Source of the DNA: Hamadaea tsunoensis DSM 44101
Lineage (GTDB): Bacteria > Actinomycetota > Actinomycetes > Mycobacteriales > Micromonosporaceae
NCBI RefSeq assembly: GCF_000428945.1
Contig: NZ_AUAX01000001.1
Location: 124,001 to 188,000, forward strand
Length of the DNA stretch: 64,000 nt
Reading direction: 5' to 3'
The stretch's first letter is position 1. Every line of letters starts with the position of its first letter. Positions 1-64,000 of the stretch are shown in pieces. The position numbers and the translations under genes were made by a program. The notes beneath the pieces are model-generated. The model was not told the origin of the DNA, did not search any database, and saw nothing but the letters and a program-made list of their open reading frames with translations.

Positions 1-808
1 GGCTGGCGCCGGCGTCCTCGGCGATGCCGAGCATCCGACCGTCCACATGGGCCGGTACGCCGGACAGCATCCGCTTCGGCGGCGTACCGAGGCGGTCGGG
101 CCACTGGGCGCGGACGAGATCGTGGTTGCCGCCGATGCCGCCGGACGCGATCACGACGGCCTGCGCGCGCAGCTCGAACTCCCCGGCCGCTTCGCGGGAG
201 CTGGACTCGCCCCGCTGCACGCCGCTGGGCACGAGGACCGTCCCGCGTACACCCGTGACCGCGCCGTTCTCCGTGATCAGTTCGTCGACCCGGTGCCGGA
301 ACGCGAACGTGACGCGACCGCGTTCGGCGGCCGCGCGTACGCGGCGTTCGAACGGGGCCACCACCCCGGGACCGGTGCCCCACGTGATGTGGAAGCGCGG
401 GACCGAGTTGCCATGGCCGTCCGCGAGGTAGCCGCCGCGTTCCGCCCAGCCGACGACCGGGAAGAAGCGTACGCCCTGCCCGTGCAGCCAGGACCGCTTC
501 TCGCCGGCCGCGAAGTCCACATAGGCCTCCGCCCACGCCCGCGGCCAGCGGTCCTCCTCCCGGTCGAAGCCGGCACTGCCGAACCAGTCCTGCAGGGCCA
601 GGTCGCGCGAGTCGCGTACGCCCATCCGGCGCTGCTCCGGCGAGTCGACGAGGAAGAGGCCGCCGAACGACCAGTGGGCCTGGCCGCCCAGCGACGCCTC
701 GGGTTCCTGGTCGACCAGAATGACCTTGCGGCCGGCATCGGCCAGTTCGGCGGTGGCGACCAGTCCGGCCAGGCCCGCACCCACCACGATCACGTCAGCG
801 TCTGTCAC
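1..808 (-). CDS. FAD-binding dehydrogenase, 3' part missing
   Basis: The frame opens with GTG at 808 and runs off the left edge, so only the first 269 codons are present. The N-terminus reads MTDADVIVVGAGLAGL, whose GxGxxG at about residues 10-15 is the nucleotide-binding turn of a Rossmann FAD domain. It is followed by an acidic strand end (ILVDQE) and a QAHWSFGGL segment typical of the fumarate reductase/3-ketosteroid dehydrogenase-like FAD dehydrogenases. These are flavoenzymes that introduce C=C bonds into ketosteroids or similar substrates. The substrate cannot be told from this fragment. The desaturase gene at 831-1766 ends 22 bp upstream of this start on the same strand, so the two could be co-transcribed. 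Confidence 0.8.
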   Translation of the reverse strand, partial: MTDADVIVVGAGLAGLVATAELADAGRKVILVDQEPEASLGGQAHWSFGGLFLVDSPEQRRMGVRDSRDLALQDWFGSAGFDREEDRWPRAWAEAYVDFAAGEKRSWLHGQGVRFFPVVGWAERGGYLADGHGNSVPRFHITWGTGPGVVAPFERRVRAAAERGRVTFAFRHRVDELITENGAVTGVRGTVLVPSGVQRGESSSREAAGEFELRAQAVVIASGGIGGNHDLVRAQWPDRLGTPPKRMLSGVPAHVDGRMLGIAEDAGAS

Positions 809-830
809 GCGCGGCACTTTACCTGCTGGA

Positions 831-1766
831 TTACTCCCGGGCGGCCTTGCGCGCCTGGACGGCGGCCCGCTTCTCCTCGAACCGGGTGGCCTGGGCGTCC
901 AGGCCGGCGAGGAACTCGGCGAGCTCGTCACGCGCCTTCTCACCCTCGCCCGACAGCCCCGTCCGGTCCAGCACCTTGAGCTGGCGCAGGATCGGCGTGA
1001 GCACCTCGTCGTGGTGGATGCGCAGGTCGTAGATGCCGCCCATGGCGATCTGGACGGCCTTGCGGCCGAAGCCCTCGATGCCGTGGCCGGGCATCTGGAA
1101 GGACTTCACCACGTCGGTGATCGCGCGCATCGTCCCGTTCGGGGCGAGTTCCAGGGCGGCGCCGAGCAGGTTGCGGTAGAAGAGCATGTGCAGGTTCTCG
1201 TCCGCGGCGACCTTCGCGAGCAGCTGGTCGCAGACCGGGTCGCCGCTGACGTGCCCGGTGTTGCGGTGCGAGACCCGGGTGGCCAGCTCCTGGAACGAGA
1301 CGTACGAGATCGACGGCAGCACGCCCGGCTGCTGGTTCGCGAACCCGGCCTCCATGTGCGTCATCCGGGCCCGTTCGAGGGCCACCGGGTCGACCGCCCG
1401 CGTGGTGGTCAGGTAGTCGCGGATGGCGGTGCCGTGCCGGCCCTCCTCGGCGGTCCACCGGTGCACCCAGGTCCCCCACGCGCCGTCGCGGCCGAAGGTG
1501 GTCGCGATCTCGTAGTGGTAGCTGGGCAGGTTGTCCTCGGTGAGCAGGTTCACGATCAGGCTGGTCCGGGCGAGCTCGGGCAGCTGGGACTGCTCCGGCG
1601 ACCACTCCTCGCCACCCATGATCCCGTTGAAGTCGCGGCCGGCGCTCCACGGCACGTACTCGTGCGGGAACCACTCCTTGGCTGTGGCGAGGTGCCGGTT
1701 GAGGTTGGTCTCGACGGTCGGCTCCAGCGCGTGCAGCAGTGCGATGGTGTCGGTGGGCTCGGACAT
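831..1766 (-). CDS. Acyl-ACP desaturase, ferritin-like di-iron family
   Basis: This 311-residue soluble protein matches the FA_desaturase_2 (DesA1/DesA2-like, stearoyl-ACP desaturase) family. Two helix-borne metal motifs are visible, AEEGRH near residue 110 and ADENLH near residue 185, which fit the E-ExxH pairs that hold the di-iron centre. In this family the enzyme uses O2 and ferredoxin to insert a cis double bond into an acyl chain carried on ACP, in the cytosol. The length is close to the actinobacterial norm of 280-340. A perfect 8+8 bp inverted repeat lies 25-44 bp upstream of the start and probably controls it. The FAD dehydrogenase follows on the same strand. Confidence 0.88.
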   Translation of the reverse strand: MSEPTDTIALLHALEPTVETNLNRHLATAKEWFPHEYVPWSAGRDFNGIMGGEEWSPEQSQLPELARTSLIVNLLTEDNLPSYHYEIATTFGRDGAWGTWVHRWTAEEGRHGTAIRDYLTTTRAVDPVALERARMTHMEAGFANQQPGVLPSISYVSFQELATRVSHRNTGHVSGDPVCDQLLAKVAADENLHMLFYRNLLGAALELAPNGTMRAITDVVKSFQMPGHGIEGFGRKAVQIAMGGIYDLRIHHDEVLTPILRQLKVLDRTGLSGEGEKARDELAEFLAGLDAQATRFEEKRAAVQARKAARE

Positions 1767-1790
1767 GAAGTCTCCCGGCTCGCGGTTTAC

Positions 1791-1810
1791 CTACGGTTCC
1801 GTAACCGTAG
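1791..1810. promoter_or_regulatory. Perfect palindromic operator upstream of the desaturase
   Basis: The site is CTACGGTT, four bases, then AACCGTAG, a perfect 8+8 bp inverted repeat. It sits 25-44 bp upstream of the desaturase start, where a promoter should lie, and downstream of the plsC stop at 1837. Its size and symmetry suit a TetR-family lipid regulator such as the DesT/FasR type; no such regulator gene is adjacent, so the identity of the protein is inference. Confidence 0.6.
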
Positions 1811-1836
1811 CCAACGAACCTGTGAGCCGCCAGGGA

Positions 1837-2535
1837 TCACATACCGGGCTCGGGCGCCGAACCGCCCATGTAGGCAGGAAGCCACCAGTCGTCCGCCGGA
1901 CCCGCCGGCTTTTCCGGGTACTCGGCCTGTGCCCGGGTGAGCAGAGCCGACATCCGCGCGTGCAGTTCCGGCGTCACCTGGTCGCGCCGGGCGGGATGCA
2001 GCGGCTCCCCGATCAGGATGCTGATCGGGACGTGCCGCTGGTTGAGCCGGCGCGGGCGGCCCTTCGTCCACAGCCGCTGCGGCCCCCAGAGGGCCATCGG
2101 CACGAGCGGTACGCCGGCCGCCGCCGCCAGCCGCGCCGCCCCGTCCTTGATCTCCTTGACGGTGAACGACTGGCTGATCGTGGCCTCCGGGAAGACGCCG
2201 ACGACCTCGCCCCGCTTGAGCGCCGCCAGGGCCTCCTTGTACGAGGAGAGGCCGGCCTCCCGGTCGACCGGGATGTGCTTCATTCCGCGCATCAGCGGGC
2301 CGGCGTACCGGTTGGCGAAGATCTCCTGCTTGGCCATGAACCGGACGAGCCGCTTCGCCGGCTGGGCACCCAGCCCGCAGAAGATGAAGTCCAGGTAACC
2401 GATGTGATTGCAGGCGATCACCGCCCCGCCGGTACGCGGAATGTGCTCACCGCCCTCGATGGTCAGTCGGAGGTCGAGCAGTCGGAACATCGTCTTCGCC
2501 AACGCGACCACGGGCGGGTATACAAGCTCGGCCAT
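1837..2535 (-). CDS. 1-acyl-sn-glycerol-3-phosphate acyltransferase (PlsC family)
   Basis: The 232-residue product starts at MAELVYPPVV (ATG 2535); the frame stays open further upstream, but that part overlaps the divergent neighbour. It carries the acyltransferase signature NHIGYLD (NHx4D, near residue 44), the GMKHIPVDR segment of motif II/III and FPEAT of motif III. Enzymes of this family move an acyl chain from acyl-CoA or acyl-ACP to lysophosphatidate at the inner face of the membrane to make phosphatidate. The length is normal for the family. It sits just upstream of the desaturase on the same strand, which fits phospholipid synthesis, although the separate operator at 1791 suggests the desaturase has its own promoter. 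Confidence 0.88.
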   Translation of the reverse strand: MAELVYPPVVALAKTMFRLLDLRLTIEGGEHIPRTGGAVIACNHIGYLDFIFCGLGAQPAKRLVRFMAKQEIFANRYAGPLMRGMKHIPVDREAGLSSYKEALAALKRGEVVGVFPEATISQSFTVKEIKDGAARLAAAAGVPLVPMALWGPQRLWTKGRPRRLNQRHVPISILIGEPLHPARRDQVTPELHARMSALLTRAQAEYPEKPAGPADDWWLPAYMGGSAPEPGM

Positions 2536-2614
2536 GCCGCAACCATACGAGCAGGGCGATCCGGGCACCTCGAAGGGTGGCGACGGATGGCGGCCGACCG
2601 GCGGGCGCGGCAGA

Positions 2615-3850
2615 ATGCTCGCCATGCGAGCCGAGAGCGAGGCCCAGGCGGCCCAGCGTCGTGAGCTCCTGGCCCCGGTCGCCCGGCTGTGCGAGCGCGC
2701 CGGCGTGCCGGTGCACCTCGGCCACCTCGAACGGCACCGGGCCAGCCCGGTCGTCGCCCTGCTCTGCACGGCGGCCGACGGCTCCTGGGACGCGGCGGTC
2801 ACCGTCGTGCGCGCGCAGCCGATCGCGCAGCAGTTCCAGGCGTACAACGGCCGGTGGGGGCGCGATCCCGACACCGGGTACGACCTGGGCAGCCCGGGGC
2901 AGCTGGTCTTCGAGATCCAGATCCACGAGGACGACGACGGAGCGGGCGGCCACGGGCCCCGGCCCCTGGTCGTCTTCGAGCTGGTCGACGACGCCGTCGC
3001 CGCCTCCGACTCACTCGTGCTCTGGTGGCGCCGGCCCGCCCTGTTCGCCGCCACCAGGCCCACGCCCGACCGCAAGGCCGAGACGCGCCGCCGCGCCCGC
3101 CAGTACGCGCACCGCGAAGCGGCCGCCGCCGACCCCGAGGTACGCGTCGTCGGCGTACCGCCGGGCATGGCCGTCGACCCGGCCGCGCTGGCCTGGAACT
3201 TCCCCCGCGACCACACCGGCCGGTACCGGCGTTCGGCGGCCGTGGCGCTCGCCCCGCTGGACGGTGCCGGTCTGCACCTGCGGCAGTCCTGGCTCGTCGC
3301 CCGGGCGGACGGCGAGGCGCTGTCGGTCGGCACCGAGGACGTCATCGGCGCCAACCAGGAGCACCGGTGGAACCTCACGCCGTGGCTGTGGAGCGGCCGG
3401 CACGCGCGTACGCCGTCGGCCCGGCGCTGGCAGGTCGACGACGCGGGCTCGGTCCGGCCGATCCTCGACCTGCTGGACGCGGGCGACCTGGCGGGCGCGC
3501 TGACGGCGGCCGGCGTCCGCACCGACGACCAGATCGGCAAGCTGCTGGCGGGGCGGCCGACGCGGCTCTACCGGGCCGCCCTGACCGACACCTGGGTCCA
3601 CAACCTGTACGCCGGCCTCGCCACGAGCGCGCCGTGGCGGTTCGAGAACGCGTACCGGGAGTGGGACGCCGAACGGACCGGGCGGCACCGGCCCGGCGTA
3701 CTCTTCGGACTCAAGGGCCTGAACCAGCAGCGCAAGCCGAAGGTGGCGCTCGACGTGACGGCGGGCGGGCCGATGCTGCGCATGGTCTTCACGGCGAGCA
3801 ACATGGTCGTGCCGCGCGCGCTCTGGACGGTACCCGCCGACCTGCGGTGA
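2615..3850 (+). CDS. Hypothetical cytosolic protein, about 411 residues
   Basis: I do not recognise a family. The product has no signal peptide or membrane segment. It is rich in Arg, Asp and Trp and shows readable globular sequence throughout (for example QFQAYNGRWG and WNLTPWLWSG), so the frame looks real. Codons at 2615 and 2624 are both in-frame ATG; neither has a strong ribosome site. It diverges from plsC with an 80 bp gap and ends 35 bp before the aminotransferase gene, so it could be the first gene of that operon. Nothing visible assigns a function. Confidence 0.7.
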   Translation: MLAMRAESEAQAAQRRELLAPVARLCERAGVPVHLGHLERHRASPVVALLCTAADGSWDAAVTVVRAQPIAQQFQAYNGRWGRDPDTGYDLGSPGQLVFEIQIHEDDDGAGGHGPRPLVVFELVDDAVAASDSLVLWWRRPALFAATRPTPDRKAETRRRARQYAHREAAAADPEVRVVGVPPGMAVDPAALAWNFPRDHTGRYRRSAAVALAPLDGAGLHLRQSWLVARADGEALSVGTEDVIGANQEHRWNLTPWLWSGRHARTPSARRWQVDDAGSVRPILDLLDAGDLAGALTAAGVRTDDQIGKLLAGRPTRLYRAALTDTWVHNLYAGLATSAPWRFENAYREWDAERTGRHRPGVLFGLKGLNQQRKPKVALDVTAGGPMLRMVFTASNMVVPRALWTVPADLR

Positions 3851-3885
3851 GGACTTCCGGCGGCCGCGAGCCGCATAATGGGCGG

Positions 3886-5049
3886 ATGCGGGTCAGCGCG
3901 CGGTTCTCGGGCATCGGCACCACCATCTTCACGCAGATGTCGGCGCTGGCCGCGAAGACCGGCGCGGTCAACCTCGGCCAGGGCTTCCCGGACACCGACG
4001 GCCCGCCCGGCATGCTCGCCGCGGCCGCCGCCGCCATCGAGGGCGGCCGCAACCAGTACCCGCCCCTCGACGGCCTGCCCGAGCTGAAGACCGCCGTGGC
4101 CGCCGAGCGCGTACGCCGGTTCGGGATGGCGTACGACGTCGACTCCGAGATCGTCGTGACCGCCGGCGCGACCGAGGCGATCACCGCCGCCCTGCTCGGC
4201 CTGTGCGATCCAGGCGACGAGGTGATCCTGTTCGAGCCCTACTACGACAGCTACGCGGCCAGCGTCGCCATGGCCGGCGCCCGGCACCGCTCGGTCCCGT
4301 TGCGCCCGATCGACGGCCGGTTCACCTTCGATCCCGACGACCTTCGGCGCGCGGTCGGCCCGCGTACGCGGGTGCTGGTCCTCAACAGCCCGCACAATCC
4401 GACGGGCAAGGTCTTCGACCGCGCGGAGCTGGACCTGATCGCGGCGGTCTGCCGGGAGCACGACCTGATCGCGGTGACCGACGAGGTCTACGAGTACCTG
4501 ACCTTCGACGTGGCGCACGTGCCGCTGGCGAGCCTGCCCGGCATGCGCGAGCGGACGATCACGATCTCTTCCGCGGGCAAGACCTTCAGCTGCACGGGCT
4601 GGAAGATCGGCTGGGCGCTCGCGCCGGCGGACCTCGTCGTGGCCGTCCGCAAGGCGAAGCAGTTCATGACCTTCGCCGCCGGTACGCCCCTCCAGGCGGC
4701 CGTGGCGCAGGCCCTGACCGACGAGCTGGACTGGGTCGACGGCCTGAACACGCGCCTGCGCGAAGCCCGCGACCAGCTCCGGACCGGTCTGGAGAAGGCC
4801 GGCGTGAGCACGTACGCCTGCGACGGCACGTACTTCCTCCAGGCGGACGTCGCCTCCTTCGGGCACACCGACGGCCTCGAACTCTGCAACGACCTGGCCG
4901 TCCGCGGCGGCGTCGTGGCGATCCCGACGCAGGTCTTCTACGACGACCCGGCGAGCGGCAGCGGCCTGATCCGGTTCGCCTTCTGCAAACGGCCGGAGGT
5001 GCTCGACACCGCCGTCCGCCGCCTGTCCGCCTACCTGGGGAGCGCGTGA
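3886..5049 (+). CDS. PLP-dependent aminotransferase, class I/II (DapC/YbdL/KAT-like)
   Basis: The 387-residue product has the fold-type I layout: GQGFPDTDGP and NQYPPLDG near the N-terminus, NSPHNPTGK in the middle, DEVYEYL (Asp that pairs with the pyridine nitrogen), and SSAGKTFSCTGWKIGW containing the Schiff-base lysine. It closely resembles the mycobacterial DapC (succinyldiaminopimelate transaminase) group and the glutamine transaminase K/kynurenine aminotransferase/YbdL group. Sequence alone does not separate these. Its stop TGA overlaps the start of the downstream Nit-type amidase by one base (TGATG), so the two are translationally coupled. The coupling favours a glutamine-type transaminase feeding an amidase over a lysine-pathway role. 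Confidence 0.85.
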   Translation: MRVSARFSGIGTTIFTQMSALAAKTGAVNLGQGFPDTDGPPGMLAAAAAAIEGGRNQYPPLDGLPELKTAVAAERVRRFGMAYDVDSEIVVTAGATEAITAALLGLCDPGDEVILFEPYYDSYAASVAMAGARHRSVPLRPIDGRFTFDPDDLRRAVGPRTRVLVLNSPHNPTGKVFDRAELDLIAAVCREHDLIAVTDEVYEYLTFDVAHVPLASLPGMRERTITISSAGKTFSCTGWKIGWALAPADLVVAVRKAKQFMTFAAGTPLQAAVAQALTDELDWVDGLNTRLREARDQLRTGLEKAGVSTYACDGTYFLQADVASFGHTDGLELCNDLAVRGGVVAIPTQVFYDDPASGSGLIRFAFCKRPEVLDTAVRRLSAYLGSA

Positions 5050-5828
5050 TGCGGGTAGCCCTGTGCCAGCTGAATGCCCGGTCCGACCGGGACGCGAACC
5101 TGAAGACCGCGACCGAGCTGCTCGAACGGGCTCACGAGGGCGGCGCCGACCTCGCCCTCCTCCCCGAGTACGCCGACCATCTCGGCCCCGGCGCCGCCGC
5201 CGACGACCGCTGGCCGGCCGCGATGGCCGAGGTCGCCGCCCGGCTGGGCATGTGGGTGCTCGCCGGCTCCTATCACGAGGCCGGTCCCGACCCCGAGCAC
5301 ACGTACAACACCTCGCTGCTGCTCGACCGCTCCGGCGGCGTCGCGGCCGTCTACCGCAAGATCCACCTCTACGACGTCGACATCCCGGGCCGTGTGTCCT
5401 ATCAGGAATCCGCGTCGGTCAGCCCGGGCGCGGAGGTCGTCACCGCTAGCGTGGACGGCGTACCCGTGGGCCTGTCCATCTGTTACGACCTGCGGTTCCC
5501 CGAGCTGTACCGGCGGCTCGCGGTCGAGGGCGGGGCCCGGGTGATCTGCGTACCGGCGGCGTTCATGGCCCACACCGGGCGCGACCACTGGGAGGTCCTG
5601 CTCCGGGCCCGGGCCATCGAGAACCAGTGCTACGTCCTGGCCGCCAGCCAGATCGGCGACCACGACCCCGGCCGCACCTGCTACGGCCGCAGCATGGTGG
5701 TGGACCCGTGGGGAACCGTTGTGGCGCAAGCCCCGGACGCTGTCGGGGTGGTGTTCGCGGACCTCGACTTCGAGCGCCTCGACAAGATCCGAGCTGAGCT
5801 GCCGAGCCTGGCCAATCGTCGGCTCTGA
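5049..5828 (+). CDS. Nit1/Nit2-type carbon-nitrogen hydrolase (omega-amidase-like)
   Basis: The 259-residue protein has the full Glu-Lys-Cys triad of the nitrilase superfamily: LLPEYADH, YRKIHLYDV and SICYDLRFPELYR. The stretch HWEVLLRARAIENQCYV followed by SMVVDPWGTVVA is very close to Nit1 (deaminated glutathione amidase) and Nit2 (omega-amidase). Such enzymes hydrolyse the side-chain amide of 2-oxo acids made when glutamine or glutathione is wrongly or deliberately transaminated. The start ATG overlaps the stop of the aminotransferase, an arrangement that matches the transaminase plus omega-amidase pathway. A 74 bp palindrome follows the stop and separates it from the convergent ligase gene. 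Confidence 0.87.
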   Translation: MRVALCQLNARSDRDANLKTATELLERAHEGGADLALLPEYADHLGPGAAADDRWPAAMAEVAARLGMWVLAGSYHEAGPDPEHTYNTSLLLDRSGGVAAVYRKIHLYDVDIPGRVSYQESASVSPGAEVVTASVDGVPVGLSICYDLRFPELYRRLAVEGGARVICVPAAFMAHTGRDHWEVLLRARAIENQCYVLAASQIGDHDPGRTCYGRSMVVDPWGTVVAQAPDAVGVVFADLDFERLDKIRAELPSLANRRL

Positions 5829-5844
5829 GCGTCAAGCCGCGCCC

Positions 5845-5918
5845 CGACGATCTTGCGCGAATGTCTCGAATTTCGCGGCGAATGCCCGAAAAGCCCGGAC
5901 ATTCGCGCAAGATCGTCG
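5845..5918. repeat. 74 bp palindromic repeat, copy 1
   Basis: The 19 bp ends CGACGATCTTGCGCGAATG and their perfect complement at 5900-5918 enclose a 36 bp centre that is itself partly symmetric. The copy lies between the convergent amidase (stop 5828) and acyl-CoA ligase (stop 5943) genes, where a bidirectional terminator would be expected. The same element recurs at 9378, 24742, 25314 and 53515. Confidence 0.85.
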
Positions 5919-5942
5919 AAAAAGGAGGAAGGGGGAAGCGGG

Positions 5943-7478
5943 TCAGGAGGGGTCGTCGGTGAGTTGGCGGCGGAGTTCGCGCTTGAGGACCTTGAGGCTC
6001 GGCCCCATGGGCAGCTCGGTCACGAACCGCACCGACCGCGGGTACTTGTGCTTCCCCAGCCGCTCCCGGCTCCACTCGATCAGCTCCACGGCGGACACCG
6101 CGTCCGAGGTCGGGTCCAGGACGACCACGGCGCAGATCTCCTCCCCGTGCGTCCCATCCGGTACGCCGACCACCGCCACCTGCACGATCGCCGGATGCCG
6201 GGCGAGGACCTCCTCGACTTCGCGGGGGTACACGTTGAACCCGCCCCGGATGATGATGTCCTTCTTCCGGTCGACCACGCGGATGAACCCGTCGGCGTCC
6301 TTGGTCCCCAGGTCTCCGCTCCGGAACCAGCCGTCCACAATGGCCTGTGCGGTGGCCTCGGGCCGCCCGAGGTAGCCGGCGAACACGTTGTGTCCCCGGA
6401 TGACGATCTCGCCGAGTTCCCCCGCGGGCAGGAACTCGATCCGCTCCTCGATCTCCGCCCGCGCGATCTCCACCTCGACTCCCCAGATCGGGTGGCCGAT
6501 CGTGCCGGGGCGTACGCCGAACTGCGGCTGGTTCGTCGTCGCGGTCGGAGAGGTCTCGGACAGGCCGTAGCCCTCGAAGATGCGGGCGCCGAAGATCTTC
6601 TCGAACTTCTCCAGCACGGCGACCGGGAGCGAGGCGCCGCCGGACACGCAGATGCGCAGCGCCGGTAGCCGGTCGCGACCGGCGGCGGCCTCCAGCAGCC
6701 CGACGTACATGGTCGGTACGCCGTGGAACACGGTCACGTTCTCGGCCAGCATGAGGTCGATGGCGGCGGCCCCGCTGAACCGGGCGAGCAGGATGAGGGT
6801 GCCGCCGAGGCGGAAGGTGCCGTTCATGCCGACGGTCTGGCCGTAGGTGTGAAACAGCGGCAGGCAGCCCATGACGATGTCGCCGGGCTGGGCCTCGTTG
6901 GCGTCGACCACGTTGACCGTGGCGTTCATGACGAGGTTGAGGTGGGTGAGCAGGGCGCCCTTCGGCTCGCCGGTCGTGCCGCTGGTGTAGAAGACCACCG
7001 CGATGTCCTCGGCCTCGCGCGTCACGAAGGTACGCAACGGTTCCACGTCCAGGCCGTCGAGGCTCTCGACGCCGTCGGGCGTACCGGGGCCGACGGCGAC
7101 GACGGGGACGCCGGCCGCTTGCCCCGCGGCTGTCGCCACGCCGAGGAAGAACGTGTGCGCGACCACGAGATCGGCCTTGCTGTCCCGCAGCACGTACGCC
7201 ATCTCCTCGGCGTTGAGCAGCAGGTGCACCGGCACGATGGTGGCCCCGGCGGCCAGGGCGGCGTAGTAGACGCGGGGGAAGTCGGCCGTGTTCGGCACGA
7301 CCATCGCGACGGTCTTGCCGGGCCCGATCCCCAGCCGTTGCAGCCCGGCCGCCTGGACGAGCGACTGCCGCCACAGGTCGGCGTACGCGATCCGCTGCGC
7401 GCCGTCGACGACGGCGATCTTGTCCGGGTACCGCCGGGCGGCCTCCGCGAGCACGCTCGCCAGCGAAAGGGCGGTCAT
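5943..7478 (-). CDS. Long-chain acyl-CoA ligase (AMP-forming)
   Basis: The 511-residue enzyme belongs to the ANL superfamily. The P-loop-like motif YTSGTTGEPKG is near residue 165, GYGLSETSP near 300, GWFRSGDLG near 385, and the C-terminal catalytic lysine lies in SLKVLKREL. It would activate a fatty or similar carboxylic acid to the acyl-adenylate and then the CoA thioester. An AAGGAGG ribosome site precedes ATG 7478. It is the second gene of an operon with the acyl-CoA dehydrogenase (25 bp gap), giving the first two steps of a beta-oxidation route. The operator-like palindrome at 8649-8665 probably governs both. Confidence 0.92.
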   Translation of the reverse strand: MTALSLASVLAEAARRYPDKIAVVDGAQRIAYADLWRQSLVQAAGLQRLGIGPGKTVAMVVPNTADFPRVYYAALAAGATIVPVHLLLNAEEMAYVLRDSKADLVVAHTFFLGVATAAGQAAGVPVVAVGPGTPDGVESLDGLDVEPLRTFVTREAEDIAVVFYTSGTTGEPKGALLTHLNLVMNATVNVVDANEAQPGDIVMGCLPLFHTYGQTVGMNGTFRLGGTLILLARFSGAAAIDLMLAENVTVFHGVPTMYVGLLEAAAGRDRLPALRICVSGGASLPVAVLEKFEKIFGARIFEGYGLSETSPTATTNQPQFGVRPGTIGHPIWGVEVEIARAEIEERIEFLPAGELGEIVIRGHNVFAGYLGRPEATAQAIVDGWFRSGDLGTKDADGFIRVVDRKKDIIIRGGFNVYPREVEEVLARHPAIVQVAVVGVPDGTHGEEICAVVVLDPTSDAVSAVELIEWSRERLGKHKYPRSVRFVTELPMGPSLKVLKRELRRQLTDDPS

Positions 7479-7503
7479 CTTGCCTCCTTGGGAAAGCGCT
7501 GAC

Positions 7504-8640
7504 TCAGAACGCGCTGACGCCGGTCAGCGCACGGCCGATGATGAGCTGCTGGATCTGGCTCGTGCCCTCGTAGAGGGTCGTCACCCGGGCGTCGCGCAGG
7601 TACTTCTCGACCGGGTACTCATCGATATAGCCATATCCGCCGAAGACCTGCAACGCGTTGTTGGCGGCGCGTACCGCGGCTTCGCTGGCGAACAGCTTGG
7701 CCATGGCCGCCTCGGTCTCGAAGGGCTCGCCGCGGTCGATCCGGTCGGCGACCCGCCAGACGAGCAGGCGGGCCGCGTCGGCGTCCACCGCCATCTCGGC
7801 GATCATCTGCTGCACCAGTTGGTGCCCGGCGATGGGTTTGCCGAACTGGACGCGCTGCTTCGCGTACACGAGAGAGGATTCGAGGCAGCCCCGCGCGATG
7901 CCGACGCATCCCGCGGCGAGCGACATCCGGCCCTTGGCCAGCGCGGACATCGCGACCTTGAGGCCGCGGCCCGGCTCGCCCAGCAGGGCGTCGCGCGGCA
8001 CGCGCACGCCGTCGAAGTTCAGCTCCGCGGTGGCCTGGCCGCGCAGGCCGAGCTTGCCGTGGATCTCGCGCCGCGTGAGCCCGGCGCTGTCCGTCGGCAC
8101 CAGGAACGCCGAAACCCCTTCCGGTGTACGCGCGAACAGCAGCACCAGATCCGCCCAGGTGCCGTTGGTGATGAACATCTTCGAGCCGCTGATCGACCAG
8201 CCGTCCGACGTGGACTCCGCGCGGGTCGACAGCGATCCGGCGTCCGAGCCCGTCTCCGGTTCGGTGAGGCCGAAGCAGCCGAGCAGTTCGCCCGAGCACA
8301 GCCCGGGCAGCCAGGCCTGTTTCTGTGCGGCCGTCCCGTACGCGGCGATCGACTTGGCCACGAGGCCGAGCGAGACGGAGACGATGCCGCGTACGGACGA
8401 ATCGCCCCGGCCCAGCTCCTCCATCACCAGGCAGTACGCGAGATGGTCGCCGCCGGAGCCGCCGAGCTCCTCGGGGATGGTGAGCCCGAGGAAGCCGAGT
8501 TCGCCCAGCTTGCCGATGATCGCGGTGTCCACCGACTCACGGCGGTCCCAGTCGCGCGCGTACGGGATGATCTCCCGGTCGGTGAAGTCCGCCGCGAGCT
8601 GCCGGACGGCCGTATGGTCGTCGCCGAGGCTCAGGTCCAT
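7504..8640 (-). CDS. Acyl-CoA dehydrogenase
   Basis: This is a 378-residue, full-length FAD enzyme. ACAD hallmarks are CFGLTEPETGSD in the middle, MFITNGTWADL, and the C-terminal YEGTSQIQ carrying the catalytic glutamate. It oxidises an acyl-CoA to the trans-2-enoyl-CoA and passes electrons to ETF. It is transcribed first, ahead of the acyl-CoA ligase, and diverges from the TetR gene at 8691 with only 50 bp between starts. That gap holds a 17 bp palindrome covering the region just upstream of this ATG, where I see no ribosome site. Control by the divergent TetR is likely. Confidence 0.92.
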   Translation of the reverse strand: MDLSLGDDHTAVRQLAADFTDREIIPYARDWDRRESVDTAIIGKLGELGFLGLTIPEELGGSGGDHLAYCLVMEELGRGDSSVRGIVSVSLGLVAKSIAAYGTAAQKQAWLPGLCSGELLGCFGLTEPETGSDAGSLSTRAESTSDGWSISGSKMFITNGTWADLVLLFARTPEGVSAFLVPTDSAGLTRREIHGKLGLRGQATAELNFDGVRVPRDALLGEPGRGLKVAMSALAKGRMSLAAGCVGIARGCLESSLVYAKQRVQFGKPIAGHQLVQQMIAEMAVDADAARLLVWRVADRIDRGEPFETEAAMAKLFASEAAVRAANNALQVFGGYGYIDEYPVEKYLRDARVTTLYEGTSQIQQLIIGRALTGVSAF

Positions 8641-8648
8641 GTCCGATA

Positions 8649-8665
8649 AACTAGCGCTGTTAGTT
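8649..8665. promoter_or_regulatory. TetR-type operator between the dehydrogenase and regulator genes
   Basis: The 17 bp site AACTAGCGCTGTTAGTT has 5 bp arms (AACTA/TAGTT) around an odd centre. It lies 9-25 bp upstream of the dehydrogenase start and 26-42 bp upstream of the TetR start. A related site (13 of 17 identical) is found at 9519-9535 in front of the aldehyde dehydrogenase operon. Confidence 0.65.
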
Positions 8666-8690
8666 TTAGAACGTCCAGAGGGAGTTTTCC

Positions 8691-9533
8691 ATGGCGCGAC
8701 CGAGGCAGGCGATCCTCAGCCCGGAACGGATCGTCGCGACCGCCACGGCCCTCATCGACGCCGACGGGCTGGGCGCGTTCTCGACCCGCCGCCTCGCGGC
8801 CGAGCTGGGCGTACGCGGCCCGTCGCTGTACAACCACTTCGCTACGAAGGACGACATCCTCGACGCGGTGGCCGACGCGATCACCGAGCACGTCGACACC
8901 TCGGCCTTCGGCCGGTACGACTGGCGGATCGCGCTCAAGCTGTGGGGCCGCTCCTACCGCGACGCGCTGGCCGCCCACCCGAACATCGTCCCCTACCTGG
9001 CCCAGGGCCCGGGGCGGCGGCCGGCCGCGCTGACCATGGCCGACGCGGTCTACGGCGGGCTGGTGGACGCGGGCTGGCCGCACGCGCGGGCGACCCACAT
9101 CGGGGCGCTCATGCGCTACTTCGTGGCGGGGTCGGCGCTCGGCTCGTTCGCCCGGGGGTTCGTCGAGGACCCCCAGTTCTACGCCGAGAAGTACCCGCAC
9201 CTCGGCCAGGCGCACCTGCTCGCGCACCGGCAGAAGAGCGTCGACGAGGGAGCGTTCGCGCTGGGCCTGGACGCGCTGGTCGACGGCCTGGCCGCCGAGT
9301 ACGAACGCATCGTCGCCCCGCTCCCGCCCCTCCCCCCCCCCCCCTCCGGCCCCCCGCCGCTCCCGCCCCGATCGTTCCGACGATCTTGCGCGAATGCCCC
9401 GAATTTCGCGGCCTATGCCCCATTCGCCGGTACATTCGCGCAAGATCGTCGGAAAGGGCACCCGCGGCCCAGCGGGCGGGCGGGGTTGCCGGGGGGACGG
9501 CGGCGCGGTTACCGTGAAAACTTGCAGTGCTAG
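8691..9533 (+). CDS. TetR-family repressor with anomalous C-terminal tail
   Basis: The first ~75 residues form a TetR helix-turn-helix (RIVATATALIDADGLGAF, then LAAELGVRGPSLYNHF), preceded by a GAGGGAG ribosome site. A ligand-binding helical region follows up to about residue 205 (GLAAEYERIVAP). After that the frame enters a proline run coded by 13 consecutive C residues (9332-9344), then reads straight through the 74 bp palindrome at 9378, and stops only at 9531-9533. The last ~70 residues therefore look non-native. Either the natural stop was lost or a homopolymer frameshift joins unrelated sequence. The likely targets are the divergent dehydrogenase/ligase operon and the downstream aldehyde dehydrogenase operon. 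Confidence 0.8.
   Translation: MARPRQAILSPERIVATATALIDADGLGAFSTRRLAAELGVRGPSLYNHFATKDDILDAVADAITEHVDTSAFGRYDWRIALKLWGRSYRDALAAHPNIVPYLAQGPGRRPAALTMADAVYGGLVDAGWPHARATHIGALMRYFVAGSALGSFARGFVEDPQFYAEKYPHLGQAHLLAHRQKSVDEGAFALGLDALVDGLAAEYERIVAPLPPLPPPPSGPPPLPPRSFRRSCANAPNFAAYAPFAGTFAQDRRKGHPRPSGRAGLPGGRRRGYRENLQC
9332..9344. repeat. 13-base poly-C tract in the TetR reading frame
   Basis: Thirteen C residues in a row lie near the 3' end of the TetR frame, in an already C-rich stretch. Such a tract is prone to slippage and to sequencing error. A change of one base would switch the frame of everything downstream, including the palindrome. Confidence 0.8.
9378..9451. repeat. 74 bp palindromic repeat, copy 2
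   Basis: This copy has the same perfect 19 bp ends as copy 1 and the same total length. It lies inside the 3' end of the annotated TetR frame, ahead of the same-strand aldehyde dehydrogenase gene. This suggests it normally occupies the space just after a gene. Confidence 0.85.
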
Positions 9534-9535
9534 TT
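9519..9535. promoter_or_regulatory. Second TetR-type operator, upstream of the aldehyde dehydrogenase
   Basis: AACTTGCAGTGCTAGTT shares 13 of 17 positions with the site at 8649, including both outer AACT/AGTT arms. It lies just upstream of the aldehyde dehydrogenase start, so the same TetR protein could control both operons. Confidence 0.5.
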
Positions 9536-9545
9536 ATCGGCCGGG

Positions 9546-10982
9546 ATGAGGCGCATGAGTCGATCACCAGAACCGCCCCGCCGCACCGAGATCTACGTCG
9601 GCGGCGCCTGGCGTACGCCGCACGGTGACGGGGTGCTGTCCGTCGAGGATCCGTTCACGCAGCAGCCCCTGCCCACGGTTCCGGCCGGGGACGCGGCCGA
9701 CGTCGACGCGGCGGTCGCCGCCGCCCGAGCCGCCTTCGAACCGTGGGCCGCGCTCGGCCCCGCGGAGCGGTCGGCGTACCTGGGACGGCTGCACGAGCTG
9801 CTGACGGAACGGGCCGACGCGCTCGCCGCCCTCGTCTCGCTGGAACTCGGCACGCCGCTGAAGATCTCCCAGCGTGTCCAGATAGGACTTCCGCTCGCCG
9901 TCCTCGGGACGTACGTCCGCCTCGCCGCCGAGCAGCCGCCCGTCGTCACGGCCGGCAACTCCACCGTCTTCCGCGAGCCGATCGGCGTCGTCGGCGCCAT
10001 CACGCCCTGGAACTACCCCCTGCACCAGGTCATGGCCAAGGTCGCGGCCGCGCTGGCGGCCGGCTGCACCGTCGTGCTGAAGCCTTCCGAGCTCACCCCC
10101 CACATCGCGTACGCGCTGTTCGACGCGGTCCACGCGGCCGGATTCCCGCCCGGCGTGGTCAATCTCGTGCCGGGGACGGGCCCCGGCGTGGGCGAGGCCA
10201 TCGCCGGGCACCCGGACGTGGACATGGTGTCGTTCACCGGCTCCACCGCGGTCGGCCGCCGGATCAGCCACCTGGCCGCCGACCGGATCGCCAAGGTGGC
10301 CCTGGAACTCGGCGGCAAGTCCGCCAACGTCATCCTGCCCGGCGCCGATCTCGCCAAGGCCGTGAAGACGGGGGTGGCGAACGCGTACCTCAACGCCGGC
10401 CAGACCTGCACGGCGTGGACCCGCATGCTCGTCCACCACGACCACCACGACGAGGCCGTCGAGCTGGCCGCCGCCGCGGCGAAGTCCTACGCGATGGGCG
10501 ATCCGTTCGACTCCGCCACCCGGCTGGGCCCGCTGGCGTCGGCCGCGCAGCGCGATCGCGTACGCGGCTTCATCGAGACGGCTCTGGCGGAGGGCGCCCG
10601 GCGGGTCACCGAGACCGGCGGGCTCCCCGAGACCGGCTACTTCGTCGAGCCGACCGTGCTGGCCGGCGTCCGTCCTGACGCGACGGTCGCCCGCGAGGAG
10701 GTCTTCGGCCCCGTGCTGTCGGTCATCCCGTTCGCCGACGACGACGAGGCCGTGGCCATCGCCAACAGCACCCGCTACGGCCTCGCCGGGGCGGTCTGGT
10801 GCGACGACGAGGACCGGGCGCTGGCCGTGGCGCGGCGGATGCGTACGGGCGCGGTCGACGTCAACGGCGCCGCGTTCAACCCGGTCGCCCCGTTCGGCGG
10901 CTACAAGCAGTCGGGCCTCGGCCGGGAACTGGGCTCGTTCGGGCTGGAGGAGTTCTGGGAGACGAAGGCCGTGCAGCGATGA
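9546..10982 (+). CDS. NAD(P)-dependent aldehyde dehydrogenase
   Basis: The ~478-residue protein has all ALDH landmarks: ITPWNYPLHQ and VLKPSELTP in the cofactor domain, SFTGSTAVGR, the general-base motif ELGGKS, and NAGQTCTAW with the catalytic cysteine. It oxidises an aldehyde to the acid. ATG codons at 9546 and 9555 are both possible; GAGG four bases before 9555 slightly favours the shorter form. Its stop overlaps the alcohol dehydrogenase start (ATGA), so the pair would convert an alcohol to an acid that the nearby acyl-CoA ligase could activate. Confidence 0.92.
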   Translation: MRRMSRSPEPPRRTEIYVGGAWRTPHGDGVLSVEDPFTQQPLPTVPAGDAADVDAAVAAARAAFEPWAALGPAERSAYLGRLHELLTERADALAALVSLELGTPLKISQRVQIGLPLAVLGTYVRLAAEQPPVVTAGNSTVFREPIGVVGAITPWNYPLHQVMAKVAAALAAGCTVVLKPSELTPHIAYALFDAVHAAGFPPGVVNLVPGTGPGVGEAIAGHPDVDMVSFTGSTAVGRRISHLAADRIAKVALELGGKSANVILPGADLAKAVKTGVANAYLNAGQTCTAWTRMLVHHDHHDEAVELAAAAAKSYAMGDPFDSATRLGPLASAAQRDRVRGFIETALAEGARRVTETGGLPETGYFVEPTVLAGVRPDATVAREEVFGPVLSVIPFADDDEAVAIANSTRYGLAGAVWCDDEDRALAVARRMRTGAVDVNGAAFNPVAPFGGYKQSGLGRELGSFGLEEFWETKAVQR

Positions 10983-12055
10983 CCGAAGCGCTGCTCGCCC
11001 GCGCCGACGGGACCCTGTCCGTCGAGTCGATCGTCGTCCCGCCTCCCGGCCCGGGGCAGGTACGCGTACAGGTGAAGGCGGCCGGCGTCTGCCACAGCGA
11101 CCTGTCGATGATCAACGGTACGCTGAAGCCGGAGTTCCCGCTCGTCCTCGGCCACGAGGCGGCGGGGGTCGTCACCGAGACCGCCCCGGACGTCACGCTG
11201 CTCGCGATCGGCGACCACGTCGTGCTCAACTGGTCCCCCGCCTGCCGCCGGTGCTGGTTCTGCGCGCACGGCGAGCCCTGGCTCTGCGAGACGACCGGCA
11301 TCGCGTCGTTCCCCCGCGGGTCCACTGCGGACGGTGAACCGCTCCATGTCACGCTCGGCCTCGGCGCGCTGGCGACCGAGGTCGTCCTGGACGCGACCGC
11401 CGCGGTACGCGTACCCGAGGAAGTCGCGTGGGAAGCGGCGGCGCTGCTCGGATGCGCGGTCCTGACCGGCTCCGGCGCGGTACGCAACACGGCGCGCGTG
11501 CGGCCCGGCGAAGCGGTCGCGGTGATCGGCCTGGGCGGGGTGGGCCTGTCGACGCTGCTGGCCGCGCGGGCGGCGGGCGCGGACCCGCTGATCGCGGTGG
11601 ACGTGAGCCCGGCCAAGGAGGAGCTGGCCCGGCGGGCCGGGGCGACCGACTTCCTCGTGGCCGACGACCAGCTGACGCGCACGATCCGGGGGCTGACCGG
11701 CGGGCGCGGGGTGGACCACGCGCTGGAGTGCGCGGGCAAGGCCGCCGGCATCACCGCCGCCTGGAAGGCGACCCGGCGGGGCGGCAAGGTGACCGTGCTC
11801 GGCATCGGCCGCAAGGACGACGTCATGCCACTGTCCGCATTGGACGTCTTCCACTCCTCCCGCACCCTGAAGTCCTCGGTGTACGGCGAGTCCGACCCCG
11901 ACCGGGACCTGCCGGCGATCGCCGAGGCGGTGGCCCGCGGGGAACTGGACCTGTCCGTGCTGATCAGCCACCGGGCGGGGCTCGAGGGCGCCGCGGCGGC
12001 GTTCGACCGCATGCGCCGCGGCGAAGGCGCCCGCACCGTCATCCTCTTCCCCTGA
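10979..12055 (+). CDS. Zinc-dependent alcohol dehydrogenase (MDR family)
   Basis: The 358-residue medium-chain dehydrogenase shows the catalytic zinc ligands in AAGVCHSDLS and LGHEAAGVV, and the four-cysteine structural zinc loop CRRCWFCAHGEPWLC. The coenzyme site is GLGGVGLSTLLAA, followed by an acidic strand end (IAVDVS) that suggests NAD. It resembles the class III/mycothiol- or aryl-alcohol-dehydrogenase-like group. Start ATG 10979 overlaps the stop of the aldehyde dehydrogenase, giving a two-gene operon for alcohol-to-acid oxidation. The TetR gene at 12068 is convergent, 12 bp away. Confidence 0.9.
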   Translation: MTEALLARADGTLSVESIVVPPPGPGQVRVQVKAAGVCHSDLSMINGTLKPEFPLVLGHEAAGVVTETAPDVTLLAIGDHVVLNWSPACRRCWFCAHGEPWLCETTGIASFPRGSTADGEPLHVTLGLGALATEVVLDATAAVRVPEEVAWEAAALLGCAVLTGSGAVRNTARVRPGEAVAVIGLGGVGLSTLLAARAAGADPLIAVDVSPAKEELARRAGATDFLVADDQLTRTIRGLTGGRGVDHALECAGKAAGITAAWKATRRGGKVTVLGIGRKDDVMPLSALDVFHSSRTLKSSVYGESDPDRDLPAIAEAVARGELDLSVLISHRAGLEGAAAAFDRMRRGEGARTVILFP

Positions 12056-12067
12056 CCATCCCCCGCG

Positions 12068-12688
12068 TCAGCGGAGGCTGTCGGCGATGGTCGCCAGGAG
12101 CAGGGCCGTGACCGTACGCGCCATCACGTCCCGGGCCGCGTCGACGGCCAGCGCCAGCTCGTCGCGCAGCATCGCCCAGTTCGCCCAGGTGCTCGCGGCC
12201 AGCAGCGCGTCGAGCAGCCCGCCGCGGCCGGACCCGGCCAGGTCGAGTTCGCCGGCGAACAGCACGGAGATCTCCTCGCGGACGAGCCCGATGGCCTGTG
12301 CGCGGTTCGCCCGCAGCTGCTCGGAGAAGGGCTCGCGCAGCTGGGCGGCGCGGGCGCAGGGGGCGATCAGTTCGAGCAGGCGGGCCCGCTGGTCGCAGAA
12401 GCCGGCCACCCGCTTCGGCAGCGGCAGGTCCGCCGCCACCGGCCGGTACGCGGCCGCGACCTGGGTCGCCAGCCGTTCACCGGAGGCGGCGAACAGGGCT
12501 TCCATGTCCTTGAAGTTGGTCCACAGGGCGCGCAGCGAGATGCCCGCCCGCTCGGCGATCCGCTCGCCGGTCGGGCGCAGGTCCCCCGCGCCGACGAGGG
12601 CGAGGTGCGCCTCGACGATCGCCGCGCGGGTCCGTTCGGCACGGGCGGTACGCCCGTCGATCCGTGTGGGCATCTCGACGCCGGTCAT
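12068..12688 (-). CDS. TetR-family transcriptional regulator
   Basis: This 206-residue protein has an N-terminal TetR helix-turn-helix (RAAIVEAHLALVGAG, then ERIAERAGISLRALWTNFKD) and a helical ligand-binding domain. The C-terminus carries a run of Ala/Leu helices (LLDALLAASTWANWAMLRDEL). It has normal length. It faces the alcohol dehydrogenase and is not divergent from any target, so its regulon is not evident; the Liv operon on the same strand downstream (12817-17492) is transcribed separately towards it. I see no clear palindrome at its start. Confidence 0.85.
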   Translation of the reverse strand: MTGVEMPTRIDGRTARAERTRAAIVEAHLALVGAGDLRPTGERIAERAGISLRALWTNFKDMEALFAASGERLATQVAAAYRPVAADLPLPKRVAGFCDQRARLLELIAPCARAAQLREPFSEQLRANRAQAIGLVREEISVLFAGELDLAGSGRGGLLDALLAASTWANWAMLRDELALAVDAARDVMARTVTALLLATIADSLR

Positions 12689-12713
12689 CTCGCGAGTCTA
12701 GCCGGGCCCGCTG

Positions 12714-12757
12714 GGCGGACCCGGCTGGAGAAAAGGGCGGACCCGGCTGGAGAGAAG
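12714..12757. repeat. Short tandem duplication upstream of the TetR gene
   Basis: The unit GGGCGGACCCGGCTGGAGA occurs twice in direct order, about 22 bp apart, in the gap between the TetR start and the livK stop. It covers the likely TetR promoter. Whether it is an operator or only a slippage product cannot be told. Confidence 0.5.
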
Positions 12758-12816
12758 GGATGGGCGTACCGCCGGGTGGGTCCAGGGCAGTCCGGCGGCA
12801 CGCCCGGTATGAGGGG

Positions 12817-14100
12817 TCAGGCCGAGGGGATGCCGTTCGCCGGCGGAGTGCCCGCCGCGCCGGAGTACTCCGTCACCGCGCCGTCGCCGTCGTCGGTCTG
12901 GTAGGTCGGGCCGAAGTAGTCCTGCACTCCCCCGGTCGTCTTGACCATCCGCAGCCCGCCGTACCCGGAGTGGTCGGCCTTCGAGAACCGGAACGGCGCC
13001 AGGCCCGGCCCGGTGAAGCCGCCCTTCTCCACGGCCGCGATGAGGCCCTCTCGCGTGAGATCCTTGCCCGCGGCCAGCAGCGCCTGCACGAACAGGTACG
13101 CGACCGACATGCCGTACACGACGTTGCCGTCCATGGGCGCGTTGCCGTTGTAGTCCTTGTCGACCTTGGTGAACAGCGTGGTCCACGGGTCGGCGGCGTT
13201 GGCCACGGACGGCAGGTAGTTGGCCCCGATCGTGCCTTCGAGCAGGGGTTTGCCCGCGCCGAGCAGGCCGGCCACGGTGCTGTAGTCGCCGCCGACGTTG
13301 GAGACCACGAACTGCGGCTTGAAGTTCAGCCGCGCCGCGGTGCCGATCGACAGCGCGGTGAACCCGGGCACGGTCGCCAGGATGACCACCTGGCACTGGG
13401 CCGCCGCGAACTTGCCGATCTGCGGGCCGACGTTCGCGTTCGTCACCACGTAGGTGTCCTTGGCCGCCAGGCCGCCGGCACCGAGGATCTTCTCCACGCC
13501 GGCCAGGCTGTCCCGGCCGAAGTCGTCGTTCTGGCCGAGGAAGCAGACCTTCTGCCCGGCCATGTTCGCCTTGACGTAGTTGGCGAGGATCTTGCCCTCG
13601 ACCGTGTAGTCCGGCTGGAAGCCGAAGGTGTCCGGGTACTTGTCCGGCTGGTTCCAGCTCAGGCTGCCGGACGCCACGAACAGGTCCGGCACCTTGTTGG
13701 TCTTCAGGAAGTCCAGCACGCCGGTGTGGGTCGGCGTACCGAGGCCGTTGAGGACGGCGAACACCTTGTCCTGCAACACCAGCTGGCGTACGACGTTCTG
13801 GGTGTTGGCCGGGTTGTACGCGTCGTCCATGATCTTGTATGTGATCTTGCGGCCGTAGACGCCGCCGTTCGCGTTGACGTAGTCGAAGTACGCCTTCGAC
13901 GCGGGCGCGATCTTCGAGTATCCGGCCGACGCCGGACCGGTCATCGGCATGTGCGTACCGATGACGATCTCGGAGTCGGTGACGCCGGGGACGGGGGCCT
14001 TCGAGCCGCCGCCTCCGCCGTCGCCGGAGCAGCCCGCCGTGACGGCGGCGAGCAGGGTGGTGCACAGGGCGATCGCGAGACCGCTACGTGCGCTGCGCAT
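12817..14100 (-). CDS. ABC importer substrate-binding lipoprotein (LivK type)
   Basis: The 427-residue protein begins with a lipoprotein signal ending in the lipobox VTAGC (Cys at about residue 24), followed by a Gly-rich linker. The mature part is a type I periplasmic-binding fold (GTHMPMTGPASAGYSKI, FLGQNDDFGRD), as in branched-chain amino acid and aromatic-acid receptors. It would be anchored outside the membrane and deliver ligand to LivHM. It is the last gene of the importer operon, overlapping the livM 3' end. The neighbouring acyl-CoA dehydrogenases suggest an organic or branched acid as ligand; this is inference. Confidence 0.9.
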   Translation of the reverse strand: MRSARSGLAIALCTTLLAAVTAGCSGDGGGGGSKAPVPGVTDSEIVIGTHMPMTGPASAGYSKIAPASKAYFDYVNANGGVYGRKITYKIMDDAYNPANTQNVVRQLVLQDKVFAVLNGLGTPTHTGVLDFLKTNKVPDLFVASGSLSWNQPDKYPDTFGFQPDYTVEGKILANYVKANMAGQKVCFLGQNDDFGRDSLAGVEKILGAGGLAAKDTYVVTNANVGPQIGKFAAAQCQVVILATVPGFTALSIGTAARLNFKPQFVVSNVGGDYSTVAGLLGAGKPLLEGTIGANYLPSVANAADPWTTLFTKVDKDYNGNAPMDGNVVYGMSVAYLFVQALLAAGKDLTREGLIAAVEKGGFTGPGLAPFRFSKADHSGYGGLRMVKTTGGVQDYFGPTYQTDDGDGAVTEYSGAAGTPPANGIPSA

Positions 14101-15127
14101 CGGACACCGGCCTTTCTTCGCTCTTCGGGAGGGGTGTGATCGTGCGGAAGGGAACGAGCTTGCGGAGCAGGCCTTGCAGTCCGCCGGGGGCGGCGATCAT
14201 GACGATGACGAGGGTCAGGCCGAAGACGGCCAGCGGCAGGTTGCCCTCGACGCGCTGGGCCGCGCCGGGCGACAACGCGAGGCCGACCGTCAGCTGATGG
14301 GTGAGGTCGGGCAGGAACACCAGCAGCAGCGCGCCCCACACGGCCCCGGCCAGGCTGCCGAGCCCGCCGACCACCACCGCCATGAGCAGATAGAGCGACA
14401 GGCTCAGCGCGTACGCGCCCGGGGACACGCTCTGGGTCAGCACGGCCAGCAGCCCGCCGCCCAGCCCCGCACCGGCCGCGCTGACGACGAAGGCGAGCAC
14501 CTGCGTGCGGGCCACGTCGATGCCGGCGAGCCGGGCGGCCGTCTCGTCGTCGCGTACGGCGCGGAAGTCTCGGCCGAACCGGCTTCGGGTCAGGTTCGCC
14601 AGCAGGACCAGTACGCCCAGCGCGCAGCCCACCGCCAGCCACGCCTGCCACTGTTCGAGGGCGAGGGTGCCGGGCGGCGGATCGAGCGCGACCGGCAGGC
14701 CCTGGTCGCTGTTGAAGACGGAGCTCCAGGTCGTGGTGACCGCCGGGACGGCCACGGCGACGGCGAGGGTCACGCCGGCCAGATAAGGGCCGCGCAGCCG
14801 GGCGGCGGCCAGCCCGATCACCAGTCCGGCGGCGAGCGCGGCGAGCACCCCGAGCGCCAGCGACAGGCTCAGGATCCCCCACTTGTCCTGGCTCAGCGCC
14901 ACCGTGTACGCGCCGACGGCCATGAGCGCGCCGTGCCCCAGCGACAGCTGCCCGTTGAGTCCGGTGAGGACGGTCAGCCCCGCCGTGGCGCACAGGTACG
15001 CCGCAGCCGTCGCGAGCTGGTAGTCGCGGTACAGCTCCAGCTGGTAGGTCAGCGCCCACAGGGCGGCGCCGCCGGCCGCGGCGATCAGCAGGTGCCGCAG
15101 CAACGTGTTCCCCGGAAGGACCCTCAT
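14084..15127 (-). CDS. ABC importer permease (LivM type)
   Basis: The 347-residue product has 8-10 hydrophobic segments and the LivM signature GLNGQLSLGHGALMAVGAY near residue 65, plus the AAARLRGPYLAGVTLA stretch. Start ATG 15127 is chosen because it overlaps the livH stop (ATGA). It forms the translocation path in the cytoplasmic membrane together with LivH. The start of livK overlaps its 3' end by 17 bp, so expression of all five genes is coupled. Confidence 0.9.
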   Translation of the reverse strand: MRVLPGNTLLRHLLIAAAGGAALWALTYQLELYRDYQLATAAAYLCATAGLTVLTGLNGQLSLGHGALMAVGAYTVALSQDKWGILSLSLALGVLAALAAGLVIGLAAARLRGPYLAGVTLAVAVAVPAVTTTWSSVFNSDQGLPVALDPPPGTLALEQWQAWLAVGCALGVLVLLANLTRSRFGRDFRAVRDDETAARLAGIDVARTQVLAFVVSAAGAGLGGGLLAVLTQSVSPGAYALSLSLYLLMAVVVGGLGSLAGAVWGALLLVFLPDLTHQLTVGLALSPGAAQRVEGNLPLAVFGLTLVIVMIAAPGGLQGLLRKLVPFRTITPLPKSEERPVSDAQRT

Positions 15128-16002
15128 ACCCGCCTCGTCGCGGTCGTGGCGAACAGGCCGCCGGGGCGTACCAGGAGGACGGCCAGGAGCAGGACGAGCG
15201 CCGCGAGCGGCGTCACGTCGGCCGACAGGTAACCGGCCACATAGGACAGGACCAGGCCGACCGCCAGCCCGCCGACGACCGCGCCGACCGGGCTGTCCAG
15301 CCCGCCGACCACCGCCGCCGTGAAGGAGGAGACGAACACCAGGTCCATCGCGTTCGGGTGCAGCCCCAGCTCGGTCGGGATCACCAGCAGCCCGGCGAGG
15401 GCGCCGACCGCCGACGCGAGCGCCCAGCCCAGCGTCAGCATCCCGGCCACGTTCACCCCGAGCAGCCGGGACACCTCCGGCGCGAACGCCGAGGCACGCA
15501 TCCGCAGGCCCACCGGCGTACGCGTGAACAGCAGCGCCAGCCCGGCGACGACCAGCCCGACCGCCCCGAAGACCAGCAGGTCGTACGCGGACAGCAGGGA
15601 CACCCCGCCGACGGACAGCCCGGTCCGGCTGACGGGCGTGCCGACCGGCCGGTACTCGTTGCCGTAGATGCTCCCGAGCACGGCCTGCACCAGCAGCACG
15701 AGCCCGAGCGCGACGATGACCGCGTTGAGCGGCGGCGCGTGCTCGACGAACCGCATGACGACCCGCTCGACGACCGCCCCGAGAACGAGTCCACTTAGGA
15801 CGGCCGCCGCGAACCCGAGCCAGTAGGACCCGGTCGCCGCCGTCACCGAGTACGCGACGTACACGGCCGCGACGGCCATGGCGCCCTGCGCGAAGTTCAC
15901 GATCCGGGTCGCCCGCCAGATGAGGACGATCGCCAGCGCGAAGGCCGCGTACACGGCGCCTTTGGACAGGCCGTCGGTCGTGAGGAACAGCCAGCGTTCC
16001 AC
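15124..16002 (-). CDS. ABC importer permease (LivH type)
   Basis: This 292-residue integral membrane protein has the LivH motifs GLSKGAVYAAFALAIVLIW and VNFAQGAMA near the N-terminus and ends in a long hydrophobic segment (PLAALVLLLAVLLVRPGG). It pairs with LivM in the membrane. It lies 9 bp downstream of livF and overlaps livM by 4 bp, as expected for a single transcript. Confidence 0.9.
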   Translation of the reverse strand: MERWLFLTTDGLSKGAVYAAFALAIVLIWRATRIVNFAQGAMAVAAVYVAYSVTAATGSYWLGFAAAVLSGLVLGAVVERVVMRFVEHAPPLNAVIVALGLVLLVQAVLGSIYGNEYRPVGTPVSRTGLSVGGVSLLSAYDLLVFGAVGLVVAGLALLFTRTPVGLRMRASAFAPEVSRLLGVNVAGMLTLGWALASAVGALAGLLVIPTELGLHPNAMDLVFVSSFTAAVVGGLDSPVGAVVGGLAVGLVLSYVAGYLSADVTPLAALVLLLAVLLVRPGGLFATTATRRV

Positions 16003-16011
16003 AGGTCCTCC

Positions 16012-16725
16012 CTAGAATCCCAGGTACGCGTGCCGCAGCGCGGTGTCGTCGCGCAACGCGGCGGCCGGCCCGGCGGCCGCGATCCGGCCGAGGGCGAGCA
16101 CCACCGCCTCGTCGGCGACGGCCAGCGCGCTGCGGACGTTCTGCTCGACCAGCAGGACGGCCAGGCCGGTCGTGTCGCGCAGGTGCCGCAGTATGGCCAT
16201 GACCTGCGCGACCGCCTTCGGGGCGAGGCCGAGTGAGGGCTCGTCGACCAGCAGCAGCCGGGGCCGGGCCATGAGCGCCCGGCCGAGCGCGAGCATCTGC
16301 CGCTCCCCGCCGGACAGCTGGTGCCCGGCGTGCCCGCGGCGGGCGGCGAGCGCCGGGAACAGCCCGTACACCTCGTCGAGGTCGGCCCGCACGGCGTCGC
16401 GGTCGGCCCGCCACAGCCCGCCGAGCCGCAGGTTCTCCGCGACGGTCAGCTCGGCGACGATCCCCCGGCCCTCCGGCACGTGCGCGAGGCCGCGCCGGAC
16501 CAGGTGTTCCACGCGTACGCCGCGCAGGTCGCAGCCGTCGAACGAGACCGTGCCGGCGGTCGGCTTCAGCAGGCCGGACACGGACCGCAGCAGGGTCGTC
16601 TTGCCGGCCCCGTTGGCGCCGAGGACCGCGAGGACGGTGCCCGCCCGGACCTCGAAGTCCACATCGGATAGAACCGGTGCGCCGCCGTAGCCCGCCGTCA
16701 GACCCTGTACGCGCAGCAGGCTCAC
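16012..16725 (-). CDS. ABC importer ATPase (LivF type)
   Basis: The 237-residue ATPase has Walker A GANGAGKTT, signature LSGGERQML, Walker B LLLVDEPS, and the LivF-typical VPEGRGIVAELTV and EQNVRSAL segments. Start GTG 16725 overlaps the livG stop by 4 bp; the frame is open far upstream but that is the antisense-like shadow of livG. With LivG it powers the permeases from the cytosolic side. Confidence 0.92.
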   Translation of the reverse strand: MSLLRVQGLTAGYGGAPVLSDVDFEVRAGTVLAVLGANGAGKTTLLRSVSGLLKPTAGTVSFDGCDLRGVRVEHLVRRGLAHVPEGRGIVAELTVAENLRLGGLWRADRDAVRADLDEVYGLFPALAARRGHAGHQLSGGERQMLALGRALMARPRLLLVDEPSLGLAPKAVAQVMAILRHLRDTTGLAVLLVEQNVRSALAVADEAVVLALGRIAAAGPAAALRDDTALRHAYLGF

Positions 16726-17492
16726 GGCTCCACCCCCAGGTACGCCTCGGCGACAGCCGGGTCGGCGCGGACCTCGGCGGGCGCGCCGGTCGCGATGACC
16801 CGGCCGAAGTCGAGGGCGACCACCTCGTCGCAGACGTCCATCACGAAGTCCATGTGGTGCTCGACGAGCAGGACGCCGCACGGCCGGCCGTCCCGCCCGG
16901 ACAGTCCGCGCACGTGCCCGGCCAGCTCGGCGATGTCGTCCGCGCCCAGGCCGCCGGCCGGCTCGTCGAGCAGCAGCAGCCGGGGCCGGGCCGCGAGCGC
17001 CCGGGCGAGCGCGACCTTCTTGCCGATCGCGTACGGGAGGGTGGCGGGCAGCGCGTGCGCGTAGTCGGCCGCGCCGACCTCCGCCAGCAACGCGTACGCC
17101 TCGTTCCGCAGCCGCCGCTCGTCGGAGTCCGATCGGGGCGCGCCGAGCAGCGCCGAGACGAACCCCGCCCGGGGCCGCCCGCCGGTCATCACGTTCTCCA
17201 GGGCGGTGAGGCCGCCGAACAGCCCGACGCCCTGCAGCGTCCGTGCGATCCCCCGCTCATGCAGCCGGTGAGCCTTGGGCCGCATCGGTTTCCCGTCGAA
17301 GGCCAGGCTGCCGGCGGCCGGCCGGACGAACCCGCAGACCACGTTGAACAAGGTGGTCTTGCCGGCCCCGTTGGGCCCGATGACGCCCACGATCCGCCCG
17401 GGCGGCACCCGCAGCGACACGTCGTCGAGGGCGACCAGGCCGCCGAAGCGTACGCCGACGCCGTCGAGGGTCAGGCCCGCGTCCACATGCAC
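16722..17492 (-). CDS. ABC importer ATPase (LivG type)
   Basis: The 256-residue ATPase carries Walker A GPNGAGKTTLFN, Walker B LLLLDEPAGG and the LivG-typical GIARTLQGVGLF and VEHHMDFVMDVCDEV. The ABC signature region reads LPYAIGKKVALARA, where LSxGxQ would be usual. That variant occurs in LivG relatives but is worth noting. It is the first gene of the operon livGFHMK. A 15 bp palindrome at 17519-17533 lies directly upstream. Confidence 0.9.
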   Translation of the reverse strand: MHVDAGLTLDGVGVRFGGLVALDDVSLRVPPGRIVGVIGPNGAGKTTLFNVVCGFVRPAAGSLAFDGKPMRPKAHRLHERGIARTLQGVGLFGGLTALENVMTGGRPRAGFVSALLGAPRSDSDERRLRNEAYALLAEVGAADYAHALPATLPYAIGKKVALARALAARPRLLLLDEPAGGLGADDIAELAGHVRGLSGRDGRPCGVLLVEHHMDFVMDVCDEVVALDFGRVIATGAPAEVRADPAVAEAYLGVEP

Positions 17493-17518
17493 CTCCGGTC
17501 CGCACCTCGGTCACTAAT

Positions 17519-17533
17519 TACACTCGGAGTGTA
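17519..17533. promoter_or_regulatory. Palindromic operator upstream of the Liv operon
   Basis: TACACTCGGAGTGTA is a perfect 6+6 inverted repeat with a 3 bp centre. It lies 27-41 bp upstream of the livG start, in an AT-richer patch suited to a promoter. The binding protein is unknown; candidates in the window are the TetR at 12068 and the GAF regulator at 20046. Confidence 0.55.
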
Positions 17534-17538
17534 CTTTT

Positions 17539-17608
17539 AAGCCGCTGAACGTCAATGACTCGTTGCCACTCTGTGACACGAAGGCAACGGGTACCAGTTC
17601 AGCGGCTT
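17539..17608. repeat. Nested inverted repeat, 70 bp, between two operons
   Basis: The outer arms AAGCCGCTGAAC and GTTCAGCGGCTT are perfect over 12 bp (17539-17550 and 17597-17608). Inside them is a second perfect 7 bp pair, CGTTGCC and GGCAACG (17561-17567 and 17583-17589). It lies between the stop of the acyl-CoA dehydrogenase operon (17640) and the Liv operon start. It may end transcription of the first, but there is no long T tract on the minus strand. Confidence 0.7.
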
Positions 17609-17639
17609 TTCGATGGTGATCGTTTTTGCATGCTCAGTG

Positions 17640-18680
17640 TCAGGCGGCGGGCAGGTCCACCAGTTCCGCCAGCCGGGCCCGGTGCCGGTCGGCCGTCCCG
17701 AACGCGAGCGCGGAAGCCTTGGCGCGCTTGAGATACAGGTGCGCCGGGTGCTCCCAGGTGAAGCCGATCCCGCCGTGCAGCTGCACGCACGCCTCGGCCG
17801 CCGCGACCGCCACCGGACCGCAGTGCGCCTGCGCCAGCGGGGCCGCCACGGGATCGTCGGTACCCGCCGCGTACCTGGCCACGGCCCGCGCCTGCGCCAC
17901 CGACACCCACACGTCGGCGAGCCGGTGCTTGACCGCCTGGAACGAACCGACCGGCCGGGCGAACTGGTACCGCGTCCGTACATATTCGACAGTCGTCGCG
18001 AGGCACCACTCGGCCACGCCCAGCTGCTCCGACGCGAGCAGCGCCGCGCACCGGTCCAGCGCCACGCGGGCGGCCCTCGAACCGCCGGCCAGCGGCGTCC
18101 CGCTCACCGCGGGCACCTCCAGGTCCACCAGCGGCCGCGTCTGATCCAGAGCCACCACCGGTGTACGCACGACGGAAGCGGCCCCGACCGCGTACAGGCC
18201 GCCCTCGGCGGGAACGAGGAACACATCGGCATCGAGTGCGTCGGCCACACCCCGGACGTGGCCGCCGTCGGCCGGCAGAGCCGGATCAGCCGCCGGTCCG
18301 GTGCCGAAGGGCACCGCCAGAGCGACCCGGATCCCGCCGGAGGCGATCTCCCGGAGCAACTCTTCGGCACGGGGATCGGCACACTCCAGGAGGGCGGCCG
18401 TGGCAAGAATCGTGCCGAGATACGGCACGGGGGCCACCGCCCGGCCCAACTCTTCCAACGCCACGGCCACCGTCGGCCACCCCGCGTCCGTCCCGCCCAG
18501 CCGTTCCGGGATCGCCAGCCCGGTCAGTCCCATGTCGACCAGCCCGGACCAGAGTTCCGCCGGGGGCGGAGCGGCTGTTTCGGCGTACACGAGAGTCTGT
18601 GAAACGGGGAGACGAGCCGCGAGCAGGGCGCGGAGAGCGACCCGGAGGTCTTCTTCCCATGACGAATAGAGGAGGGTCAT
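17640..18680 (-). CDS. Acyl-CoA dehydrogenase subunit lacking the catalytic glutamate (FadE type)
   Basis: The 346-residue protein has ACAD architecture (MGLTGLAIPERLGG near the N-terminus; RYQFARPVGSFQAVKHRLAD and QLHGGIGFTWEHPAHLYLKR near the C-terminus). The place where the catalytic Glu normally stands reads RAKASALAFGTADRH, without an E-G-T/G motif. In actinobacteria such short FadE proteins pair with a full one as alpha2beta2 enzymes, as in steroid side-chain degradation (ChsE pairs). Start ATG 18680 overlaps the stop of the partner by 4 bp. I infer a heteromeric dehydrogenase for a bulky or branched acyl-CoA. Confidence 0.85.
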   Translation of the reverse strand: MTLLYSSWEEDLRVALRALLAARLPVSQTLVYAETAAPPPAELWSGLVDMGLTGLAIPERLGGTDAGWPTVAVALEELGRAVAPVPYLGTILATAALLECADPRAEELLREIASGGIRVALAVPFGTGPAADPALPADGGHVRGVADALDADVFLVPAEGGLYAVGAASVVRTPVVALDQTRPLVDLEVPAVSGTPLAGGSRAARVALDRCAALLASEQLGVAEWCLATTVEYVRTRYQFARPVGSFQAVKHRLADVWVSVAQARAVARYAAGTDDPVAAPLAQAHCGPVAVAAAEACVQLHGGIGFTWEHPAHLYLKRAKASALAFGTADRHRARLAELVDLPAA

Positions 18681-19864
18681 CGCGGCAGGTCCTTCCAGGC
18701 GACGGCGACGTCGGCGCGCGGTTCCCCGGGAAGTCGCAGGACGCGCTCGGCGATGATGGAGCGGAGGATCTCGGACGTGCCGCCTTCGATCGACGTGCCC
18801 TTGGCTCGCAGGTAGCGGTGGGTGGGCGAGCGGTCGAGCAGGTCGACGCCCGCGGGCCGGCGCGGCGACCAGTCGTCGTGGCGCAGGCCGTCGCCGGCGA
18901 GCAGGTCGAGTTCGAGACCGGTGATCTCCTGGAGGAGGCCGGCGAAGGCGAGCTTGACCGCGGAGCCCTCGGGACCGGGGTCGCCCGCGGCGAGCTGCTC
19001 GCGCAGCCGCTCGCCGGTCAGCCGGACCGCCTCGGCCGCGACCCAGGAGCGCAGCAGCGCGTCGTGCAGGCCCGGCGTACGCAGTTCGGGGCGCTCCCGC
19101 CAGGTTCGGGCGACCGCACCGATCACGCCGCCCTCGCGGGGGACGGCCTGTCCGCCGATCGTGACGCGCTCGTGCATCAGCGTCGTCCGCGCGACCGCCC
19201 AGCCCTCGCCCACCTGGCCGAGCCGGAGGGAGTCGTCCAGGCGTACGCCGCTCAGGAACACTTCGTTGAACTCCGCCTCGCCGGTCAGCTGCCGCAACGG
19301 CCGAACCTGCACTCCCGGTGCGCGCATATCGCAGATGAAGTACGTGAGCCCGGCGTGCTTCGGCGCGGCCGGATCCGTCCGGGCGAGCAGGATCGCCCAG
19401 CGGGCGTAGTGGGCCTGCGAGGTCCACACCTTCTGCCCGTCCACGATCCACCCGTCGCCGTCGCGTACCGCTTTGGTGGCGAGGCCGGCCAGGTCGGAGC
19501 CGGCGCCGGGCTCGCTGAACAGCTGGCACCACACCTCCTCGCCGGTCCACAGCGGACGCAGGTACCGCCGCCGCTGCTCGTCGGTGCCGTGCCGGAGCAG
19601 GGTCGGCGCCGCCATGCCCAGCCCGACGGCGGCGCGCCGCGGTTCGTTGTCCGGTACGCCGGCCGCCGCGAACAGCCCGTCCACCTCGGCCTGCCAGGCC
19701 CGGGAGACACCCAGACCGCCGAGCCCGAACGGGTAGTGGACCCAGGCGAGGCCGGCGTCGAACCGGGCCCGTAGGAAACCTTTCCGGTCACCGGGGTCGT
19801 GGGTGGCGAGAAAGTCTCGGACGAGGGCGGACAGTCGCTCGGAGGTCATCGGCTGATCGGTCAC
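18677..19864 (-). CDS. Acyl-CoA dehydrogenase catalytic subunit (FadE type)
   Basis: The 395-residue partner keeps the residues of an active ACAD: QLFSEPGAGSDLAG, WTSQAHYARWAILLAR, and near the C-terminus SIEGGTSEILR, which contains the active-site glutamate. I place the start at GTG 19864 because GGGGAG lies a few bases upstream; an alternative GTG at 19888 lies inside a palindrome and has no ribosome site. It opens a two-gene operon with the non-catalytic subunit and diverges from the GAF-regulator gene at 20046, whose intergenic region holds the palindrome at 19884. Confidence 0.88.
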   Translation of the reverse strand: MTDQPMTSERLSALVRDFLATHDPGDRKGFLRARFDAGLAWVHYPFGLGGLGVSRAWQAEVDGLFAAAGVPDNEPRRAAVGLGMAAPTLLRHGTDEQRRRYLRPLWTGEEVWCQLFSEPGAGSDLAGLATKAVRDGDGWIVDGQKVWTSQAHYARWAILLARTDPAAPKHAGLTYFICDMRAPGVQVRPLRQLTGEAEFNEVFLSGVRLDDSLRLGQVGEGWAVARTTLMHERVTIGGQAVPREGGVIGAVARTWRERPELRTPGLHDALLRSWVAAEAVRLTGERLREQLAAGDPGPEGSAVKLAFAGLLQEITGLELDLLAGDGLRHDDWSPRRPAGVDLLDRSPTHRYLRAKGTSIEGGTSEILRSIIAERVLRLPGEPRADVAVAWKDLPR

Positions 19865-19883
19865 GCGGCGCTCCCCATATAGA

Positions 19884-19898
19884 TGCACTGTTGGTGCA
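19884..19898. promoter_or_regulatory. Palindrome in the divergent promoter region of the FadE pair
   Basis: TGCACTGTTGGTGCA is an inverted repeat TGCAC/GTGCA with a 5 bp centre. It sits 20-34 bp upstream of the chosen FadE start, beside TATATT/TATAAA-like sequence. A regulator binding here could block the dehydrogenase promoter; the divergent GAF protein or an unlinked TetR are possibilities. Confidence 0.5.
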
Positions 19899-20045
19899 AA
19901 TATAAAGAGGGCCGCCGGGAGCTGTCGAGCGGGCGTACCCTTCCCGCAAGGGTGGCCGTTGACCCAGCATGACGTCGCGGACGCTCCCGAGCGGCGTCAG
20001 TATCGTCCCCAGCAGGATCGTCCCCAGCGATGTGAGGGCGGTGGC

Positions 20046-21353
20046 ATGCAGCCCGCGTACCTGGCCGACGCCGGTGCCGACCCGCGATCCCGGTCGCGGG
20101 AGATAGCCCACGCCCACGAGGCTTTCCTCGCGGGCGTCGACGGCGGCGCCCTGGACATCCGCCCCGTCGTCGCCCAGTCCTGGCAGCGCTCGTTCCGGGC
20201 GGGCGTCGACCCCGGCCGCGTACCGCCGATCACGCTGACCGACGAGGCCCTCGACGCGTACCGGGCGGCGCACCCGCTCGCCCAGACCCTGTCCGTGCTG
20301 CGGCAGGTGATCGGCAGCGTGACCGACGACGGACGCCACCTCATGGTCGTCGCCGACGCGCACGGCCAGCTGCTGTGGGTCGAGGGGCAGTCCAGCGCCC
20401 GGGCGACCGCCGAACGGATGAACTTCGTCGAAGGCGCGCTCTGGGACGAGGAGCACGCCGGCACCAACGCCCCCGGCACCGCGCTCGCGCTCGACGAGGC
20501 CGTGCAGATCTTCGCCACGGAGCACTTCGCGTACCAGGCGCAGTCGTGGACCTGTGCCGCGGCGCCGATCCACGACCCGTCGACGGGCGCGCTGCTCGGG
20601 GTCGTCGACGTCACCGGCCACGACGTCGTCGCGCACCCGCACAGCCTCGCGCTCATGAAGGCGGCCGCGCTCGCCGCCGAGGCCCAGCTCGCCTTCCGCT
20701 ACCAGGCCGGGCTGTGGCGGCCGGCGCTGCGCGAACCCGTACGCCTCGACGTCCTGCACCGGCCCGAGGGAGTGCTGCACCGCGACGGCCGGGAGATCCG
20801 GCTGAGCCTGCGCCACACCGAACTGCTCCTGCTGCTGCGCGAAAACCCGAAAGGGCTCACGGGCGAGCAGCTGGCCGAGGCGCTCTACGACGAGAGCGCG
20901 AACCCGATCACGCTGCGCGTCGAGCTGAACCGGCTCCGGCGGGTCGTCGGCGACCTCGTCCGGTCCCGGCCCTACCAGCTCACGCAGGAGATCGAGGCGG
21001 ACTACGCGGGCGTCGCCCAGGCCCTCGACGCCGGCGACGTACGCGCGGCCGTCGAGGCGTACGCGGGCCCGCTGCTGCCGCGCTCGGAGGCCCAGGCGGT
21101 CATCGACCTGCGCGACTCGCTCGCCTGCCGGATGCGTACGGCGGTGCTCGCCCACCGCGCGCCCGAGGTCGTCGAGGCCTGGGCGACCGGAGCCGGCCGC
21201 GACGACCTGGAGATCTGGGAGCACCTGCTGGCCCTGTCACCGCGCTCGGTGATCGCCGCCGTCAAGGTCGCCCGGCTGCGCGCCGAATACGGCCTGCCGC
21301 CCGCACCGGCGACCCAGTCGGTTGCAACCTTCATGCAACGTCGGCGTACCTAA
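20046..21353 (+). CDS. GAF-domain transcriptional regulator (AcoR N-terminus-like)
   Basis: The 435-residue product has an AcoR-like sensory GAF domain at about residues 90-210 (NFVEGALWDEEHAGTNAPGT is the family hallmark, then CAAAPIHDP). A C-terminal winged-helix-like segment follows (LSLRHTELLLLLRENPKGLT, then LRVELNRLRRVVG). There is no sigma-54 ATPase domain. Members of this actinobacterial group often sit by aldehyde or alcohol dehydrogenase or acyl-CoA genes and are thought to sense small organic ligands. The start is ATG 20046, preceded by GAGGGCGG. It diverges from the FadE operon and probably regulates it. Confidence 0.8.
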   Translation: MQPAYLADAGADPRSRSREIAHAHEAFLAGVDGGALDIRPVVAQSWQRSFRAGVDPGRVPPITLTDEALDAYRAAHPLAQTLSVLRQVIGSVTDDGRHLMVVADAHGQLLWVEGQSSARATAERMNFVEGALWDEEHAGTNAPGTALALDEAVQIFATEHFAYQAQSWTCAAAPIHDPSTGALLGVVDVTGHDVVAHPHSLALMKAAALAAEAQLAFRYQAGLWRPALREPVRLDVLHRPEGVLHRDGREIRLSLRHTELLLLLRENPKGLTGEQLAEALYDESANPITLRVELNRLRRVVGDLVRSRPYQLTQEIEADYAGVAQALDAGDVRAAVEAYAGPLLPRSEAQAVIDLRDSLACRMRTAVLAHRAPEVVEAWATGAGRDDLEIWEHLLALSPRSVIAAVKVARLRAEYGLPPAPATQSVATFMQRRRT

Positions 21354-21439
21354 TGTAACGATCGGCTCCTCTGCTGCGCGGCCTCTCCTCCGCTGAGGCA
21401 GTGGAATCGGCTCGGCGCACCTCCACAGCGCCCCGGGCA

Positions 21440-21477
21440 CTCGCCGGGCGGGACTCGCACCGTCTCCGCCCGGCGAG
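21440..21477. terminator. Stem-loop between convergent genes
   Basis: CTCGCCGGGCGG and CCGCCCGGCGAG form a perfect 12 bp stem with a 14 base loop. It lies between the GAF regulator (stop 21353) and the convergent TPR gene (stop 21486), so it could serve both. There is no T tract, as is common in GC-rich actinobacteria. Confidence 0.6.
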
Positions 21478-21485
21478 CCGACCGC

Positions 21486-21827
21486 CTACTCGTCGGTGCC
21501 CATCATCACGGCCGCCATCCGCAGATGCGGCACGGCCTCCGCCCGCCGGCCGGCCCGCTGCAGGGTCCGGCCCAGCACGAGATGGGCGTACGCCTCGGTG
21601 GGCTCCCGTTCGATGATCACTCGCAGATGCTCTTCGGCCTTGCGCAGCTGCGCGGTGTGGTAGTACGTCCGGGCCAGCAGCAGGCGCGACGCCTGATGCG
21701 TGGGCTCGGCCGCCACCACCTCGGCGAGCAGGATCTCGGCGGTCCGGTAGTCCTGCGCGTCGAAGAACAGCTGAGCGCGCTGGTAGCGCTCGGCCAGGTC
21801 CAGTTCGGGCCACAGCTTCTCTTCCAC
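21486..21827 (-). CDS. Small TPR-repeat protein
   Basis: This 113-residue protein is made of about two and a half tetratricopeptide repeats (LFFDAQDYRTAEILLAEVVAAEP, LARTYYHTAQLRKAEEHLRV, LVLGRTLQRAGRRAEAVPHL). There is no signal peptide or membrane segment. TPR scaffolds mediate protein-protein contacts, and the partner is unknown. Start GTG 21827 is inferred from where the repeat begins; the frame remains open upstream across the divergent methyltransferase gene. Confidence 0.75.
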   Translation of the reverse strand: MEEKLWPELDLAERYQRAQLFFDAQDYRTAEILLAEVVAAEPTHQASRLLLARTYYHTAQLRKAEEHLRVIIEREPTEAYAHLVLGRTLQRAGRRAEAVPHLRMAAVMMGTDE

Positions 21828-21887
21828 GCTCCGCGCAACGCCCCCGGCCGGCCCTGCATTCCCCGTGAGCTGGACGACAATGGGACC

Positions 21888-22655
21888 GTGAGCTACCTGC
21901 TGGACAACCGGCGCACGGAGGCCGGCCGCCGGTTCGCGGCGATCTCCGAGCTGTTCGACGCCACCACCTTCCGCCACCTCGCGGCGACCGGGATCGCCCC
22001 GGACTGGCGCTGCTGGGAGGTGGGTGCGGGTTCGCCGGCCGTCGCGGGCTGGCTGGCCGCCCGGTGCGCGTACGTGCTGGCCACCGACATCGACACGACC
22101 TGGCTCGGCGGCGACCAGCCCTTCGAGGTACGCCGGCACGACGTGGCCGCCGATCCGCCGCCGGGCGGGGATTTCGACCTGATCCACGCCCGCCTGGTGC
22201 TCGTGCACGTCCCCGAGCGCGCGGCGGCGCTGGCGTCCCTGGTCGACGCCCTGCGACCGGGCGGCTGGCTGGTCGTCGAGGACGCGGATCCCGCTCTGCA
22301 GCCGCTGAGCTGCCCCGACGAGGCCGGCCCGGCGCAGGAACTGGCGAACCGCATCCGGCGCGGCTTCCGTACGCTGCTCGCCCGGCGCGGAGCGGAGCTG
22401 GACTACGGCCGCAAGCTGCCCCGGCTGCTGCGCGACGCCGGCCTCACCCAGGTACGCGCCGAGGCCTGGTTCCCGCTCACCGCCCCGGCCAACGCCGTCC
22501 TGGAGCGGGCGACGGTGGAGCAGTTGCGGGGACAGCTGGTGGACGCCGGCCTCGCCACCGAGGACGAGATCGCCGAACATCTGACCAATGTGGACAATGG
22601 GCGGCTGGATCTGGCGCCCGCGCCGCTGATCTCCGCGACCGGTCGCCGTTCTTAG
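21888..22655 (+). CDS. SAM-dependent class I methyltransferase
   Basis: The 255-residue protein shows motif I as CWEVGAGSPAVAGWLA, the acidic end of the second strand in LATDID, motif IV-like FDLIHARLVLVHVPER and the post-motif LRPGGWLVVEDADP. Typical length for a small-molecule methyltransferase of the UbiE/trans-aconitate type. The substrate is not evident. Start GTG 21888 (reading MSYLLDNRR) is preferred because this is where methyltransferase sequence begins. It diverges from the TPR gene with 60 bp between starts. Confidence 0.85.
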   Translation: MSYLLDNRRTEAGRRFAAISELFDATTFRHLAATGIAPDWRCWEVGAGSPAVAGWLAARCAYVLATDIDTTWLGGDQPFEVRRHDVAADPPPGGDFDLIHARLVLVHVPERAAALASLVDALRPGGWLVVEDADPALQPLSCPDEAGPAQELANRIRRGFRTLLARRGAELDYGRKLPRLLRDAGLTQVRAEAWFPLTAPANAVLERATVEQLRGQLVDAGLATEDEIAEHLTNVDNGRLDLAPAPLISATGRRS

Positions 22656-22658
22656 AAC

Positions 22659-24368
22659 TTATGGGCTGGTGAGGCGGCCGACGGCGAACGCGTACGGGTC
22701 GTGGGTCGACTTCAGCAGGGTCACCAGGGCGGCCTGCCGGCCGGCGAGTTCCGCCACCACCTCCGCCGGCGGCGTCGACGGCCAGGTACCGAGGAACTCC
22801 AGCGTCAGGTCCAGCAGCAGCACTCCCGCCCGGGCGAGCGCCACGTCACCGGGGTTGGTGAACGCACCGTCGTGCAGGGCGATGTTGCGCAGGGCGTACA
22901 GGGAGTCCAGTGTGGACTTGACGGCGGCGGCGGTCCGGACGAGCCAGCGCGCGACCGTGTTGGGCGTGCGCAGCCGCAGCCGCCACACCTCCAGTTCGCC
23001 CAGGTCCAGCTCGGCCACGGCGGCCCGGGCGGCGACGATCGCAGCCGGCTCGTCGGTCCGGGGCGGCCGCAGCAGCGCCAGCCACCCGTCGAGATCGGGC
23101 AGGTGCCGGCCGTCCGGCCTGGGCAGGACGGGCACCGTTCCCGGGCGCGCCACCCGCAGCGTCCGGTCGTAGTGCAGGTACGCCGCCACGATCGCCTGCC
23201 GCAACAGCTGCAGACTCAGCGACGCGGCCAGGTCCGGGGCGGACCGCGGCCCGAACCCGGCCGCCTCCAGCCCGACCCAGGTCAGCGCCGCCCGGGTCAG
23301 CGGCGTCTCGGTGGTACGCGCCAGATGCGCCATCCGCATCGCCGGCCGCAGTCCCGCCGGCCACTGCCGCACCAGCGGGTACGCGGTGTGCGTACTGCTG
23401 CCGACCGTGTCGGACCGGGTCGTGCGGCGGTCCCCGACGGCGGCGGTGAGCGTACGCGGTCCGAGGCGCAGGTCGCCCAGCCGGTCGCCGGCCAGGTACT
23501 GATCGAGGATCTCGGTGACCGTCCGCCGCCCGCGTACGCCGGCCGTGCCCCGGTCGAGCGCCTCGACCCGCAGCAGGACCAGGCACGCGGGCCGCCCCTG
23601 CCGCGCGCCGGCCGCGAACCGCCGCAGCGCCGCCGTCGCCGGTCCCCATCCGGCCGGCTGCGTACCCGCGGTCGCGTACGGCATGGCCGCGGCCGGGCCG
23701 ACCCGCACGCAGGTGGCCCCCGGGTGCAGGGACTCGATCCCGGCCAGCACGTTCGCACCTTCGACCACGCACGCCACGTGGAACTCGCGCGCCTCGGGCC
23801 ACAACGCGTCGAACACCGCCCCGGCCTCGGTGGTCCGCCGCAGCGCCGCGCTCACGTCGGCCACCAGGTCCTGCGGGTCCCGCCCGACCGCCACCAGCTG
23901 CCCGCCGACCTGCGCCGCGATGAACTCCAGCCGCGCGCACTCGGCCGCCGTCCGCGCCGGGCCGTCCCAGCCCGCGGCGAACTGCGCGCGTACCGCCGCC
24001 CGCAAGCCGTCGCGCAGGCCCCCGAGATCCGGCGCGGCCTCCGCGTGCACCACCCCGTGCAGCGCCTTGCGCACCTCGCCCAGCCAGGCATCCTCCGGGA
24101 GTACGCGATGCGCCTCCGACGCGAGGAGATCAGCCCGGACGGCGATCGACCGGATCAGGCCGCGCGCCGGTTGCCCGGACCGCGCATGATTCGCGATGAC
24201 CCCGCTCAGCTGGGACAGTTCCACGCCGAGGCAGCCGGCGATGACCGGATCGTCGACGGCGAGGCTGCGCGGGTCGACCGCCCGGACGATCGCGCCGATC
24301 AGATGCCGTCGGCCCCGATCGGCCGGCGCGGCGGCGACCAGCCGCGGATCAAGGTACGCGAACCCCAC
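22659..24368 (-). CDS. Large uncharacterised protein with C-terminal HEPN-like RxxxxH motif
   Basis: I do not recognise the family. The 569-residue product is helical and Ala/Arg/Leu-rich with no signal peptide or membrane segment. The last ~120 residues contain SLYALRNIALHDG, in which R494-N-I-A-L-H499 fits the R-x4-6-H motif of HEPN ribonucleases, surrounded by long helices as expected for that fold. The rest has no visible catalytic motif. It stands alone, followed downstream by the methyltransferase 3' end (3 bp gap, convergent) and preceded by the SCO4848-like gene. An RNase or defence role is only an inference from one short motif. Confidence 0.7.
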   Translation of the reverse strand: MGFAYLDPRLVAAAPADRGRRHLIGAIVRAVDPRSLAVDDPVIAGCLGVELSQLSGVIANHARSGQPARGLIRSIAVRADLLASEAHRVLPEDAWLGEVRKALHGVVHAEAAPDLGGLRDGLRAAVRAQFAAGWDGPARTAAECARLEFIAAQVGGQLVAVGRDPQDLVADVSAALRRTTEAGAVFDALWPEAREFHVACVVEGANVLAGIESLHPGATCVRVGPAAAMPYATAGTQPAGWGPATAALRRFAAGARQGRPACLVLLRVEALDRGTAGVRGRRTVTEILDQYLAGDRLGDLRLGPRTLTAAVGDRRTTRSDTVGSSTHTAYPLVRQWPAGLRPAMRMAHLARTTETPLTRAALTWVGLEAAGFGPRSAPDLAASLSLQLLRQAIVAAYLHYDRTLRVARPGTVPVLPRPDGRHLPDLDGWLALLRPPRTDEPAAIVAARAAVAELDLGELEVWRLRLRTPNTVARWLVRTAAAVKSTLDSLYALRNIALHDGAFTNPGDVALARAGVLLLDLTLEFLGTWPSTPPAEVVAELAGRQAALVTLLKSTHDPYAFAVGRLTSP

Positions 24369-24380
24369 CCGCGGAGTGTG

Positions 24381-24602
24381 TCAGGCCTTTCGCCAGGCCC
24401 GCACACCGAATACGCCGACGGTCGTCCCGATCGCCAGCGAAGCGATGATCAGCAGAGCGTGCACCCACAGGAACGAGGTCGGGGTGTCCCCGGTGAACGC
24501 CCGGGGATCCTTCCAGATGGCGACGGCGAACCGGGGCCAGATCACCCAGTTCCACACGCCGACCAGCACGAGGAAGACAGCCCACCCTTTAGTCACACGC
24601 AC
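24381..24602 (-). CDS. SCO4848-family small membrane protein
   Basis: The 73-residue protein has two hydrophobic helices (GWAVFLVLVGVWNWVIW and FLWVHALLIIASLAIGTTVGV) separated by a short polar loop (KDPRAFTGDTPTS), then a basic tail. This pattern and the motif WNWVIWP...WVHALL match the actinobacterial SCO4848 family of unknown function. It would sit in the cytoplasmic membrane. It ends 12 bp before the HEPN-like gene start on the same strand, so the two may be co-transcribed from a promoter in the repeat-rich gap upstream. Confidence 0.8.
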   Translation of the reverse strand: MRVTKGWAVFLVLVGVWNWVIWPRFAVAIWKDPRAFTGDTPTSFLWVHALLIIASLAIGTTVGVFGVRAWRKA

Positions 24603-24741
24603 ACCTCAGACTATCGCTCCCGGAAAGATGACGACCTTCAAGATCATTTACGGCATTTGTCCCGGGTTCGTCGATCTCACCTCCGCTCCTCGCGCGGGAG
24701 ACCGTTGCGCCCCTATCGCTCCGACTCACACCCGGGATGCT

Positions 24742-24815
24742 CGACGATCTTGCGCGAGTGCCCCGAATTTCGTCCGGTGTACCCGGAATGCCCGAACATT
24801 CGCGCAAGATCGTCG
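24742..24815. repeat. 74 bp palindromic repeat, copy 3
   Basis: The left end CGACGATCTTGCGCGAGTG has one change from the consensus; the right end is perfect. Apart from two bases it equals the reverse complement of copy 4 over all 74 positions. Confidence 0.85.
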
Positions 24816-24862
24816 ACCGTGGGGTGATCGTTGACGGGTGAGGTGCGGAAACCGCCACCCGA

Positions 24863-24933
24863 TGCATGATCGTTTACGGTTCTGGAGCACGTTGACCGGC
24901 TTCTGCTGCACCTGACGCGTAAACGATCATGCA
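24863..24933. repeat. 71 bp inverted repeat with perfect 16 bp arms
   Basis: TGCATGATCGTTTACG at 24863-24878 is the exact reverse complement of 24918-24933. The 39 bp centre is not symmetric. It differs in sequence from the 74 bp family but has the same overall size and design. Confidence 0.75.
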
Positions 24934-24945
24934 GATCGGGCCGGA

Positions 24946-25077
24946 TTTACACCTCAGCCGCAATCGATCAAGAAATCAGCGCACCGTGTCCACCCGGCGG
25001 AAGATCATTCCCGCATCCCGGGCTTTGGCTGTCGGCGGTACGGCGTGGACGTGATCCACAGCGGCTGAGATGTCAAA
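24946..25077. repeat. Imperfect inverted repeat spanning 132 bp
   Basis: TTTACACCTCAGCCGC at 24946-24961 matches the reverse complement of 25061-25077 with about three differences, one of them a single-base gap. The long, unsymmetric centre and imperfect arms make this the weakest repeat in the nest. Confidence 0.4.
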
Positions 25078-25101
25078 ACGCACCCTCGCCCAAGATCTAC
25101 A

Positions 25102-25188
25102 GCGGTGGGGATGCAAGAAGTCGGCCTCTACCTACATCCCAGCCGCATTGGATCGAGGGGACGGGATCGAAAACTACATCCCCACCGC
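25102..25188. repeat. 87 bp inverted repeat with perfect 12 bp ends
   Basis: GCGGTGGGGATG at 25102-25113 is the exact complement of CATCCCCACCGC at 25177-25188. A third, partial match (CTACATCCCAGCCGC, from about 25132) lies inside. This is the fourth inverted-repeat design in the same gap. Confidence 0.65.
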
Positions 25189-25313
25189 GAACGATCACCA
25201 CCCAGCCGCCCAGCCGCCCAGCCGCCCGGCCGCCCAGCCGATCCGTCCAGCCGGCCACAACGGACAGTCGCGACAAAGCCCGGACCGGCCAGAGCCCCGA
25301 TCTTCCCTGCGGT

Positions 25314-25387
25314 CGACGATCTTGCACGAATGTTCGGGCATTCCGGGTACACCGGACGAAATTCGGGGCATTCGCGCAAGATCGTCG
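25314..25387. repeat. 74 bp palindromic repeat, copy 4
   Basis: The left end is CGACGATCTTGCACGAATG with one change; the right end is perfect. It is oriented opposite to copy 3, which it matches at all but two positions, so the two are recent duplicates or under gene conversion. Confidence 0.85.
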
Positions 25388-25553
25388 AGCATCTTGGGGC
25401 ACGAGTTGGAAGCGAGATCGACGAACCCGGGACAAAAATATGATCTTGAAAGTGGTTTCAGGATCAGAGCACCGTGCCATGTCGGCGATCGGCTCAGGAG
25501 TCGCGCTTTGATAGGTCGAAGAACAAGCTGGGTATGGCGTTAGGGTGAATGGT

Positions 25554-26024
25554 ATGAGCAATCCCGCGCTGGCCGCGCTCGAAGAGTCGGGTCTGGAGCA
25601 CCGCGTGATCCGGCACGGTCCGGTCGGCAGCCTGCGGGAGGCGGCCGACGCCCGGGGTGTCGAGGTCGCGGACGTCGTGAAGACCATCGTGGTACGCCGC
25701 GGCGACGACGACTTCCTGTTCGCGCTGGTCCCCGGCGGCCGGATGATCTCCTGGCCCAAGCTGCGTACGCTGCTGTCGGTCAGCCGCCTGTCGATGCCGG
25801 ACGCGGCGACGGCGAAGGCCGCGACGGGGTACGAGCGCGGGACGATCACGCCGTTCGGCGCGCTGAAGGCGTGGCCGGTGATCGCCGACGAGCGGCTGCG
25901 CGGCCGGCTCGTGACGCTGGGCGGCGGCGAGCACGGGGTGGCCGTCGCGGTGAACTCCGACGACGCGGTCGCCGAACTCGACGGCCTGTACGCCGACATC
26001 ACCGACGAGGAGCCGGCGGCCTGA
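25554..26024 (+). CDS. YbaK/EbsC-family aminoacyl-tRNA deacylase
   Basis: The 156-residue protein belongs to the YbaK/ProX editing family, which hydrolyses mischarged tRNAs such as Cys-tRNA(Pro). Visible family features are VVKTIVVRRGDDDFLFALVP with its lysine, the DAATAKAATGYERGTITPFG loop with the GxxxGxxxP pattern, and the closing NSDDAVAEL. Length fits the stand-alone editing proteins. I chose ATG 25554; an in-frame GTG lies at 25545. It stands alone after the repeat nest. A run of degenerate ACCGCCGGCCCCAC-like repeats follows its stop. Confidence 0.85.
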   Translation: MSNPALAALEESGLEHRVIRHGPVGSLREAADARGVEVADVVKTIVVRRGDDDFLFALVPGGRMISWPKLRTLLSVSRLSMPDAATAKAATGYERGTITPFGALKAWPVIADERLRGRLVTLGGGEHGVAVAVNSDDAVAELDGLYADITDEEPAA

Positions 26025-26130
26025 GACCACCGGCCCCACACCGCCGGCCCCACACCGCCGGCCCGCAACCGGCAGCCCCGCAACCACCGGCCGCACAACC
26101 GGCGGTCCCACGACCGCCGGCTCGTCTGTG
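26025..26130. repeat. Degenerate short tandem repeats after the YbaK gene
   Basis: About seven imperfect units related to CACCGGCCCCACACCG or ACCGCCGGCCCCAC fill the gap between the convergent YbaK and M15 peptidase genes. This looks like slippage-prone spacer DNA; I see no single strong hairpin in it. Confidence 0.5.
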
Positions 26131-26135
26131 GACGG

Positions 26136-26858
26136 TCAGATGCCGCAGTTGCTGGCGCTCCAGAAGTGGTAGCTCGGGCTGCTCGCCACGTGCGCGTGGT
26201 CGGAGTGGTCCGGGTAGCCGGGGCCGAGGATCTCGCCGAAGCCGTGGTAGCGGGCCTCCTGCGCCATCCGGCAGAACGACGGCGAGCCGGTGAGGTCGGC
26301 CGCGTCGCCGTACATGTGGCGGCTGTTCGAGGCGCCGCCGACCGCACTGTTGCAGGCCGCGCTGCGGAAGGCGCTGGAGATGTAGATCGGCACGTCACCC
26401 AGCGCGTGCCGGAGCGCTTCGAGCTTCCACATCAACTGCAGCGCGTTCGCCTTCGCGGTCGCCGCCGACACCGCGCCGCCGGCCCACGTGGAGTTGCAGT
26501 TGTTCAGTTCCGCGTACGCGAAGTGGATGGGTGTGCAGTCGTCGTCCTGCAGGGAGTAGAGCTTGGCGAACGTGTTGGGGCCGGCGATGCCGTCGGCCGT
26601 CAGCCCGTAGGCCGCCTGGAACCGGCTCACGGCGGCGGCGGTGGCCGGGCCGAAGGCGCCGTCGGTGGCGAGGATGCTGTTGTACCCGGCCCAGCCCGCG
26701 ACCCGGATCTGCAGCTGGGTGACGTCGGCGCCGCTGGCGCCCTGGCTCAGCGTACGGCCCCAGGTGTAGCAGCCGTCGGCGTGCGCCGGAGCGGCGGACA
26801 GCACGATCGTGGCCGTGAACGAGGCGATCGCCACGGCAGTGGAAAGCAGAATTCGCAT
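26136..26858 (-). CDS. Secreted M15-type D-Ala-D-Ala peptidase with peptidoglycan-binding domain
   Basis: A Sec signal peptide (MRILLSTAVAIASFTATIVL, cleavage after AHA) leads into a PG_binding_1 domain (LSQGASGADVTQLQIRVAG to DGIAGPNTFAKLY). An M15A zinc peptidase domain follows, with SRHMYGDAADL and HSDHAHV supplying the metal ligands. It resembles the Streptomyces albus G zinc D-Ala-D-Ala carboxypeptidase and would trim cell-wall peptides outside the cell. Paired cysteines suggest disulphides. I start at ATG 26858, which has GAG upstream; an in-frame ATG 15 bp earlier is also possible. It diverges from the beta-lactamase-like gene. Confidence 0.88.
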   Translation of the reverse strand: MRILLSTAVAIASFTATIVLSAAPAHADGCYTWGRTLSQGASGADVTQLQIRVAGWAGYNSILATDGAFGPATAAAVSRFQAAYGLTADGIAGPNTFAKLYSLQDDDCTPIHFAYAELNNCNSTWAGGAVSAATAKANALQLMWKLEALRHALGDVPIYISSAFRSAACNSAVGGASNSRHMYGDAADLTGSPSFCRMAQEARYHGFGEILGPGYPDHSDHAHVASSPSYHFWSASNCGI

Positions 26859-27000
26859 AGCTCGATGCAACATGGCCTACAGAGTGTCGGTGCCGTCAAC
26901 GATTTTCAAGACCTTGGCAAGTTAAGAAAAGGAAACACAACGGAGTCCGTACGCCGACACTCCTGTTCGGACCCCCGGAACCGGCCCTAGTCTCGGGCTC

Positions 27001-28284
27001 ATGACGCTGAGCCCGACGATCGCGCAGCACCTCCACCCGGACGTTCCCGCCGTGTCGGCGGCGACTCTCGTGAACGGCGTGGCCGACACGGGCACCGCCG
27101 GCTGTACGCCGGACACGCTGTTCCAGGCGGCCTCGATCAGCAAGCCCGTCGCGGCGCTGGCCGCCCTCATCCTCGTCGACAACGACGTGCTGGAGCTCGA
27201 CACCGGCGTCAACGACCAGCTCGGCTCGTGGCGCATCCCGGACGACCCCGACTGGGCCAACCGCATCACCTTGCGCCAGTTGCTGTGCCACGGCGGCGGG
27301 CTGGGCCCCGACTCCTACCCCGGCTATCCACAGGGGACAGTCCTGCCGAGTCTCGACGACGTCCTCGCCGGCCGGGCTCCCGCCAACGCCCCCGGCGTAC
27401 GCAGCCTCGGCCTGCCCGGACTCGCGCCGCTCTACTCCGGCGGCGGATACAGCGTGATCCAGCGGCTCATCGAGGACAACCAGACCCGCTCGTACGCGGA
27501 ATTCGTCAACGAGCGCATCTTCCTTCCGCTCGGCATGGTGAACGCCACCTTCACCGCACCCGACCCCGCCGAAGCCGCCCTCGGCCACGCGCGCGGCAAC
27601 CCGCTGCCCGGCGGCTGGCGGCTGCATCCCGAACTGGCCGCGGCCGGGCTCTGGTGCACCCCGACCGACCTCGTCCTCTTCGCGGCAGCCCTGCAGAACG
27701 CCTTCACCGCCGGACCGCAGGCGATCCTCGACCCCATCCTCGCCCAGGCCATGATGGTCGAGCACCTGCCCGGCTGGGGCCTCGGCGTCGAGCTCGCCGG
27801 ACCGGCCAACGGCCGCTGGTTCCACCACGGCGGCAGCAACGAGGGCTACCGCGCGCACCTGTCGGCCACCGTCGGGACCGGACCGGCCGTCGCGGTGATG
27901 ACCAACGGCGAGGACGGCGGCGAGGTGATCGACCCGCTGACCGCCGCACTGCGTACGGGCCTGGCGTGGCCGGACCCCGCCGCCCTCGTACCGACCGGGA
28001 ACGTCGAGGACCTGCCGCCCGTCGACCCGGAGCAGGTCGCCGCCCTGTATTCGGGGACGTACGTGACATTGGACGGGTACGAGCTGATCCTGTCGGGCGT
28101 GGGCCGCCGCTTCACCCTCCGGGCGCAGGGCCAGCGGCCGATCCCGATCATTCCGCTGTCCAAGACGCGCGCGATCTCGCCGGCGCTGCCGATCTCCCTG
28201 ACCTTCACGCTGGACCCGGCCGGCGTACCGACCGGCCTGACCCTCCACCAGTTCGACGTAGCCGTCATCGCCGTCAAGTCCTGA
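27001..28284 (+). CDS. Serine beta-lactamase-like hydrolase (class C/PBP4* family)
   Basis: The 427-residue protein has the beta-lactamase fold motifs SISK (nucleophile Ser and Lys), YSG in place of YxN (LYSGGGYSV), and HHGGSNEG in place of KTG. This is the usual pattern of esterase/peptidase-like members rather than of true beta-lactamases. A C-terminal beta-rich domain follows (YSGTYVTLDGYEL), as in lipocalin-like extensions. I see no signal peptide, so it is probably cytosolic. The catalytic set is complete, but the substrate is unknown. It diverges from the M15 peptidase and ends 62 bp before the chitinase frame. Confidence 0.82.
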   Translation: MTLSPTIAQHLHPDVPAVSAATLVNGVADTGTAGCTPDTLFQAASISKPVAALAALILVDNDVLELDTGVNDQLGSWRIPDDPDWANRITLRQLLCHGGGLGPDSYPGYPQGTVLPSLDDVLAGRAPANAPGVRSLGLPGLAPLYSGGGYSVIQRLIEDNQTRSYAEFVNERIFLPLGMVNATFTAPDPAEAALGHARGNPLPGGWRLHPELAAAGLWCTPTDLVLFAAALQNAFTAGPQAILDPILAQAMMVEHLPGWGLGVELAGPANGRWFHHGGSNEGYRAHLSATVGTGPAVAVMTNGEDGGEVIDPLTAALRTGLAWPDPAALVPTGNVEDLPPVDPEQVAALYSGTYVTLDGYELILSGVGRRFTLRAQGQRPIPIIPLSKTRAISPALPISLTFTLDPAGVPTGLTLHQFDVAVIAVKS

Positions 28285-28310
28285 CCCGAGACCTCTGCAC
28301 TCCTTCCCGG

Positions 28311-28340
28311 TTACTGTTTGGAGTCTTTACTGTTAAGACT
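28311..28340. promoter_or_regulatory. Direct and inverted repeats upstream of the chitinase
   Basis: TTACTGTT occurs at 28311-28318 and again at 28327-28334, 16 bp apart. The inverted pair AGTCTT/AAGACT (28322-28327 and 28335-28340) overlaps them. The block lies just upstream of the chitinase start. Streptomyces chitinase promoters also carry short direct repeats used for induction and glucose repression; whether this site works that way is unknown. Confidence 0.45.
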
Positions 28341-28360
28341 GTTGAATGTATCGTCCGACC

Positions 28361-30274
28361 ATGTATCGACGGTGGCTCACACTGTCCGCCGCGCTGCTGC
28401 TGGTCCTGGGCGTACTGACGCCCGGATCCGCGAGCGCCGCGGAACTCCTCTCCAACGGCGGGTTCGAGACCGGCACACTGTCCCCCTGGTCGTGCAGCCA
28501 GGGCAGCGTGGTCTCCAGCCCGGTGCACTCCGGGTCGAAGGCATTGCAGGGCGCCGCGACCGCGTCCGACACCGCCCAGTGCACCCAGACGGTCGCGGTC
28601 GTCTCGGGCAGCACCTACACCCTCTCCGGCTGGGTCCGCGGCAACTACGTCTACCTCGGCGTCACCGGCGGCGCGTCCACCTGGACGCCGTCGGCGGCGA
28701 GCTTCACGCAGCTCAGTCTCACCTTCACCGCGTCCAGCTCCTCGGTGCAGATCTACACCCACGGCTGGTACGCGCAGGGCACCTACTACGCCGACGACGT
28801 CTCGTTGCAGGGCGCGGGCGGGACCGGCGTACCGGGAGTGCCGGGGACCCCGGTCGCGGGCACGATCACGAACACGTCGGCAGCGCTCAGCTGGGCGGCG
28901 TCGAGCGGGACCGTGACCGGTTACCGGGTCTACGAAGGATCCACGGTGGTCGGCACGGTCACCGGCACCTCGGCGACGATCTCCGGGCTGACCGCCTGCA
29001 CGGCGCACACGTACAGCGTCGCCGCGTACAACGGGAGCGGTGAGTCGGCGAAGTCGGGCACGGTGTCGATCACGACGACCGGCTGCACGACCGGCGTTCC
29101 CGGTACGCCGACCAACTTCCACGTCACGGCCACGACCAACACCTCGATCGCGCTGGCGTGGACGGCCTCGACCGGAACCGTCACGGGCTACCGGTTGTAC
29201 GAGGGCGGCACGCTGCTCAGCACGGTCACCGGCACCTCGGCGACCGTCTCGGGACTGGCGGCCTGCACGACGCACACGTACGGCGTCTCGGCGTACAACG
29301 GAAGCGGTGAATCGGCGAAGGCGACCGTGAGCGGGACGACCACCGGATGCACGACGTCGGGGAGTTTCCGGTCGCCGATCTACTTCATGCCGCTGGACAA
29401 CAGCCCGCAGGACATCGCCTCGGCGATGGCGGCGAGCGGCGCGAAGTACTTCAACCTGGCGTTCGTGCTCGACTCGGGCGGCTGCACGCCGGCCTGGAAC
29501 GGCGACGCCGCGCACACCGTCTCGGCCGACACGACGGTGACCGCCGTCGTCAACGCGGTACGCGCCAACGGCGGCGACGTCGCGATCTCGTTCGGCGGCT
29601 ACAACGGCACCGAGCTCGGTGCGACGTGCGGCAGCGCGAGTTCATTGGCCAACGCGTACCAGGCGGTGATCAACAAGTACAACCTGACCCGGATCGACCT
29701 CGACTACGAGGGCGACGACCTCGACGCCAACACCTCGGTACGCTTCGGGGCCATCAAGATCCTGCAGAACAACGCGGCCGCGGCGGGCAAGCAGCTGCAC
29801 GTGACCGCGACGCTGCCGATGACGACGATCGGCTTCTCCGGCGGCGGGGTCGACGAGCTGAACGCGGCCAAGGCGGCCGGGGTCACCTTCGACCTGGTCA
29901 ACATCATGGCCTTCGACTACGGCCTGACGAACGCCGGAAACATGGTCGACAGCGTGAAGCTGGTGGCCGACGCCGCCAAGAACCAGATGAAGACGATCTA
30001 CGGCTACGACGACGCCACCGCGTACGCGCACCTGGGCCTGCAGCTGATGAACGGCCACACGGACCAGCCGAGCGAGCTGTTCCTCCAGTCGGACTTCACC
30101 GCCCTGCGCACGTACGCGCAGACGAACCACTTCGGCTGGATGGCGTACTGGGCACTGAACCGGGACCGCCAGTGCGACCCGAGCGTGCCGCACAACTGGG
30201 CCGACGGCACGTGCAGCAGCGTGACCCAGCAGCCGTACGACTTCTCGAAGATCGTCGCGGCGTACAACGGCTGA
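28361..30274 (+). CDS. Secreted GH18 chitinase with carbohydrate-binding and two Fn3 domains
   Basis: The 637-residue pre-protein has a signal peptide (MYRRWLTLSAALLLVLGVLT, cleaved near SASA) and a CBM4/9-like module (ELLSNGGFETGTLSPWSC to YYADDVSLQG). Two similar fibronectin III domains follow (each with GTVTGYRxYEG and YNGSGESAK). The C-terminal GH18 barrel begins at about residue 340. The catalytic strand is RIDLDYEGDD, keeping the D-x-D-x-E core with the proton-donor Glu, and IMAFDYG stands for the usual M-x-Y-D strand. It would cut chitin outside the cell. ATG 28361 is preferred over 28346 by the signal peptide. A shared terminator separates it from the convergent alpha-glucanase gene. 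Confidence 0.9.
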   Translation: MYRRWLTLSAALLLVLGVLTPGSASAAELLSNGGFETGTLSPWSCSQGSVVSSPVHSGSKALQGAATASDTAQCTQTVAVVSGSTYTLSGWVRGNYVYLGVTGGASTWTPSAASFTQLSLTFTASSSSVQIYTHGWYAQGTYYADDVSLQGAGGTGVPGVPGTPVAGTITNTSAALSWAASSGTVTGYRVYEGSTVVGTVTGTSATISGLTACTAHTYSVAAYNGSGESAKSGTVSITTTGCTTGVPGTPTNFHVTATTNTSIALAWTASTGTVTGYRLYEGGTLLSTVTGTSATVSGLAACTTHTYGVSAYNGSGESAKATVSGTTTGCTTSGSFRSPIYFMPLDNSPQDIASAMAASGAKYFNLAFVLDSGGCTPAWNGDAAHTVSADTTVTAVVNAVRANGGDVAISFGGYNGTELGATCGSASSLANAYQAVINKYNLTRIDLDYEGDDLDANTSVRFGAIKILQNNAAAAGKQLHVTATLPMTTIGFSGGGVDELNAAKAAGVTFDLVNIMAFDYGLTNAGNMVDSVKLVADAAKNQMKTIYGYDDATAYAHLGLQLMNGHTDQPSELFLQSDFTALRTYAQTNHFGWMAYWALNRDRQCDPSVPHNWADGTCSSVTQQPYDFSKIVAAYNG

Positions 30275-30312
30275 TCCCCCGGCGACGGCCGATCCCCGGC
30301 CGGACACGGGCA

Positions 30313-30350
30313 GGCGCCGCCGGGAACGGGTCCCGGCGGCGCCTTTTCTT
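30313..30350. terminator. Strong intrinsic terminator for the chitinase
   Basis: GGCGCCGCCGGGA and TCCCGGCGGCGCC form a perfect 13 bp stem with a 5 base loop, followed on the plus strand by TTTTCTT. It lies between the convergent chitinase and alpha-1,3-glucanase genes and could act in both directions, best on the plus strand. Confidence 0.85.
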
Positions 30351-30364
30351 CACTCAGCGTACGG

Positions 30365-33300
30365 TCAGCTCACGCCGTTGATCGTGAACGTGGTCGTCGG
30401 GTTGTAGACGTTGAGGAAGTTGTTGCTGAAGGTCACGTTGGTGAACGTGGCCGATCCGACCGCCGGGCCCTGGCCCGCCTCGGCCGACGGGTTCGCCCAG
30501 ATGCCGTACCCGGACTTGGCGTCGTACGCGTCGCCGCTCTTCACCGCGCCACTGATCGTGATGTTGGTGAAGGTCGTGTCCGTGACCGGGTTCTGCGCCG
30601 TGCCACCGGCGTAGTTGGTCTGGAACATGATGCCCGCGTACGTCGGGTCGGTGATGTCCACATCGGACACCCGGATCCCCTGGAACGCCTTCGAGGCCGA
30701 GAAGCACCAGATGGCCGGGAAGACCTGCGCGCCCCAGAAGTGGCCGCCGTCGCGGACGAGCGACACGTTCTGGATCACGGTCGGCGGGCTGGCGCCGAAC
30801 CCGGTGAACGGGTAGCCGAAGTCGAGCGAGCTGATCGTGATCGCCGAGTAGACGAGCGTGTCGGCGATGTAGATGTTCTTGAACGTGTTCGCGTACCCGC
30901 CGTAGACGGCCAGACCGGCGGCCCGCCAGGTGGTGGTCGACGACAGGTTCTGGAACGTGTTGTTCTTCAGGTCCGACGAGTTGAGGTCGGTGGCGGCGAA
31001 CAGCGCGAAGCTGTCGTCACCGGTCGACCGCGCGTCGTTGTTGGACACCAGGTTGTCCTGGCTGCCGTTGGTCAGGTTGATGCCGTCGGCGAACGTGTCG
31101 CGGATCCGCATGTTGGTGGCCGTCAGGTGGTTGATGTGCGTACCCCAGATGGCGACGACCGTGTGCTCGATCCAGACGTTGTCGACCGTGATGTTCGACA
31201 GGTTCGTCAGGTTGAACGGCTTGCCCGGACCGTCCTGGCGGAAGGTGTAGTTGCCGAAGATCGCCAGGTTGCTGAACGACGAGCCGTCCGAACCGGACTG
31301 CGTGTCGAAGCCGATGTCGGTCTCCGACTGCGACGACGGCGCGACCAGCTGCGTGTACCAGGGTCCCGCCCCGACGACCTTGGTCGCCTTGCCGTAGACC
31401 TGGAGCTTGCCGGTCATCGCGTACTGGCCGGCGGGCAGGTAGACGCCCGTCCAGGTGCCCGTCGTGTCCATGCGGACCGTGTCGATGGCGTTCTGGATGT
31501 CCTGCTGGGCGAAGCCGGCCGGCACCTTGTAGTGCGCCGGGTCGGGGTTCGCGACCGGGCTCACCTGCTCGGTGTTGATGTAGTCGATCGCGTACTGCGA
31601 CGAGTTGGCGGTGTCCTTCTGCAGCTTGATCGTGTGACCCGCGCCCACGGTCTGGTTGAGCATGAAGCTCGCCTCGTCGTAGATGTGGCGCGGGCCCGAT
31701 CCCGGCGAGTTGCCCGGTCCGGTCTCGGCGCCGTAGAGCCACGCGTACTTCGAGTTGAGCGTGATCGTCTGCAGGAACGTGCCGTCGACGTAGACGTTGA
31801 GCGTCGCCGTCGTGCCGCCGCCACCCGCGGAGTCCGGGATGGAGAAGCGGGTCACCAGGGTGTTGGTGCTGGCCCGGGTGGTCCACTGCACGTACGCGCC
31901 GGTGCTGTTCAGGGTGACCGCCTTGCGGCCCGACGCCTCACCGGCGAGGTCGCCGATGGTCCGGTTGGGGCCGATCACGGTCGCGCCGCCGCCGACGGTG
32001 CCGTTCTCCGCCTCGTACATGTCGTACGGCATGTTGGCGCCGCGACCCACGAAGAACGACGAGTTGGTGGTGTTGTTGCCCTGCTTCACCGACTGCTCGT
32101 TGGCGTCGACCGCCACGGTCGCGCGGACGGTGTACTTGCCGTTGACCGCGGTCCACGTGCCGAGGCTGATCACGCCCGAAGACGCGCCCGCCGCGAGGGT
32201 GCCGCTGTAGGAGCCGGTCAGCGTCTTCACCGTGGCGCCGTTGGCGTCCAGCAGCGTCAGCGTGATCCCGTGGGCGCCCGCCGCCGAGGCGATCGTGCCC
32301 TGGTTGAGGATCGCCGCCGAGAACGTCACCGTGTTGCCGGCCGACGGGTTGCCCGGCGACCAGCTCACCGCGGACGGAACCAGGTCCGAGGTCTGGATCG
32401 GCGCGACCACCAGGTTCGCCTTGGTGAAGCTGTTGTTCGCGTCGTTCTGCTCCACGACCGTGTTGCTCTCGTCGACCTTCGCGGTCACCGAGTAGGTCGC
32501 GGCGTTCTGCGTACCGATGTTGGTCGTCACGGTGGTCGAGGCGCCGGCGGCCAGCGCCGGTACCGCGGTGGTGCCGACCTTCGTCGTCCCCAGGTACAGG
32601 TTGACGTTGGTGGCGGCCGCGTTCGCGCTGCCCGTGTTCGCGACCGTCGTCGACAGCGTGATCGCGTCGGTCTCGATCGGGCTGGCCGGCGCCCACGTCA
32701 CGTTGGTGACCTGGAGATCCGGGTTCGGGGCCGGCGTACCCATGATCTGGAACTCCGCGACCTGGCCGCCGGGGGCGCCGGTGTTGGAGTTGAAGACCAG
32801 CTGCACCGCGGAGGCCCGTACGCTCACCGGGATGGTGACCGTGTTGGCGCCGGCGGCCGGGTTGAACGTGTAGTTCGCGGCCGAGACCAGGTTGGTGAAC
32901 GTCGTCGAGTCCTGGTTGTGGCTCAGGACCTGGATGTTCTGCGTACGCGTACCCCACGCGGTGTCCGGGTTGAGCTTCAGCACGATCGACGTGATGTCGG
33001 CGTTGGCGCCCAGGTTGACCGCGAGGTTGCCCGGCAGGACCGAGCTCTCGTAGTAGGTCGTCACATCGTTGTCGTTGGCGTTGGTGGCCACGAAGGTGAA
33101 GACCCCGGTGGTGCCGGAGACCGGCTTGCCGACGGCGAGGTTGGTGCCGGTGCCGCCGCTGCCGACCCGGGTGACCGTGTTGCTGGCGATCGACACGTTG
33201 GCCGCCGCGTCCTTCGCCGTCACGTAGTAGGACACCGTCGCGGTGTCGGGCTGCGTGTCGGTGTAGGTCAGCGTCGAGCCGTTGACGCTCGCGCGCACGG

Positions 33301-34645
33301 CACCGTTGGCGTAGATGTCGTAGCCGGTCACGCCGACGTTGTCGACCGACGCCGTCCAGGTCAGCTTGATCTGGCCGGACGCCGGTGTGGTGTACGCGAG
33401 ATTGGACGGAGCGGTCGGCGCGGTCTGGTCACCGGTCTGCCCGGTACGCGTCACCGTGTTGCTGTTGCCGGACTGGTTGCCGGCGGCGTCCCGGGCGCGG
33501 ACGAAGTAGCTGACGGTGGCACTGTCGGGCTGCGCGTCCGTGTAGGTCAGCGTGGCCGACGGGACGCTCGTGATCATCGCACCGTTGCGGTAGATGTCGT
33601 ACGCGGTGACGCCGACGTTGTCGGTCGAGGCCGTCCAGGTCAGCTTGATCTGGCCGGTCGTCTGCGTGTACGCGAGGCTGCCCGGGACGGTGGGCGCCTG
33701 CGTGTCACCGGTGCCGGAGCCGTAGACCTCGAACTCCGAGATCTGACCGGCGACCCAGCCGCTGTTGGAGTTGACGACGAGCCGCACGTACCGGGTCGTC
33801 GTGGCGCCGAAGTTGATCGTCACCGTGTTGCCGCTCGCCGGGTCGAACGTGTAACCGGTGGCCGCCACGATGTCCGTGAAGCTCGAACCCGTCGCGCTGC
33901 CCTGGATCGTGATGTTCTGCGTACGCGCGCCCCAGCCGGTCGGCAGCTTCGCGACGACCTTGTTGATGCTCACGGACGAGCCGAGGTCGACCTGCAGCCA
34001 CTGCGGGAAGGCGTTGTTCACCGACTCCCAGTAGGTCGCCTGGTTGGCGTCGTTGGCGTTCGAGGCCACGTAGGACTGGTTGTGGCCGCTCTCGCTCATC
34101 GTCTTGCCGGCGGCCAGGTTCCCGGTGGACGTCGAGGTGCCGTAGACCTCCAGCTCCGAGATCTGCCCCGCCGGCCACGCGGTGTTGGCCGTGATGTTCA
34201 GGCGTACGTAGCGGGTGCTGGTCGCGGTGAAGTTGACCGTGACGGTGTTGCCGCCCGCCGGGTCGAACGTGTAGCCGGCCGACGCCACGATGGTCGAGAA
34301 GCCCGAGCCGGTCGTGCTGCCCTGCACGGACAACGTCTCCGTACGCGCACCCCATCCCGTCGGAAGCTTGATCTTGATCTGGTCGACGCTCGTGGTGCTG
34401 CCGAGGTCGACCTGCACCCACTGCGGGAACGCGTTGTTCGTGCTCTCCCAGTAGGACGCCTGGTTGCCGTCGGTGATGTTGCCCGAGCCGTAGACGTCGG
34501 CGTGGCCGCTCTCGGCGGTGGCCTTGCCGGCCGCGAGGTTGGGCCCGCCCGCGGCGACGCCCGGCAGCGCCGGGGTCCCGAGAATCAGCAGGGCGGCTGC
34601 GAGCACCGTCGCCAGCAGCCGTGACCTGGTCGTTCGTCTTCTCAC
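30365..34645 (-). CDS. Secreted multidomain GH87 alpha-1,3-glucanase (mutanase-like)
   Basis: The 1426-residue pre-protein starts with a signal peptide (LLATVLAAALLILGTPALPG). In order I read two discoidin (F5/8C) domains (about 35-170 and 175-315), two Fn3 domains (320-500), a third discoidin-like domain (505-640), two CARDB-like domains (645-860), a CBM35/6-like module opening with YEAENGTVGG, and a right-handed beta-helix (1045-1426). The helix ends in DAYDAKSGYGIWANPSAEAG, typical of GH87. D1187 (ADGIN) and D1210/D1211 (TGDDSF) have the 23/24 residue spacing of the GH87 catalytic aspartates. It would hydrolyse alpha-1,3-glucan of fungal walls or dental-type glucans outside the cell. It faces the chitinase gene. 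Confidence 0.85.
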   Translation of the reverse strand: MRRRTTRSRLLATVLAAALLILGTPALPGVAAGGPNLAAGKATAESGHADVYGSGNITDGNQASYWESTNNAFPQWVQVDLGSTTSVDQIKIKLPTGWGARTETLSVQGSTTGSGFSTIVASAGYTFDPAGGNTVTVNFTATSTRYVRLNITANTAWPAGQISELEVYGTSTSTGNLAAGKTMSESGHNQSYVASNANDANQATYWESVNNAFPQWLQVDLGSSVSINKVVAKLPTGWGARTQNITIQGSATGSSFTDIVAATGYTFDPASGNTVTINFGATTTRYVRLVVNSNSGWVAGQISEFEVYGSGTGDTQAPTVPGSLAYTQTTGQIKLTWTASTDNVGVTAYDIYRNGAMITSVPSATLTYTDAQPDSATVSYFVRARDAAGNQSGNSNTVTRTGQTGDQTAPTAPSNLAYTTPASGQIKLTWTASVDNVGVTGYDIYANGAVRASVNGSTLTYTDTQPDTATVSYYVTAKDAAANVSIASNTVTRVGSGGTGTNLAVGKPVSGTTGVFTFVATNANDNDVTTYYESSVLPGNLAVNLGANADITSIVLKLNPDTAWGTRTQNIQVLSHNQDSTTFTNLVSAANYTFNPAAGANTVTIPVSVRASAVQLVFNSNTGAPGGQVAEFQIMGTPAPNPDLQVTNVTWAPASPIETDAITLSTTVANTGSANAAATNVNLYLGTTKVGTTAVPALAAGASTTVTTNIGTQNAATYSVTAKVDESNTVVEQNDANNSFTKANLVVAPIQTSDLVPSAVSWSPGNPSAGNTVTFSAAILNQGTIASAAGAHGITLTLLDANGATVKTLTGSYSGTLAAGASSGVISLGTWTAVNGKYTVRATVAVDANEQSVKQGNNTTNSSFFVGRGANMPYDMYEAENGTVGGGATVIGPNRTIGDLAGEASGRKAVTLNSTGAYVQWTTRASTNTLVTRFSIPDSAGGGGTTATLNVYVDGTFLQTITLNSKYAWLYGAETGPGNSPGSGPRHIYDEASFMLNQTVGAGHTIKLQKDTANSSQYAIDYINTEQVSPVANPDPAHYKVPAGFAQQDIQNAIDTVRMDTTGTWTGVYLPAGQYAMTGKLQVYGKATKVVGAGPWYTQLVAPSSQSETDIGFDTQSGSDGSSFSNLAIFGNYTFRQDGPGKPFNLTNLSNITVDNVWIEHTVVAIWGTHINHLTATNMRIRDTFADGINLTNGSQDNLVSNNDARSTGDDSFALFAATDLNSSDLKNNTFQNLSSTTTWRAAGLAVYGGYANTFKNIYIADTLVYSAITISSLDFGYPFTGFGASPPTVIQNVSLVRDGGHFWGAQVFPAIWCFSASKAFQGIRVSDVDITDPTYAGIMFQTNYAGGTAQNPVTDTTFTNITISGAVKSGDAYDAKSGYGIWANPSAEAGQGPAVGSATFTNVTFSNNFLNVYNPTTTFTINGVS

Positions 34646-34845
34646 AGTAGGTGCCTCTCCGTGAAGGGATGTGGGGGTGCACGGAAGCGACTGAGTTCTG
34701 CGAACTTACGAAGATCGGCTAAAGAATGAACTTTTCCATGCAAGAATCTTGCAGAGGGTTGGCCAAACGCTACAGACGTGTTACCGCCACGTCAACGGGT
34801 TGACATGTGTAAAGACTTCGCGTCTGGAAGGCACCCAGCACACGA

Positions 34846-34875
34846 CGAGGGCCCGGCGTACCCGCCGGGCCCTCG
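34846..34875. terminator. Stem-loop after the threonylcarbamoyl-AMP synthase gene
   Basis: CGAGGGCCCGGCG and CGCCGGGCCCTCG form a perfect 13 bp stem with a 4 base loop, 17 bp beyond the minus-strand stop at 34892. No T tract follows. The upstream AT-richer stretch at 34646-34840 contains the promoter region of the glucanase gene but no gene that I can see. Confidence 0.7.
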
Positions 34876-34891
34876 TGAACGTGCGTCGCGA

Positions 34892-35512
34892 CTACTCGAA
34901 GCGCGCCGGATCCCCCGCGCCCACCCGCAGGATCTCCGGCTCCTCACCGGACAGATCGACCACCGTCGTCGGCTCGACGCCGCAGTCCCCGGAGTCCAGG
35001 ATCGCGTCGAGGAAATGGTCCAGCTCGTCGCGGATCTGCCAGCCCTGCGTCATCGGCTCCTCCTCGCCCGGCAGCAGCAGCGTGCTCGACACGATCGGCT
35101 CCCCCACCTCCGCGAGCAGCGCCTGCGCCACGACATGATCGGGAATGCGTACGCCGACCGTCTGCTTGCGCGGATGCCACAACCGGCGCGGCACCTCCTT
35201 GGTCGCCGGCAGGATGAAGGTGTACGCCCCCGGAGTCACCGCCTTCACCAGGCGAAACACGCTGTTGGACAGGCGTACGAGCTGGCCGAGCTGGGCGAAG
35301 TCGCGGCAGACGAGGGTGAAGTGGTGGCGGTCGTCGAGGTGCCGGATGTCTTTGATCCGCTCGATGCCGTCGCGGTTGCCCATCTTGCAACCCAGCGCGT
35401 AGCACGAGTCGGTCGGGTAGGCGATCAGGCCGCCCTCGCCGAGGATGTCGACCACCTGCCGGATCGAACGCGGCTGCGGGTTGTCCGGGTGCACGTCGAA
35501 GTACTTCGCCAC
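34892..35512 (-). CDS. L-threonylcarbamoyladenylate synthase-type protein (Sua5/YciO/YrdC)
   Basis: The 206-residue protein is a single YrdC domain. Visible are LIAYPTDSCYALGC near residue 29, IKDIRHLDDRHHFTLVCRD, PGAYTFILPAT and VGVRIPDHVVAQALL. The family makes threonylcarbamoyl-AMP from threonine, bicarbonate and ATP for the t6A37 modification of ANN-decoding tRNAs. The sequence is closer to the YciO branch (RHLDDRHHFTL replaces the KxRP...PL motif of YrdC/Sua5), so activity is less certain. It is followed by a hairpin and preceded by the M20 gene on the same strand, with a gap of 45 bp. Confidence 0.82.
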   Translation of the reverse strand: MAKYFDVHPDNPQPRSIRQVVDILGEGGLIAYPTDSCYALGCKMGNRDGIERIKDIRHLDDRHHFTLVCRDFAQLGQLVRLSNSVFRLVKAVTPGAYTFILPATKEVPRRLWHPRKQTVGVRIPDHVVAQALLAEVGEPIVSSTLLLPGEEEPMTQGWQIRDELDHFLDAILDSGDCGVEPTTVVDLSGEEPEILRVGAGDPARFE

Positions 35513-35557
35513 ATCATCACCTTAGACGCAAACCCCGGCGGTACGCCGATCCACGGC

Positions 35558-36769
35558 CTACCCGAGCCAGGTGAGGGCGGCTGTGACGAGGGCGGTCACT
35601 CCAGTGTCGAGGGTCGGCTCCTCGACGGGCGCGAAGAACGGCGAATGGTTGGACGGGATCGCCGTCGCCAGCTCCCCTTCTCGTTCCGCCGCCAGGTACT
35701 GCTCCGGGTCGGCCCCGCCGAGCAGCCAGTAGCAGAGCGGTGCTCCGGACGCCGTGGCGAAGGCGCCGACGTCCTCGCTTCCGGTGACCAGCCCGGGGTC
35801 GAAGACGCGCTGCTCGCCGAGGACCTCGACGAACGCGGCCCGGGTACGCTCGGCCGCCTCGGGAGTGTTGACGACGACCGGGAACTGGCCGAACAGGGTC
35901 ACGTCCGGCTCCCTGAGCGCGCCGGACGCCAGCGCCTCGGCCCGGATGACGCGTTCGACCGATTCGAGGATGCGGGCACGGACGTCGCTCGCGTACGAGC
36001 GGATGTTGATTTTGAGTTCGGCGGTGTCGGGGATGATGTTGTCCTTGGTGCCGGCCACGATGGAGCCGACGGTGACCACGGCGGTGTCGGTGCCGGCGAC
36101 CTCGCGGGAGACGATGGCCTGCAGGCGGGTGACGGCGTACGCGGCCATGACGACCGGGTCGATGGTGGTCTCTGGGCGGGAGCCGTGCCCGCCGCGGCCG
36201 TGGAAGACGACGCTGAGGGCGTCGGTCGCGGCGAACGCGGGGCCGCCGCGGACGGCGAGCGTGCCGGCCGGGAACGGGCCGACGTGCTGGCCGAGGACCA
36301 CGTCCGGTACGCCGAACCGGCCGAAGAAGTTGTCGTCGATCATCTCCAGGGCGCCGGTGCCGAGTTCCTCGGCGGGCTGGAAGACCGCGACGACCGTGCC
36401 GGACCAGGACCGGCGTGCGAGTTCCTCGAGCGCGCCGAGCAGGCAGGCGGCGTGGACGTCGTGCCCGCACGCGTGCATGACCGGGACGTCCGCGCCGTCC
36501 GGGTCGGTGCCGCGGGCGGTGCTGGCGTACGGCAGGCCGGTGCGCTCCTTCACCGGCAGCGCGTCCATGTCGGCGCGGAGCAGGATCCGTGGGCCCTCGC
36601 CGCGGCTGAGCACGCCGACCACCCCGGTACGCCCGACGTTCGTGGTGACGTCGTAGCCGAGGTCGGTCAGGATCCGGGCGACGATCCCCGCCGTACGCGT
36701 CTCCGCGTACGACAGCTCGGGGTGGGCGTGCAGGTCGCGGTAGATCTCGCGCAGGTTCAAGGCCGTCAC
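35558..36769 (-). CDS. M20D-family amidohydrolase (IAA-amino acid/hippurate hydrolase-like)
   Basis: The 403-residue cytosolic protein shows the family order: HAHPELSYAETRTA at the N-terminus, LLRADMDALPVKE, HACGHDVHAACLLGA (metal-binding Cys/His), FQPAEELGTGA (catalytic Glu), a lid domain with HGRGGHGSRPE, and VTGSEDVGAFA near the end. These di-metal enzymes cleave N-acyl amino acids or amino-acid conjugates. The start is GTG 36769. Substrate is not predictable. It lies between the threonylcarbamoyl-AMP synthase gene and the first regulatory module, on the same strand as both. Confidence 0.88.
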   Translation of the reverse strand: MTALNLREIYRDLHAHPELSYAETRTAGIVARILTDLGYDVTTNVGRTGVVGVLSRGEGPRILLRADMDALPVKERTGLPYASTARGTDPDGADVPVMHACGHDVHAACLLGALEELARRSWSGTVVAVFQPAEELGTGALEMIDDNFFGRFGVPDVVLGQHVGPFPAGTLAVRGGPAFAATDALSVVFHGRGGHGSRPETTIDPVVMAAYAVTRLQAIVSREVAGTDTAVVTVGSIVAGTKDNIIPDTAELKINIRSYASDVRARILESVERVIRAEALASGALREPDVTLFGQFPVVVNTPEAAERTRAAFVEVLGEQRVFDPGLVTGSEDVGAFATASGAPLCYWLLGGADPEQYLAAEREGELATAIPSNHSPFFAPVEEPTLDTGVTALVTAALTWLG

Positions 36770-36821
36770 ATCGGGAGGATACCGGCAAATCGCTGCCCGT
36801 TCGGCGCGAAGCCGGGCTATC

Positions 36822-37019
36822 TCATCGCGAGCGGCCGGCGGGCTGCGCCGAGACCTCGATCGCGAAGGCGAACACGCTGACCCCCGCCACGACGCCGAGG
36901 ACGAACGCGGCGGCGGCCAGAGCCACGATGTAGCGGCGCCGCCTGACCAGGGCCGATCGATGCCGGCCCGGCCCTGTGGGAGGCCGGGCCGGAGATTCGA
37001 TCACGAGCGGTCGGGTCAT
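36822..37019 (-). CDS. Module A: 65-residue single-pass membrane protein
   Basis: The short product starts at MTRPLVIESPARPP (ATG 37019, overlapping the upstream stop by 4 bp), has a basic stretch (RHRSALVRRRR) and one hydrophobic helix (YIVALAAAAFVLGVVAGVSVFAF). I know no family. The coupling to the sigma factor operon makes it the third gene of module A. The basic segment before the helix predicts a cytosolic N-terminus. Confidence 0.65.
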   Translation of the reverse strand: MTRPLVIESPARPPTGPGRHRSALVRRRRYIVALAAAAFVLGVVAGVSVFAFAIEVSAQPAGRSR

Positions 37020-38026
37020 CGACGCGCCGCTCGGTGGCGGCCCCCCGAGGACGTCGTCCGGGCCGGCTTGCCGCCCTTGCCCGGTACCGCCGGGCGGATA
37101 TGGGGTTCGCGCTGCGTGGGCACAGGCGGGTCGGGGATCAGCCGCGGCGGCCGGAACTCGGCGGCCGGCTCGGCCGGGACCACCTCGCCGTTCAGCACAC
37201 CGGCCGCGATCATCTCGCTGGTGATGCGCGGGATGATCACCGTGTCCCTCGTGTCCGGCGGCAGGAACTCCGGCTCGTGCGCCGGCGGCCGGTCCGGGTC
37301 GTCGACCGGTTCCGGCTCGGGTACGCGTACCGGCTCGGGGTCGGGTTCGGCGTCGGCCCGGCCGCTCGGCTCGAAGCCGTCGCGACCCGGATCCCAGGGG
37401 CGCCCCGGCTCGGTGCGTAAGCCGGGGCCCGCCATGCGCCCGGGACCCGGGTCGCCGTTCATGGGGTCGTGCCCGTTGACGTGGCCCCCGTCCGCGGCGC
37501 CGCCCCGCCCGGACACGCCGTTCAGGGGCGTTCCGTCCAGCGGCGCGCCGGGGCCGGCCGGCTGGTCGCCGGCCGGAAAAGGCGGCCAGGACGGCGGCCC
37601 CGAGACCGGGCCGGGCGGGGCCTCGAAGATCAGCCCGGACGACAGCTCGGTCTCGAACAGCCGGCCGACGCCGGGCGCGTCCCCGTCGACCGGGAAGAAG
37701 TCCCCGGGGAAGGGCCCGGCCGGGGCAGCTCCGGCCGGGAATCCCTCCGCCGGGGCCAGGGACGGCGACATGGATGGCGACCCGGGCGCCGTCCCTGTTC
37801 CGGGCTCGAACACGAGCCCGGCGAGCGGAACCGGCCCGTGGACGGGCCGCCCCGCTTCGCGTACCCGGGGAGCCTGGTCGGCCCACCGGCGGATCTCGGC
37901 GGCCTGGCGGCGCACGTCGCGGTGGCGTACGCGCACGACCATGGCGGTCGTCACCGCGGACACGCCGGCCGTGGCGGCGACGGCGAGGCAGGCGAAGCCG
38001 AGATCGACGTGATCGTTGAGGTTCAC
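37016..38026 (-). CDS. Module A: membrane-anchored Pro/Gly/Asp-rich protein, candidate sigma-factor partner
   Basis: The 336-residue product starts at GTG 38026, which overlaps the sigma stop (GTGA) and has GAGGAA upstream. One N-terminal membrane helix (LGFACLAVAATAGVSAVTTAMV) is followed by VRVRHRDVRRQAAEIRRWAD. That segment resembles VAHVRGRDVTELYAYVQKWA of the 86-residue protein in module B. The remaining 270 residues are disordered-looking, rich in Pro, Gly, Glu and Asp (PEPEPVDDPDRPP), and contain short motifs RLFETELSSGLIFEAPP and TVIIPRITSEMI. Position and topology suit a regulator of the sigma factor, but no anti-sigma fold is recognisable. Confidence 0.7.
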   Translation of the reverse strand: MNLNDHVDLGFACLAVAATAGVSAVTTAMVVRVRHRDVRRQAAEIRRWADQAPRVREAGRPVHGPVPLAGLVFEPGTGTAPGSPSMSPSLAPAEGFPAGAAPAGPFPGDFFPVDGDAPGVGRLFETELSSGLIFEAPPGPVSGPPSWPPFPAGDQPAGPGAPLDGTPLNGVSGRGGAADGGHVNGHDPMNGDPGPGRMAGPGLRTEPGRPWDPGRDGFEPSGRADAEPDPEPVRVPEPEPVDDPDRPPAHEPEFLPPDTRDTVIIPRITSEMIAAGVLNGEVVPAEPAAEFRPPRLIPDPPVPTQREPHIRPAVPGKGGKPARTTSSGGRHRAARR

Positions 38027-38700
38027 CGGTTCCTCATCTCTGGATGATGGCGGGGCGTGTACGCCCGGTCGAGCGTCAGCCGCCGGGCGAGGGCACGCCG
38101 GCCGCGCAGGTTGAGGGCCTTGACCGCGTCCTCGGAGATGCCCATGCGCACGGCCGCCTGCGGGCAGGTGAGGCCGTTGAAGTAGGTGAGGGCGATCGCC
38201 TGGCGCTGCGGCCCGGACAGGGCCTTGACCGCGCGCAGCAGCGAGTCGGCGTCCTGCCGCCGGACCGCCAGCTGCTCGACGTCCAGCGCCTGGTCGGGCC
38301 CGCTGATGTCGTTCGTGGCGTCGATGAGCACCTCGTACTGGAACCGGCCGGACCGGAAGTGGTCGATGGCACGGTTGCGGGCGATCGTCATCAGCCAGGC
38401 CAGCGGCGGCCCCACGCGGCGCTGGACGCGCCCGATGTTGCGCAGCGCCCGTTCCCACACGTCTCCGGCGAGGTCCTGGGCCACTTCGAGGTGGCCGCAG
38501 CGCTGCCGCAGGAAGCGCAGCACGTCGTCGTTGTACTGCGCGTACAACTGGCCGAACGCGTACGCGTCGCCCTGCTGCGCGCGCTCGACGAGCGCCCACT
38601 GCTCCCCGTGCGGGCTCCATTCCTCCATGGCCGGCCCCGCGCCGACGGTCCCTCCGGCATCCGTGCTCTCGGTGGCGGCATCCATCACGGCATTGGTCAC
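38023..38700 (-). CDS. Module A: ECF-type RNA polymerase sigma factor
   Basis: The 225-residue protein has sigma region 2 (AFGQLYAQYNDDVLRFLRQRCG, DVWERALRNIGRV, LAWLMTIARNRAIDHFR) and region 4 (LSGPQRQAIALTYFNGLTCP, then RMGISEDAVKALNLRGRRAL). The linker is of normal length. Start GTG 38700 has GGGGGAA upstream. It is the first gene of a three-gene operon with two membrane proteins and diverges from an XRE regulator. The divergent region holds GCATGCA boxes shared with module B. ECF factors direct transcription of small regulons in response to signals; the signal here is unknown. Confidence 0.9.
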   Translation of the reverse strand: MTNAVMDAATESTDAGGTVGAGPAMEEWSPHGEQWALVERAQQGDAYAFGQLYAQYNDDVLRFLRQRCGHLEVAQDLAGDVWERALRNIGRVQRRVGPPLAWLMTIARNRAIDHFRSGRFQYEVLIDATNDISGPDQALDVEQLAVRRQDADSLLRAVKALSGPQRQAIALTYFNGLTCPQAAVRMGISEDAVKALNLRGRRALARRLTLDRAYTPRHHPEMRNR

Positions 38701-38741
38701 GGCAACGTTCCCCCGTTGCCAGCAGACATTATTTCACGCAC

Positions 38742-38778
38742 GCATGCACGCTAGTGGCATGCATGCAAGTCGTAAATA
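38742..38778. promoter_or_regulatory. Module A: paired GCATGCA boxes, 19 bp apart
   Basis: GCATGCAC at 38742-38749 and GCATGCAA at 38761-38768 are 19 bp apart start to start. The second lies in CATGCATGCAAGTCGTAAAT, a sequence shared in part with 39533 and 42476. On the minus strand the segment between the boxes reads TAGCG at the place where module B has TATAGT, so the boxes appear to bracket the sigma-gene promoter. Confidence 0.65.
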
Positions 38779-38803
38779 CCTCTATCGGGTGACGAGCGTG
38801 CAC

Positions 38804-38834
38804 TTGCGTACACGCAATTTCCTGCACATATGCA
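38804..38834. promoter_or_regulatory. Module A: TTGC-rich palindromes upstream of the XRE gene
   Basis: TTGCGTACACGCAA (38804-38817) and TGCACATATGCA (38823-38834) are two adjacent palindromes with TTGC/GCAA or TGCA arms. They lie 40-85 bp upstream of the XRE start. Module B has CTTGCATTCGTGCAAG in the matching place. Confidence 0.55.
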
Positions 38835-38874
38835 AGAACACTCGTGCGGACGATGCCCCTACAGGCGGTAGTGG

Positions 38875-38880
38875 ATAGGA
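38875..38880 (+). promoter_or_regulatory. Candidate -10 box for a leaderless XRE transcript (module A)
   Basis: TAGGAT fits the actinobacterial -10 pattern TANNNT and ends 8 bp before GTG 38889. Transcription would then begin at or next to the start codon, giving a leaderless mRNA, which agrees with the lack of a ribosome site. Confidence 0.45.
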
Positions 38881-38888
38881 TCTTGTAC

Positions 38889-39365
38889 GTGGCAACGAGG
38901 AAACGCCGGGATCCGCAGACCCCCTTCGGCTGGTATCTGCGCGCCCTCATGGAACGACACGGCTTCGAGTCCGACAGCGATCTCGAGGCCGCCTCCGGCG
39001 TATCCGCGTCGCTGATCTCTCGTTATCAGTCCGGCGAAGTCGTCCCGACGGCGCAGAACCTCCGGCGGCTCGCGCCCCACCTCGGCGCCTCCATGGGACA
39101 GCTGATGGTCGAGGCCGGCCTGGCCACCCCCGAGGAACTCGGCATGGTCGCGCGCGCGTCGGCCGCCGCGACGCCCCTCGATCCGAGCCTCGCCGAGGCC
39201 CAGCGGATCCTGGCCGATCCCGACCGGCCGGCTGCCGCCAAGGAGTACCTGCGCGACACGCTGAAGGGCGCTGTGGCGTACTGGCGGCAGCAGACGGGCA
39301 TCCGGCAGGCGTCGCACGAGCCGACCGCCGCCGAGCGGGCCGCGGGGCGCCGCGTACGCAGCTGA
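38889..39365 (+). CDS. Module A: XRE-family helix-turn-helix regulator
   Basis: The 158-residue protein has an N-terminal Cro/CI-type domain: GWYLRALMERHGFESDSDLE, then ASGVSASLISRYQSGEVVPT. A short helical C-terminal part follows (EAQRILADPDRPAAAKEYLR). It is about 60% identical by eye to the module B regulator over the DNA-binding half. I start at GTG 38889 because its next residues (ATRKRRDP) align with the start of the module B protein and a -10 box lies just upstream; an earlier in-frame start at 38844 gives 15 more residues. It is divergent from the sigma gene and probably binds the shared boxes between them. Confidence 0.85.
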   Translation: MATRKRRDPQTPFGWYLRALMERHGFESDSDLEAASGVSASLISRYQSGEVVPTAQNLRRLAPHLGASMGQLMVEAGLATPEELGMVARASAAATPLDPSLAEAQRILADPDRPAAAKEYLRDTLKGAVAYWRQQTGIRQASHEPTAAERAAGRRVRS

Positions 39366-39724
39366 GGGCTCGGCGTACACTTCACTCTCCGTAGTTGATT
39401 AACCAGCGGAGTGTCACCCAAATGGGGTCGTTCGAGCGTCTGCTCCGACTCACCCACTCGTCGGCGCCAGCGTCGCCCTCCCGGGTCGCAGATGACCCAG
39501 CGTGACGAAATGCTCCTGATCTGATGATGATCCATGCATGCACGTCACATAGCGGTTTGCACTGTGCGACTTGCACGAATACTCCGTATGGCCATCGATG
39601 GATGGCCGAACGTTCTATGTCCCTCAGCCATTGATCTGACGGATTTTGATCGCTCAGTCGCGTGGCGATGCGTGCACCGCCCCCATATAGGTGGCGCAGC
39701 GCCGCGCCCGCGGAAGGGGCTTTC
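39366..39724. other. 359 bp intergenic region with a GCATGCA-type box
   Basis: No gene is evident. It contains CATGCATGCACGTCACATA at 39533-39551, which differs by one base from the site at 42476 in module B, and TTGCAC words at about 39557 and 39571. A TATAGG sequence near 39688 could be a -10 box. This looks like a long regulated leader or promoter for the membrane protein at 39725. Confidence 0.6.
39533..39551. promoter_or_regulatory. Shared box upstream of module A membrane-protein gene
   Basis: CATGCATGCACGTCACATA is 18/19 identical to the sequence at 42476-42494. The similarity continues one or two bases on both sides (CCATG...TAG). It lies about 175-190 bp upstream of the start at 39725. 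Confidence 0.65.
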
Positions 39725-40225
39725 ATGATCTATGACGTCGACGAAGTAAGAGCCGGGGCGATACCCGCGGTGCCCGACCAGGGCGCCGGCGAGACGCGCC
39801 GCACCGACCTGATGATGCACATCGCGTACGCCTCGGTCTCCGCGATCATCGTCAGCCTCCTGTGGATTCTCAGCGGATCCACCTCCGCACTCATCAAGGC
39901 CTGGAGCGCGGTCATCGGGCTGTCGCTGACGGCCGCGATCTGTGCCGCCCGCGCGATGGTGGAGACGGCGCGTATCCGGCGCCGGCTGGCCGCCCAGGAG
40001 GCGATGATTTCATCAATGATGCAAACCGTTGCGGCACAGGCGATTCAGACCGCCGCTGCCACCGACAGCAAACGCCAACCCGTCGACCATCATTCTCGTC
40101 GGCGATCGGGACGACGGCGAAGCCGGCGAACCGCCGGCGACGCGGGTCAGATCATTTCCGACGAGTTCCAAATCTTCCTACGCGGCCGCGAGTCCCGTTT
40201 CGACGACGGACCCGACCCGCTCTGA
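39725..40225 (+). CDS. Module A: two-helix membrane protein with C-terminal IFLxGRES motif
   Basis: The 166-residue protein starts at MIYDVDEVRAG (ATG 39725, GGAAGGGG upstream). Two hydrophobic helices (ASVSAIIVSLLWILS and AWSAVIGLSLTAAICAARAM) make a hairpin. A charged coiled-coil-like helix follows (ETARIRRRLAAQEAMISSMM), then an Arg-rich stretch, and the tail IISDEFQIFLRGRESRFDD. The tail and the second helix region (IKAWSAV) recur in the module B protein at 43208 (IFLQGRES, TKAWGIV). I know no named family. Both ends face the cytosol, so the tail could contact the XRE protein or the sigma factor. Confidence 0.75.
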   Translation: MIYDVDEVRAGAIPAVPDQGAGETRRTDLMMHIAYASVSAIIVSLLWILSGSTSALIKAWSAVIGLSLTAAICAARAMVETARIRRRLAAQEAMISSMMQTVAAQAIQTAAATDSKRQPVDHHSRRRSGRRRSRRTAGDAGQIISDEFQIFLRGRESRFDDGPDPL

Positions 40226-40413
40226 GAGCCACCGTTCCAGGCTCCACAGTTTCGGCGAACATCGCCGGTACACGACCGGCGTCAGACGGCCACCGAGACA
40301 AGGCGCGGCCTCGCCCGGGCCCGCCCCAAAGTCTTCCCGACGCCGCGCGGAGGGTGTCCCCGCGACGGCGTCGGGCCGCCGTTTCCCTTACGGCCGCACG
40401 TGACCCGGCCGGG

Positions 40414-40635
40414 TCAGAAGGCCATCGGCCCTTCGCGGGCCGCCAGTTCCTCGATCTCCGCGCGCAGGTAGCGCCGCTGGCCGCCGAGCGTACGCGTCGA
40501 GCGGAACTTGCCCTGTTCGGCCCAGCGGACCACGGTCGACGGATCGACCTTGAACAAAAACGCGACCTCGCCGGTACGCATCAGTGGATGCAGGGCCCGG
40601 CGAGCCGGTATGCCGCTGTCTTCTTCAATGATCAT
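40414..40635 (-). CDS. Module B: BldC-like MerR-type DNA-binding protein
   Basis: The ~73-residue protein is a single winged-helix domain: MRTGEVAFLFKVDPSTVVRW, then AEQGKFRSTRTLGGQRRYLR. It matches BldC of Streptomyces (TPAEVATMFRVDPKTVTRW...TLGGHRRYREAE) over its whole length. BldC proteins bind DNA head-to-tail and delay development genes. I prefer ATG 40635, which has GGGAGGA at good spacing; ATG 40644 would put the ribosome site against the start. It is the last gene of the module B operon and overlaps the 3' end of the gene before it. Confidence 0.85.
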   Translation of the reverse strand: MIIEEDSGIPARRALHPLMRTGEVAFLFKVDPSTVVRWAEQGKFRSTRTLGGQRRYLRAEIEELAAREGPMAF

Positions 40636-40948
40636 CTTCTTCATTCCTCCCGAGAACCTCTGGAACTAGCGGCTCCGGAGCCGGGATGAGCTCCGGGCAG
40701 ATGCTGGTCTCCCGCACGGTCTGCATGTACACCGGCACGGATGTATCGAAGATCGCCACCGCCGCCCGCGCGGTCACGCCACCCTGGCGGGGAGCGGCGG
40801 CGAGCCGGACCTGGCGGGCCCGCTGCGCCTCACCGATGTCGATGGGCGCGTCCGCGGTGGCGGCTTTGCGGTGGACTCGGCGCGCGGTCGCGTCCTCCAC
40901 CGGCCCGCGTTCCCGCGGCACCTGCGTACGGCGGCGCGAACGGCTCAC
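40625..40948 (-). CDS. Module B: 107-residue basic protein of unknown function
   Basis: The frame starts at GTG 40948, overlapping the stop of the 86-residue gene by 3-4 bp, and ends inside the start region of the BldC-like gene. The product is Arg-rich in the first half (VSRSRRRTQVPRERG) and has a more hydrophobic second half (VAIFDTSVPVYMQTVRETS). No motif or membrane helix is clear. The evidence for coding is mainly its tight packing in the operon. Confidence 0.5.
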   Translation of the reverse strand: MSRSRRRTQVPRERGPVEDATARRVHRKAATADAPIDIGEAQRARQVRLAAAPRQGGVTARAAVAIFDTSVPVYMQTVRETSICPELIPAPEPLVPEVLGRNEEDDH

Positions 40949-41205
40949 CGCTCCGCCGCCCGGTGGCGCGCGGGGACCCGGACCGTCGGCCCGAACAGCC
41001 GCAGGTGCCGGTCCGGCATACCGACCAGGGCGGCCGCGGCCATGTCGTCGTCGAGGCTCGCCCACTTCTGCACGTACGCGTACAGCTCCGTGACGTCCCG
41101 GCCGCGTACATGGGCGACCATGGCGGTGGCGACGGCGGCGACGATCGCCGTGGCCCCCATGGCCAGCAGCAGCTCGGCGAAAGTGATCGAGGTCGCTGTG
41201 TCCAT
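40945..41205 (-). CDS. Module B: 86-residue single-pass membrane protein
   Basis: One hydrophobic helix (FAELLLAMGATAIVAAVATAMV) near the N-terminus is followed by AHVRGRDVTELYAYVQKWAS. That is similar in sequence and position to the segment after the helix in the 336-residue module A protein. This one lacks the long Pro/Gly/Asp tail and ends soon after (HLRLFGPTVRVP). It is 27 bp after the sigma stop. The shared segment suggests a conserved contact, perhaps with the sigma factor. Confidence 0.7.
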   Translation of the reverse strand: MDTATSITFAELLLAMGATAIVAAVATAMVAHVRGRDVTELYAYVQKWASLDDDMAAAALVGMPDRHLRLFGPTVRVPARHRAAER

Positions 41206-41232
41206 ACCTCACTCCTTCGTGGAATCGGGCGG

Positions 41233-42162
41233 TCAGGCGCTCGCCCCGGCGGCCAGCAACCCGGCCAGGCGTACGCGGCCCTGCCAGGTGAGGGCCTGAA
41301 CGATGGCCGGGGTGTTGCCCATGACCGCCGCCGAGTCGATCTCGTCGAGACCGCAGAAGTAGGTGAGCGCGATCGCCTCCTGCTGGGCCGGCGACAGCCG
41401 GCGCACCGCCGCGAGGAGGGCGGCCGACTGCGCGTGGTCGTCGTCGAACGCCAGCGCCTCGACCGCCTGCACGGCCGCGAGGTCGATGAGCCCGAGACGG
41501 TAGCGGCGGGTCCGGAAGTACTGGCCGGCCCGCGCCCGCGCCAGCCGCAGCAGCCAGCTCAGCGGCGTGTCGTTGTTGGCGTGCAGCCCGCCGATGCTGC
41601 GCAGCGCGCGCTCCCACACCTCGCGCGTCAGCTTCTGGGCGAGCGTCTCGTCCCCGCACCAGAGCCACACATAGCGGTAGACGTCCACATTGAACCGGTC
41701 GTAGAACTCCCCGACCGCCCGGGTGTCGCCGTGCTGCATCCGCTCCACCAGGCGCCAGGCCTGGCAGCGGCAGACCGGCGGCGGTTCCTCCCCGGCCTGC
41801 GCCGCCACGACCGGTGGCACGCCCGCGGCCCTCCGCGGCCGCGGGTGCCCGCCGATGAGGCGGTAGGAACCCGTCGTGCATCGTGCCCACTCAGTCACAT
41901 CGAACGCCTTTCTTCCCGTTACCGGTGTTGCCGTTGCGGGGACTGTCCCGAGATTTGCCGGATCGCCACGTCCCCCGACCGGCTCTCCCGTCACCGCGGC
42001 GCGCAGCAGGATCAGCGCGGCCCGCCCGGCGTACAGGGTGAGCGCCAGGCCGGCGAACATCCCGGCCGCTGCCGGCGGATTCAGCAGGGTCGTGCCCACC
42101 GCACCGCAGCAGAGCGATATGGTCCACGCGAGAGCCGGCAGGGATCGCCGGACCGCGATCAC
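41233..42162 (-). CDS. Module B: ECF-like sigma factor with in-frame N-terminal membrane segments
   Basis: The 309-residue frame has two parts. Residues 1-75 contain two hydrophobic segments (LAWTISLCCGAVGTTLL and GMFAGLALTLYAGRAALILL). From about residue 140 it is a sigma protein homologous to that of module A: VGEFYDRFNVDVYRYVWLWC, REVWERALRSIGG, LSWLLRLARARAGQYFR, LSPAQQEAIALTYFCGL. GTG 41898, preceded by AAGAAAGG, would give a 221-residue soluble form, almost the length of the module A factor (225). So it may be a membrane-tethered sigma factor, a membrane protein and sigma factor from two starts, or a long misreading. It starts 15 bp after the small HTH gene. Confidence 0.8.
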   Translation of the reverse strand: MIAVRRSLPALAWTISLCCGAVGTTLLNPPAAAGMFAGLALTLYAGRAALILLRAAVTGEPVGGRGDPANLGTVPATATPVTGRKAFDVTEWARCTTGSYRLIGGHPRPRRAAGVPPVVAAQAGEEPPPVCRCQAWRLVERMQHGDTRAVGEFYDRFNVDVYRYVWLWCGDETLAQKLTREVWERALRSIGGLHANNDTPLSWLLRLARARAGQYFRTRRYRLGLIDLAAVQAVEALAFDDDHAQSAALLAAVRRLSPAQQEAIALTYFCGLDEIDSAAVMGNTPAIVQALTWQGRVRLAGLLAAGASA

Positions 42163-42177
42163 GTCGGCGGGCCGCGA

Positions 42178-42459
42178 TCACCGCGACCGGCCGGCCGCGA
42201 CCGTGAACAGCCGGTCGAAGCGCGTCCGGTCGGCCGGCAGCTGGCCCAGCCGTGGTTCGGTACTCATGGCGTACAGCGCGCTCGCGACGAACTGTCCACC
42301 CGGGATGCACACGCCCCGGCGGATACGATTGAAGCTGCTCTCGGCGATTCCGAGGAACCTGGCCTTCTCGGCATCGGTCCGCAGCCCGAGCATCGCGAAA
42401 ATCTCCTCGAAAGCTTGTGGGTTATACGCCAGGCGTGGCGACTTGTTGATTTCATACAC
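42178..42459 (-). CDS. Module B: small phage-repressor-like HTH protein
   Basis: The ~93-residue product reads YEINKSPRLAYNPQAFEEIF, then LRTDAEKARFLGIAESSFNR and IRRGVCIPGGQFVASALYAM. This looks like a compact helix-turn-helix of the type seen in small phage or plasmid repressors. GTG 42459 is chosen because a TATAGT box (42466-42471) lies six bases upstream, implying a leaderless transcript; the frame is open to 42486. It is the first gene of the five-gene module B minus-strand operon. Module A has no counterpart. Confidence 0.65.
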   Translation of the reverse strand: MYEINKSPRLAYNPQAFEEIFAMLGLRTDAEKARFLGIAESSFNRIRRGVCIPGGQFVASALYAMSTEPRLGQLPADRTRFDRLFTVAAGRSR

Positions 42460-42494
42460 GCATGCACTATAGAACCATGCATGCACGTCGCATA
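42459..42494. promoter_or_regulatory. Module B: paired GCATGCA boxes around a -10 element
   Basis: GCATGCAC occurs at 42460-42467 and 42479-42486, 19 bp apart, the same spacing as in module A. On the minus strand TATAGT (42466-42471) lies between them. The longer box CATGCATGCACGTCGCATA (42476-42494) repeats the one at 39533 with one change. A protein bound to both boxes would cover the promoter. Confidence 0.7.
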
Positions 42495-42540
42495 GTCACT
42501 CGGATGGGTGACAAACTCCTGAATATGTCGATGCGTTTCT

Positions 42541-42556
42541 CTTGCATTCGTGCAAG
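42541..42556. promoter_or_regulatory. Module B: 16 bp palindrome upstream of the XRE gene
   Basis: CTTGCATTCGTGCAAG has perfect 6 bp arms and lies 56-71 bp upstream of ATG 42612. It corresponds to the TTGC palindromes in front of the module A XRE gene. Confidence 0.6.
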
Positions 42557-42611
42557 CTCAGAGCGCATGGGGGCGGTCGGCGACCACTCGGGGACGCCGA
42601 CCGCCGACGCC

Positions 42612-43073
42612 ATGGCGGACCGGCGGGGGCACCCGCGAACCGGCTTCGGGTGGTATCTTCGCGCGCTCATGGAACGCCAGGGCTACCTGTCGGACGGCGA
42701 GCTCGAGACCGACTCCGGCGTGTCCGCGTCCCTCATCGCCCGCTACCGGTCCGGTGAGGTCACCCCGACCGCGCAGAACCTGCGGCGACTGGCGCCCTGG
42801 CTCGGCGTACGCCTGGGCGATCTGCTGGTCGAGTCGGGACTGGCCACTCCGGAGGAACTCGGCATGGTCACCGTCGACGAGGCCGGCCCGGATGTCGACC
42901 CGGCCATCTCCGATGCGCAGCGCCACCTGGCCGATCCGCGGTTGCCGGACAGCGCCAAGGACTCTCTGCGTACGACACTGCAGGGGGCGATGGTCTACTG
43001 GCATCAGCAGCTCGACCGGACGCAACCGCGGCGCAGACCATCTCCGCGCCCCGCGGGCATCGCCCGAACGTAG
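42612..43073 (+). CDS. Module B: XRE-family helix-turn-helix regulator
   Basis: The 153-residue protein is a close paralogue of the regulator at 38889. GWYLRALMERQGYLSDGELE and SGVSASLIARYRSGEVTPTA match almost residue for residue, as does LATPEELGMV after the DNA-binding domain. The tails also align (AISDAQRHLADPRLPDSAKD). The start ATG 42612 (MADRRGHPR) is chosen by alignment with module A; an upstream in-frame ATG at 42567 adds 15 residues. It is divergent from the small HTH gene and sigma operon and probably recognises the shared boxes. Confidence 0.85.
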   Translation: MADRRGHPRTGFGWYLRALMERQGYLSDGELETDSGVSASLIARYRSGEVTPTAQNLRRLAPWLGVRLGDLLVESGLATPEELGMVTVDEAGPDVDPAISDAQRHLADPRLPDSAKDSLRTTLQGAMVYWHQQLDRTQPRRRPSPRPAGIART

Positions 43074-43095
43074 TTTTCGGTCTGCCCGAACGTAG
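43062..43095. promoter_or_regulatory. 12 bp direct repeats, 22 bp apart, before the module B membrane gene
   Basis: GCCCGAACGTAG occurs at 43062-43073, overlapping the XRE stop, and at 43084-43095. The 22 bp period places both on the same DNA face. It may be the operator for the membrane-protein gene at 43208. BldC-type proteins bind direct repeats, so the BldC-like neighbour is a candidate; this is inference. Confidence 0.5.
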
Positions 43096-43207
43096 GCTGG
43101 AACCCAGCGCCCGGGTCCGTTGTGATGATCTATGTCATTGTGACTGATTGATCCCCGTGGCAGGGCGAATCGGCGCGCCGCTGAACGTGGGCGAGGGGAA
43201 GAATTTC

Positions 43208-43660
43208 ATGGGGCAGGCAGCTCCCGAACGACTCTTCCGCGCCCGAGCACTTGCGGCGGACCCGCGTCCGCCCAAGGCGTCCCGGCGCGAGCCCGAAACG
43301 CTCGTACGCGTCGCCATCTGCGTCGTCTCGGCGGCGCTCGTCAGTCTGGGCTGGATCCTCGCGAGCGACATGGATCCGGCGACGAAGGCCTGGGGCATAG
43401 TCCTGTTCCTGTCGTTCGCCGGCACCACGACCGTCGTCGTCGGATACACCCGGGTCGAGGTCGCCAAGATGCGGGCCGACCTGGTCGACCTCGAGAAGCG
43501 GCTGCTGAGCGCGCTCGACACGGCCGGGCGCCCCGAGGTCGAGGACGTGGACAGCAACCTACCGCCGCAGCTCACACCCGATCCCGTGATCTCACACGAG
43601 TTGCGGATCTTCTTACAGGGCCGCGAGTCGGCCTATCGTGAAGACGAGGATGAGGCCTGA
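43208..43660 (+). CDS. Module B: two-helix membrane protein with C-terminal IFLxGRES motif
   Basis: The 150-residue protein starts at ATG 43208 (GAGGGGAAG upstream). It has a basic N-terminal region, a helical hairpin (AICVVSAALVSLGWILAS and AWGIVLFLSFAGTTTVVVGY), a charged helix (RVEVAKMRADLVDLEKRLLS) and an acidic linker. The tail PVISHELRIFLQGRESAYRE matches IISDEFQIFLRGRESRFDD of the module A protein at 8 of the 9 positions from I to S. No known family. It follows the XRE gene just as in module A. Confidence 0.75.
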   Translation: MGQAAPERLFRARALAADPRPPKASRREPETLVRVAICVVSAALVSLGWILASDMDPATKAWGIVLFLSFAGTTTVVVGYTRVEVAKMRADLVDLEKRLLSALDTAGRPEVEDVDSNLPPQLTPDPVISHELRIFLQGRESAYREDEDEA

Positions 43661-44132
43661 CCGCGGCCGACCGTGCCGCGCGCAGCTCACGCAGAGCTTG
43701 ATCGAACACCGTGCCGGACAGGTGCACGGAGACCACCGGCCGTGGCTCCCTGCGCGCCCCGACCCGGATCAAAGGCGTCTCGACGTGTTCGCCGTGGACG
43801 GTCACGACCCAGGCGGTCAGGCCGGGCCGGTCCTCGGCCGGCAGCACGTCGATGCACGCCACCTCGGCCCACGGCACCATCGCGGTCTCGGTGAACGTCC
43901 GGACGAGCAGGCCCGCGTCGTTGAGGAAGACCCCGACGAAATGCAGTCGCACCGCATAGATCGCGGCGATCACGGCCACCGCGGCGGCCACCCCCGCGAA
44001 GCCGTCGGCCAGCCGGCCGTGCACCCCCAGCCAGGCAACCACGAGGCCGGCCGACACGACTGCGAAGGCGGCGCCGGCCTCGCGGCGGATCACGGCGATC
44101 GACTGTGCGTACGGTCGTCGCCATGTGCCCAT
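43572..44132 (-). CDS. PH-like membrane protein
   Basis: The 186-residue protein begins with two hydrophobic segments (AGAAFAVVSAGLVVAWLGV and AAAVAVIAAIYAVRLHFVGV). A beta-rich cytosolic part follows (VFLNDAGLLVRTFTETAMVPWAEVACIDVL), typical of the small actinobacterial bacterial-PH proteins. The C-terminus is Arg-rich. ATG 44132 is chosen as the first start after which the sequence is protein-like. Its 3' end overlaps the convergent module B membrane-protein gene by 89 bp, unusually long; the true stop may be real since both tails look like low-complexity sequence. Function unknown. Confidence 0.7.
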   Translation of the reverse strand: MGTWRRPYAQSIAVIRREAGAAFAVVSAGLVVAWLGVHGRLADGFAGVAAAVAVIAAIYAVRLHFVGVFLNDAGLLVRTFTETAMVPWAEVACIDVLPAEDRPGLTAWVVTVHGEHVETPLIRVGARREPRPVVSVHLSGTVFDQALRELRAARSAAVRPHPRLHDRPTRGPVRRSATRVRSRDRV

Positions 44133-44224
44133 GCGTCTATCATGCCAGATAAGAACAGATGTTCGAAAGACGTACGCCCGAACGGATGACGGCCACGCAC
44201 TCCACAACGGACGAACCCGGAGAC

Positions 44225-44261
44225 GGCAACGGCCCGGCTGGTGTCCAGCCGGGCCGTTGCC
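44225..44261. terminator. Long stem-loop after the coiled-coil gene
   Basis: The arms at 44225-44241 and 44245-44261 are perfectly complementary over 17 bp (GGCAACGGCCCGGCTGG and its complement) with a 3 base loop. It lies 10 bp beyond the minus-strand stop at 44271. Confidence 0.8.
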
Positions 44262-44270
44262 GAGGAAATG

Positions 44271-44693
44271 TCAGTCGCCGGAGGTCTGCACCTGTACACC
44301 CAGGTGCGCCGCGATGGCCCCGACCACGCCCTCAAGCCGGTCCAGGCGCCCGTCCATGCTGTCGAAACGGGCATCCATCCGATCCAGGCGCCCATCCATG
44401 CTGTCAAGGCGCCCATCCACGCTGTCAAGGCGCCCATCCACGCGGTCGAGACGGCCATCTATGCTGTCGAGGCGCCCATCCACGCGGTCGAGACGGCCAT
44501 CTATGCCGTTGAAACGAGCTGCGACCTCGGTGCGGAACTCCGCCATCTCATTGCGGAAAGCACGTTGATCCTCCGACAGGAGACCGATCGCACCCGTGAC
44601 GTGGTCCGCCCGGTCCCACAGCTTCATGATGCCCTCCGTAGCCCAGTTCGCATGCGATTCGAGCGTCGCCAGCCGATGCGCCACCGTAGCCAA
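44271..44693 (-). CDS. Heptad-repeat coiled-coil protein
   Basis: The 140-residue protein has an N-terminal helix (HRLATLESHANWATEGIMKL). Residues ~60-120 then consist of seven-residue units such as DGRLDRV, DGRLDSI and DGRLDSM repeated about nine times, and the end is hydrophobic (VVGAIAAHLGVQVQ). Such D-G-R-L-D-x-V/M repeats form parallel trimeric or tetrameric coiled coils as in phage tail-fibre and apolipoprotein-like proteins. There is no signal peptide. The DNA has matching 21 bp direct repeats, so repeat number may vary. Partner unknown. Confidence 0.75.
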   Translation of the reverse strand: MATVAHRLATLESHANWATEGIMKLWDRADHVTGAIGLLSEDQRAFRNEMAEFRTEVAARFNGIDGRLDRVDGRLDSIDGRLDRVDGRLDSVDGRLDSMDGRLDRMDARFDSMDGRLDRLEGVVGAIAAHLGVQVQTSGD

Positions 44694-44906
44694 TGTAACC
44701 CGCTCCTCCCCGGAATCGACGCCTCAGCGTACGCCGGACGGGCGTGGATCGGAACCTCGGGAGCCGGTGCGAATTTCCTTGATTCCCTTGCGTACCAACG
44801 GTTTCAGCAACCGCATTGCCGTCAGACACATCAATATTTATCGATATATTGGCGCCTGGAACGGCACGCCGGTGAGGTTGTGTGGAGAAAGGGAAAAGAA
44901 GAAGGG

Positions 44907-44978
44907 TGGGCGCGGCAGGTTTCGAACCTGCGACCCTCCGCTTGTAAGGCGGATGCTCTCCCACTGAGCTACGCGCCC
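44907..44978 (-). tRNA. tRNA-Val (anticodon TAC)
   Basis: Read on the minus strand, the acceptor arms GGGCGCG and CGCGCCC pair, followed by the discriminator A. The D arm (GCTCAGTGGGAGAGC), anticodon stem TCCGC/GCGGA with loop CTTACAA, and T arm GCAGGTTCGAAACCTGC are all intact. Loop positions 34-36 are TAC, reading valine GTA codons. No CCA is encoded, as usual in actinobacteria. No integrase or attachment duplication is seen beside it. Confidence 0.95.
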
Positions 44979-45071
44979 GCAGGCCAGAGCCCGGGAACCT
45001 GGGCAGTCTACCGGACGCCCGCGAGCATCCGCGAATCGGTAACCGCGACACGGCCGGCCGCCGGTACGAGA

Positions 45072-45101
45072 CCGCCGCCCGGTCAGGCGACCGGGCGGCG
45101 G
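45072..45101. terminator. Stem-loop after the peroxiredoxin gene
   Basis: CCGCCGCCCGGT and ACCGGGCGGCGG form a perfect 12 bp stem with a 6 base loop, 23 bp beyond the stop at 45125 on the minus strand. Confidence 0.75.
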
Positions 45102-45124
45102 TACGGGGTTGCCGCGGAGACGGG

Positions 45125-45589
45125 TCAGAGCGCCGCGAGCGCCTTGCGCCACGCGTCCTGGTCCCGCGCCTCGCCCGGCAGGTTCATCTCGGCGTACCGG
45201 ATGATGCCGTCGGTGTCGATGACGAAGGTGCCCCGGTTGGCGAAGCCCCGGTCGGGGTTGAACACCCCGTACGCGGAGGCCACCGCGCCGTGCGGCCAGA
45301 AGTCGGCCAGCAGCGGGAACTCGTACCCCTGTTCGGTCGCCCAGACCTTGTGGGCGTAGGGCGAGTCCACGCTGATCGACAGCACCTGGGTGCTCTCGTT
45401 GGCGAAGTCGTTGAGGTTGTCCCGGATGAGGCACAGCTCGCCCTGGCACGTGCCGGTGAACGCCAGCGGGTAGAACACCAGCAGGACGTTCTTGCGGCCG
45501 CGGAAGTCCGCGAGGCGTACCTCCTGGTTGTTCTGGTCCTTCAGGACGAAATCCGGCGCGACGGAGCCCACCGGCAGGAGGTCAGACAT
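45125..45589 (-). CDS. ahpE: AhpE-type peroxiredoxin
   Basis: The 154-residue thioredoxin-fold protein starts at ATG 45589 (MSDLLPVGSVAPDF). The active-site stretch is VFYPLAFTGTCQGELC, with the peroxidatic Cys in T-x-x-C context and a further Cys five residues later; mycobacterial AhpE (PLAFTGICQGEL) has only the first. GTFVIDTDGIIRY and the Arg that activates the thiolate follow. It reduces peroxides, in this group probably with mycothiol/mycoredoxin. It is the gene after DUF3052, as in mycobacteria. Confidence 0.9.
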   Translation of the reverse strand: MSDLLPVGSVAPDFVLKDQNNQEVRLADFRGRKNVLLVFYPLAFTGTCQGELCLIRDNLNDFANESTQVLSISVDSPYAHKVWATEQGYEFPLLADFWPHGAVASAYGVFNPDRGFANRGTFVIDTDGIIRYAEMNLPGEARDQDAWRKALAAL

Positions 45590-45615
45590 GTTGCTCCTTG
45601 TACGACGGGTGGCCT

Positions 45616-46053
45616 CTAACGCTTCGAGCGTGCCGCCTTCGGGGCGACCAGGCGCGCGGCGGCCCAGTCCTTGCCCGCGCTGAGCGTGGTCGTCTGCGCG
45701 AGACCGGCCGTCGGCGCGGACTCGCTGATGTCGCTCGGCTCGACGTGGCCGTCCCGGCCCGCCTTCGGCGTCAGCAGCCAGACGACGCCGTTGTCGGCCA
45801 GCGGGCCGAGGGCGTCCACCAGGAGGTCCACCAGGTCGCCGTCGCCGTCCCGGTACCACACCAGGACCGCGTCCACGACCTCGTCGGTGTCCTCGTCGAC
45901 CAGCTCCCCGCAGCGGTCCATCAGCGCGTCACGGAGCTCGGTGTCGACGTCCTCGTCGTACCCCATCTCCATGACCACCATGTCCGGTTCGATGCCGAAC
46001 CGGTCCGCCAGGCTGCGTACGCCGTCGGCGGCCTGACCAGCGGTCGCGCTCAC
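45616..46053 (-). CDS. DUF3052 family protein
   Basis: The 145-residue acidic protein has the features of the actinobacterial DUF3052 family: LADRFGIEPDMVVMEMGYDE near the N-terminus, VDAVLVWYRDGDGDLVDLLV, and NGVVWLLTPKAGRDGHVEPS. The last segment resembles the end of DUF3052 proteins, which are found next to ahpE and aceE. Start GTG 46053 has GGGAGG upstream. It is 26 bp ahead of ahpE on the same strand. Function unknown. Confidence 0.85.
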   Translation of the reverse strand: MSATAGQAADGVRSLADRFGIEPDMVVMEMGYDEDVDTELRDALMDRCGELVDEDTDEVVDAVLVWYRDGDGDLVDLLVDALGPLADNGVVWLLTPKAGRDGHVEPSDISESAPTAGLAQTTTLSAGKDWAAARLVAPKAARSKR

Positions 46054-46296
46054 GTTAGAGTGCCTCCCTTTCAAGTTTCGGTGTCGGCTAGGTGCAACAC
46101 CGGTCAACGGGTAGTTCACACAGTTCTAGCCCCTCGCGCAAGTGGCGCACCGAGCGGGTGGGCACAAATGGCCCTATTTTCAAGATCACTTCACTGGCTT
46201 CGCCCGCGCTCTGCCTTCATTCTGGGCAGGCTCGGCCGTCGCCGCCGCCGAATCGGCCCGGTTTTCCCGCCGGAAACGCCCGAGCCGGGCGGGTGC

Positions 46297-48597
46297 TCAG
46301 ATCGTGAGGAGCGTCCGGGCGGCCGCCAGGATGACGTCCTCCCCCACCAGAACGGTACGCGCGGCCGGCCCCAGCGGCACGTACGTGTCGGCGGCGCTGA
46401 CCCGGCGTACGGCGCCGACGTAACCCGCGTCGACCAGGGTGGCGAGGATGCCCTCGGAGACGCCTCCCGACCGGCGGGTCTCGTCGACGATGAGCACCCG
46501 GCCGGTGGCGGCGGCCTCGCGTACCAGGTCGGCTTCGGGCAGCGGGGCGAGCCAGCGCAGATCGACGACGCGGCTGCCGATGCCCTCCGCGGCCAGTTGG
46601 GCGGCCACGCGCAGCGACATGCGTACGCCGTTGCCGAAGGTCACGATCGTCAGGGCGTCGGCGTGGCCGATCCCGTAGGTGCGGGCGCGCCCGATCGGGA
46701 CGTGGGTGGCGCCCCAGCGGCCGGGCGGCGGGTACTCCGACAGCCACTGGCCGTCGCCGGGTTCGTAGAGGTCGCGGGTGTGGTAGAGGGCGATCGGCTC
46801 GACGAAGGCGCACACCGTGCCGTCCGCGGTCGCCGCCGCCAGGCAGGTACGCAGCATCGCGGCCGCGTCGTCCGCCCGGGCCGGGACGGCGAGCACCAGC
46901 CCGGGGATGTCCCGCAGCACGGCCAGCGAATTGTCGTTGTGGAAATGCCCGCCGAAACCCTCCTGGTACGCGAGCCCCGCGACGCGTACGACCATGGGGT
47001 TGCGGTAGCGGCCGGAGGAGAAGAAGGAGAGGCTCGCGGCCTCGCCCCGGAGTTGATCTTCGGCGTTGTGCAGGTACGCGAGGTACTGGATCTCGGGGAC
47101 GGGCAGCAGCCCGCCCGAGCCGGCGCCGGCGGCGAGCCCGAGGATGGTGGTCTCGTCGAGCAGCGTGTCGAAGACGCGCGCGGGGCCGAAGCGGTCGCGC
47201 AGGCCCTTGGTGACGCCGTAGACGCCGCCCTTGGCCGCGACGTCCTCGCCGAAGAGCACGACGGCGGGGTTGGTGACCAGGGCGTCCGCGAGCGTGGCGT
47301 TGATCGCCTGGGCGAGGGTGACGGGTCCGGCGGGCTCGGGCGCCCGCTTCACCGCGAGCGGACCGGCGGCGCGCTCGCCCGCCTCCGCGACCACCCGGGC
47401 GACGCGCACCGGGCGGCGGGGCGCGAGCGGCGCGACGATCTCGGCCACCGTGCTCAGCTTCGGCTCGGCCATGACCTCCTCGGCCGTCTTGCGTACCTGC
47501 CAGCCGATCTCGTCGTAGCGCGCGACCAGTTCCTCCGGCACCGCGACGCCCGCGTCGACCAGCCGCGCCGCCGAGATCAGCAGCGGATCGCGGTCGATGT
47601 CGGCGGCGATCTCCCGGGGCGTGCGGTAGCCCTGCTCCGCGTCGGCGCCCGCGTGGCCCATCAGGCGTACCGTGCGCAGGTGCAGGATCGCCGGCCGGCG
47701 GTGCCGGCGTACCCAGTCGGCGGCCTCGGTCGCGGTCGCGAAGGTCTCGGCCAGGTCCGTGCCGTCCGCCGACCAGTAGCGGATCCCCGGCTTCGAGCGC
47801 AGCGCCGCCTCGGTCCAGCCCGCCGGGCTCTTCACGCTGATCCCCAGGCCGTTGTCCTCGCAGACGTACAGGATCGGCAGCTTCAGTCCGCTGTGGTCGC
47901 ACCAGCCGGTCGCGTTGAAGGCCGTCACGGCGGCCGCGTGGTTGATCGACGCGTCCCCGAAGGAACAGACCACCAGCGCGTCCGCGGGCCAGGCCGTTCC
48001 GGGTGCCGCCGGCGCCGCTCCCACCAGCGCTTCCAGCTCATTCCCGGGTACGCGTACCGGGGCGCTCTTCCTGCGCCGGTCGCCGCGGGCGCGCTCGATC
48101 GCGAAGGCCATCCCGACCGCGCGGGGCAGGTGCGAGGCGATCGTCGACGTGGTCGGGAGGACGTTGAGGTCCCGGTTGCCGAAGACCTTGTGCCGCCCGC
48201 CCGCGATCGGTTCGGCCGCGCTCGCCACGATGCCCCGCAGGACGTCGCGTACCGGGTCGACGCCGGAGTCCTCGGGCTGTCCGGCGCGTACGCAGTAGAA
48301 GGCGCCCGAGCGGTAGTGCAGCAGCGCCGGGTCGGTCCAGCGCAGTGCCTCGGCGACGGCCGCGTTGCCCTCGTGGCCGGCCGAGCCGATGGTGTAGTAC
48401 CCCTCGCCGAAGCTGCGCAGCCAGCGGGCGGCCAGATCGAGATGGCGGCTGGTCATCTGGGCCTCGAACAGACGCAGGGCCCGGTCGGGATCGAGTGTGC
48501 CCCAGCCGCGTCCGGGCAGGGCGGGTGGCGCCAGCCCGGCCACGGTACGCCGGAACCGCTCGTCCAGATCTTGCGGAGTCGTCACGTTGGCCAGCAT
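46297..48597 (-). CDS. Fused alpha/beta 2-oxoacid dehydrogenase E1 component (TPP-dependent)
   Basis: The 766-residue protein joins both halves of a heterodimeric E1. Residues ~40-370 are alpha-like, with YTIGSAGHEGNAAVAEAL and the TPP/Mg motif GDASIN...CEDNGLGISV. Residues ~425-766 are beta-like, with VVLFGEDVAAKGGVYGVTKG, LDETTILGLAAGAG and DLRWLAPLPEADLV. E1 enzymes decarboxylate a 2-oxo acid and pass the acyl group to lipoyl-E2. No E2 or E3 gene is present in the window. In mycobacteria aceE lies near ahpE and DUF3052; here a branched-chain/pyruvate-type fused E1 holds that place. The substrate (pyruvate or branched 2-oxo acid) is not decided by the sequence. Confidence 0.88.
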   Translation of the reverse strand: MLANVTTPQDLDERFRRTVAGLAPPALPGRGWGTLDPDRALRLFEAQMTSRHLDLAARWLRSFGEGYYTIGSAGHEGNAAVAEALRWTDPALLHYRSGAFYCVRAGQPEDSGVDPVRDVLRGIVASAAEPIAGGRHKVFGNRDLNVLPTTSTIASHLPRAVGMAFAIERARGDRRRKSAPVRVPGNELEALVGAAPAAPGTAWPADALVVCSFGDASINHAAAVTAFNATGWCDHSGLKLPILYVCEDNGLGISVKSPAGWTEAALRSKPGIRYWSADGTDLAETFATATEAADWVRRHRRPAILHLRTVRLMGHAGADAEQGYRTPREIAADIDRDPLLISAARLVDAGVAVPEELVARYDEIGWQVRKTAEEVMAEPKLSTVAEIVAPLAPRRPVRVARVVAEAGERAAGPLAVKRAPEPAGPVTLAQAINATLADALVTNPAVVLFGEDVAAKGGVYGVTKGLRDRFGPARVFDTLLDETTILGLAAGAGSGGLLPVPEIQYLAYLHNAEDQLRGEAASLSFFSSGRYRNPMVVRVAGLAYQEGFGGHFHNDNSLAVLRDIPGLVLAVPARADDAAAMLRTCLAAATADGTVCAFVEPIALYHTRDLYEPGDGQWLSEYPPPGRWGATHVPIGRARTYGIGHADALTIVTFGNGVRMSLRVAAQLAAEGIGSRVVDLRWLAPLPEADLVREAAATGRVLIVDETRRSGGVSEGILATLVDAGYVGAVRRVSAADTYVPLGPAARTVLVGEDVILAAARTLLTI

Positions 48598-48698
48598 GGC
48601 TCGTCCGGCGGGCCGCTGCCAGCCCAGAGGTGATCATCGGACACGCCGCCGGTACGCGTGTCGTCGGTTTTGGACGGATTTACCGGCATCATGTGGGC

Positions 48699-49574
48699 GT
48701 GCATTGGCTGTTGGCGCTGCTGCTCGCCGCTTCGCCCGTCCCGTCCTCCGTCCCGAGCGGGCCGATTCCGCGGGCGGAGCGGACGGCCGTGCTGGTCGGC
48801 GCCGGGGACATCGCCGTCTGCGGCCCCGGCACTGAGGCGACCGCGAAGATCCTCGACCGCACGCCCGGAACGGTGTTCACCCTCGGCGACAACGTCTACC
48901 CCGACGGGAGTGCCGCCAACTTCCGGCGCTGCTACGACCCGACCTGGGGCCGGGCGAAGGCGCGTACGCGGCCGGCCGTCGGCAACCACGACTACCGCAC
49001 GGAGCACGCGAAGCCCTATTACGACTACTTCGGATCCGCGGCGGGCGACCGGACGAAGGGCTACTACTCCTACGACCTCGGCGGCTGGCACATCGTGGTG
49101 CTCAACTCGGTGTGCGCCGAGGTGTCCTGCTCGGTGTCGTCCGCGCAGAACAGGTGGTTGCGGGCCGATCTGCGGCGCTCGACGGCCCGGTGCACGGCCG
49201 CCCTGTGGCACCACCCGCTCTACACGTCCGGCAAGGACCACGGCCCCACCGCCGACGTACGCCCGCTCTACCAGACGCTCTACGACAACGGTGCCGACGT
49301 GAACCTCACCGGCCACAACCACAACTACGAACGGTTCTCCCCGATGGACCCGTGGGGCCATGTCGACGCGAAGCGCGGCCTCGTGCCCTTCGTCGTCGGC
49401 ACGGGCGGGGCGAGCCACTACGGCTTCCGCAGCCCGGCCCCGGGCTCGCTCGTCCGCGACGCCCAGACCTTCGGCGTCCTCAAGCTGACGCTGCACCCGG
49501 ACGGCGCGGAGTACGCGTTCTTGCCGATCGCGGGCAGGAAGTTCACCGACTCCGGGCGCATCACCTGCCACTGA
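48699..49574 (+). CDS. Secreted metallophosphoesterase (purple acid phosphatase-like)
   Basis: The ~291-residue protein has a short signal peptide (MHWLLALLLAASPVPS) and the calcineurin-type metal motifs GAGDIAVC (D), TLGDNVYPDG (GDxxY), AVGNHDYR (GNHD), WHHPLYTSG (H) and TGHNHNYER (GHxH). These are all the metal ligands of the family. It would hydrolyse phosphate esters outside the membrane. The start is uncertain: GTG 48693 or 48699, without a clear ribosome site. It diverges from the E1 gene and precedes the regulator-ABC operon. Confidence 0.85.
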   Translation: MHWLLALLLAASPVPSSVPSGPIPRAERTAVLVGAGDIAVCGPGTEATAKILDRTPGTVFTLGDNVYPDGSAANFRRCYDPTWGRAKARTRPAVGNHDYRTEHAKPYYDYFGSAAGDRTKGYYSYDLGGWHIVVLNSVCAEVSCSVSSAQNRWLRADLRRSTARCTAALWHHPLYTSGKDHGPTADVRPLYQTLYDNGADVNLTGHNHNYERFSPMDPWGHVDAKRGLVPFVVGTGGASHYGFRSPAPGSLVRDAQTFGVLKLTLHPDGAEYAFLPIAGRKFTDSGRITCH

Positions 49575-49584
49575 TCCCGCCCCG

Positions 49585-49632
49585 TTGACTCTTCGGGGTC
49601 ATGGGGTATTGAATGTTCAGAGAGTTCTGAAC
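49585..49632 (+). promoter_or_regulatory. Promoter and palindromic operator of the regulator-ABC operon
   Basis: TTGACT (49585-49590) and a TATTGA sequence 16 bp downstream (49607-49612) form a plausible -35/-10 pair. Immediately after is GTTCAGAGAGTTCTGAAC (49615-49632), a perfect 7+7 bp palindrome with a 4 bp centre. AGGAGG and GTG 49647 follow. The layout suits self-repression by the regulator encoded next. Confidence 0.7.
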
Positions 49633-49646
49633 TTTCAGGAGGTACT

Positions 49647-50123
49647 GTGCCGGATCCGGTCCCCGCCGACGAACGCCGGTTCGCCGAGGAGATGGGCACC
49701 GCCCTGGCGGGCATGGGCGTGACCCCCGCCTTCGGCAAGCTGCTCGGCTGGCTGCTCATCTGCGAACCCCCGGCCCAGACCAGCGCCCAGCTCGCCGAGG
49801 CGCTGGGGCTGTCGAAGGGTTCGATCAGCACCGGGATGCGGCTGCTCGAACGGACCGGGTTCGTCCGGCGCGTACCGGCGCCGGGGCGGGGGCACGCGTA
49901 CGAGCTGATGCCGAACGCCATGATCAGCGGAACCGACGCCGCCGCCACGTACGCGGCGATGCGGCACGTGACCGAGCGGGGCCTGGCGCTCCTGGCGGCC
50001 CAGGGGTTCGCCGAGGACCACGACCGCGCCCGGCGGCTGCGGATCAATCGCGACTTCTTCCTGTTCATCGAGGAAGAGGTGCCGAAGCTCATCGACCGGT
50101 TCAAACAGGAGAACGACCTTTAG
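49647..50123 (+). CDS. GbsR/MarR-type transcriptional regulator
   Basis: The 158-residue protein has a winged helix-turn-helix (SAQLAEALGLSKGSISTGMR, LLERTGFVRRVPAPGRGHAY) within the GbsR/MarR-like layout, ending in a dimer helix (FLFIEEEVPKLIDRFKQEN). Start GTG 49647 has a perfect AGGAGG. It is the first gene of an operon with an ABC ATPase (8 bp gap) and permease. The palindrome at 49615 is a likely binding site for its own product, so it would control the exporter. Confidence 0.87.
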   Translation: MPDPVPADERRFAEEMGTALAGMGVTPAFGKLLGWLLICEPPAQTSAQLAEALGLSKGSISTGMRLLERTGFVRRVPAPGRGHAYELMPNAMISGTDAAATYAAMRHVTERGLALLAAQGFAEDHDRARRLRINRDFFLFIEEEVPKLIDRFKQENDL

Positions 50124-50131
50124 GAGTGGGC

Positions 50132-51132
<1,001 letters not shown>

Positions 51133-51136
<4 letters not shown>

Positions 51137-51924
51137 ACGTCTTCCGGAAGTACCTGCGCGACAACCGCCGGTCGATCATCGGCTGGACGATCGCCATGTC
51201 GGTCGTGTCCGCCATGTACACGTCGTTCTACCCGACCGTCGGGCAGAACCCGGACATGGCCAAGGCGATGGACGCGTACCCGCAGGCGCTCAAGGACGCC
51301 CTGCACATGCAGGACCTGACCGATCCGGCCAACTACCTCGCCTCCACCGTCTTCGGCCTGCTCATCCCGGCCCTGGTGATCGTGATGGCGATCGCGTACG
51401 GGGTGAAGGCCGTCGCGGCCGACGAGGAGGCGCACACCCTCGACCTCGTCCTCGCCCATCCGGTCGGCCGCGGATCGCTGGCGCTGCAACGGGTCGCCGC
51501 CATCGGGGCGAGCCTGGCGATCGTGAGCGCGGCCGTCCTCGCCGTGACGCTGGCGCTGCGGAACTCGGCCGGGCTGTCGGCCGTCGCCCCGGACCGGTTC
51601 GTGGCCGTGTGCGTCCAGCTGCTGCTGTTCGGGCTGGTCTACGGCAGCCTCGCGTACGCCGTCGGCGCGATCACCGGCCGCCGGGGCCTCGCCCTCGGGG
51701 TGTCCGCCGGCGTGGCCGTGCTGTCGTACCTCGCGTACTCGTTCTTCGTCCAGGTCGACGCTCTGCAGTGGACGAAGAACCTCTCGCCGTTCCAGTGGTA
51801 CCTCGGCGGCGAACCGCTCAAGCACGGCCTCCAATGGGGTGATTCCGGCCTGTTGCTGCTGGTCAGCGCGGTACTCGTGGCGGCCGGCACGGCCCGGTTC
51901 ACCCGGCGGGACGTGGCGGTCTGA
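51133..51924 (+). CDS. ABC exporter permease (ABC-2 type)
   Basis: The 263-residue protein has about six membrane helices, beginning with IIGWTIAMSVVSAMYTSFY and ending with GLLLLVSAVLVAAGTARF. A large loop after the first helix carries NPDMAKAMDAYPQALKDALH. This is the plan of ABC-2 permeases. Start GTG 51133 overlaps the ATPase stop. With the ATPase it forms an exporter whose cargo (drug, lipid or peptide) is unknown; control by the GbsR/MarR-type protein suggests a detoxification role. Confidence 0.87.
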
Positions 51925-51940
51925 CGGTAGTGTCGGACGG

Positions 51941-53497
51941 ATGACGGACAGCTTCGAAGCTCCCATCGTCGCCGTGACCGTGTTCCCCGACCGCGCCCGT
52001 GTGACGCGGTCGGGGAAGGTCTCGCTGCGCGCCGGCGAGCAGCAGGTCACCTGCGGCCCCCTCCCGCTGGGACTGCTGCACGACTCGATCCGGGTGACCG
52101 GCCGCGGCCCGGCCACCGTCCTCGGCGTCGACGTCTCGTACCGGCGCGCCGCCGAGACCTCCGACGAGGTCGTGCTGGCCCTGGAAAGCGAGATCCGCGA
52201 GATCGACGCCGCCCTCGGCGCGGCCGACGACGCCGACCAGGTGGCCGTCGACCGGCTGGCGTTCCTCGACCGCCTGGCTGTGCGTACGGCGAAGGAGCTG
52301 GCGGGGGACCTGGAACGGGTGACGGGGTTCGCGGACGGCTTGGACGCGCAGCGTGCAGCGGTTCTGCGCGGCCGGCGCGAGCGCACGGTCCTGCGGGAGG
52401 ACCTGCACAAGCGGCGCGCGGCGGCCGAGCGGCGGCTGGGCGACGTGCGCGGGCAGAGCCAGCCCGACCGGCTGGTGGCGGTCGTGACGCTGGCCGCGGA
52501 CGAGGCCGCGGACGCCGAGCTGGATCTGTCCTATGTGGTCCACGGGGCGAGCTGGTCGAGCAGCTACGACCTGCGGCTGGCCGGCGACCGGCTCGGGCTG
52601 AGCTGGTTCGGCCTGGTCAGCCAGCACACCGGTGAGGACTGGCCGGAGTGCGAGCTGAAGCTGTCGACGGCGCGGCCGTCCGGCACGCTGGTGGTGCCGG
52701 AACTCGACCCGTGGTACGTCGGGGTGGCCCGGCCGATGGTGCTCGCGGCCTCGGCGGACATGTACGGCGGGGCCCCCGGCGGCGGTCCGGTGCCGGCGCC
52801 CGCCGCGGCCCCGCGCGCCGCCATGGCCAAGCTGGCGTCGGCGCCCATGCGCGAGGCGGTCGCCCAGGTCGAGGACGGCCCGGTCGCCGCCACCTACACC
52901 CCGCAGCGCCCGGTCGCCGTCCCCGCCGACGGCACCAGCCACCGTACGCTGATCGGCACCTTCGAGCTCGACACGAAGATCGACCACGTCACCGCCCCGG
53001 TACGCGCGGAGGAGGCGGTGATGCGCGCGACGGTCCGCAACAGCACCTCGCACACCCTGCCGCCCGGCCGGGCGGGACTGTTCCACGAAGGCGACTTCAT
53101 CGGGTCGACGAACCTCGACCCCTGGGCCCCGAACGAGGAACGGGAACTGGCCCTCGGCGTCGACGACCGCGTACGCGTCGAGCGCGAACTCACCAAGCGG
53201 ACGGCGACCAAGGCGACCCTCGGGATGAACCGCCGGACCGAGACGGAGTACGAGATCCGGGTGGCCAACCACAGTGGACGGCCGATCGACGTCACAGTCC
53301 TCGACCAGGTGCCAGTGTCGCGGGAGGCGGCGGTCACGGTCAAGGAGACGACGGCCCGGCCGGAGCCGGCGGAGCGGTCGGAACTCGGGGTCGTGACCTG
53401 GAAGCTGCACCTGGAACCGCAGGCAGAAGGAAAGATCGCGTTCGGCATCCGGGTGGAAGCGGCCAAGGGCGTCGACATCAGCGGCTGGCGCGACTGA
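51941..53497 (+). CDS. MuiA-family protein (DUF4139)
   Basis: The 518-residue protein starts at ATG 51941 (MTDSFEAPIVAVTVFPDRAR). It has the DUF4140-type N-terminal beta domain, a coiled-coil middle (LESEIREIDAALGAADDADQ; REDLHKRRAAAERRLGDV) and the DUF4139 C-terminus (DLSYVVHGASWSSSYDLRLA; LVSQHTGEDWPECELKLSTA). A Gly/Pro/Ala-rich insert lies near residue 275. The name comes from the mucoidy inhibitor A family; the biochemical role is unknown. The 74 bp element follows its stop. Confidence 0.85.
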   Translation: MTDSFEAPIVAVTVFPDRARVTRSGKVSLRAGEQQVTCGPLPLGLLHDSIRVTGRGPATVLGVDVSYRRAAETSDEVVLALESEIREIDAALGAADDADQVAVDRLAFLDRLAVRTAKELAGDLERVTGFADGLDAQRAAVLRGRRERTVLREDLHKRRAAAERRLGDVRGQSQPDRLVAVVTLAADEAADAELDLSYVVHGASWSSSYDLRLAGDRLGLSWFGLVSQHTGEDWPECELKLSTARPSGTLVVPELDPWYVGVARPMVLAASADMYGGAPGGGPVPAPAAAPRAAMAKLASAPMREAVAQVEDGPVAATYTPQRPVAVPADGTSHRTLIGTFELDTKIDHVTAPVRAEEAVMRATVRNSTSHTLPPGRAGLFHEGDFIGSTNLDPWAPNEERELALGVDDRVRVERELTKRTATKATLGMNRRTETEYEIRVANHSGRPIDVTVLDQVPVSREAAVTVKETTARPEPAERSELGVVTWKLHLEPQAEGKIAFGIRVEAAKGVDISGWRD

Positions 53498-53514
53498 CCC
53501 GACGGCCGAGTTTT

Positions 53515-53588
53515 CGACGATCTTGCGCGAATGTACCGGCATTCCGGGCGAATGCCGCGAAATTCGGGGCATTCGCGCAAGATCGTCG
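53515..53588. repeat. 74 bp palindromic repeat, copy 5
   Basis: Both 19 bp ends are perfect (CGACGATCTTGCGCGAATG and complement). It lies between the convergent MuiA-like gene (stop 53497) and the small membrane gene (stop 53668). The centre resembles copy 2 when read on the minus strand. Confidence 0.85.
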
Positions 53589-53667
53589 GGAGGGGGCAGG
53601 CGGCGCGGGAGCCGACGACGGCGCGGAGGGCGGGAGCGGGCGGCGGGGCGGGAGCGGGCGGGGCGGG

Positions 53668-53913
53668 TCAGCCTCGGGAGCCGCGGGCCATCGCGAAGAT
53701 GACCGCCACCACCAGCAGTCCCACGATGAGCATCGCCCGCGACGCGACCCAGTACGCCCCGCGGGCCGCCTTCCGGGCCGCCTTCGCCTTGGGAATGGCC
53801 GCCTTCGCTCCGGCGTACCCTTTGCGGGCGGCCTGCAGCTTCGTCCAGCGAAGGCCGACGAAGACTCCGAACGCTACTCCGAGTAGCCCCACCATCACGG
53901 CTGCCGAGCCCAT
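53668..53913 (-). CDS. Small two-helix membrane protein
   Basis: The 81-residue product has two hydrophobic segments (AVMVGLLGVAFGVFVGL and AMLIVGLLVVAVIFAMA) joined by a basic Ala/Lys-rich helix (KGYAGAKAAIPKAKAARKAA). I know no function. ATG 53913 is used; an in-frame GTG 36 bp upstream is possible. It is 101 bp downstream of the GNAT gene on the same strand. Confidence 0.65.
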   Translation of the reverse strand: MGSAAVMVGLLGVAFGVFVGLRWTKLQAARKGYAGAKAAIPKAKAARKAARGAYWVASRAMLIVGLLVVAVIFAMARGSRG

Positions 53914-54014
53914 GAGGCGACGGTACTCAGTGGACGTCCGCCGCTCCACCGGCCTTTCGGGCAAAGCTAGCGATGCCGGGCCAGGCGGCAGGCCTGGTAT
54001 GACGGGGTGCGGAG

Positions 54015-54497
54015 TTACGAGGCCGCGAGGGCCTTCAACGCGTCGCCGGTGACCCGGTGCGGCTGCCATTCCGGCATCGCGATCGCGCCCATCGCCCGGT
54101 AGAACGCGCGGGACGGGTCGAGCGCCGGATCGTCGAGCACCCACCATTCGAGGCGGGCGTAGCCGCGTTCGACGCAGAGGGCCGCCAGGTTCCGCAGCAG
54201 CGCCTTGCCGTGTCCCCCGCCGCGGGCGGCCGGGCGGACGTACAGGTCTTCGAGGTAGATGCCGTGGACACCGCGCCAGGTCGAGAAGTTGAGGAACCAC
54301 AGCGCGAAGCCGACGACCTCGCCGGTCCCGTCGTCGACGGCGACATGCGTGAAGACGTGCGGCTCCGCCGCGAACAGCGCCTCGGTCAGCTGCTCGACGG
54401 TCGCCTCGGCCTCCTGCGGCGCGTTCTCGAACTCGGCCAGCTCGATGATCATCGCGTGGATCGCCGGCACGTCCGCCGGTTGCGCGTACCGGATCAC
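54015..54497 (-). CDS. GNAT-family N-acetyltransferase
   Basis: The 160-residue protein has the acetyl-CoA site RPAARGGGHGKALLRNLAAL (the R/Q-x-x-G-x-G/A motif) and flanking GNAT strands (GFALWFLNFSTWRGVHGIYL). The pattern YLEDLYVRPAARG resembles spermidine/spermine or thialysine acetyltransferases. The acceptor is not known. Start GTG 54497 overlaps the PhzF stop by 4 bp, so the two are coupled. Confidence 0.87.
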   Translation of the reverse strand: MIRYAQPADVPAIHAMIIELAEFENAPQEAEATVEQLTEALFAAEPHVFTHVAVDDGTGEVVGFALWFLNFSTWRGVHGIYLEDLYVRPAARGGGHGKALLRNLAALCVERGYARLEWWVLDDPALDPSRAFYRAMGAIAMPEWQPHRVTGDALKALAAS

Positions 54498-55288
54498 GGC
54501 TGCACCGCCAGCTCGCCGTCCAGCATCGTGACCGCACGGCCGCGCAGGCGTACGCGGTCCCCGTCGACCTCGACCTCGACGCGTCCGGAGCGGGCCGACG
54601 CCTGTACGCCGACGAGGGTGGCGCGGCCGAGCCGGTCCGCCCACAGTGGACCGAGGGCGGTGTGGGCGCTGCCGGTCACCGGGTCCTCGTCGATGCCCAC
54701 CGCCGGGCAGAACACCCGCGACACGAAGTCGTGGTCGCCGTCGCCGCGCGCCGTCACGATGACGCACCGCTCGCCGAACCCCGCGAGGCCGCGCAGGTCC
54801 GGCGCCAGGCCGCGTACCGTGGCCTCGTCCGCCACGTCGACCACCAGGTCGCCCAGGGCACCGGTGTCGAAGACTTTCTCCGGGTACGCGCCCAGTGCCT
54901 CGGCCAGTCCCGGCGGCGCCTCGACGGGTGTGGGCGGGTTGGCCGGGAAGTCCATGGTGACCGTGCCGTCGGGCGCGCACGAGGTGACCAGGACGCCGCT
55001 GCGGGTCAGGAAGCGCAGCGGCGCGTCGCCGCCGAGGACGTGGGCCGTCGCCAGGGTCGCGTGGCCGCACAGGTCCACCTCGACGGCCGGCGTGAACCAG
55101 CGCAGGTCCCAGTCCGCGGCCGGGTCGCCGCTCGGCTTCGCGAACGCGGTCTCGGCCAGGTTCAGCTCGGCCGCGACCGAGGCCATCCAGGCTTCGGCGG
55201 GCCAGTCGCCGGCAGGCAGCAGGCACACGCCGGCCGGGTTGCCCCGGAACGGCGTATCGGTGAAGGCGTCCACGATCCTGATCCGCAT
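54494..55288 (-). CDS. PhzF-family isomerase
   Basis: The 264-residue protein shows the PhzF family landmarks: IVDAFTDTPFRGNPAGVCLL at the N-terminus, LNLAETAF with the conserved catalytic Glu, RWFTPAVEVDLCGHATLA, and DPVTGSAHTALGPLW. The fold is that of diaminopimelate epimerase. PhzF itself isomerises dihydro-3-hydroxyanthranilate in phenazine synthesis, but no other phenazine gene is present, so a different substrate is likely. The start is ATG 55288 (MRIRIVDAF). Confidence 0.88.
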   Translation of the reverse strand: MRIRIVDAFTDTPFRGNPAGVCLLPAGDWPAEAWMASVAAELNLAETAFAKPSGDPAADWDLRWFTPAVEVDLCGHATLATAHVLGGDAPLRFLTRSGVLVTSCAPDGTVTMDFPANPPTPVEAPPGLAEALGAYPEKVFDTGALGDLVVDVADEATVRGLAPDLRGLAGFGERCVIVTARGDGDHDFVSRVFCPAVGIDEDPVTGSAHTALGPLWADRLGRATLVGVQASARSGRVEVEVDGDRVRLRGRAVTMLDGELAVQP

Positions 55289-55334
55289 GGCGTTCACCGT
55301 ACCGCGCACGGATTTCCCGGCCGGGCCCGCACGG

Positions 55335-55340
55335 TAGAAT
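55335..55340 (+). promoter_or_regulatory. -10 box for a leaderless MOSC transcript
   Basis: TAGAAT fits the -10 consensus and ends 7 bp before ATG 55348, with no ribosome site between. The mRNA probably begins at the start codon. Confidence 0.5.
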
Positions 55341-55347
55341 CGTGATC

Positions 55348-56073
55348 ATGAACTTCGGCACCGTCCTGTCGGTGAACCTGGCCGTCCCCCGCGCGACCCG
55401 AGCCAAGGAGCACGGCGTCACCGGCATCGACAAGCGCCCGACCCAGAAGCCCGTCGACGTACGCGCGCCCGGCCCCAAGCACGGCGGCCTCGGCAGCGGC
55501 CTCGTCGGCGACCAGATCTTCGACGTTCGCCACCACGGCGGTGACGAGCAGGCCGTGTACGCGTACGCCCGGGAGGACCTCGACTGGTGGTCCGAGCAGC
55601 TCGGCGTCGACCTGCCCGGCGGATGTTTCGGGGAGAACCTGACCACGCGGGGACTCGACGTGACCGAGGCGCGGATCGGCGAGCGCTGGAAGATCGGCGA
55701 CGACCTCGTCCTGCAGGTGACCGTGCCCCGCATCCCGTGCGGGACCTTCAAGAACTGGATGGCCGAGCAGCAGTACGCGCAGGGCCGCTGGATCAAGTCG
55801 TTCACACAGGCGGCGCGGCCGGGGGCGTACCTGAGCGTCGTGTCCCCGGGCACGGTACGCGCGGGCGACCGGATCGAGATCGTGCACCGGCCGGAGCACG
55901 ACGTGACGATCGGGCTGACCTTCCGGGCGATCACCTTGGAGCCGGACCTGCTGCCGCTGCTGCTGACCGCCGAGGAGACCGCCGACGACATCCGGGAGAC
56001 GGCCGAGCGGCGGATCGCGCCCTACCCCGGCGAGCCGGAGTTCGAGCCCGAGCCGACCTCGTCGCCGGCCTAG
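55348..56073 (+). CDS. MOSC-domain protein (YiiM-like)
   Basis: The 241-residue protein contains a MOSC domain with HHGGDEQAVYAYAREDLDWW, FGENLTTRGLDVTEARIGER and the conserved Cys in RIPCGTFKNW, where the molybdenum cofactor sulfur is handled or bound. YiiM-type members reduce N-hydroxylated compounds. The C-terminal helical extension (LLTAEETADDIRETAERRI) is as in YiiM. ATG 55348 is preferred over GTG 55342 by the -10 position. Its TAG stop lies in the CTAG that flanks a 67 bp palindromic element. Confidence 0.85.
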   Translation: MNFGTVLSVNLAVPRATRAKEHGVTGIDKRPTQKPVDVRAPGPKHGGLGSGLVGDQIFDVRHHGGDEQAVYAYAREDLDWWSEQLGVDLPGGCFGENLTTRGLDVTEARIGERWKIGDDLVLQVTVPRIPCGTFKNWMAEQQYAQGRWIKSFTQAARPGAYLSVVSPGTVRAGDRIEIVHRPEHDVTIGLTFRAITLEPDLLPLLLTAEETADDIRETAERRIAPYPGEPEFEPEPTSSPA

Positions 56074-56140
56074 GGCCTGTCTCCCGGATCGTTCGCGGCC
56101 CGTTGGCGGCCACCGGACCACGAGATCCGGGAGACAGGCC
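56074..56140. mobile_element. 67 bp MITE-like element with CTAG target duplications
   Basis: Perfect 17 bp terminal inverted repeats GGCCTGTCTCCCGGATC (56074-56090 and 56124-56140) enclose 33 bp. Both sides are flanked by CTAG (56070-56073 and 56141-56144), as expected for a 4 bp target duplication. GGCCTGTCTCC-type ends and CTAG/YTAR targets are typical of some IS5-family elements. There is no transposase, so it would be non-autonomous. It lies exactly between two convergent genes, each of whose TAG stops lies in one CTAG copy. It could also act as a bidirectional terminator. Confidence 0.7.
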
Positions 56141-56413
56141 CTAGTCCTCCGCGGTGCCGCCGGCGTCCACGACGTCGACGTCGACCTCCGTGATGTCGGC
56201 GGTGAGGCGGCCGGCGAGCAGTTCCGCCTCCACCTCGGTCACGTCCACACCCAGGTCTTCGATGAGGGCGGCCTGGGTGAACAGCACCCGGTCCTGCGGG
56301 CTCACCTCGGCCTCCGGCAGGATCACGATCTCGCCGTCGACCAGGGCCAGCACCGGCTGGTCGTCGGCCGACTGGGCGAGTGCGCGTACGTCGTCGGCGG
56401 TCACGGTCGTCAT
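56141..56413 (-). CDS. Small acidic protein of unknown function
   Basis: The 90-residue product (MTTVTADDVRALAQSADDQP) is rich in Asp, Glu and Val, without a membrane segment; the end is VDVDVVDAGGTAED. I recognise no family. Its stop is in the CTAG next to the 67 bp element. It is 40 bp downstream of the deaminase stop on the same strand, so it may share that operon. Confidence 0.6.
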   Translation of the reverse strand: MTTVTADDVRALAQSADDQPVLALVDGEIVILPEAEVSPQDRVLFTQAALIEDLGVDVTEVEAELLAGRLTADITEVDVDVVDAGGTAED

Positions 56414-56453
56414 GACGGGAGAATACCCGGACAAGCCAGGCACCAACCCCGAA

Positions 56454-56903
56454 TCAGCCGAGCAGATGCCCGTTGATCTCCACGACCTTGTCCGCGTACG
56501 TGTCGAGGTGCACGACCTCGAGGCCCGCGGCGGTGAGCAGCTCGACGCCCTCGCACTCGACGAAGAGCGGTGGTTCGCGCAGCGCGTAGACCACCCGGCG
56601 GACACCGGCGTCGATGATGAGACGGGTGCAGGACTTCGGCCGGGACGCGCGGCGGGAGCACGGTTCGAGCGTGCTGTAGACGGTGGCGCCGGTGAGGTCC
56701 ACATCGGACAGCTTGGCGAGGGCCGCCTCCTCGGCGTGCACGGTGCGGTCGGTCTCCCGGGAGAAGCCGTAGGCCAGGCACTCCCCGTCCAGCACGACCA
56801 CGGCCCCCACGTTGTACGCGGTCGGCACCGGCGGCGACTGGCGCGACCAGTCCAGCGCGGCGCTCATCCAGACGTCGTCGTCGGGGCGGTTGCGGGAGCT
56901 CAC
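56454..56903 (-). CDS. RibD-type nucleotide deaminase domain protein
   Basis: The 149-residue protein has the zinc deaminase motifs TVHAEEAAL (His and catalytic Glu) and STLEPCSRRASRPKSC (two Cys). The spacing between the two Cys is nine residues, one more than in common RibD. The rest resembles the pyrimidine deaminase half of RibD. It overlaps the reductase gene by 4 bp, so deaminase and reductase halves of RibD are present as separate proteins in the same operon. They may act in a riboflavin-like or modified-nucleotide pathway; other rib genes are absent. Confidence 0.8.
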   Translation of the reverse strand: MSSRNRPDDDVWMSAALDWSRQSPPVPTAYNVGAVVVLDGECLAYGFSRETDRTVHAEEAALAKLSDVDLTGATVYSTLEPCSRRASRPKSCTRLIIDAGVRRVVYALREPPLFVECEGVELLTAAGLEVVHLDTYADKVVEINGHLLG

Positions 56904-57550
56904 AGCTCGTACCTCAGCAGAACGCAGTCGCCGATCGGACGCGCCTCGGCCAGCCGCATCGGGCGGGTGGAGGTGAAGGGGAACGGGCCTGGGTTCACGA
57001 ACCGGGGCGCCTGCCCGTCTCCGACGAAGAACGGGGCCACCACCAGGTGCAACTCATCGGCGAGACCGGCCGCGAGCACCTGCGTGTGCACGCTCGTGCC
57101 GCCCTCGACCATCAGCCGGCGTACGCCGCGCGCGGCCAGGTCGGCGAAGACCTCGGCGATCCCGGCGGCGGGCACGACCGTGGCGACCCCGCCGAGGTGC
57201 CCGGCCGCCTTGTCGAGCGCCTCGTCCGCGCAGTAGACCAGCTTCTCGCCGGTCCCGGTGGTGAAGAACGCGGCCGCCGGATCGAGGTCGCCGAGGCGGG
57301 TCAGGGTCACCTTCACCGGCGACTCCGGCTCCCCGCGCGCGACCCGGGCGGCCCGGCGGTCGGCCGAGCGGACGAGCAGGCGCGGATCGTCCCGGCGGAT
57401 CGTGGTCGCCCCGACGAGGATCGCGTCGACGCCGGCGCGTACCTCGTCGACCCGGTCGAAATCCTCGCCGTTGGACAGCAGCAGGCGCTCGGGTGCCCCA
57501 TCGTCGATGTAGCCGTCGACCGACATGGCGCAGCTCAGGATGACGTGCAT
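56900..57550 (-). CDS. RibD C-terminal reductase domain protein
   Basis: The 216-residue protein is a DHFR-like reductase: VILSCAMSVDGYIDD at the N-terminus, GVDAILVGATTIRRDDPRLL, and VRRLMVEGGTSVHTQVLAAG, the NADPH and substrate sites of the RibD reductase family. Start ATG 57550 has GGAGG upstream and overlaps the stop of the HTH-SLOG gene by one base. In riboflavin synthesis this half reduces the ribosyl chain of aminouracil nucleotides. Here the substrate is uncertain because of the unusual operon partner. Confidence 0.82.
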   Translation of the reverse strand: MHVILSCAMSVDGYIDDGAPERLLLSNGEDFDRVDEVRAGVDAILVGATTIRRDDPRLLVRSADRRAARVARGEPESPVKVTLTRLGDLDPAAAFFTTGTGEKLVYCADEALDKAAGHLGGVATVVPAAGIAEVFADLAARGVRRLMVEGGTSVHTQVLAAGLADELHLVVAPFFVGDGQAPRFVNPGPFPFTSTRPMRLAEARPIGDCVLLRYEL

Positions 57551-58437
57551 CAGGTGCCCCCTCCTGCACAACGGGTGAGCAGCCCGCCGACGACCTCGGT
57601 GATCGCGTCGGCCTCCGCACAGGTCCGCAGCATGGCGAAGTCGCCGTCGGGCATCCAGCGGCGCAACTCTACGTCGCGCTCCAGGAGAGCGTACGCGCGC
57701 CGGGCAGCACCCCCGCTCGCATTGATCGGAATCAGCGGTACGCCGGCCGCCAGCGCCAGGTCGGTCTCGTCACGCGTACCCCCGCCGCCGCCGACGATGA
57801 CCGCGGCGACGACTCCCCGCACGACGTTGGGCCGGCCGAAGACCCCGGTCACGTGACTGAGCCCGGGCGGCCGGTAGTGATCGGCGACGTACGTGAGCAC
57901 CTCCACGCCGACGCCCAACGGCCCGTGGCTGACGTCCAGCCCGGCCGTCATGCACAGCCGGCCGAGTCCGCGTACCGCGGCGTCGATGACACGGTCGTCG
58001 CTCTCCGGGCCGCGGCTGCCGCACACGGCCACCCGGCGCCGGACCGCCAGGCCCTCGGCGGTCTGATGGGGAACGGCGGCCACCTCCGGGAGGACGTCCG
58101 CTGCGTGGCCGGCAGTCGCCTCATGGGCGCCGGTGGCCTGATGGGGCGCGGTCAGGCCGAGGCCGAGGAAGTGCCGGGGAATCTCCAGCCCTTCGGCGAT
58201 CCGCTCCAGCACCGTGTACGCCAGCACCTGCCGGCGGCCGGCGGCGATCTCGCGTACGCGGGCGTCGGGCAGGCTCACCGCCGTCGCGATCGCGAACCAG
58301 CTCCACCCGCGCTGGTGGAGGAACTGGAAGAGGCTGCCGATGTCGCGTTCGGCCAGCACCATCGGCAGCACTCTGTCGCCGATGGCGCCCTCGGTCCACC
58401 ACCGCGGGTCGATATGCCGCTCCACCGATGGCAGCAT
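57550..58437 (-). CDS. HTH-SLOG domain protein heading the RibD-like operon
   Basis: The 295-residue protein starts at MLPSVERHIDP (ATG 58437). Residues ~35-85 are a Cro/CI-like helix-turn-helix (SWFAIATAVSLPDARVREIA, LAYTVLERIAEGLEIP). Residues ~150-260 form a Rossmann-like SLOG domain (RRVAVCGSRGPESDDRVIDA; VIVGGGGGTRDETDLALAAG). There GGGGGTRDE at about 216-224 stands for the PGGxGTxxE phosphate-binding motif of LOG/SLOG enzymes. SLOG domains bind or cleave nucleotides. The protein may sense a nucleotide and control the reductase and deaminase genes that it overlaps. Confidence 0.75.
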   Translation of the reverse strand: MLPSVERHIDPRWWTEGAIGDRVLPMVLAERDIGSLFQFLHQRGWSWFAIATAVSLPDARVREIAAGRRQVLAYTVLERIAEGLEIPRHFLGLGLTAPHQATGAHEATAGHAADVLPEVAAVPHQTAEGLAVRRRVAVCGSRGPESDDRVIDAAVRGLGRLCMTAGLDVSHGPLGVGVEVLTYVADHYRPPGLSHVTGVFGRPNVVRGVVAAVIVGGGGGTRDETDLALAAGVPLIPINASGGAARRAYALLERDVELRRWMPDGDFAMLRTCAEADAITEVVGGLLTRCAGGGT

Positions 58438-58605
58438 AGGCGGATATCGACCATGATCGCCGCATACTGCCGCGCGTTGTACCGACATCGTGAGCCGACA
58501 CGGTGTCTCTGTGCCGTCCTGGACGGTGTTGGGAGAGTGAAACGGGACGGGTGGGTGGGACCGCACCCCTGCCCGCCCGTCCCAAACTCCTCCCGCCCAC
58601 CGCCC

Positions 58606-58669
58606 CACCGGCCGGCCCCTGCCGGCCCCGCCGGCCCCACCGGCCGGCCCCTGCCGGCCCCGCCGGCCC
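58606..58669. repeat. Two tandem copies of a 32 bp GC-only-like unit
   Basis: The unit beginning CCGGCCGGCCCCTGCCGG is repeated at 58606 and 58638 without gap, followed by a partial third copy. It is slippage-prone and may form stable hairpins. Confidence 0.6.
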
Positions 58670-58691
58670 CGCCGGGCGGCCCGGCGCGGCC

Positions 58692-58774
58692 CCAAGATCC
58701 CGTTTGGATCAGGGAAATCACCCGAATCTTGGGCCATGATTACGTGCGAAACCGTGATCCAAACCAGATCATGG
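58692..58774. repeat. ~82 bp palindromic repeat family, copy A
   Basis: Ends CCAAGATCCCGTTTGGATCA and, read back from the other side, CCATGATCTGGTTTGGATCA are imperfect inverted repeats. Over its full length it matches the reverse complement of copy B (61153-61234) with about four changes. It lies 65 bp beyond the stop of the SDR gene at 58840. Confidence 0.75.
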
Positions 58775-58839
58775 AGCGGGCGAGGCGGGGCGGGGGCGCG
58801 GCGCGCGGGGGCGCGGGCCGCGGGAGCGCCAGGGGCGGG

Positions 58840-59589
58840 TCAGCGCGGGAGGCGCAGGCCGTGCATGCCGCCGTCGACCGCGAGCGAGATTCCCGTGGTA
58901 GCACCGTTGCGCGGGCTGGCCAGGTACAGCATGGCCGCCGCCACCTCGTCCGCGGAGACGAGCCGGCCCATCGGCTGCCGCGCTTCGAGCCGCGCCTTCT
59001 CCCCCGCCGGGTCCTCCGTACGCGCCAGCAGCCGCGCGACCCACGGCGTGTCGGCCGTCCCCGGGGCGACGCAGTTGACCCGGATGCCCTCGCCGACCAG
59101 GTCGGCCGCGAGCGCGAGGGTCAGCGAGTGCACGGCGCCCTTGGAGGCCGAGTAGAGCGCCCGCTTGGGCAGCCCGGCGCCGGCGGCGATCGACGAGGTG
59201 TTCACGATCGCGGCGTGGGCGCTGCGGCGCAGGTACGGCAGGGCGGCGCGGGTCGCCCGCACGAAGCCGACCACGTTCACGTCCAGGACGCGCAGCCATT
59301 CCGCGTCGTCGTTGTCCTCGACCGTGCCGACCGAGCTGATCCCCGCATTGTTGACCAGGATGTCGATCCCGCCGAAGGTCTCCGCCGCCGTACGCATCGC
59401 CGCCTCGACCGAGGCCCCGTCGGTGATGTCGGCCGTCAACGGCAGGGACGCGGGGGCGGCGTACTCGCCGGGGTGGACGTCGAGGATGCCGACCCGGGCC
59501 CCGGCGGCGACGAAGGCCTGGGCGGCGGCCGCCCCGATGCCCGAACCGCCGCCGGTGATCACCGCTACCAGGCCGTCCAGTTCACCCAT
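58840..59589 (-). CDS. Short-chain dehydrogenase/reductase (SDR)
   Basis: The 249-residue protein has the classical SDR set: TGGGSGIGAAAAQAF (TGxxxGxG) at the N-terminus, an acidic strand end (GILDVHP) that favours NAD, NNAGISS, the catalytic Ser in NTSSIAAGAG, YSASKGAVH (YxxxK) and PGTADTPWV. It catalyses NAD-linked oxidoreduction of an alcohol or ketone; the substrate is unknown. It stands alone between the spacer and the divergent HAD gene (118 bp). Confidence 0.9.
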   Translation of the reverse strand: MGELDGLVAVITGGGSGIGAAAAQAFVAAGARVGILDVHPGEYAAPASLPLTADITDGASVEAAMRTAAETFGGIDILVNNAGISSVGTVEDNDDAEWLRVLDVNVVGFVRATRAALPYLRRSAHAAIVNTSSIAAGAGLPKRALYSASKGAVHSLTLALAADLVGEGIRVNCVAPGTADTPWVARLLARTEDPAGEKARLEARQPMGRLVSADEVAAAMLYLASPRNGATTGISLAVDGGMHGLRLPR

Positions 59590-59707
59590 CGCGACTTGCC
59601 TCCTATAGATCCTATGAATCGGGCGGTCTTCTCGCCGTATCCTAGGTTCGACCAGGGAGCGATGGGAAGATACACCCGACGAATCTGCGGCCGACTATCG
59701 TGGACGC

Positions 59708-60352
59708 ATGATCAAGGCGGTGGTGTTCGACGTCGGCGAGACCCTCATCGACGAGACCCGGATCTGGTTGCGCTGGGCCGACCGGCTGGGCGTACCGGGG
59801 TTCGCGTTCCTCGGCGCGCTCGGCGGCTGCGCCGCCCTCGACCAGCCCCACACGTACGCCTTCGAGCTCTTCCGGCCCGGCTTCGACGTCGAATCCGAGG
59901 TCGGGAAGTGGGCCGCCGAGGATCCGGACGGGCTGCGCGAGAACTTCGACGGCGACGACCTCTACCCCGACGTCCGGCCGTCCTTCCAGGCGCTGCGCGA
60001 TGCCGGGCTGACCGTGGTCGTCGCGGGCAACCAGCCGCCCCAGGCGCGTACCGCGCTGGAGGCCATGCGGCTGCCGGTCGACGCGATCTTCACGTCGGCC
60101 GAGTGGGGCGTCGAGAAGCCCCATCCCGACTTCTTCACCAAGGTCGCCGAGGTCGCCGGGGCGGTACCGGGCGAGATCGCGTACGTCGGGGACCGGCTGG
60201 ACAACGACGTGCTGCCCGCCGCCGACGCCGGCATGCGCCCGATCCTGATCCGCCGGGGCCCCTGGGGCTACCTGCACGCCGAACGCCCGGCCGCCGCGCG
60301 CGCCACGATCGTCGACTCGCTCGCCGAACTGCCCGCGCTACTGGCCGCCTAG
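59708..60352 (+). CDS. HAD-family hydrolase
   Basis: The 214-residue protein shows motif I as VVFDVGETLID (D-x-G form), motif III/II as WGVEKPHPDFF with its lysine, and motif IV as YVGDRLDNDV. A small helical cap lies between (LALG...RPGFDVESEVGKWAAED). The first-motif second Asp is replaced by Gly, which is found in dehalogenase-like and epoxide-hydrolase-N-like HADs. A phosphatase or related activity is likely; the substrate is unknown. Its 3' end overlaps the convergent IclR gene by 15 bp. Confidence 0.85.
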   Translation: MIKAVVFDVGETLIDETRIWLRWADRLGVPGFAFLGALGGCAALDQPHTYAFELFRPGFDVESEVGKWAAEDPDGLRENFDGDDLYPDVRPSFQALRDAGLTVVVAGNQPPQARTALEAMRLPVDAIFTSAEWGVEKPHPDFFTKVAEVAGAVPGEIAYVGDRLDNDVLPAADAGMRPILIRRGPWGYLHAERPAAARATIVDSLAELPALLAA

Positions 60353-61093
60353 CGCCCGGCTCACCTCGGCGGCCGCGGCCACCACCGCCGCGCCCAGCGT
60401 GTGCGGGTCCGGCAGGTCGTGGCTCAACGTCGACACGCTCACCCCGCCGATCACGTGCCCCGCGTGGTCGCGTACCGCCGCGCCGACGCAGACGATCCCC
60501 GCCTCGTTCTCCTCCGCGTCGATCGCGTACCCCCGGGTGCGTGTCACCGCCAGGTCCGCGCGCAACGCGCTCACCGTCGTCAAGGTTCCGGGAGTACGCC
60601 GGGTCAGCCCCACGCGTCGCGCGAAGCCGCGTACGTCATCGTCGGGAAGCGCGGCGAGCACCGCCTTGCCGATGGCGGTCGAGTGCAGCGGGATGCTCAT
60701 GCCGACCCGCGACGACATCTGGTAGGGCCGCAGCCCGGTCGTCTTCGCGACGTAGACCGCCTCGTCCCCGGTACGCAGTGCGAAGTGGACGGTGTGCCCG
60801 GTCTCGTCGCGCAGCCGCCGCAGGGCCGGCTCGGCCTGCCGGGCGGGGTCGAGCCGCTGGGTGACCTTGCCGGCGAGGGTGAGGATCCGCGGCCCCGGCT
60901 GGTACGCCCCGGCGCCGTCGCTGCGCGCGAAGCCGCGCTCGATGAGGGCCTGCAGGATCCGGTGCACGGTCGACTTCGGCAGCCCGGTCGCGGCGGCGAT
61001 GTCGGTCACCCGCTCGAACTCGGCCAGGCTCTCCAGCACGTCGAACGCCTTGTCGATGGCGGTCCCGCCGCGCGCCGCACCCGCCTCGTCCAC
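60338..61093 (-). CDS. IclR-family transcriptional regulator
   Basis: The 251-residue protein has an N-terminal winged helix (DIAAATGLPKSTVHRILQAL, ERGFARSDGAGAYQPGPRIL) and the IclR effector domain (GHTVHFALRTGDEAVYVAKT; RVGMSIPLHSTAIGKAVLAA; DAEENEAGIVCVGAAVRDHA). IclR proteins sense small acids or aromatic catabolites and often regulate nearby catabolic genes. Candidates here are the two SDR genes. The start GTG/ATG at 61093 reads MDEAGAARGG. Confidence 0.9.
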   Translation of the reverse strand: MDEAGAARGGTAIDKAFDVLESLAEFERVTDIAAATGLPKSTVHRILQALIERGFARSDGAGAYQPGPRILTLAGKVTQRLDPARQAEPALRRLRDETGHTVHFALRTGDEAVYVAKTTGLRPYQMSSRVGMSIPLHSTAIGKAVLAALPDDDVRGFARRVGLTRRTPGTLTTVSALRADLAVTRTRGYAIDAEENEAGIVCVGAAVRDHAGHVIGGVSVSTLSHDLPDPHTLGAAVVAAAAEVSRALGGQ

Positions 61094-61152
61094 CCGCCCA
61101 GCCTAGCGAAACCCGCCCGCCAACCTGCCTGCCCGCCACGCTCGCCCGCCGG

Positions 61153-61234
61153 CAAGATCCGGTTTGGATCACGGTTCCGCACGTAATCATGGCCCAAGAT
61201 TCGGGTGATTTCCCTGATCCAAGCGGGATCTTGG
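61153..61234. repeat. ~82 bp palindromic repeat family, copy B
   Basis: Copy B starts CAAGATCCGGTTTGGATCAC and ends with the complement of CCAAGATCCCGCTTGGATCA. It is inverted relative to copy A, with which it encloses the SDR, HAD and IclR genes. It lies 64 bp beyond the stop of the second SDR gene (61299). The element plus flanking GGGCGGG-rich DNA fills the gap. Confidence 0.75.
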
Positions 61235-61298
61235 GGCGGGATCTTGGAGGCGGGCGGGGCGGCGGGGCGGGAGGGGCGGGAGGGGCGGGCTGGGGATT

Positions 61299-62042
61299 TC
61301 AGTTGCCGCCGGCGACGCGGAGGTTGGCGCCGGTGGTGAAGGACGCCTCGTCGCTCAGCAGCCACGCGATCGCGTTGGCGATCTCCTCGGGCTCCCCCGC
61401 CCGGCCGAGCGGGATCGACGGGCCGACCCGGTCGGCGCGGCCGGCCTCGCCGCTGCCCGCGTGGAACTCCGTGCGGATGATGCCGGGCGACACCGTGTTC
61501 ACGCGGATGCCGCGCGGCGCGAGCTCCTTGGCCAGCCCGACGGTCAGCGTGTCCACCGCCGCCTTGCTCGCGGCGTAGTGGATGTACTCGCGCGGGCTGC
61601 CGAGGGTGGCCGCGCCCGACGAGACGTTCACCATCGCCCCGCCCTCGGCCATCCGGCGGGCCGCCTCCTGCGCGCAGAAGATGTAGCCGGCGACGTTGAC
61701 GTCGAGGACCCGGCGTACGTCCTCCTCCGTCAGGTCGACGAACGGTCCGATGCGGCTGCTGACGCCCGCGTTGTTCACCAGGCCGGTGACCGGGCCCAGG
61801 GCCGCCTCGGTCAGCTCGAACAGCTCTGTGACCTGGGCGCGTACGGACGTGTCGACCGCGACCGCCACCGCCGGTACGCCGATCGCGCGGACGGCCGCGA
61901 CGACCGCCTCGGCGGCCTGGGCGTCGCTGCGGAAGCCGACCGCGACCGCGTGGCCGTCCCGGGCGAGCCGGCGGCAGGTGGCCGCGCCGATCCCCCGGCT
62001 GCCGCCGGTCACCACGGTCACCTTCATGGGCTGCTGACTCAT
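61299..62042 (-). CDS. Short-chain dehydrogenase/reductase (SDR, glucose-dehydrogenase-like)
   Basis: The 247-residue protein has TGGSRGIGAATCRRLA, VGFRSDAQAAEAV (no acidic residue after the strand, Arg present, which favours NADP), NNAGVSSRIGP, the catalytic Ser in NVSSGAATLG, YAASKAAVD and PGIIRTEFHAG. ATG 62042 (MSQQPMKVTV) is used; the frame continues upstream. This type oxidises or reduces sugars or keto-acyl substrates. It is on its own transcript; the palindromic element copy B follows its stop. Confidence 0.9.
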   Translation of the reverse strand: MSQQPMKVTVVTGGSRGIGAATCRRLARDGHAVAVGFRSDAQAAEAVVAAVRAIGVPAVAVAVDTSVRAQVTELFELTEAALGPVTGLVNNAGVSSRIGPFVDLTEEDVRRVLDVNVAGYIFCAQEAARRMAEGGAMVNVSSGAATLGSPREYIHYAASKAAVDTLTVGLAKELAPRGIRVNTVSPGIIRTEFHAGSGEAGRADRVGPSIPLGRAGEPEEIANAIAWLLSDEASFTTGANLRVAGGN

Positions 62043-62112
62043 GCGGGTCAACGTAACCCCGGATCCCCGCGACCGGACCGGTTGCGTGGCGCGCGCCACG
62101 GAACCTTTTTCG

Positions 62113-62544
62113 TCAGGCCGCCACCTTCTCCTGCGGCGTACGCGTACGCCGGAAGCTGCCGACGAACATGACCAGGCCGGCGATGAACAGGATCGGGCCG
62201 ACGATGCCCACGACCGACTCCAGGGCGGTGGTCGGCAGGTAGACCTGGCCGCCCCAGCCGGACGCGTCGACCTTGGCGGTCCGGCCGAGCAGTTCCGGCG
62301 TGACGTCGGGGCCGTGCAGCGTGACGCCGCGGGTCGGGCCGCCGGCCGGGTGGGCCTCGGCGGCGCAGGAGCCGTAGAGGCCGGCGAGCGGCGGCGCGGC
62401 GACGGGTGAGGTGCATTCGTACGAGTCGAACTGATGCGTCACCGTCAGCTCGTCCCCGCTCAGCCCCGCCACCAGCGGAACCGTGGCGTTCACCATCGGT
62501 ACCAATGAATACAGGACGAGCAGCAGGCCCAGCCAGCGTCGCAT
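62113..62544 (-). CDS. Two-helix membrane protein with extracytoplasmic loop
   Basis: The 143-residue protein starts at MRRWLGLLLVLYSLVPMVNA (ATG 62544), a signal-anchor-like helix. A polar 85-residue loop with two Cys (FDSYECTSP; LYGSCAAEAH) follows, then a C-terminal helix (ESVVGIVGPILFIAGLVMFV) with a basic tail. The loop is probably outside and disulphide-bonded. I do not recognise the family. It lies 70 bp upstream of the SDR gene on the same strand. Confidence 0.65.
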   Translation of the reverse strand: MRRWLGLLLVLYSLVPMVNATVPLVAGLSGDELTVTHQFDSYECTSPVAAPPLAGLYGSCAAEAHPAGGPTRGVTLHGPDVTPELLGRTAKVDASGWGGQVYLPTTALESVVGIVGPILFIAGLVMFVGSFRRTRTPQEKVAA

Positions 62545-62664
62545 GGCTTGCAGCGTAAGCCCAGCGGACGATGACCGAGGCCAGCCGTTCAGCCGATGCC
62601 CGCGTGGAGCGGTCGGCCCAGCGCGGTGTGGACGACCGGCCACCCGATCGTCCACACACGACTC

Positions 62665-63696
62665 CTATCGGGCCACGACCAGCACCGGGTGCTCCGCGAG
62701 CTGGATGTCCGCCGACGATCCCGGGGTCAGGGCGGCCGCGTCCCGGGTCGCCAGATCAGCCTTCACGGGTACGCCGTCCGCCAGCGTCAGGAACACCCGT
62801 GTGGTGGCGCCGAGGAACGATGAGGTCACCACACGGGCACCGCCGCCGGCCGCCGCGCGTACCCGGATCTCCTCCGGGCGGACGAGGACGTCGACGTCGG
62901 GGCCGGCCGGCACCGCACCCGTCACCGGCAGCCGCTGACCGGCCACCTCGACCTCGCCGCCGGTCAGGCGCCCCGGGATCCGGTTCATCGTGCCGACGAA
63001 CTCGGCCACGAACGCGGTGGCCGGGCGCGCGTACAGGTCGACCGGGACGGCCACCTGTTCGAGCTTCCCCTCGCGCAGGACGGCCACCCGGTCGGCGATC
63101 GACAGGGCCTCCTCCTGGTCGTGCGTCACGAACACCGTGGTGATCCCCAGCTCCTTCTGCAGGCGGGAGATCTCCTCGCGCAGGTTCACGCGTACCTTCG
63201 CGTCGAGGGCGGACAGCGGCTCGTCGAGGAGCAGGACGCGCGGGCGCAGGGCGAGCGCCCGGGCCAGGGCGACGCGCTGCTGCTGGCCGCCGGAGAGCTG
63301 GTGCGGGTAGCGGTCCGCCTGGGTGGGCAGGCCGACCAGCTCCAGCAGCTCGACCGCGCCGCGGCGGCGCTCGCGCGCGCCCACCTTGCGGATGCGCGGC
63401 CCGAAGGCCACGTTCTCCGCGGCCGTGAGGTTCGGGAACAGGCTGTAGGACTGGAAGACCATGCCCACGTCGCGCTTGTTCGCCGGTACGCCGACGATGT
63501 CGGACCCGTCCAGCAGGACGCGGCCGGAGTCGGGCTGGTCGAAGCCGGCCAGCATCCGCAGGGCCGTCGTCTTGCCGCAGCCCGACGGGCCGAGCAGGGC
63601 CATCAGCTCGCCGGGCTCGACGGTCAGGTCGAACCCGTCGAGCGCGACGGTGTCGCCGAACGTGCGGCGCAGTCCCTGGAATTCGACTCTCGTCAC
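62665..63696 (-). CDS. ABC importer ATPase (PotA/AEP/iron-type)
   Basis: The 343-residue protein has Walker A GPSGCGKTTALRM, Q-loop VFQSYSLFPNLTA, signature LSGGQQQRVALARAL, Walker B LLLDEPLSALD and H-loop VTHDQEEAL, followed by a C-terminal TOBE domain. This matches the CUT1-related group importing polyamines, 2-aminoethylphosphonate, iron or sulfate. Start GTG 63696 overlaps the stop of the upstream permease (GTGA) and has GGAG upstream. The substrate-binding protein is not in the window, so the ligand is unknown. Confidence 0.9.
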   Translation of the reverse strand: MTRVEFQGLRRTFGDTVALDGFDLTVEPGELMALLGPSGCGKTTALRMLAGFDQPDSGRVLLDGSDIVGVPANKRDVGMVFQSYSLFPNLTAAENVAFGPRIRKVGARERRRGAVELLELVGLPTQADRYPHQLSGGQQQRVALARALALRPRVLLLDEPLSALDAKVRVNLREEISRLQKELGITTVFVTHDQEEALSIADRVAVLREGKLEQVAVPVDLYARPATAFVAEFVGTMNRIPGRLTGGEVEVAGQRLPVTGAVPAGPDVDVLVRPEEIRVRAAAGGGARVVTSSFLGATTRVFLTLADGVPVKADLATRDAAALTPGSSADIQLAEHPVLVVAR

Positions 63697-64000
63697 GGTG
63701 ACTCCTTCGGGCGGGTGCCGGCGCCGGCCACGACCAGCAGCAGCAACCAGGTGATCAGAAGGGAGAGCAGGGAGACCGCCACCGACAGCCGGGCGTAGTC
63801 GCCGCTCACCTTGACGATCCACACCGGGAACGTCTCGAAGTTGAGGATCCGGGCCACCGTGTACTCGCCCAGCACCAGCGCCAGCGTCAGGAACGCCGCG
63901 CTGGACAGCGCCGAGCGCAGGTTGGGCAGCAGCACCCGGAACAGCACCTGCCACGAGTTCGCCCCGCAGCTGCGGGCCGCCTCGGTCAGGGTGGGCACGT
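63693..64000 (-). CDS. ABC importer permease, 5' part outside the window
   Basis: Only the C-terminal ~102 residues are present. The cytosolic EAA loop reads EAARSCGANSWQVLFRVLLP, as in PotB/PotC-type permeases, and is followed by two membrane helices (SSAAFLTLALVLGEYTVA and LSVAVSLLSLLITWLLLLVV). It is translationally coupled to the ATPase gene. Its upstream part and probable partner permease and binding protein lie beyond 64000. Confidence 0.87.
   Translation of the reverse strand, partial: VPTLTEAARSCGANSWQVLFRVLLPNLRSALSSAAFLTLALVLGEYTVARILNFETFPVWIVKVSGDYARLSVAVSLLSLLITWLLLLVVAGAGTRPKESP

Follow-up and report, generated by a model that had tools for sequence, protein, structure and literature searches.

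The closest described systems to the locus reported here are the immunity regions of actinophages such as Rhodococcus phage REQ3 (gp04/gp06) and Mycobacterium phages Bernal13 and Mendokysei, in which an annotated repressor gene is divergent from a Cro-type helix-turn-helix (HTH) gene. The latter is annotated as Cro in Bernal13, where it adjoins Xis, and both Bernal13 and Mendokysei have a Xis gene in the Cro operon. Phage switches serve as the textbook example of bistability, and there is precedent for hosts using phage regulators. Also of relevance are BldN, an ECF sigma factor paired with the anti-sigma factor RsbN, and the WhiJ-type unit, in which an XRE regulator has a neighbouring DUF397 protein. 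Paralogous XRE regulators common to host and phage, and controlling host genes, form a cluster in Caulobacter and phiCbK (PMC10688885), albeit in a different phylum, and the abstract of that study names neither a sigma factor nor a repressor/Cro pair.

The window analyzed here, a stretch of 64,000 nucleotides from Hamadaea tsunoensis DSM 44101, contains two paralogous modules, A and B. As judged from its proteins, the core of module B resembles a temperate-phage immunity region of the REQ3 type, but the place of the phage early genes is taken in Hamadaea by genes for small membrane proteins and for ECF sigma factors related to BldN. The features are listed below in window coordinates; genes were called with a home-made gene caller, and hydrophobic helices were assigned by eye, without a topology program.

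37016..38026, minus strand: memA; N-terminal hydrophobic helix, basic segment and long Pro/Gly/Asp-rich tail; start overlaps the sigA stop
38023..38700, minus strand: sigA, BldN-related ECF sigma factor; Pfam and TIGR02952 matches, 41% identity to sigB
38739..38767: site A of the composite operator-like sequence (CACGCATGCA-n9-CATGCATGCA); minus-strand TANNNT at offset 4 of the spacer
38821..38836: another inverted repeat, CCTGCACAnnTGCAAG, likewise conserved and located ahead of xreA; footprint
38889..39365, plus strand: xreA, phage-repressor-type XRE, 158 aa, start inferred; PHROG 3949
39532..39575: operator-like sites 5' of tailA, CATGCATGCA and TTGCA...ACTTGCA
39725..40225, plus strand: tailA; a pair of hydrophobic helices, then a charged stretch, ending in IFLRGRES
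40414..40644, minus strand: bldC, BldC/excisionase-like MerR-type HTH; BldC, excise and PHROG 66 models
40625..40948, minus strand: p107, 107-aa protein with the 25-residue core AVAIFDTSVPVYMQTVRETSICPEL
40945..41205, minus strand: memB; N-terminal hydrophobic helix, short basic tail
41233..41898, minus strand: sigB, a more diverged sigma factor of the ECF type, predicted start; Pfam regions 2 and 4
41899..42162, minus strand: small hydrophobic ORF that shares the sigB frame in this genome but has its own frame in congeners
42178..42459, minus strand: hthB, Cro-like HTH, 93 aa if GTG 42459 is the start (longest ORF to 42486); PHROG 3642
42457..42485: site B of the composite operator-like sequence; minus-strand TATAGT spanning spacer and half-site
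42612..43073, plus strand: xreB, phage-repressor-type XRE, start inferred; PHROG 3949
43208..43660, plus strand: tailB; a pair of hydrophobic helices, then a long helix, ending in IFLQGRES; predicted start
44905..44978, minus strand: tRNA-Val (tac), where conserved synteny with genomes G002 and G003 resumes

Both modules are real, and every part named in a preliminary description of this DNA was found, including the IFLRGRES and IFLQGRES termini of the tail proteins and the R-x-RDV segment that MemA and MemB share along with their helix. That description had called the tandem modules paralogous, and the alignments place this paralogy well above chance, with identities of 54% between XreA and XreB, 41% across 187 columns between the sigma factors (E 3e-33) and 29% between the two-helix 'IFLxGRES' proteins TailA and TailB (E 6e-14). 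In congeners the tail of module A reads YLQGRES or YLQGRDS. The strongest link between A and B is the operator-like DNA common to both, which was absent from the earlier account. HthB has no counterpart in module A. The 309-aa sigB ORF of the window comprises sigB (~41233-41898) and the small hydrophobic ORF, and the true starts of the xre, tail and hthB genes probably lie downstream of the longest-ORF starts.

The likeness of the xreB/hthB pair to the actinophage pairs extends to computed gene families. The best PHROG of both XreA and XreB is 3949 'transcriptional repressor' (7.6e-12 and 7.6e-10, respectively), which is also the best family of the Darolandstone immunity repressor (3.9e-39) and, after PHROG 5301, the second for REQ3 gp04 (2.5e-15). 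An XRE profile aligned with REQ3 gp04 at 2.5e-10 in hhalign; of the three phages named at the outset, REQ3 was the one whose repressor was compared. The sole PHROG match of HthB is 3642 (1.9e-8), the best family of REQ3 gp06 (2.7e-26) and Mendokysei gp34 (1e-30), each encoded divergently from an annotated repressor, and HthB aligned with Mendokysei gp34 at 4.8e-9. Single-sequence phage matches with E < 0.01 were weak, comprising only Mendokysei for HthB (2 records; 4e-4) and only REQ3 and Raleigh for XreB (4 records), with identities of 26-41% over the phage matches listed for the two proteins. Since XreB also matches an ordinary helix-turn-helix regulator of a Nonomuraea plasmid (E 1e-4, 83% of the protein covered), its kinship is not exclusive to phages. 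A structure search of viral proteins gave best TM-scores near 0.4 and no discrimination; against the PDB one match passed 0.001, and the others among the matches listed were mostly general HTH proteins. Solved relatives found by sequence were one weak bridging-factor match for XRE (E 0.0083) and one match named 'CAP REPEAT' for HthB (E 8.5e-6, with no single stretch passing). Four scans with a pattern method that reaches only fairly close relatives confirmed no viral-contig relatives of HthB, XRE, tail or sigma, and a DUF397 match, the mark of a WhiJ-type unit, was not found among the module proteins scanned.

In contrast to the actinophage immunity regions, the Hamadaea locus has no recognized integrase or lytic genes, its operon encodes ECF sigma factors and membrane proteins, and its Xis/BldC-like gene comes last rather than adjoining Cro. 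The unit is duplicated, and each of the four Hamadaea genomes carries it, albeit with the divergent Cro-type gene in module B only. A sigma gene in a similar setting was found on contig C44 of G020, from another Micromonosporaceae genus (L124, L150, L151). This BldN-like gene (A8 E 1.6e-35; PHROG 1740, 1.1e-24) overlaps a hydrophobic ORF of 60 aa and is one ORF away from a small divergent repressor-type HTH pair. Its contig also gave matches to terminase, portal, tape-measure and annealing proteins and to integrase; these prophage ORFs rest on family matches because the gene caller scores them low. Unlike the Hamadaea modules, this region has virion and integrase genes, both its HTH proteins match PHROG 4583 'transcriptional repressor' best, and its small membrane ORF has no detectable homology to MemA or MemB, a relationship for which hhalign gave no support. 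Sigma factors of the developmental type may, to judge from this region, be carried by actinophages, a situation comparable to that in Bacillota, where sigma factors encoded by phages have been studied (PMC9429907). The preliminary view that no described system has this composition therefore stands in part: the XRE/divergent HTH core resembles an actinophage immunity region and a BldN-like sigma gene is found beside a repressor pair in a prophage, whereas it is unusual for such a core, combined with ECF sigma factors, to be retained by the host and duplicated. Among the literature matches listed, none described BldN-type sigma genes accompanied by a repressor/Cro unit that is both conserved and duplicated.

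The divergent intergenic region holds the conserved sequence that we regard as a putative operator. The pattern CACGCATGCA-n9-CATGCATGCA, 29 bp long, occurs exactly at 8 places in the 4 Hamadaea genomes, two per genome and one per module, and nowhere else; as the pattern was derived from the sites themselves, its exactness is partly by construction, and the informative part is the absence elsewhere. A -10-like TANNNT is embedded between the halves, at offset 4 in all eight sites, despite four different spacers and three different hexamers. A wider regulon reached through the composite site was considered and rejected, there being no other exact copy in the 4 genomes. Operator homology with phages was likewise not upheld, the likeness being mostly not significant in seven phage/prophage repressor regions (score reached by 51, 99, 64, 17, 64, 148 and 22 of 500 shuffles). 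Single CATGCATGCA sites also occur elsewhere (4/7 in G000; backward control 5).

From these comparisons the locus is probably a lysogeny switch of temperate-phage origin that has been domesticated and duplicated, with ECF sigma factors now encoded in the operon under repression. XreB as repressor and HthB as Cro-like protein would oppose each other across the operator, as in actinophages, and module A would be its paralogue, lacking Cro but keeping the repressor, the operator and the genes for sigma and membrane proteins. We infer that XreA and XreB both bind the composite site, whose halves would bracket the -10 element of a leftward promoter, and that the modules are thereby cross-regulated. 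Repression would shut off a sigA-memA operon in A and an hthB-sigB-memB-p107-bldC operon in B; upon its loss, HthB and the sigma factors would be made, and the sigma factors would direct RNA polymerase to a regulon. MemA and MemB, each encoded directly after its own sigma gene, probably tether or restrain sigma, and the tail proteins, encoded 3' of the repressors (tailA with its own operator-like sites), are likely to have a membrane role on the repressed side of the switch.

The sigma factors themselves bear on an unlikely alternative, namely a native chromosomal signaling unit in which the membrane proteins serve as sensor or anti-sigma factor, XRE is an auxiliary regulator and the phage likeness reflects the HTH fold alone. 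SigA matches Pfam sigma regions 2 and 4 at 5.2e-15 and 1.7e-9, SigB at 2e-5 and 0.0031 (the latter below cut-off). Their best NCBIfam model is BldN (TIGR02952), at 103.6 and 84.5 bits, respectively, but both fall below the curated cut-off of 206.45. They stand apart from the BldN rows in a tree in which long branches meet, the very long row L126 lies beside them and a prophage sigma sequence is present as two rows. The true BldN is encoded elsewhere in the same genome (L123) with a DUF5667 neighbor, and no modules were present at other sigma neighborhoods (L125, L126, L128, L129). The chromosomal BldN also matches PHROG 1740 (5e-26; SigB at only 0.0016), so a match to this family is no sign of phage origin. 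A native unit would be in line with this relationship to BldN, with the plasmid regulator matched by XreB, with conservation across the genus, and with the overlap of memA with the sigA stop and of memB with sigB in congeners (in the window memB starts 27 bases after sigB), as in sigma/anti-sigma pairs. However, neither MemB nor the 534-aa frame ending with the whole of MemA matched DUF5667 or a known anti-sigma domain in Pfam or NCBIfam at E <= 1. The divergent XRE/PHROG 3642 pair repeats a phage gene order, and the G020 prophage region carries a BldN-like sigma gene near an HTH pair. MemA, MemB and TailA matched no Pfam family and TailB gave sub-cut-off matches only, with none of the four above cut-off in NCBIfam; the membrane-sensor link proposed earlier thus found no support.

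Both modules co-occur in 4/4 Hamadaea genomes searched, with identical internal order (the modules are split by contig breaks in G001); together with the restriction of the exact composite site to these modules, this bears out the earlier suggestion of a self-contained regulatory unit. Profile searches detected no tail protein in 196 further genomes of the family, nor at E <= 1e-6 in 344 other genomes of the class; with at most 10-31 candidates scored per genome, distant relatives could have escaped detection. Homologues of HthB beyond Hamadaea occur in 3/200 family genomes, all of genus g30 (G165, G182, G229), and were rejected as the same system, no sigma gene being noticed by inspection among the called ORFs within 20 kb around each. 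The adjacency of the modules, on the other hand, holds in the window's genome only: in G001, G002 and G003 the interval between A and B measures about 6.7-6.8 kb and holds four similarly sized ORFs (debranching-enzyme, SCP2, M20-peptidase and LuxR/MalT-type genes in G003). The chromosomal position has changed as well, the region orthologous to the window flanks being without modules in G002 and G003, both of which carry them elsewhere on the chromosome. No integrase or structural gene was recognized beside the modules (mostly by eye, most window flanks being judged from translations), and the locus is therefore not classed as a prophage. The tRNA-Val gene was rejected as a proven attachment site, the window holding no direct repeat of useful length (longest match 12 bp, inverted).

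Purifying selection was found in 10/10 genes tested, a set that left out p107 and the small hydrophobic ORF, with dN/dS of 0.02-0.34 in all 30 pairwise comparisons (10 genes x 3 congener pairs). SigA and SigB are strongly constrained (0.04-0.10) and therefore not passengers, which speaks against a superinfection-immunity or defence device, a reading that we consider improbable. The repressors would then silence related phages sharing the operator, the tail would exclude phages at the membrane and the sigma operon would be an alarm output. Phage repressors do confer homoimmunity, and the Raleighvirus gene after the repressor translates to two hydrophobic helices in the same position as tailA/B, but the tail has no detectable homology to the Raleighvirus protein. 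A functionless remnant of a decaying prophage or integrative element, to which phage-type genes without recognized integrase or virion genes and the adjoining tRNA gene might point, is largely refuted by the purifying selection, and the composite site exact in 4 genomes and the gene order maintained in all four make it highly implausible.

On a bolder and less likely reading, a CI/Cro-type phage decision circuit, in two copies cross-wired through one operator, would have become in this genus a heritable bistable switch for BldN-like sigma factors, and hence for a developmental or dormancy programme. A repressor/Cro unit beside such sigma genes would connect decisions of the lysogeny type with development in actinobacteria; the composite site, 29 bp long with its embedded -10-like element, offers a directly testable prediction.

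The remaining proteins vary more in their affinities and conservation. MemA is 336 aa long in the window and 150-151 aa in congeners. A structure model of TailB was of low confidence (mean pLDDT 65.5, pTM 0.29), and a relationship of the tail to Darolandstone gp30 had no hhalign support. BldC scored 74.5 bits with the BldC model (NF033787), narrowly below the cut-off of 77, 30.2 bits with the excise model (cut-off 28.8) and 4.1e-8 with PHROG 66 excisionase, and by these models would be as much a BldC protein as a Xis. The p107 protein has no Pfam match; all 25 residues of its core are identical in G001 and G002, and in the part read from G003 the last 14 core residues are identical, with one V-to-L change before them.

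The two modules of the Hamadaea tsunoensis locus, taken as a whole, are quite probably a duplicated, domesticated temperate-phage lysogeny switch that represses sigma-factor operons. The preliminary description of paralogous modules was borne out, with 54% identity between the XRE proteins, 41% between the sigma factors (E 3e-33) and 29% between TailA and TailB (E 6e-14), and the motifs that it named are present in the module proteins. Their tandem adjacency, on the other hand, is particular to the window, since in the congeners G001, G002 and G003 a stretch of roughly 6.7-6.8 kb, holding four similarly sized ORFs, separates the modules (the families of these ORFs were tested for G003 alone). 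The genome comprises 9.48 Mb in 68 contigs, the window being C1:124001-188000.

Genes of modules A and B
38023-38700, minus strand: sigA, ECF-type sigma factor (module A)
37016-38026, minus strand: memA, membrane protein, overlapping the stop of sigA (module A)
plus strand: xreA, phage-repressor-type XRE protein (module A)
39725-40225, plus strand: tailA, two-helix membrane protein with IFLxGRES end (module A)
minus strand: hthB, Cro-like small HTH protein (module B)
minus strand: small hydrophobic ORF, between hthB and sigB in listed order (module B)
minus strand: sigB, ECF-type sigma factor (module B)
40945-41205, minus strand: memB, small membrane protein, starting 27 bases past sigB (module B)
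40625-40948, minus strand: p107, 107-residue protein (module B)
40414-40644, minus strand: bldC (module B)
plus strand: xreB and tailB (module B)

In the congeners memB overlaps sigB. No Pfam match was obtained for p107; a 25-residue core is identical in G001 and G002 amid otherwise variable sequence, and the G003 ORF, as called, begins inside this core, the last 14 residues being identical with one V-to-L change. MemA has 336 residues in the window, about twice the congener length (150-151), and a middle part rich in Pro, Gly and Asp.

The sigma, XRE and tail genes, proposed earlier as a self-contained unit, do co-occur, with both modules in the same internal order in all four Hamadaea genomes (module B of G001 is divided by contig breaks). 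In overlapping genome samples, and with at most 10-31 candidates scored per genome so that distant relatives may be missed, the tail profile matched 4 of 200 family genomes (E <= 0.001), every one in this genus, and 1 of 345 in a class sample (E <= 1e-6), namely the window's own, while the XRE pair profile gave matches of E < 1e-70 in the same 4 of 101 genomes and some match at E <= 0.001 in 37. Queried alone, TailB found matches in 5 of 101 relatives; in the fifth, G080 (E 5.2e-4), the match is interrupted by a stop. A pattern scan of a named genome collection, with 62 stretches fitting a pattern, returned four loci, all Hamadaea. A tail-like hairpin protein of 86-88 residues, lacking the GRES end, was seen in three congeners, distant from any XRE match and, by eye, adjoining universal-stress-type genes:
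L030 6058-6318, tail-like hairpin protein
L031 5871-6134, tail-like hairpin protein
L032 4259-4525, tail-like hairpin protein

Alignment of intergenic DNA from the four genomes gave conserved blocks. The composite CACGCATGCA-n9-CATGCATGCA occurred exactly at eight places: each genome has it once between sigA and xreA and once between hthB and xreB. With up to three mismatches, the extra matches amounted to these sites read in reverse (three overlapping readings) plus a single place in G003, and the backward-read control gave two matches in H. tsunoensis and none in the other three genomes; as the pattern was derived from the sites themselves, the informative part is its absence elsewhere. The 10-mer CATGCATGCA by itself is not rare (7 in the H. 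tsunoensis genome versus 5 for the control). Within the window it gave ten matches (up to one mismatch, both strands, overlapping readings counted) versus a shuffle mean of 1.8, with none of 100 shuffles reaching ten, and these fall at three intergenic spots, the third 5' of tailA.

All eight composite sites carry TANNNT on the minus strand at spacer offset 4, the final T being part of the half-site; there are four kinds of spacer and three hexamers. This would be a -10-like element sitting between the operator halves, and that of module B predicts a start at GTG 42459 and an HthB of 93 residues, the length picked by the gene caller in three congeners. Since XreA and XreB hardly differ in their recognition-helix regions, we infer that both proteins read both sites. 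A perfect inverted repeat, CTTGCATTCGTGCAAG, lies 5' of xreB (42541-42556) and is not kept in the congeners.

The top PHROG of XreA and XreB was 3949, 'transcriptional repressor' (7.6e-12 and 7.6e-10), and the sole PHROG match of HthB was 3642 (1.9e-8). Among 50,697 phage records (E <= 1), XreB matched 19, best REQ3 (3e-4), with E < 0.01 only for REQ3 and Raleigh (4 records), and HthB matched 17, with E < 0.01 only for Mendokysei (2 records, 4e-4). Profile comparison gave 2.5e-10 for xre versus REQ3 gp04 and 4.8e-9 for hthB versus Mendokysei gp34. REQ3 has its repressor gene gp04 divergent from gp06, which encodes a PHROG 3642 protein; Bernal13 and Mendokysei pair an annotated repressor with an opposing Cro-type gene, and Xis comes after the latter. 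In another genus (G182) an hthB relative has beside it an Xis-like gene and an XRE gene in divergent orientation, along with a putative integrase (by eye). Raleighvirus has a protein with two hydrophobic helices 3' of its repressor, the position of tailA and tailB; homology between it and the tail proteins was looked for and not found.

Phage kinship of XreB is not exclusive, because in a plasmid collection it best matched a Nonomuraea regulator of the ordinary helix-turn-helix kind (E 1e-4 over 83% of the protein). For XreA, the AlphaFold2 model (mean pLDDT 78, pTM 0.50) had seven matches in a viral structure library at E <= 0.001, among them the phage repressors of Spartacus (5e-5) and Eklok (9e-4), with TM-scores near 0.4; the PDB matches listed were mostly general HTH proteins. 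These structure matches agree with phage kinship, short of proof, and together the plasmid match and the low TM-scores weaken a phage-specific reading of xre. They slightly lower our confidence in the phage switch and slightly raise that in a native chromosomal signalling unit, which we still regard as unlikely.

If the modules are a domesticated phage switch, XreA and XreB most likely keep the sigma operons off, the step with sequence support. HthB would counter them, the sigma factors would act once the repressors are opposed, MemA and MemB are likely restraints, and the tail proteins would partner the repressed state at the membrane. The combination of a repressor/Cro-type switch with sigma operons was absent among the literature matches listed, with subscription papers largely outside coverage.

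SigA and SigB have BldN as their top NCBIfam model, under its cut-off. Their profile matched 57 of 61 relatives at E <= 1e-15, usually with one match near 1e-45, which in H. tsunoensis is a separate gene beside a DUF5667 gene. We take these two as the true BldN-RsbN pair, the DUF5667 neighbour of chromosomal BldN presumably being RsbN. In a tree where long branches meet, sigA and sigB stood apart from the BldN rows (96/98) and grouped with one very long row (locus L126). Region 4 of SigB is diverged.

A BldN-like ECF sigma gene (sigA/sigB profile E 1.6e-35) lies in a prophage region of another genus (L124 8192-8866, minus strand; G020:C44, ~184 kb), one ORF away from a divergent pair of small HTH genes and overlapped by a 60-residue hydrophobic ORF. 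PHROG 4583 was the top family of both HTH proteins. The contig also carries terminase, portal, tape-measure, integrase and annealing-protein matches. The sigma family, PHROG 1740, also takes chromosomal BldN; across 250 family genomes the next matches to the G020 sigma factor, among those listed, had ~44-51% identity. Development-type sigma factors in actinophages merit a survey. According to the passages available from PMC10117723, plaques on S. venezuelae without bldN were not significantly smaller; these passages, which concern other matter than the Hamadaea locus, make a link between phages and development plausible (cited alongside, in excerpt: PMC9429907, PMC10688885, PMC8612146).

The 30 Nei-Gojobori dN/dS values, obtained for ten genes with three pairs of congeners each, ranged from 0.02 to 0.34. 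In the position comparison, covering G002 and G003, the genes on either side of the window's locus are grouped around the same tRNA-Val with no modules among them; the modules are ~5.4 Mb away by coordinate in G003 and on another contig in G002. This tRNA-Val (44905-44978, minus strand), 1.2 kb from the end of tailB, forms one boundary of the segment in which synteny with G002 and G003 is lost; in those two genomes the region holds other genes. Phages integrate at places of this kind. A direct repeat at tRNA-Val was looked for and not found, and no tRNA gene occurs in the surroundings of the congeners' modules that the analysis covered. Between module B and tRNA-Val lies a coiled-coil protein with repeated units (44271-44693, minus strand; DUF7310 match 6.7e-11).
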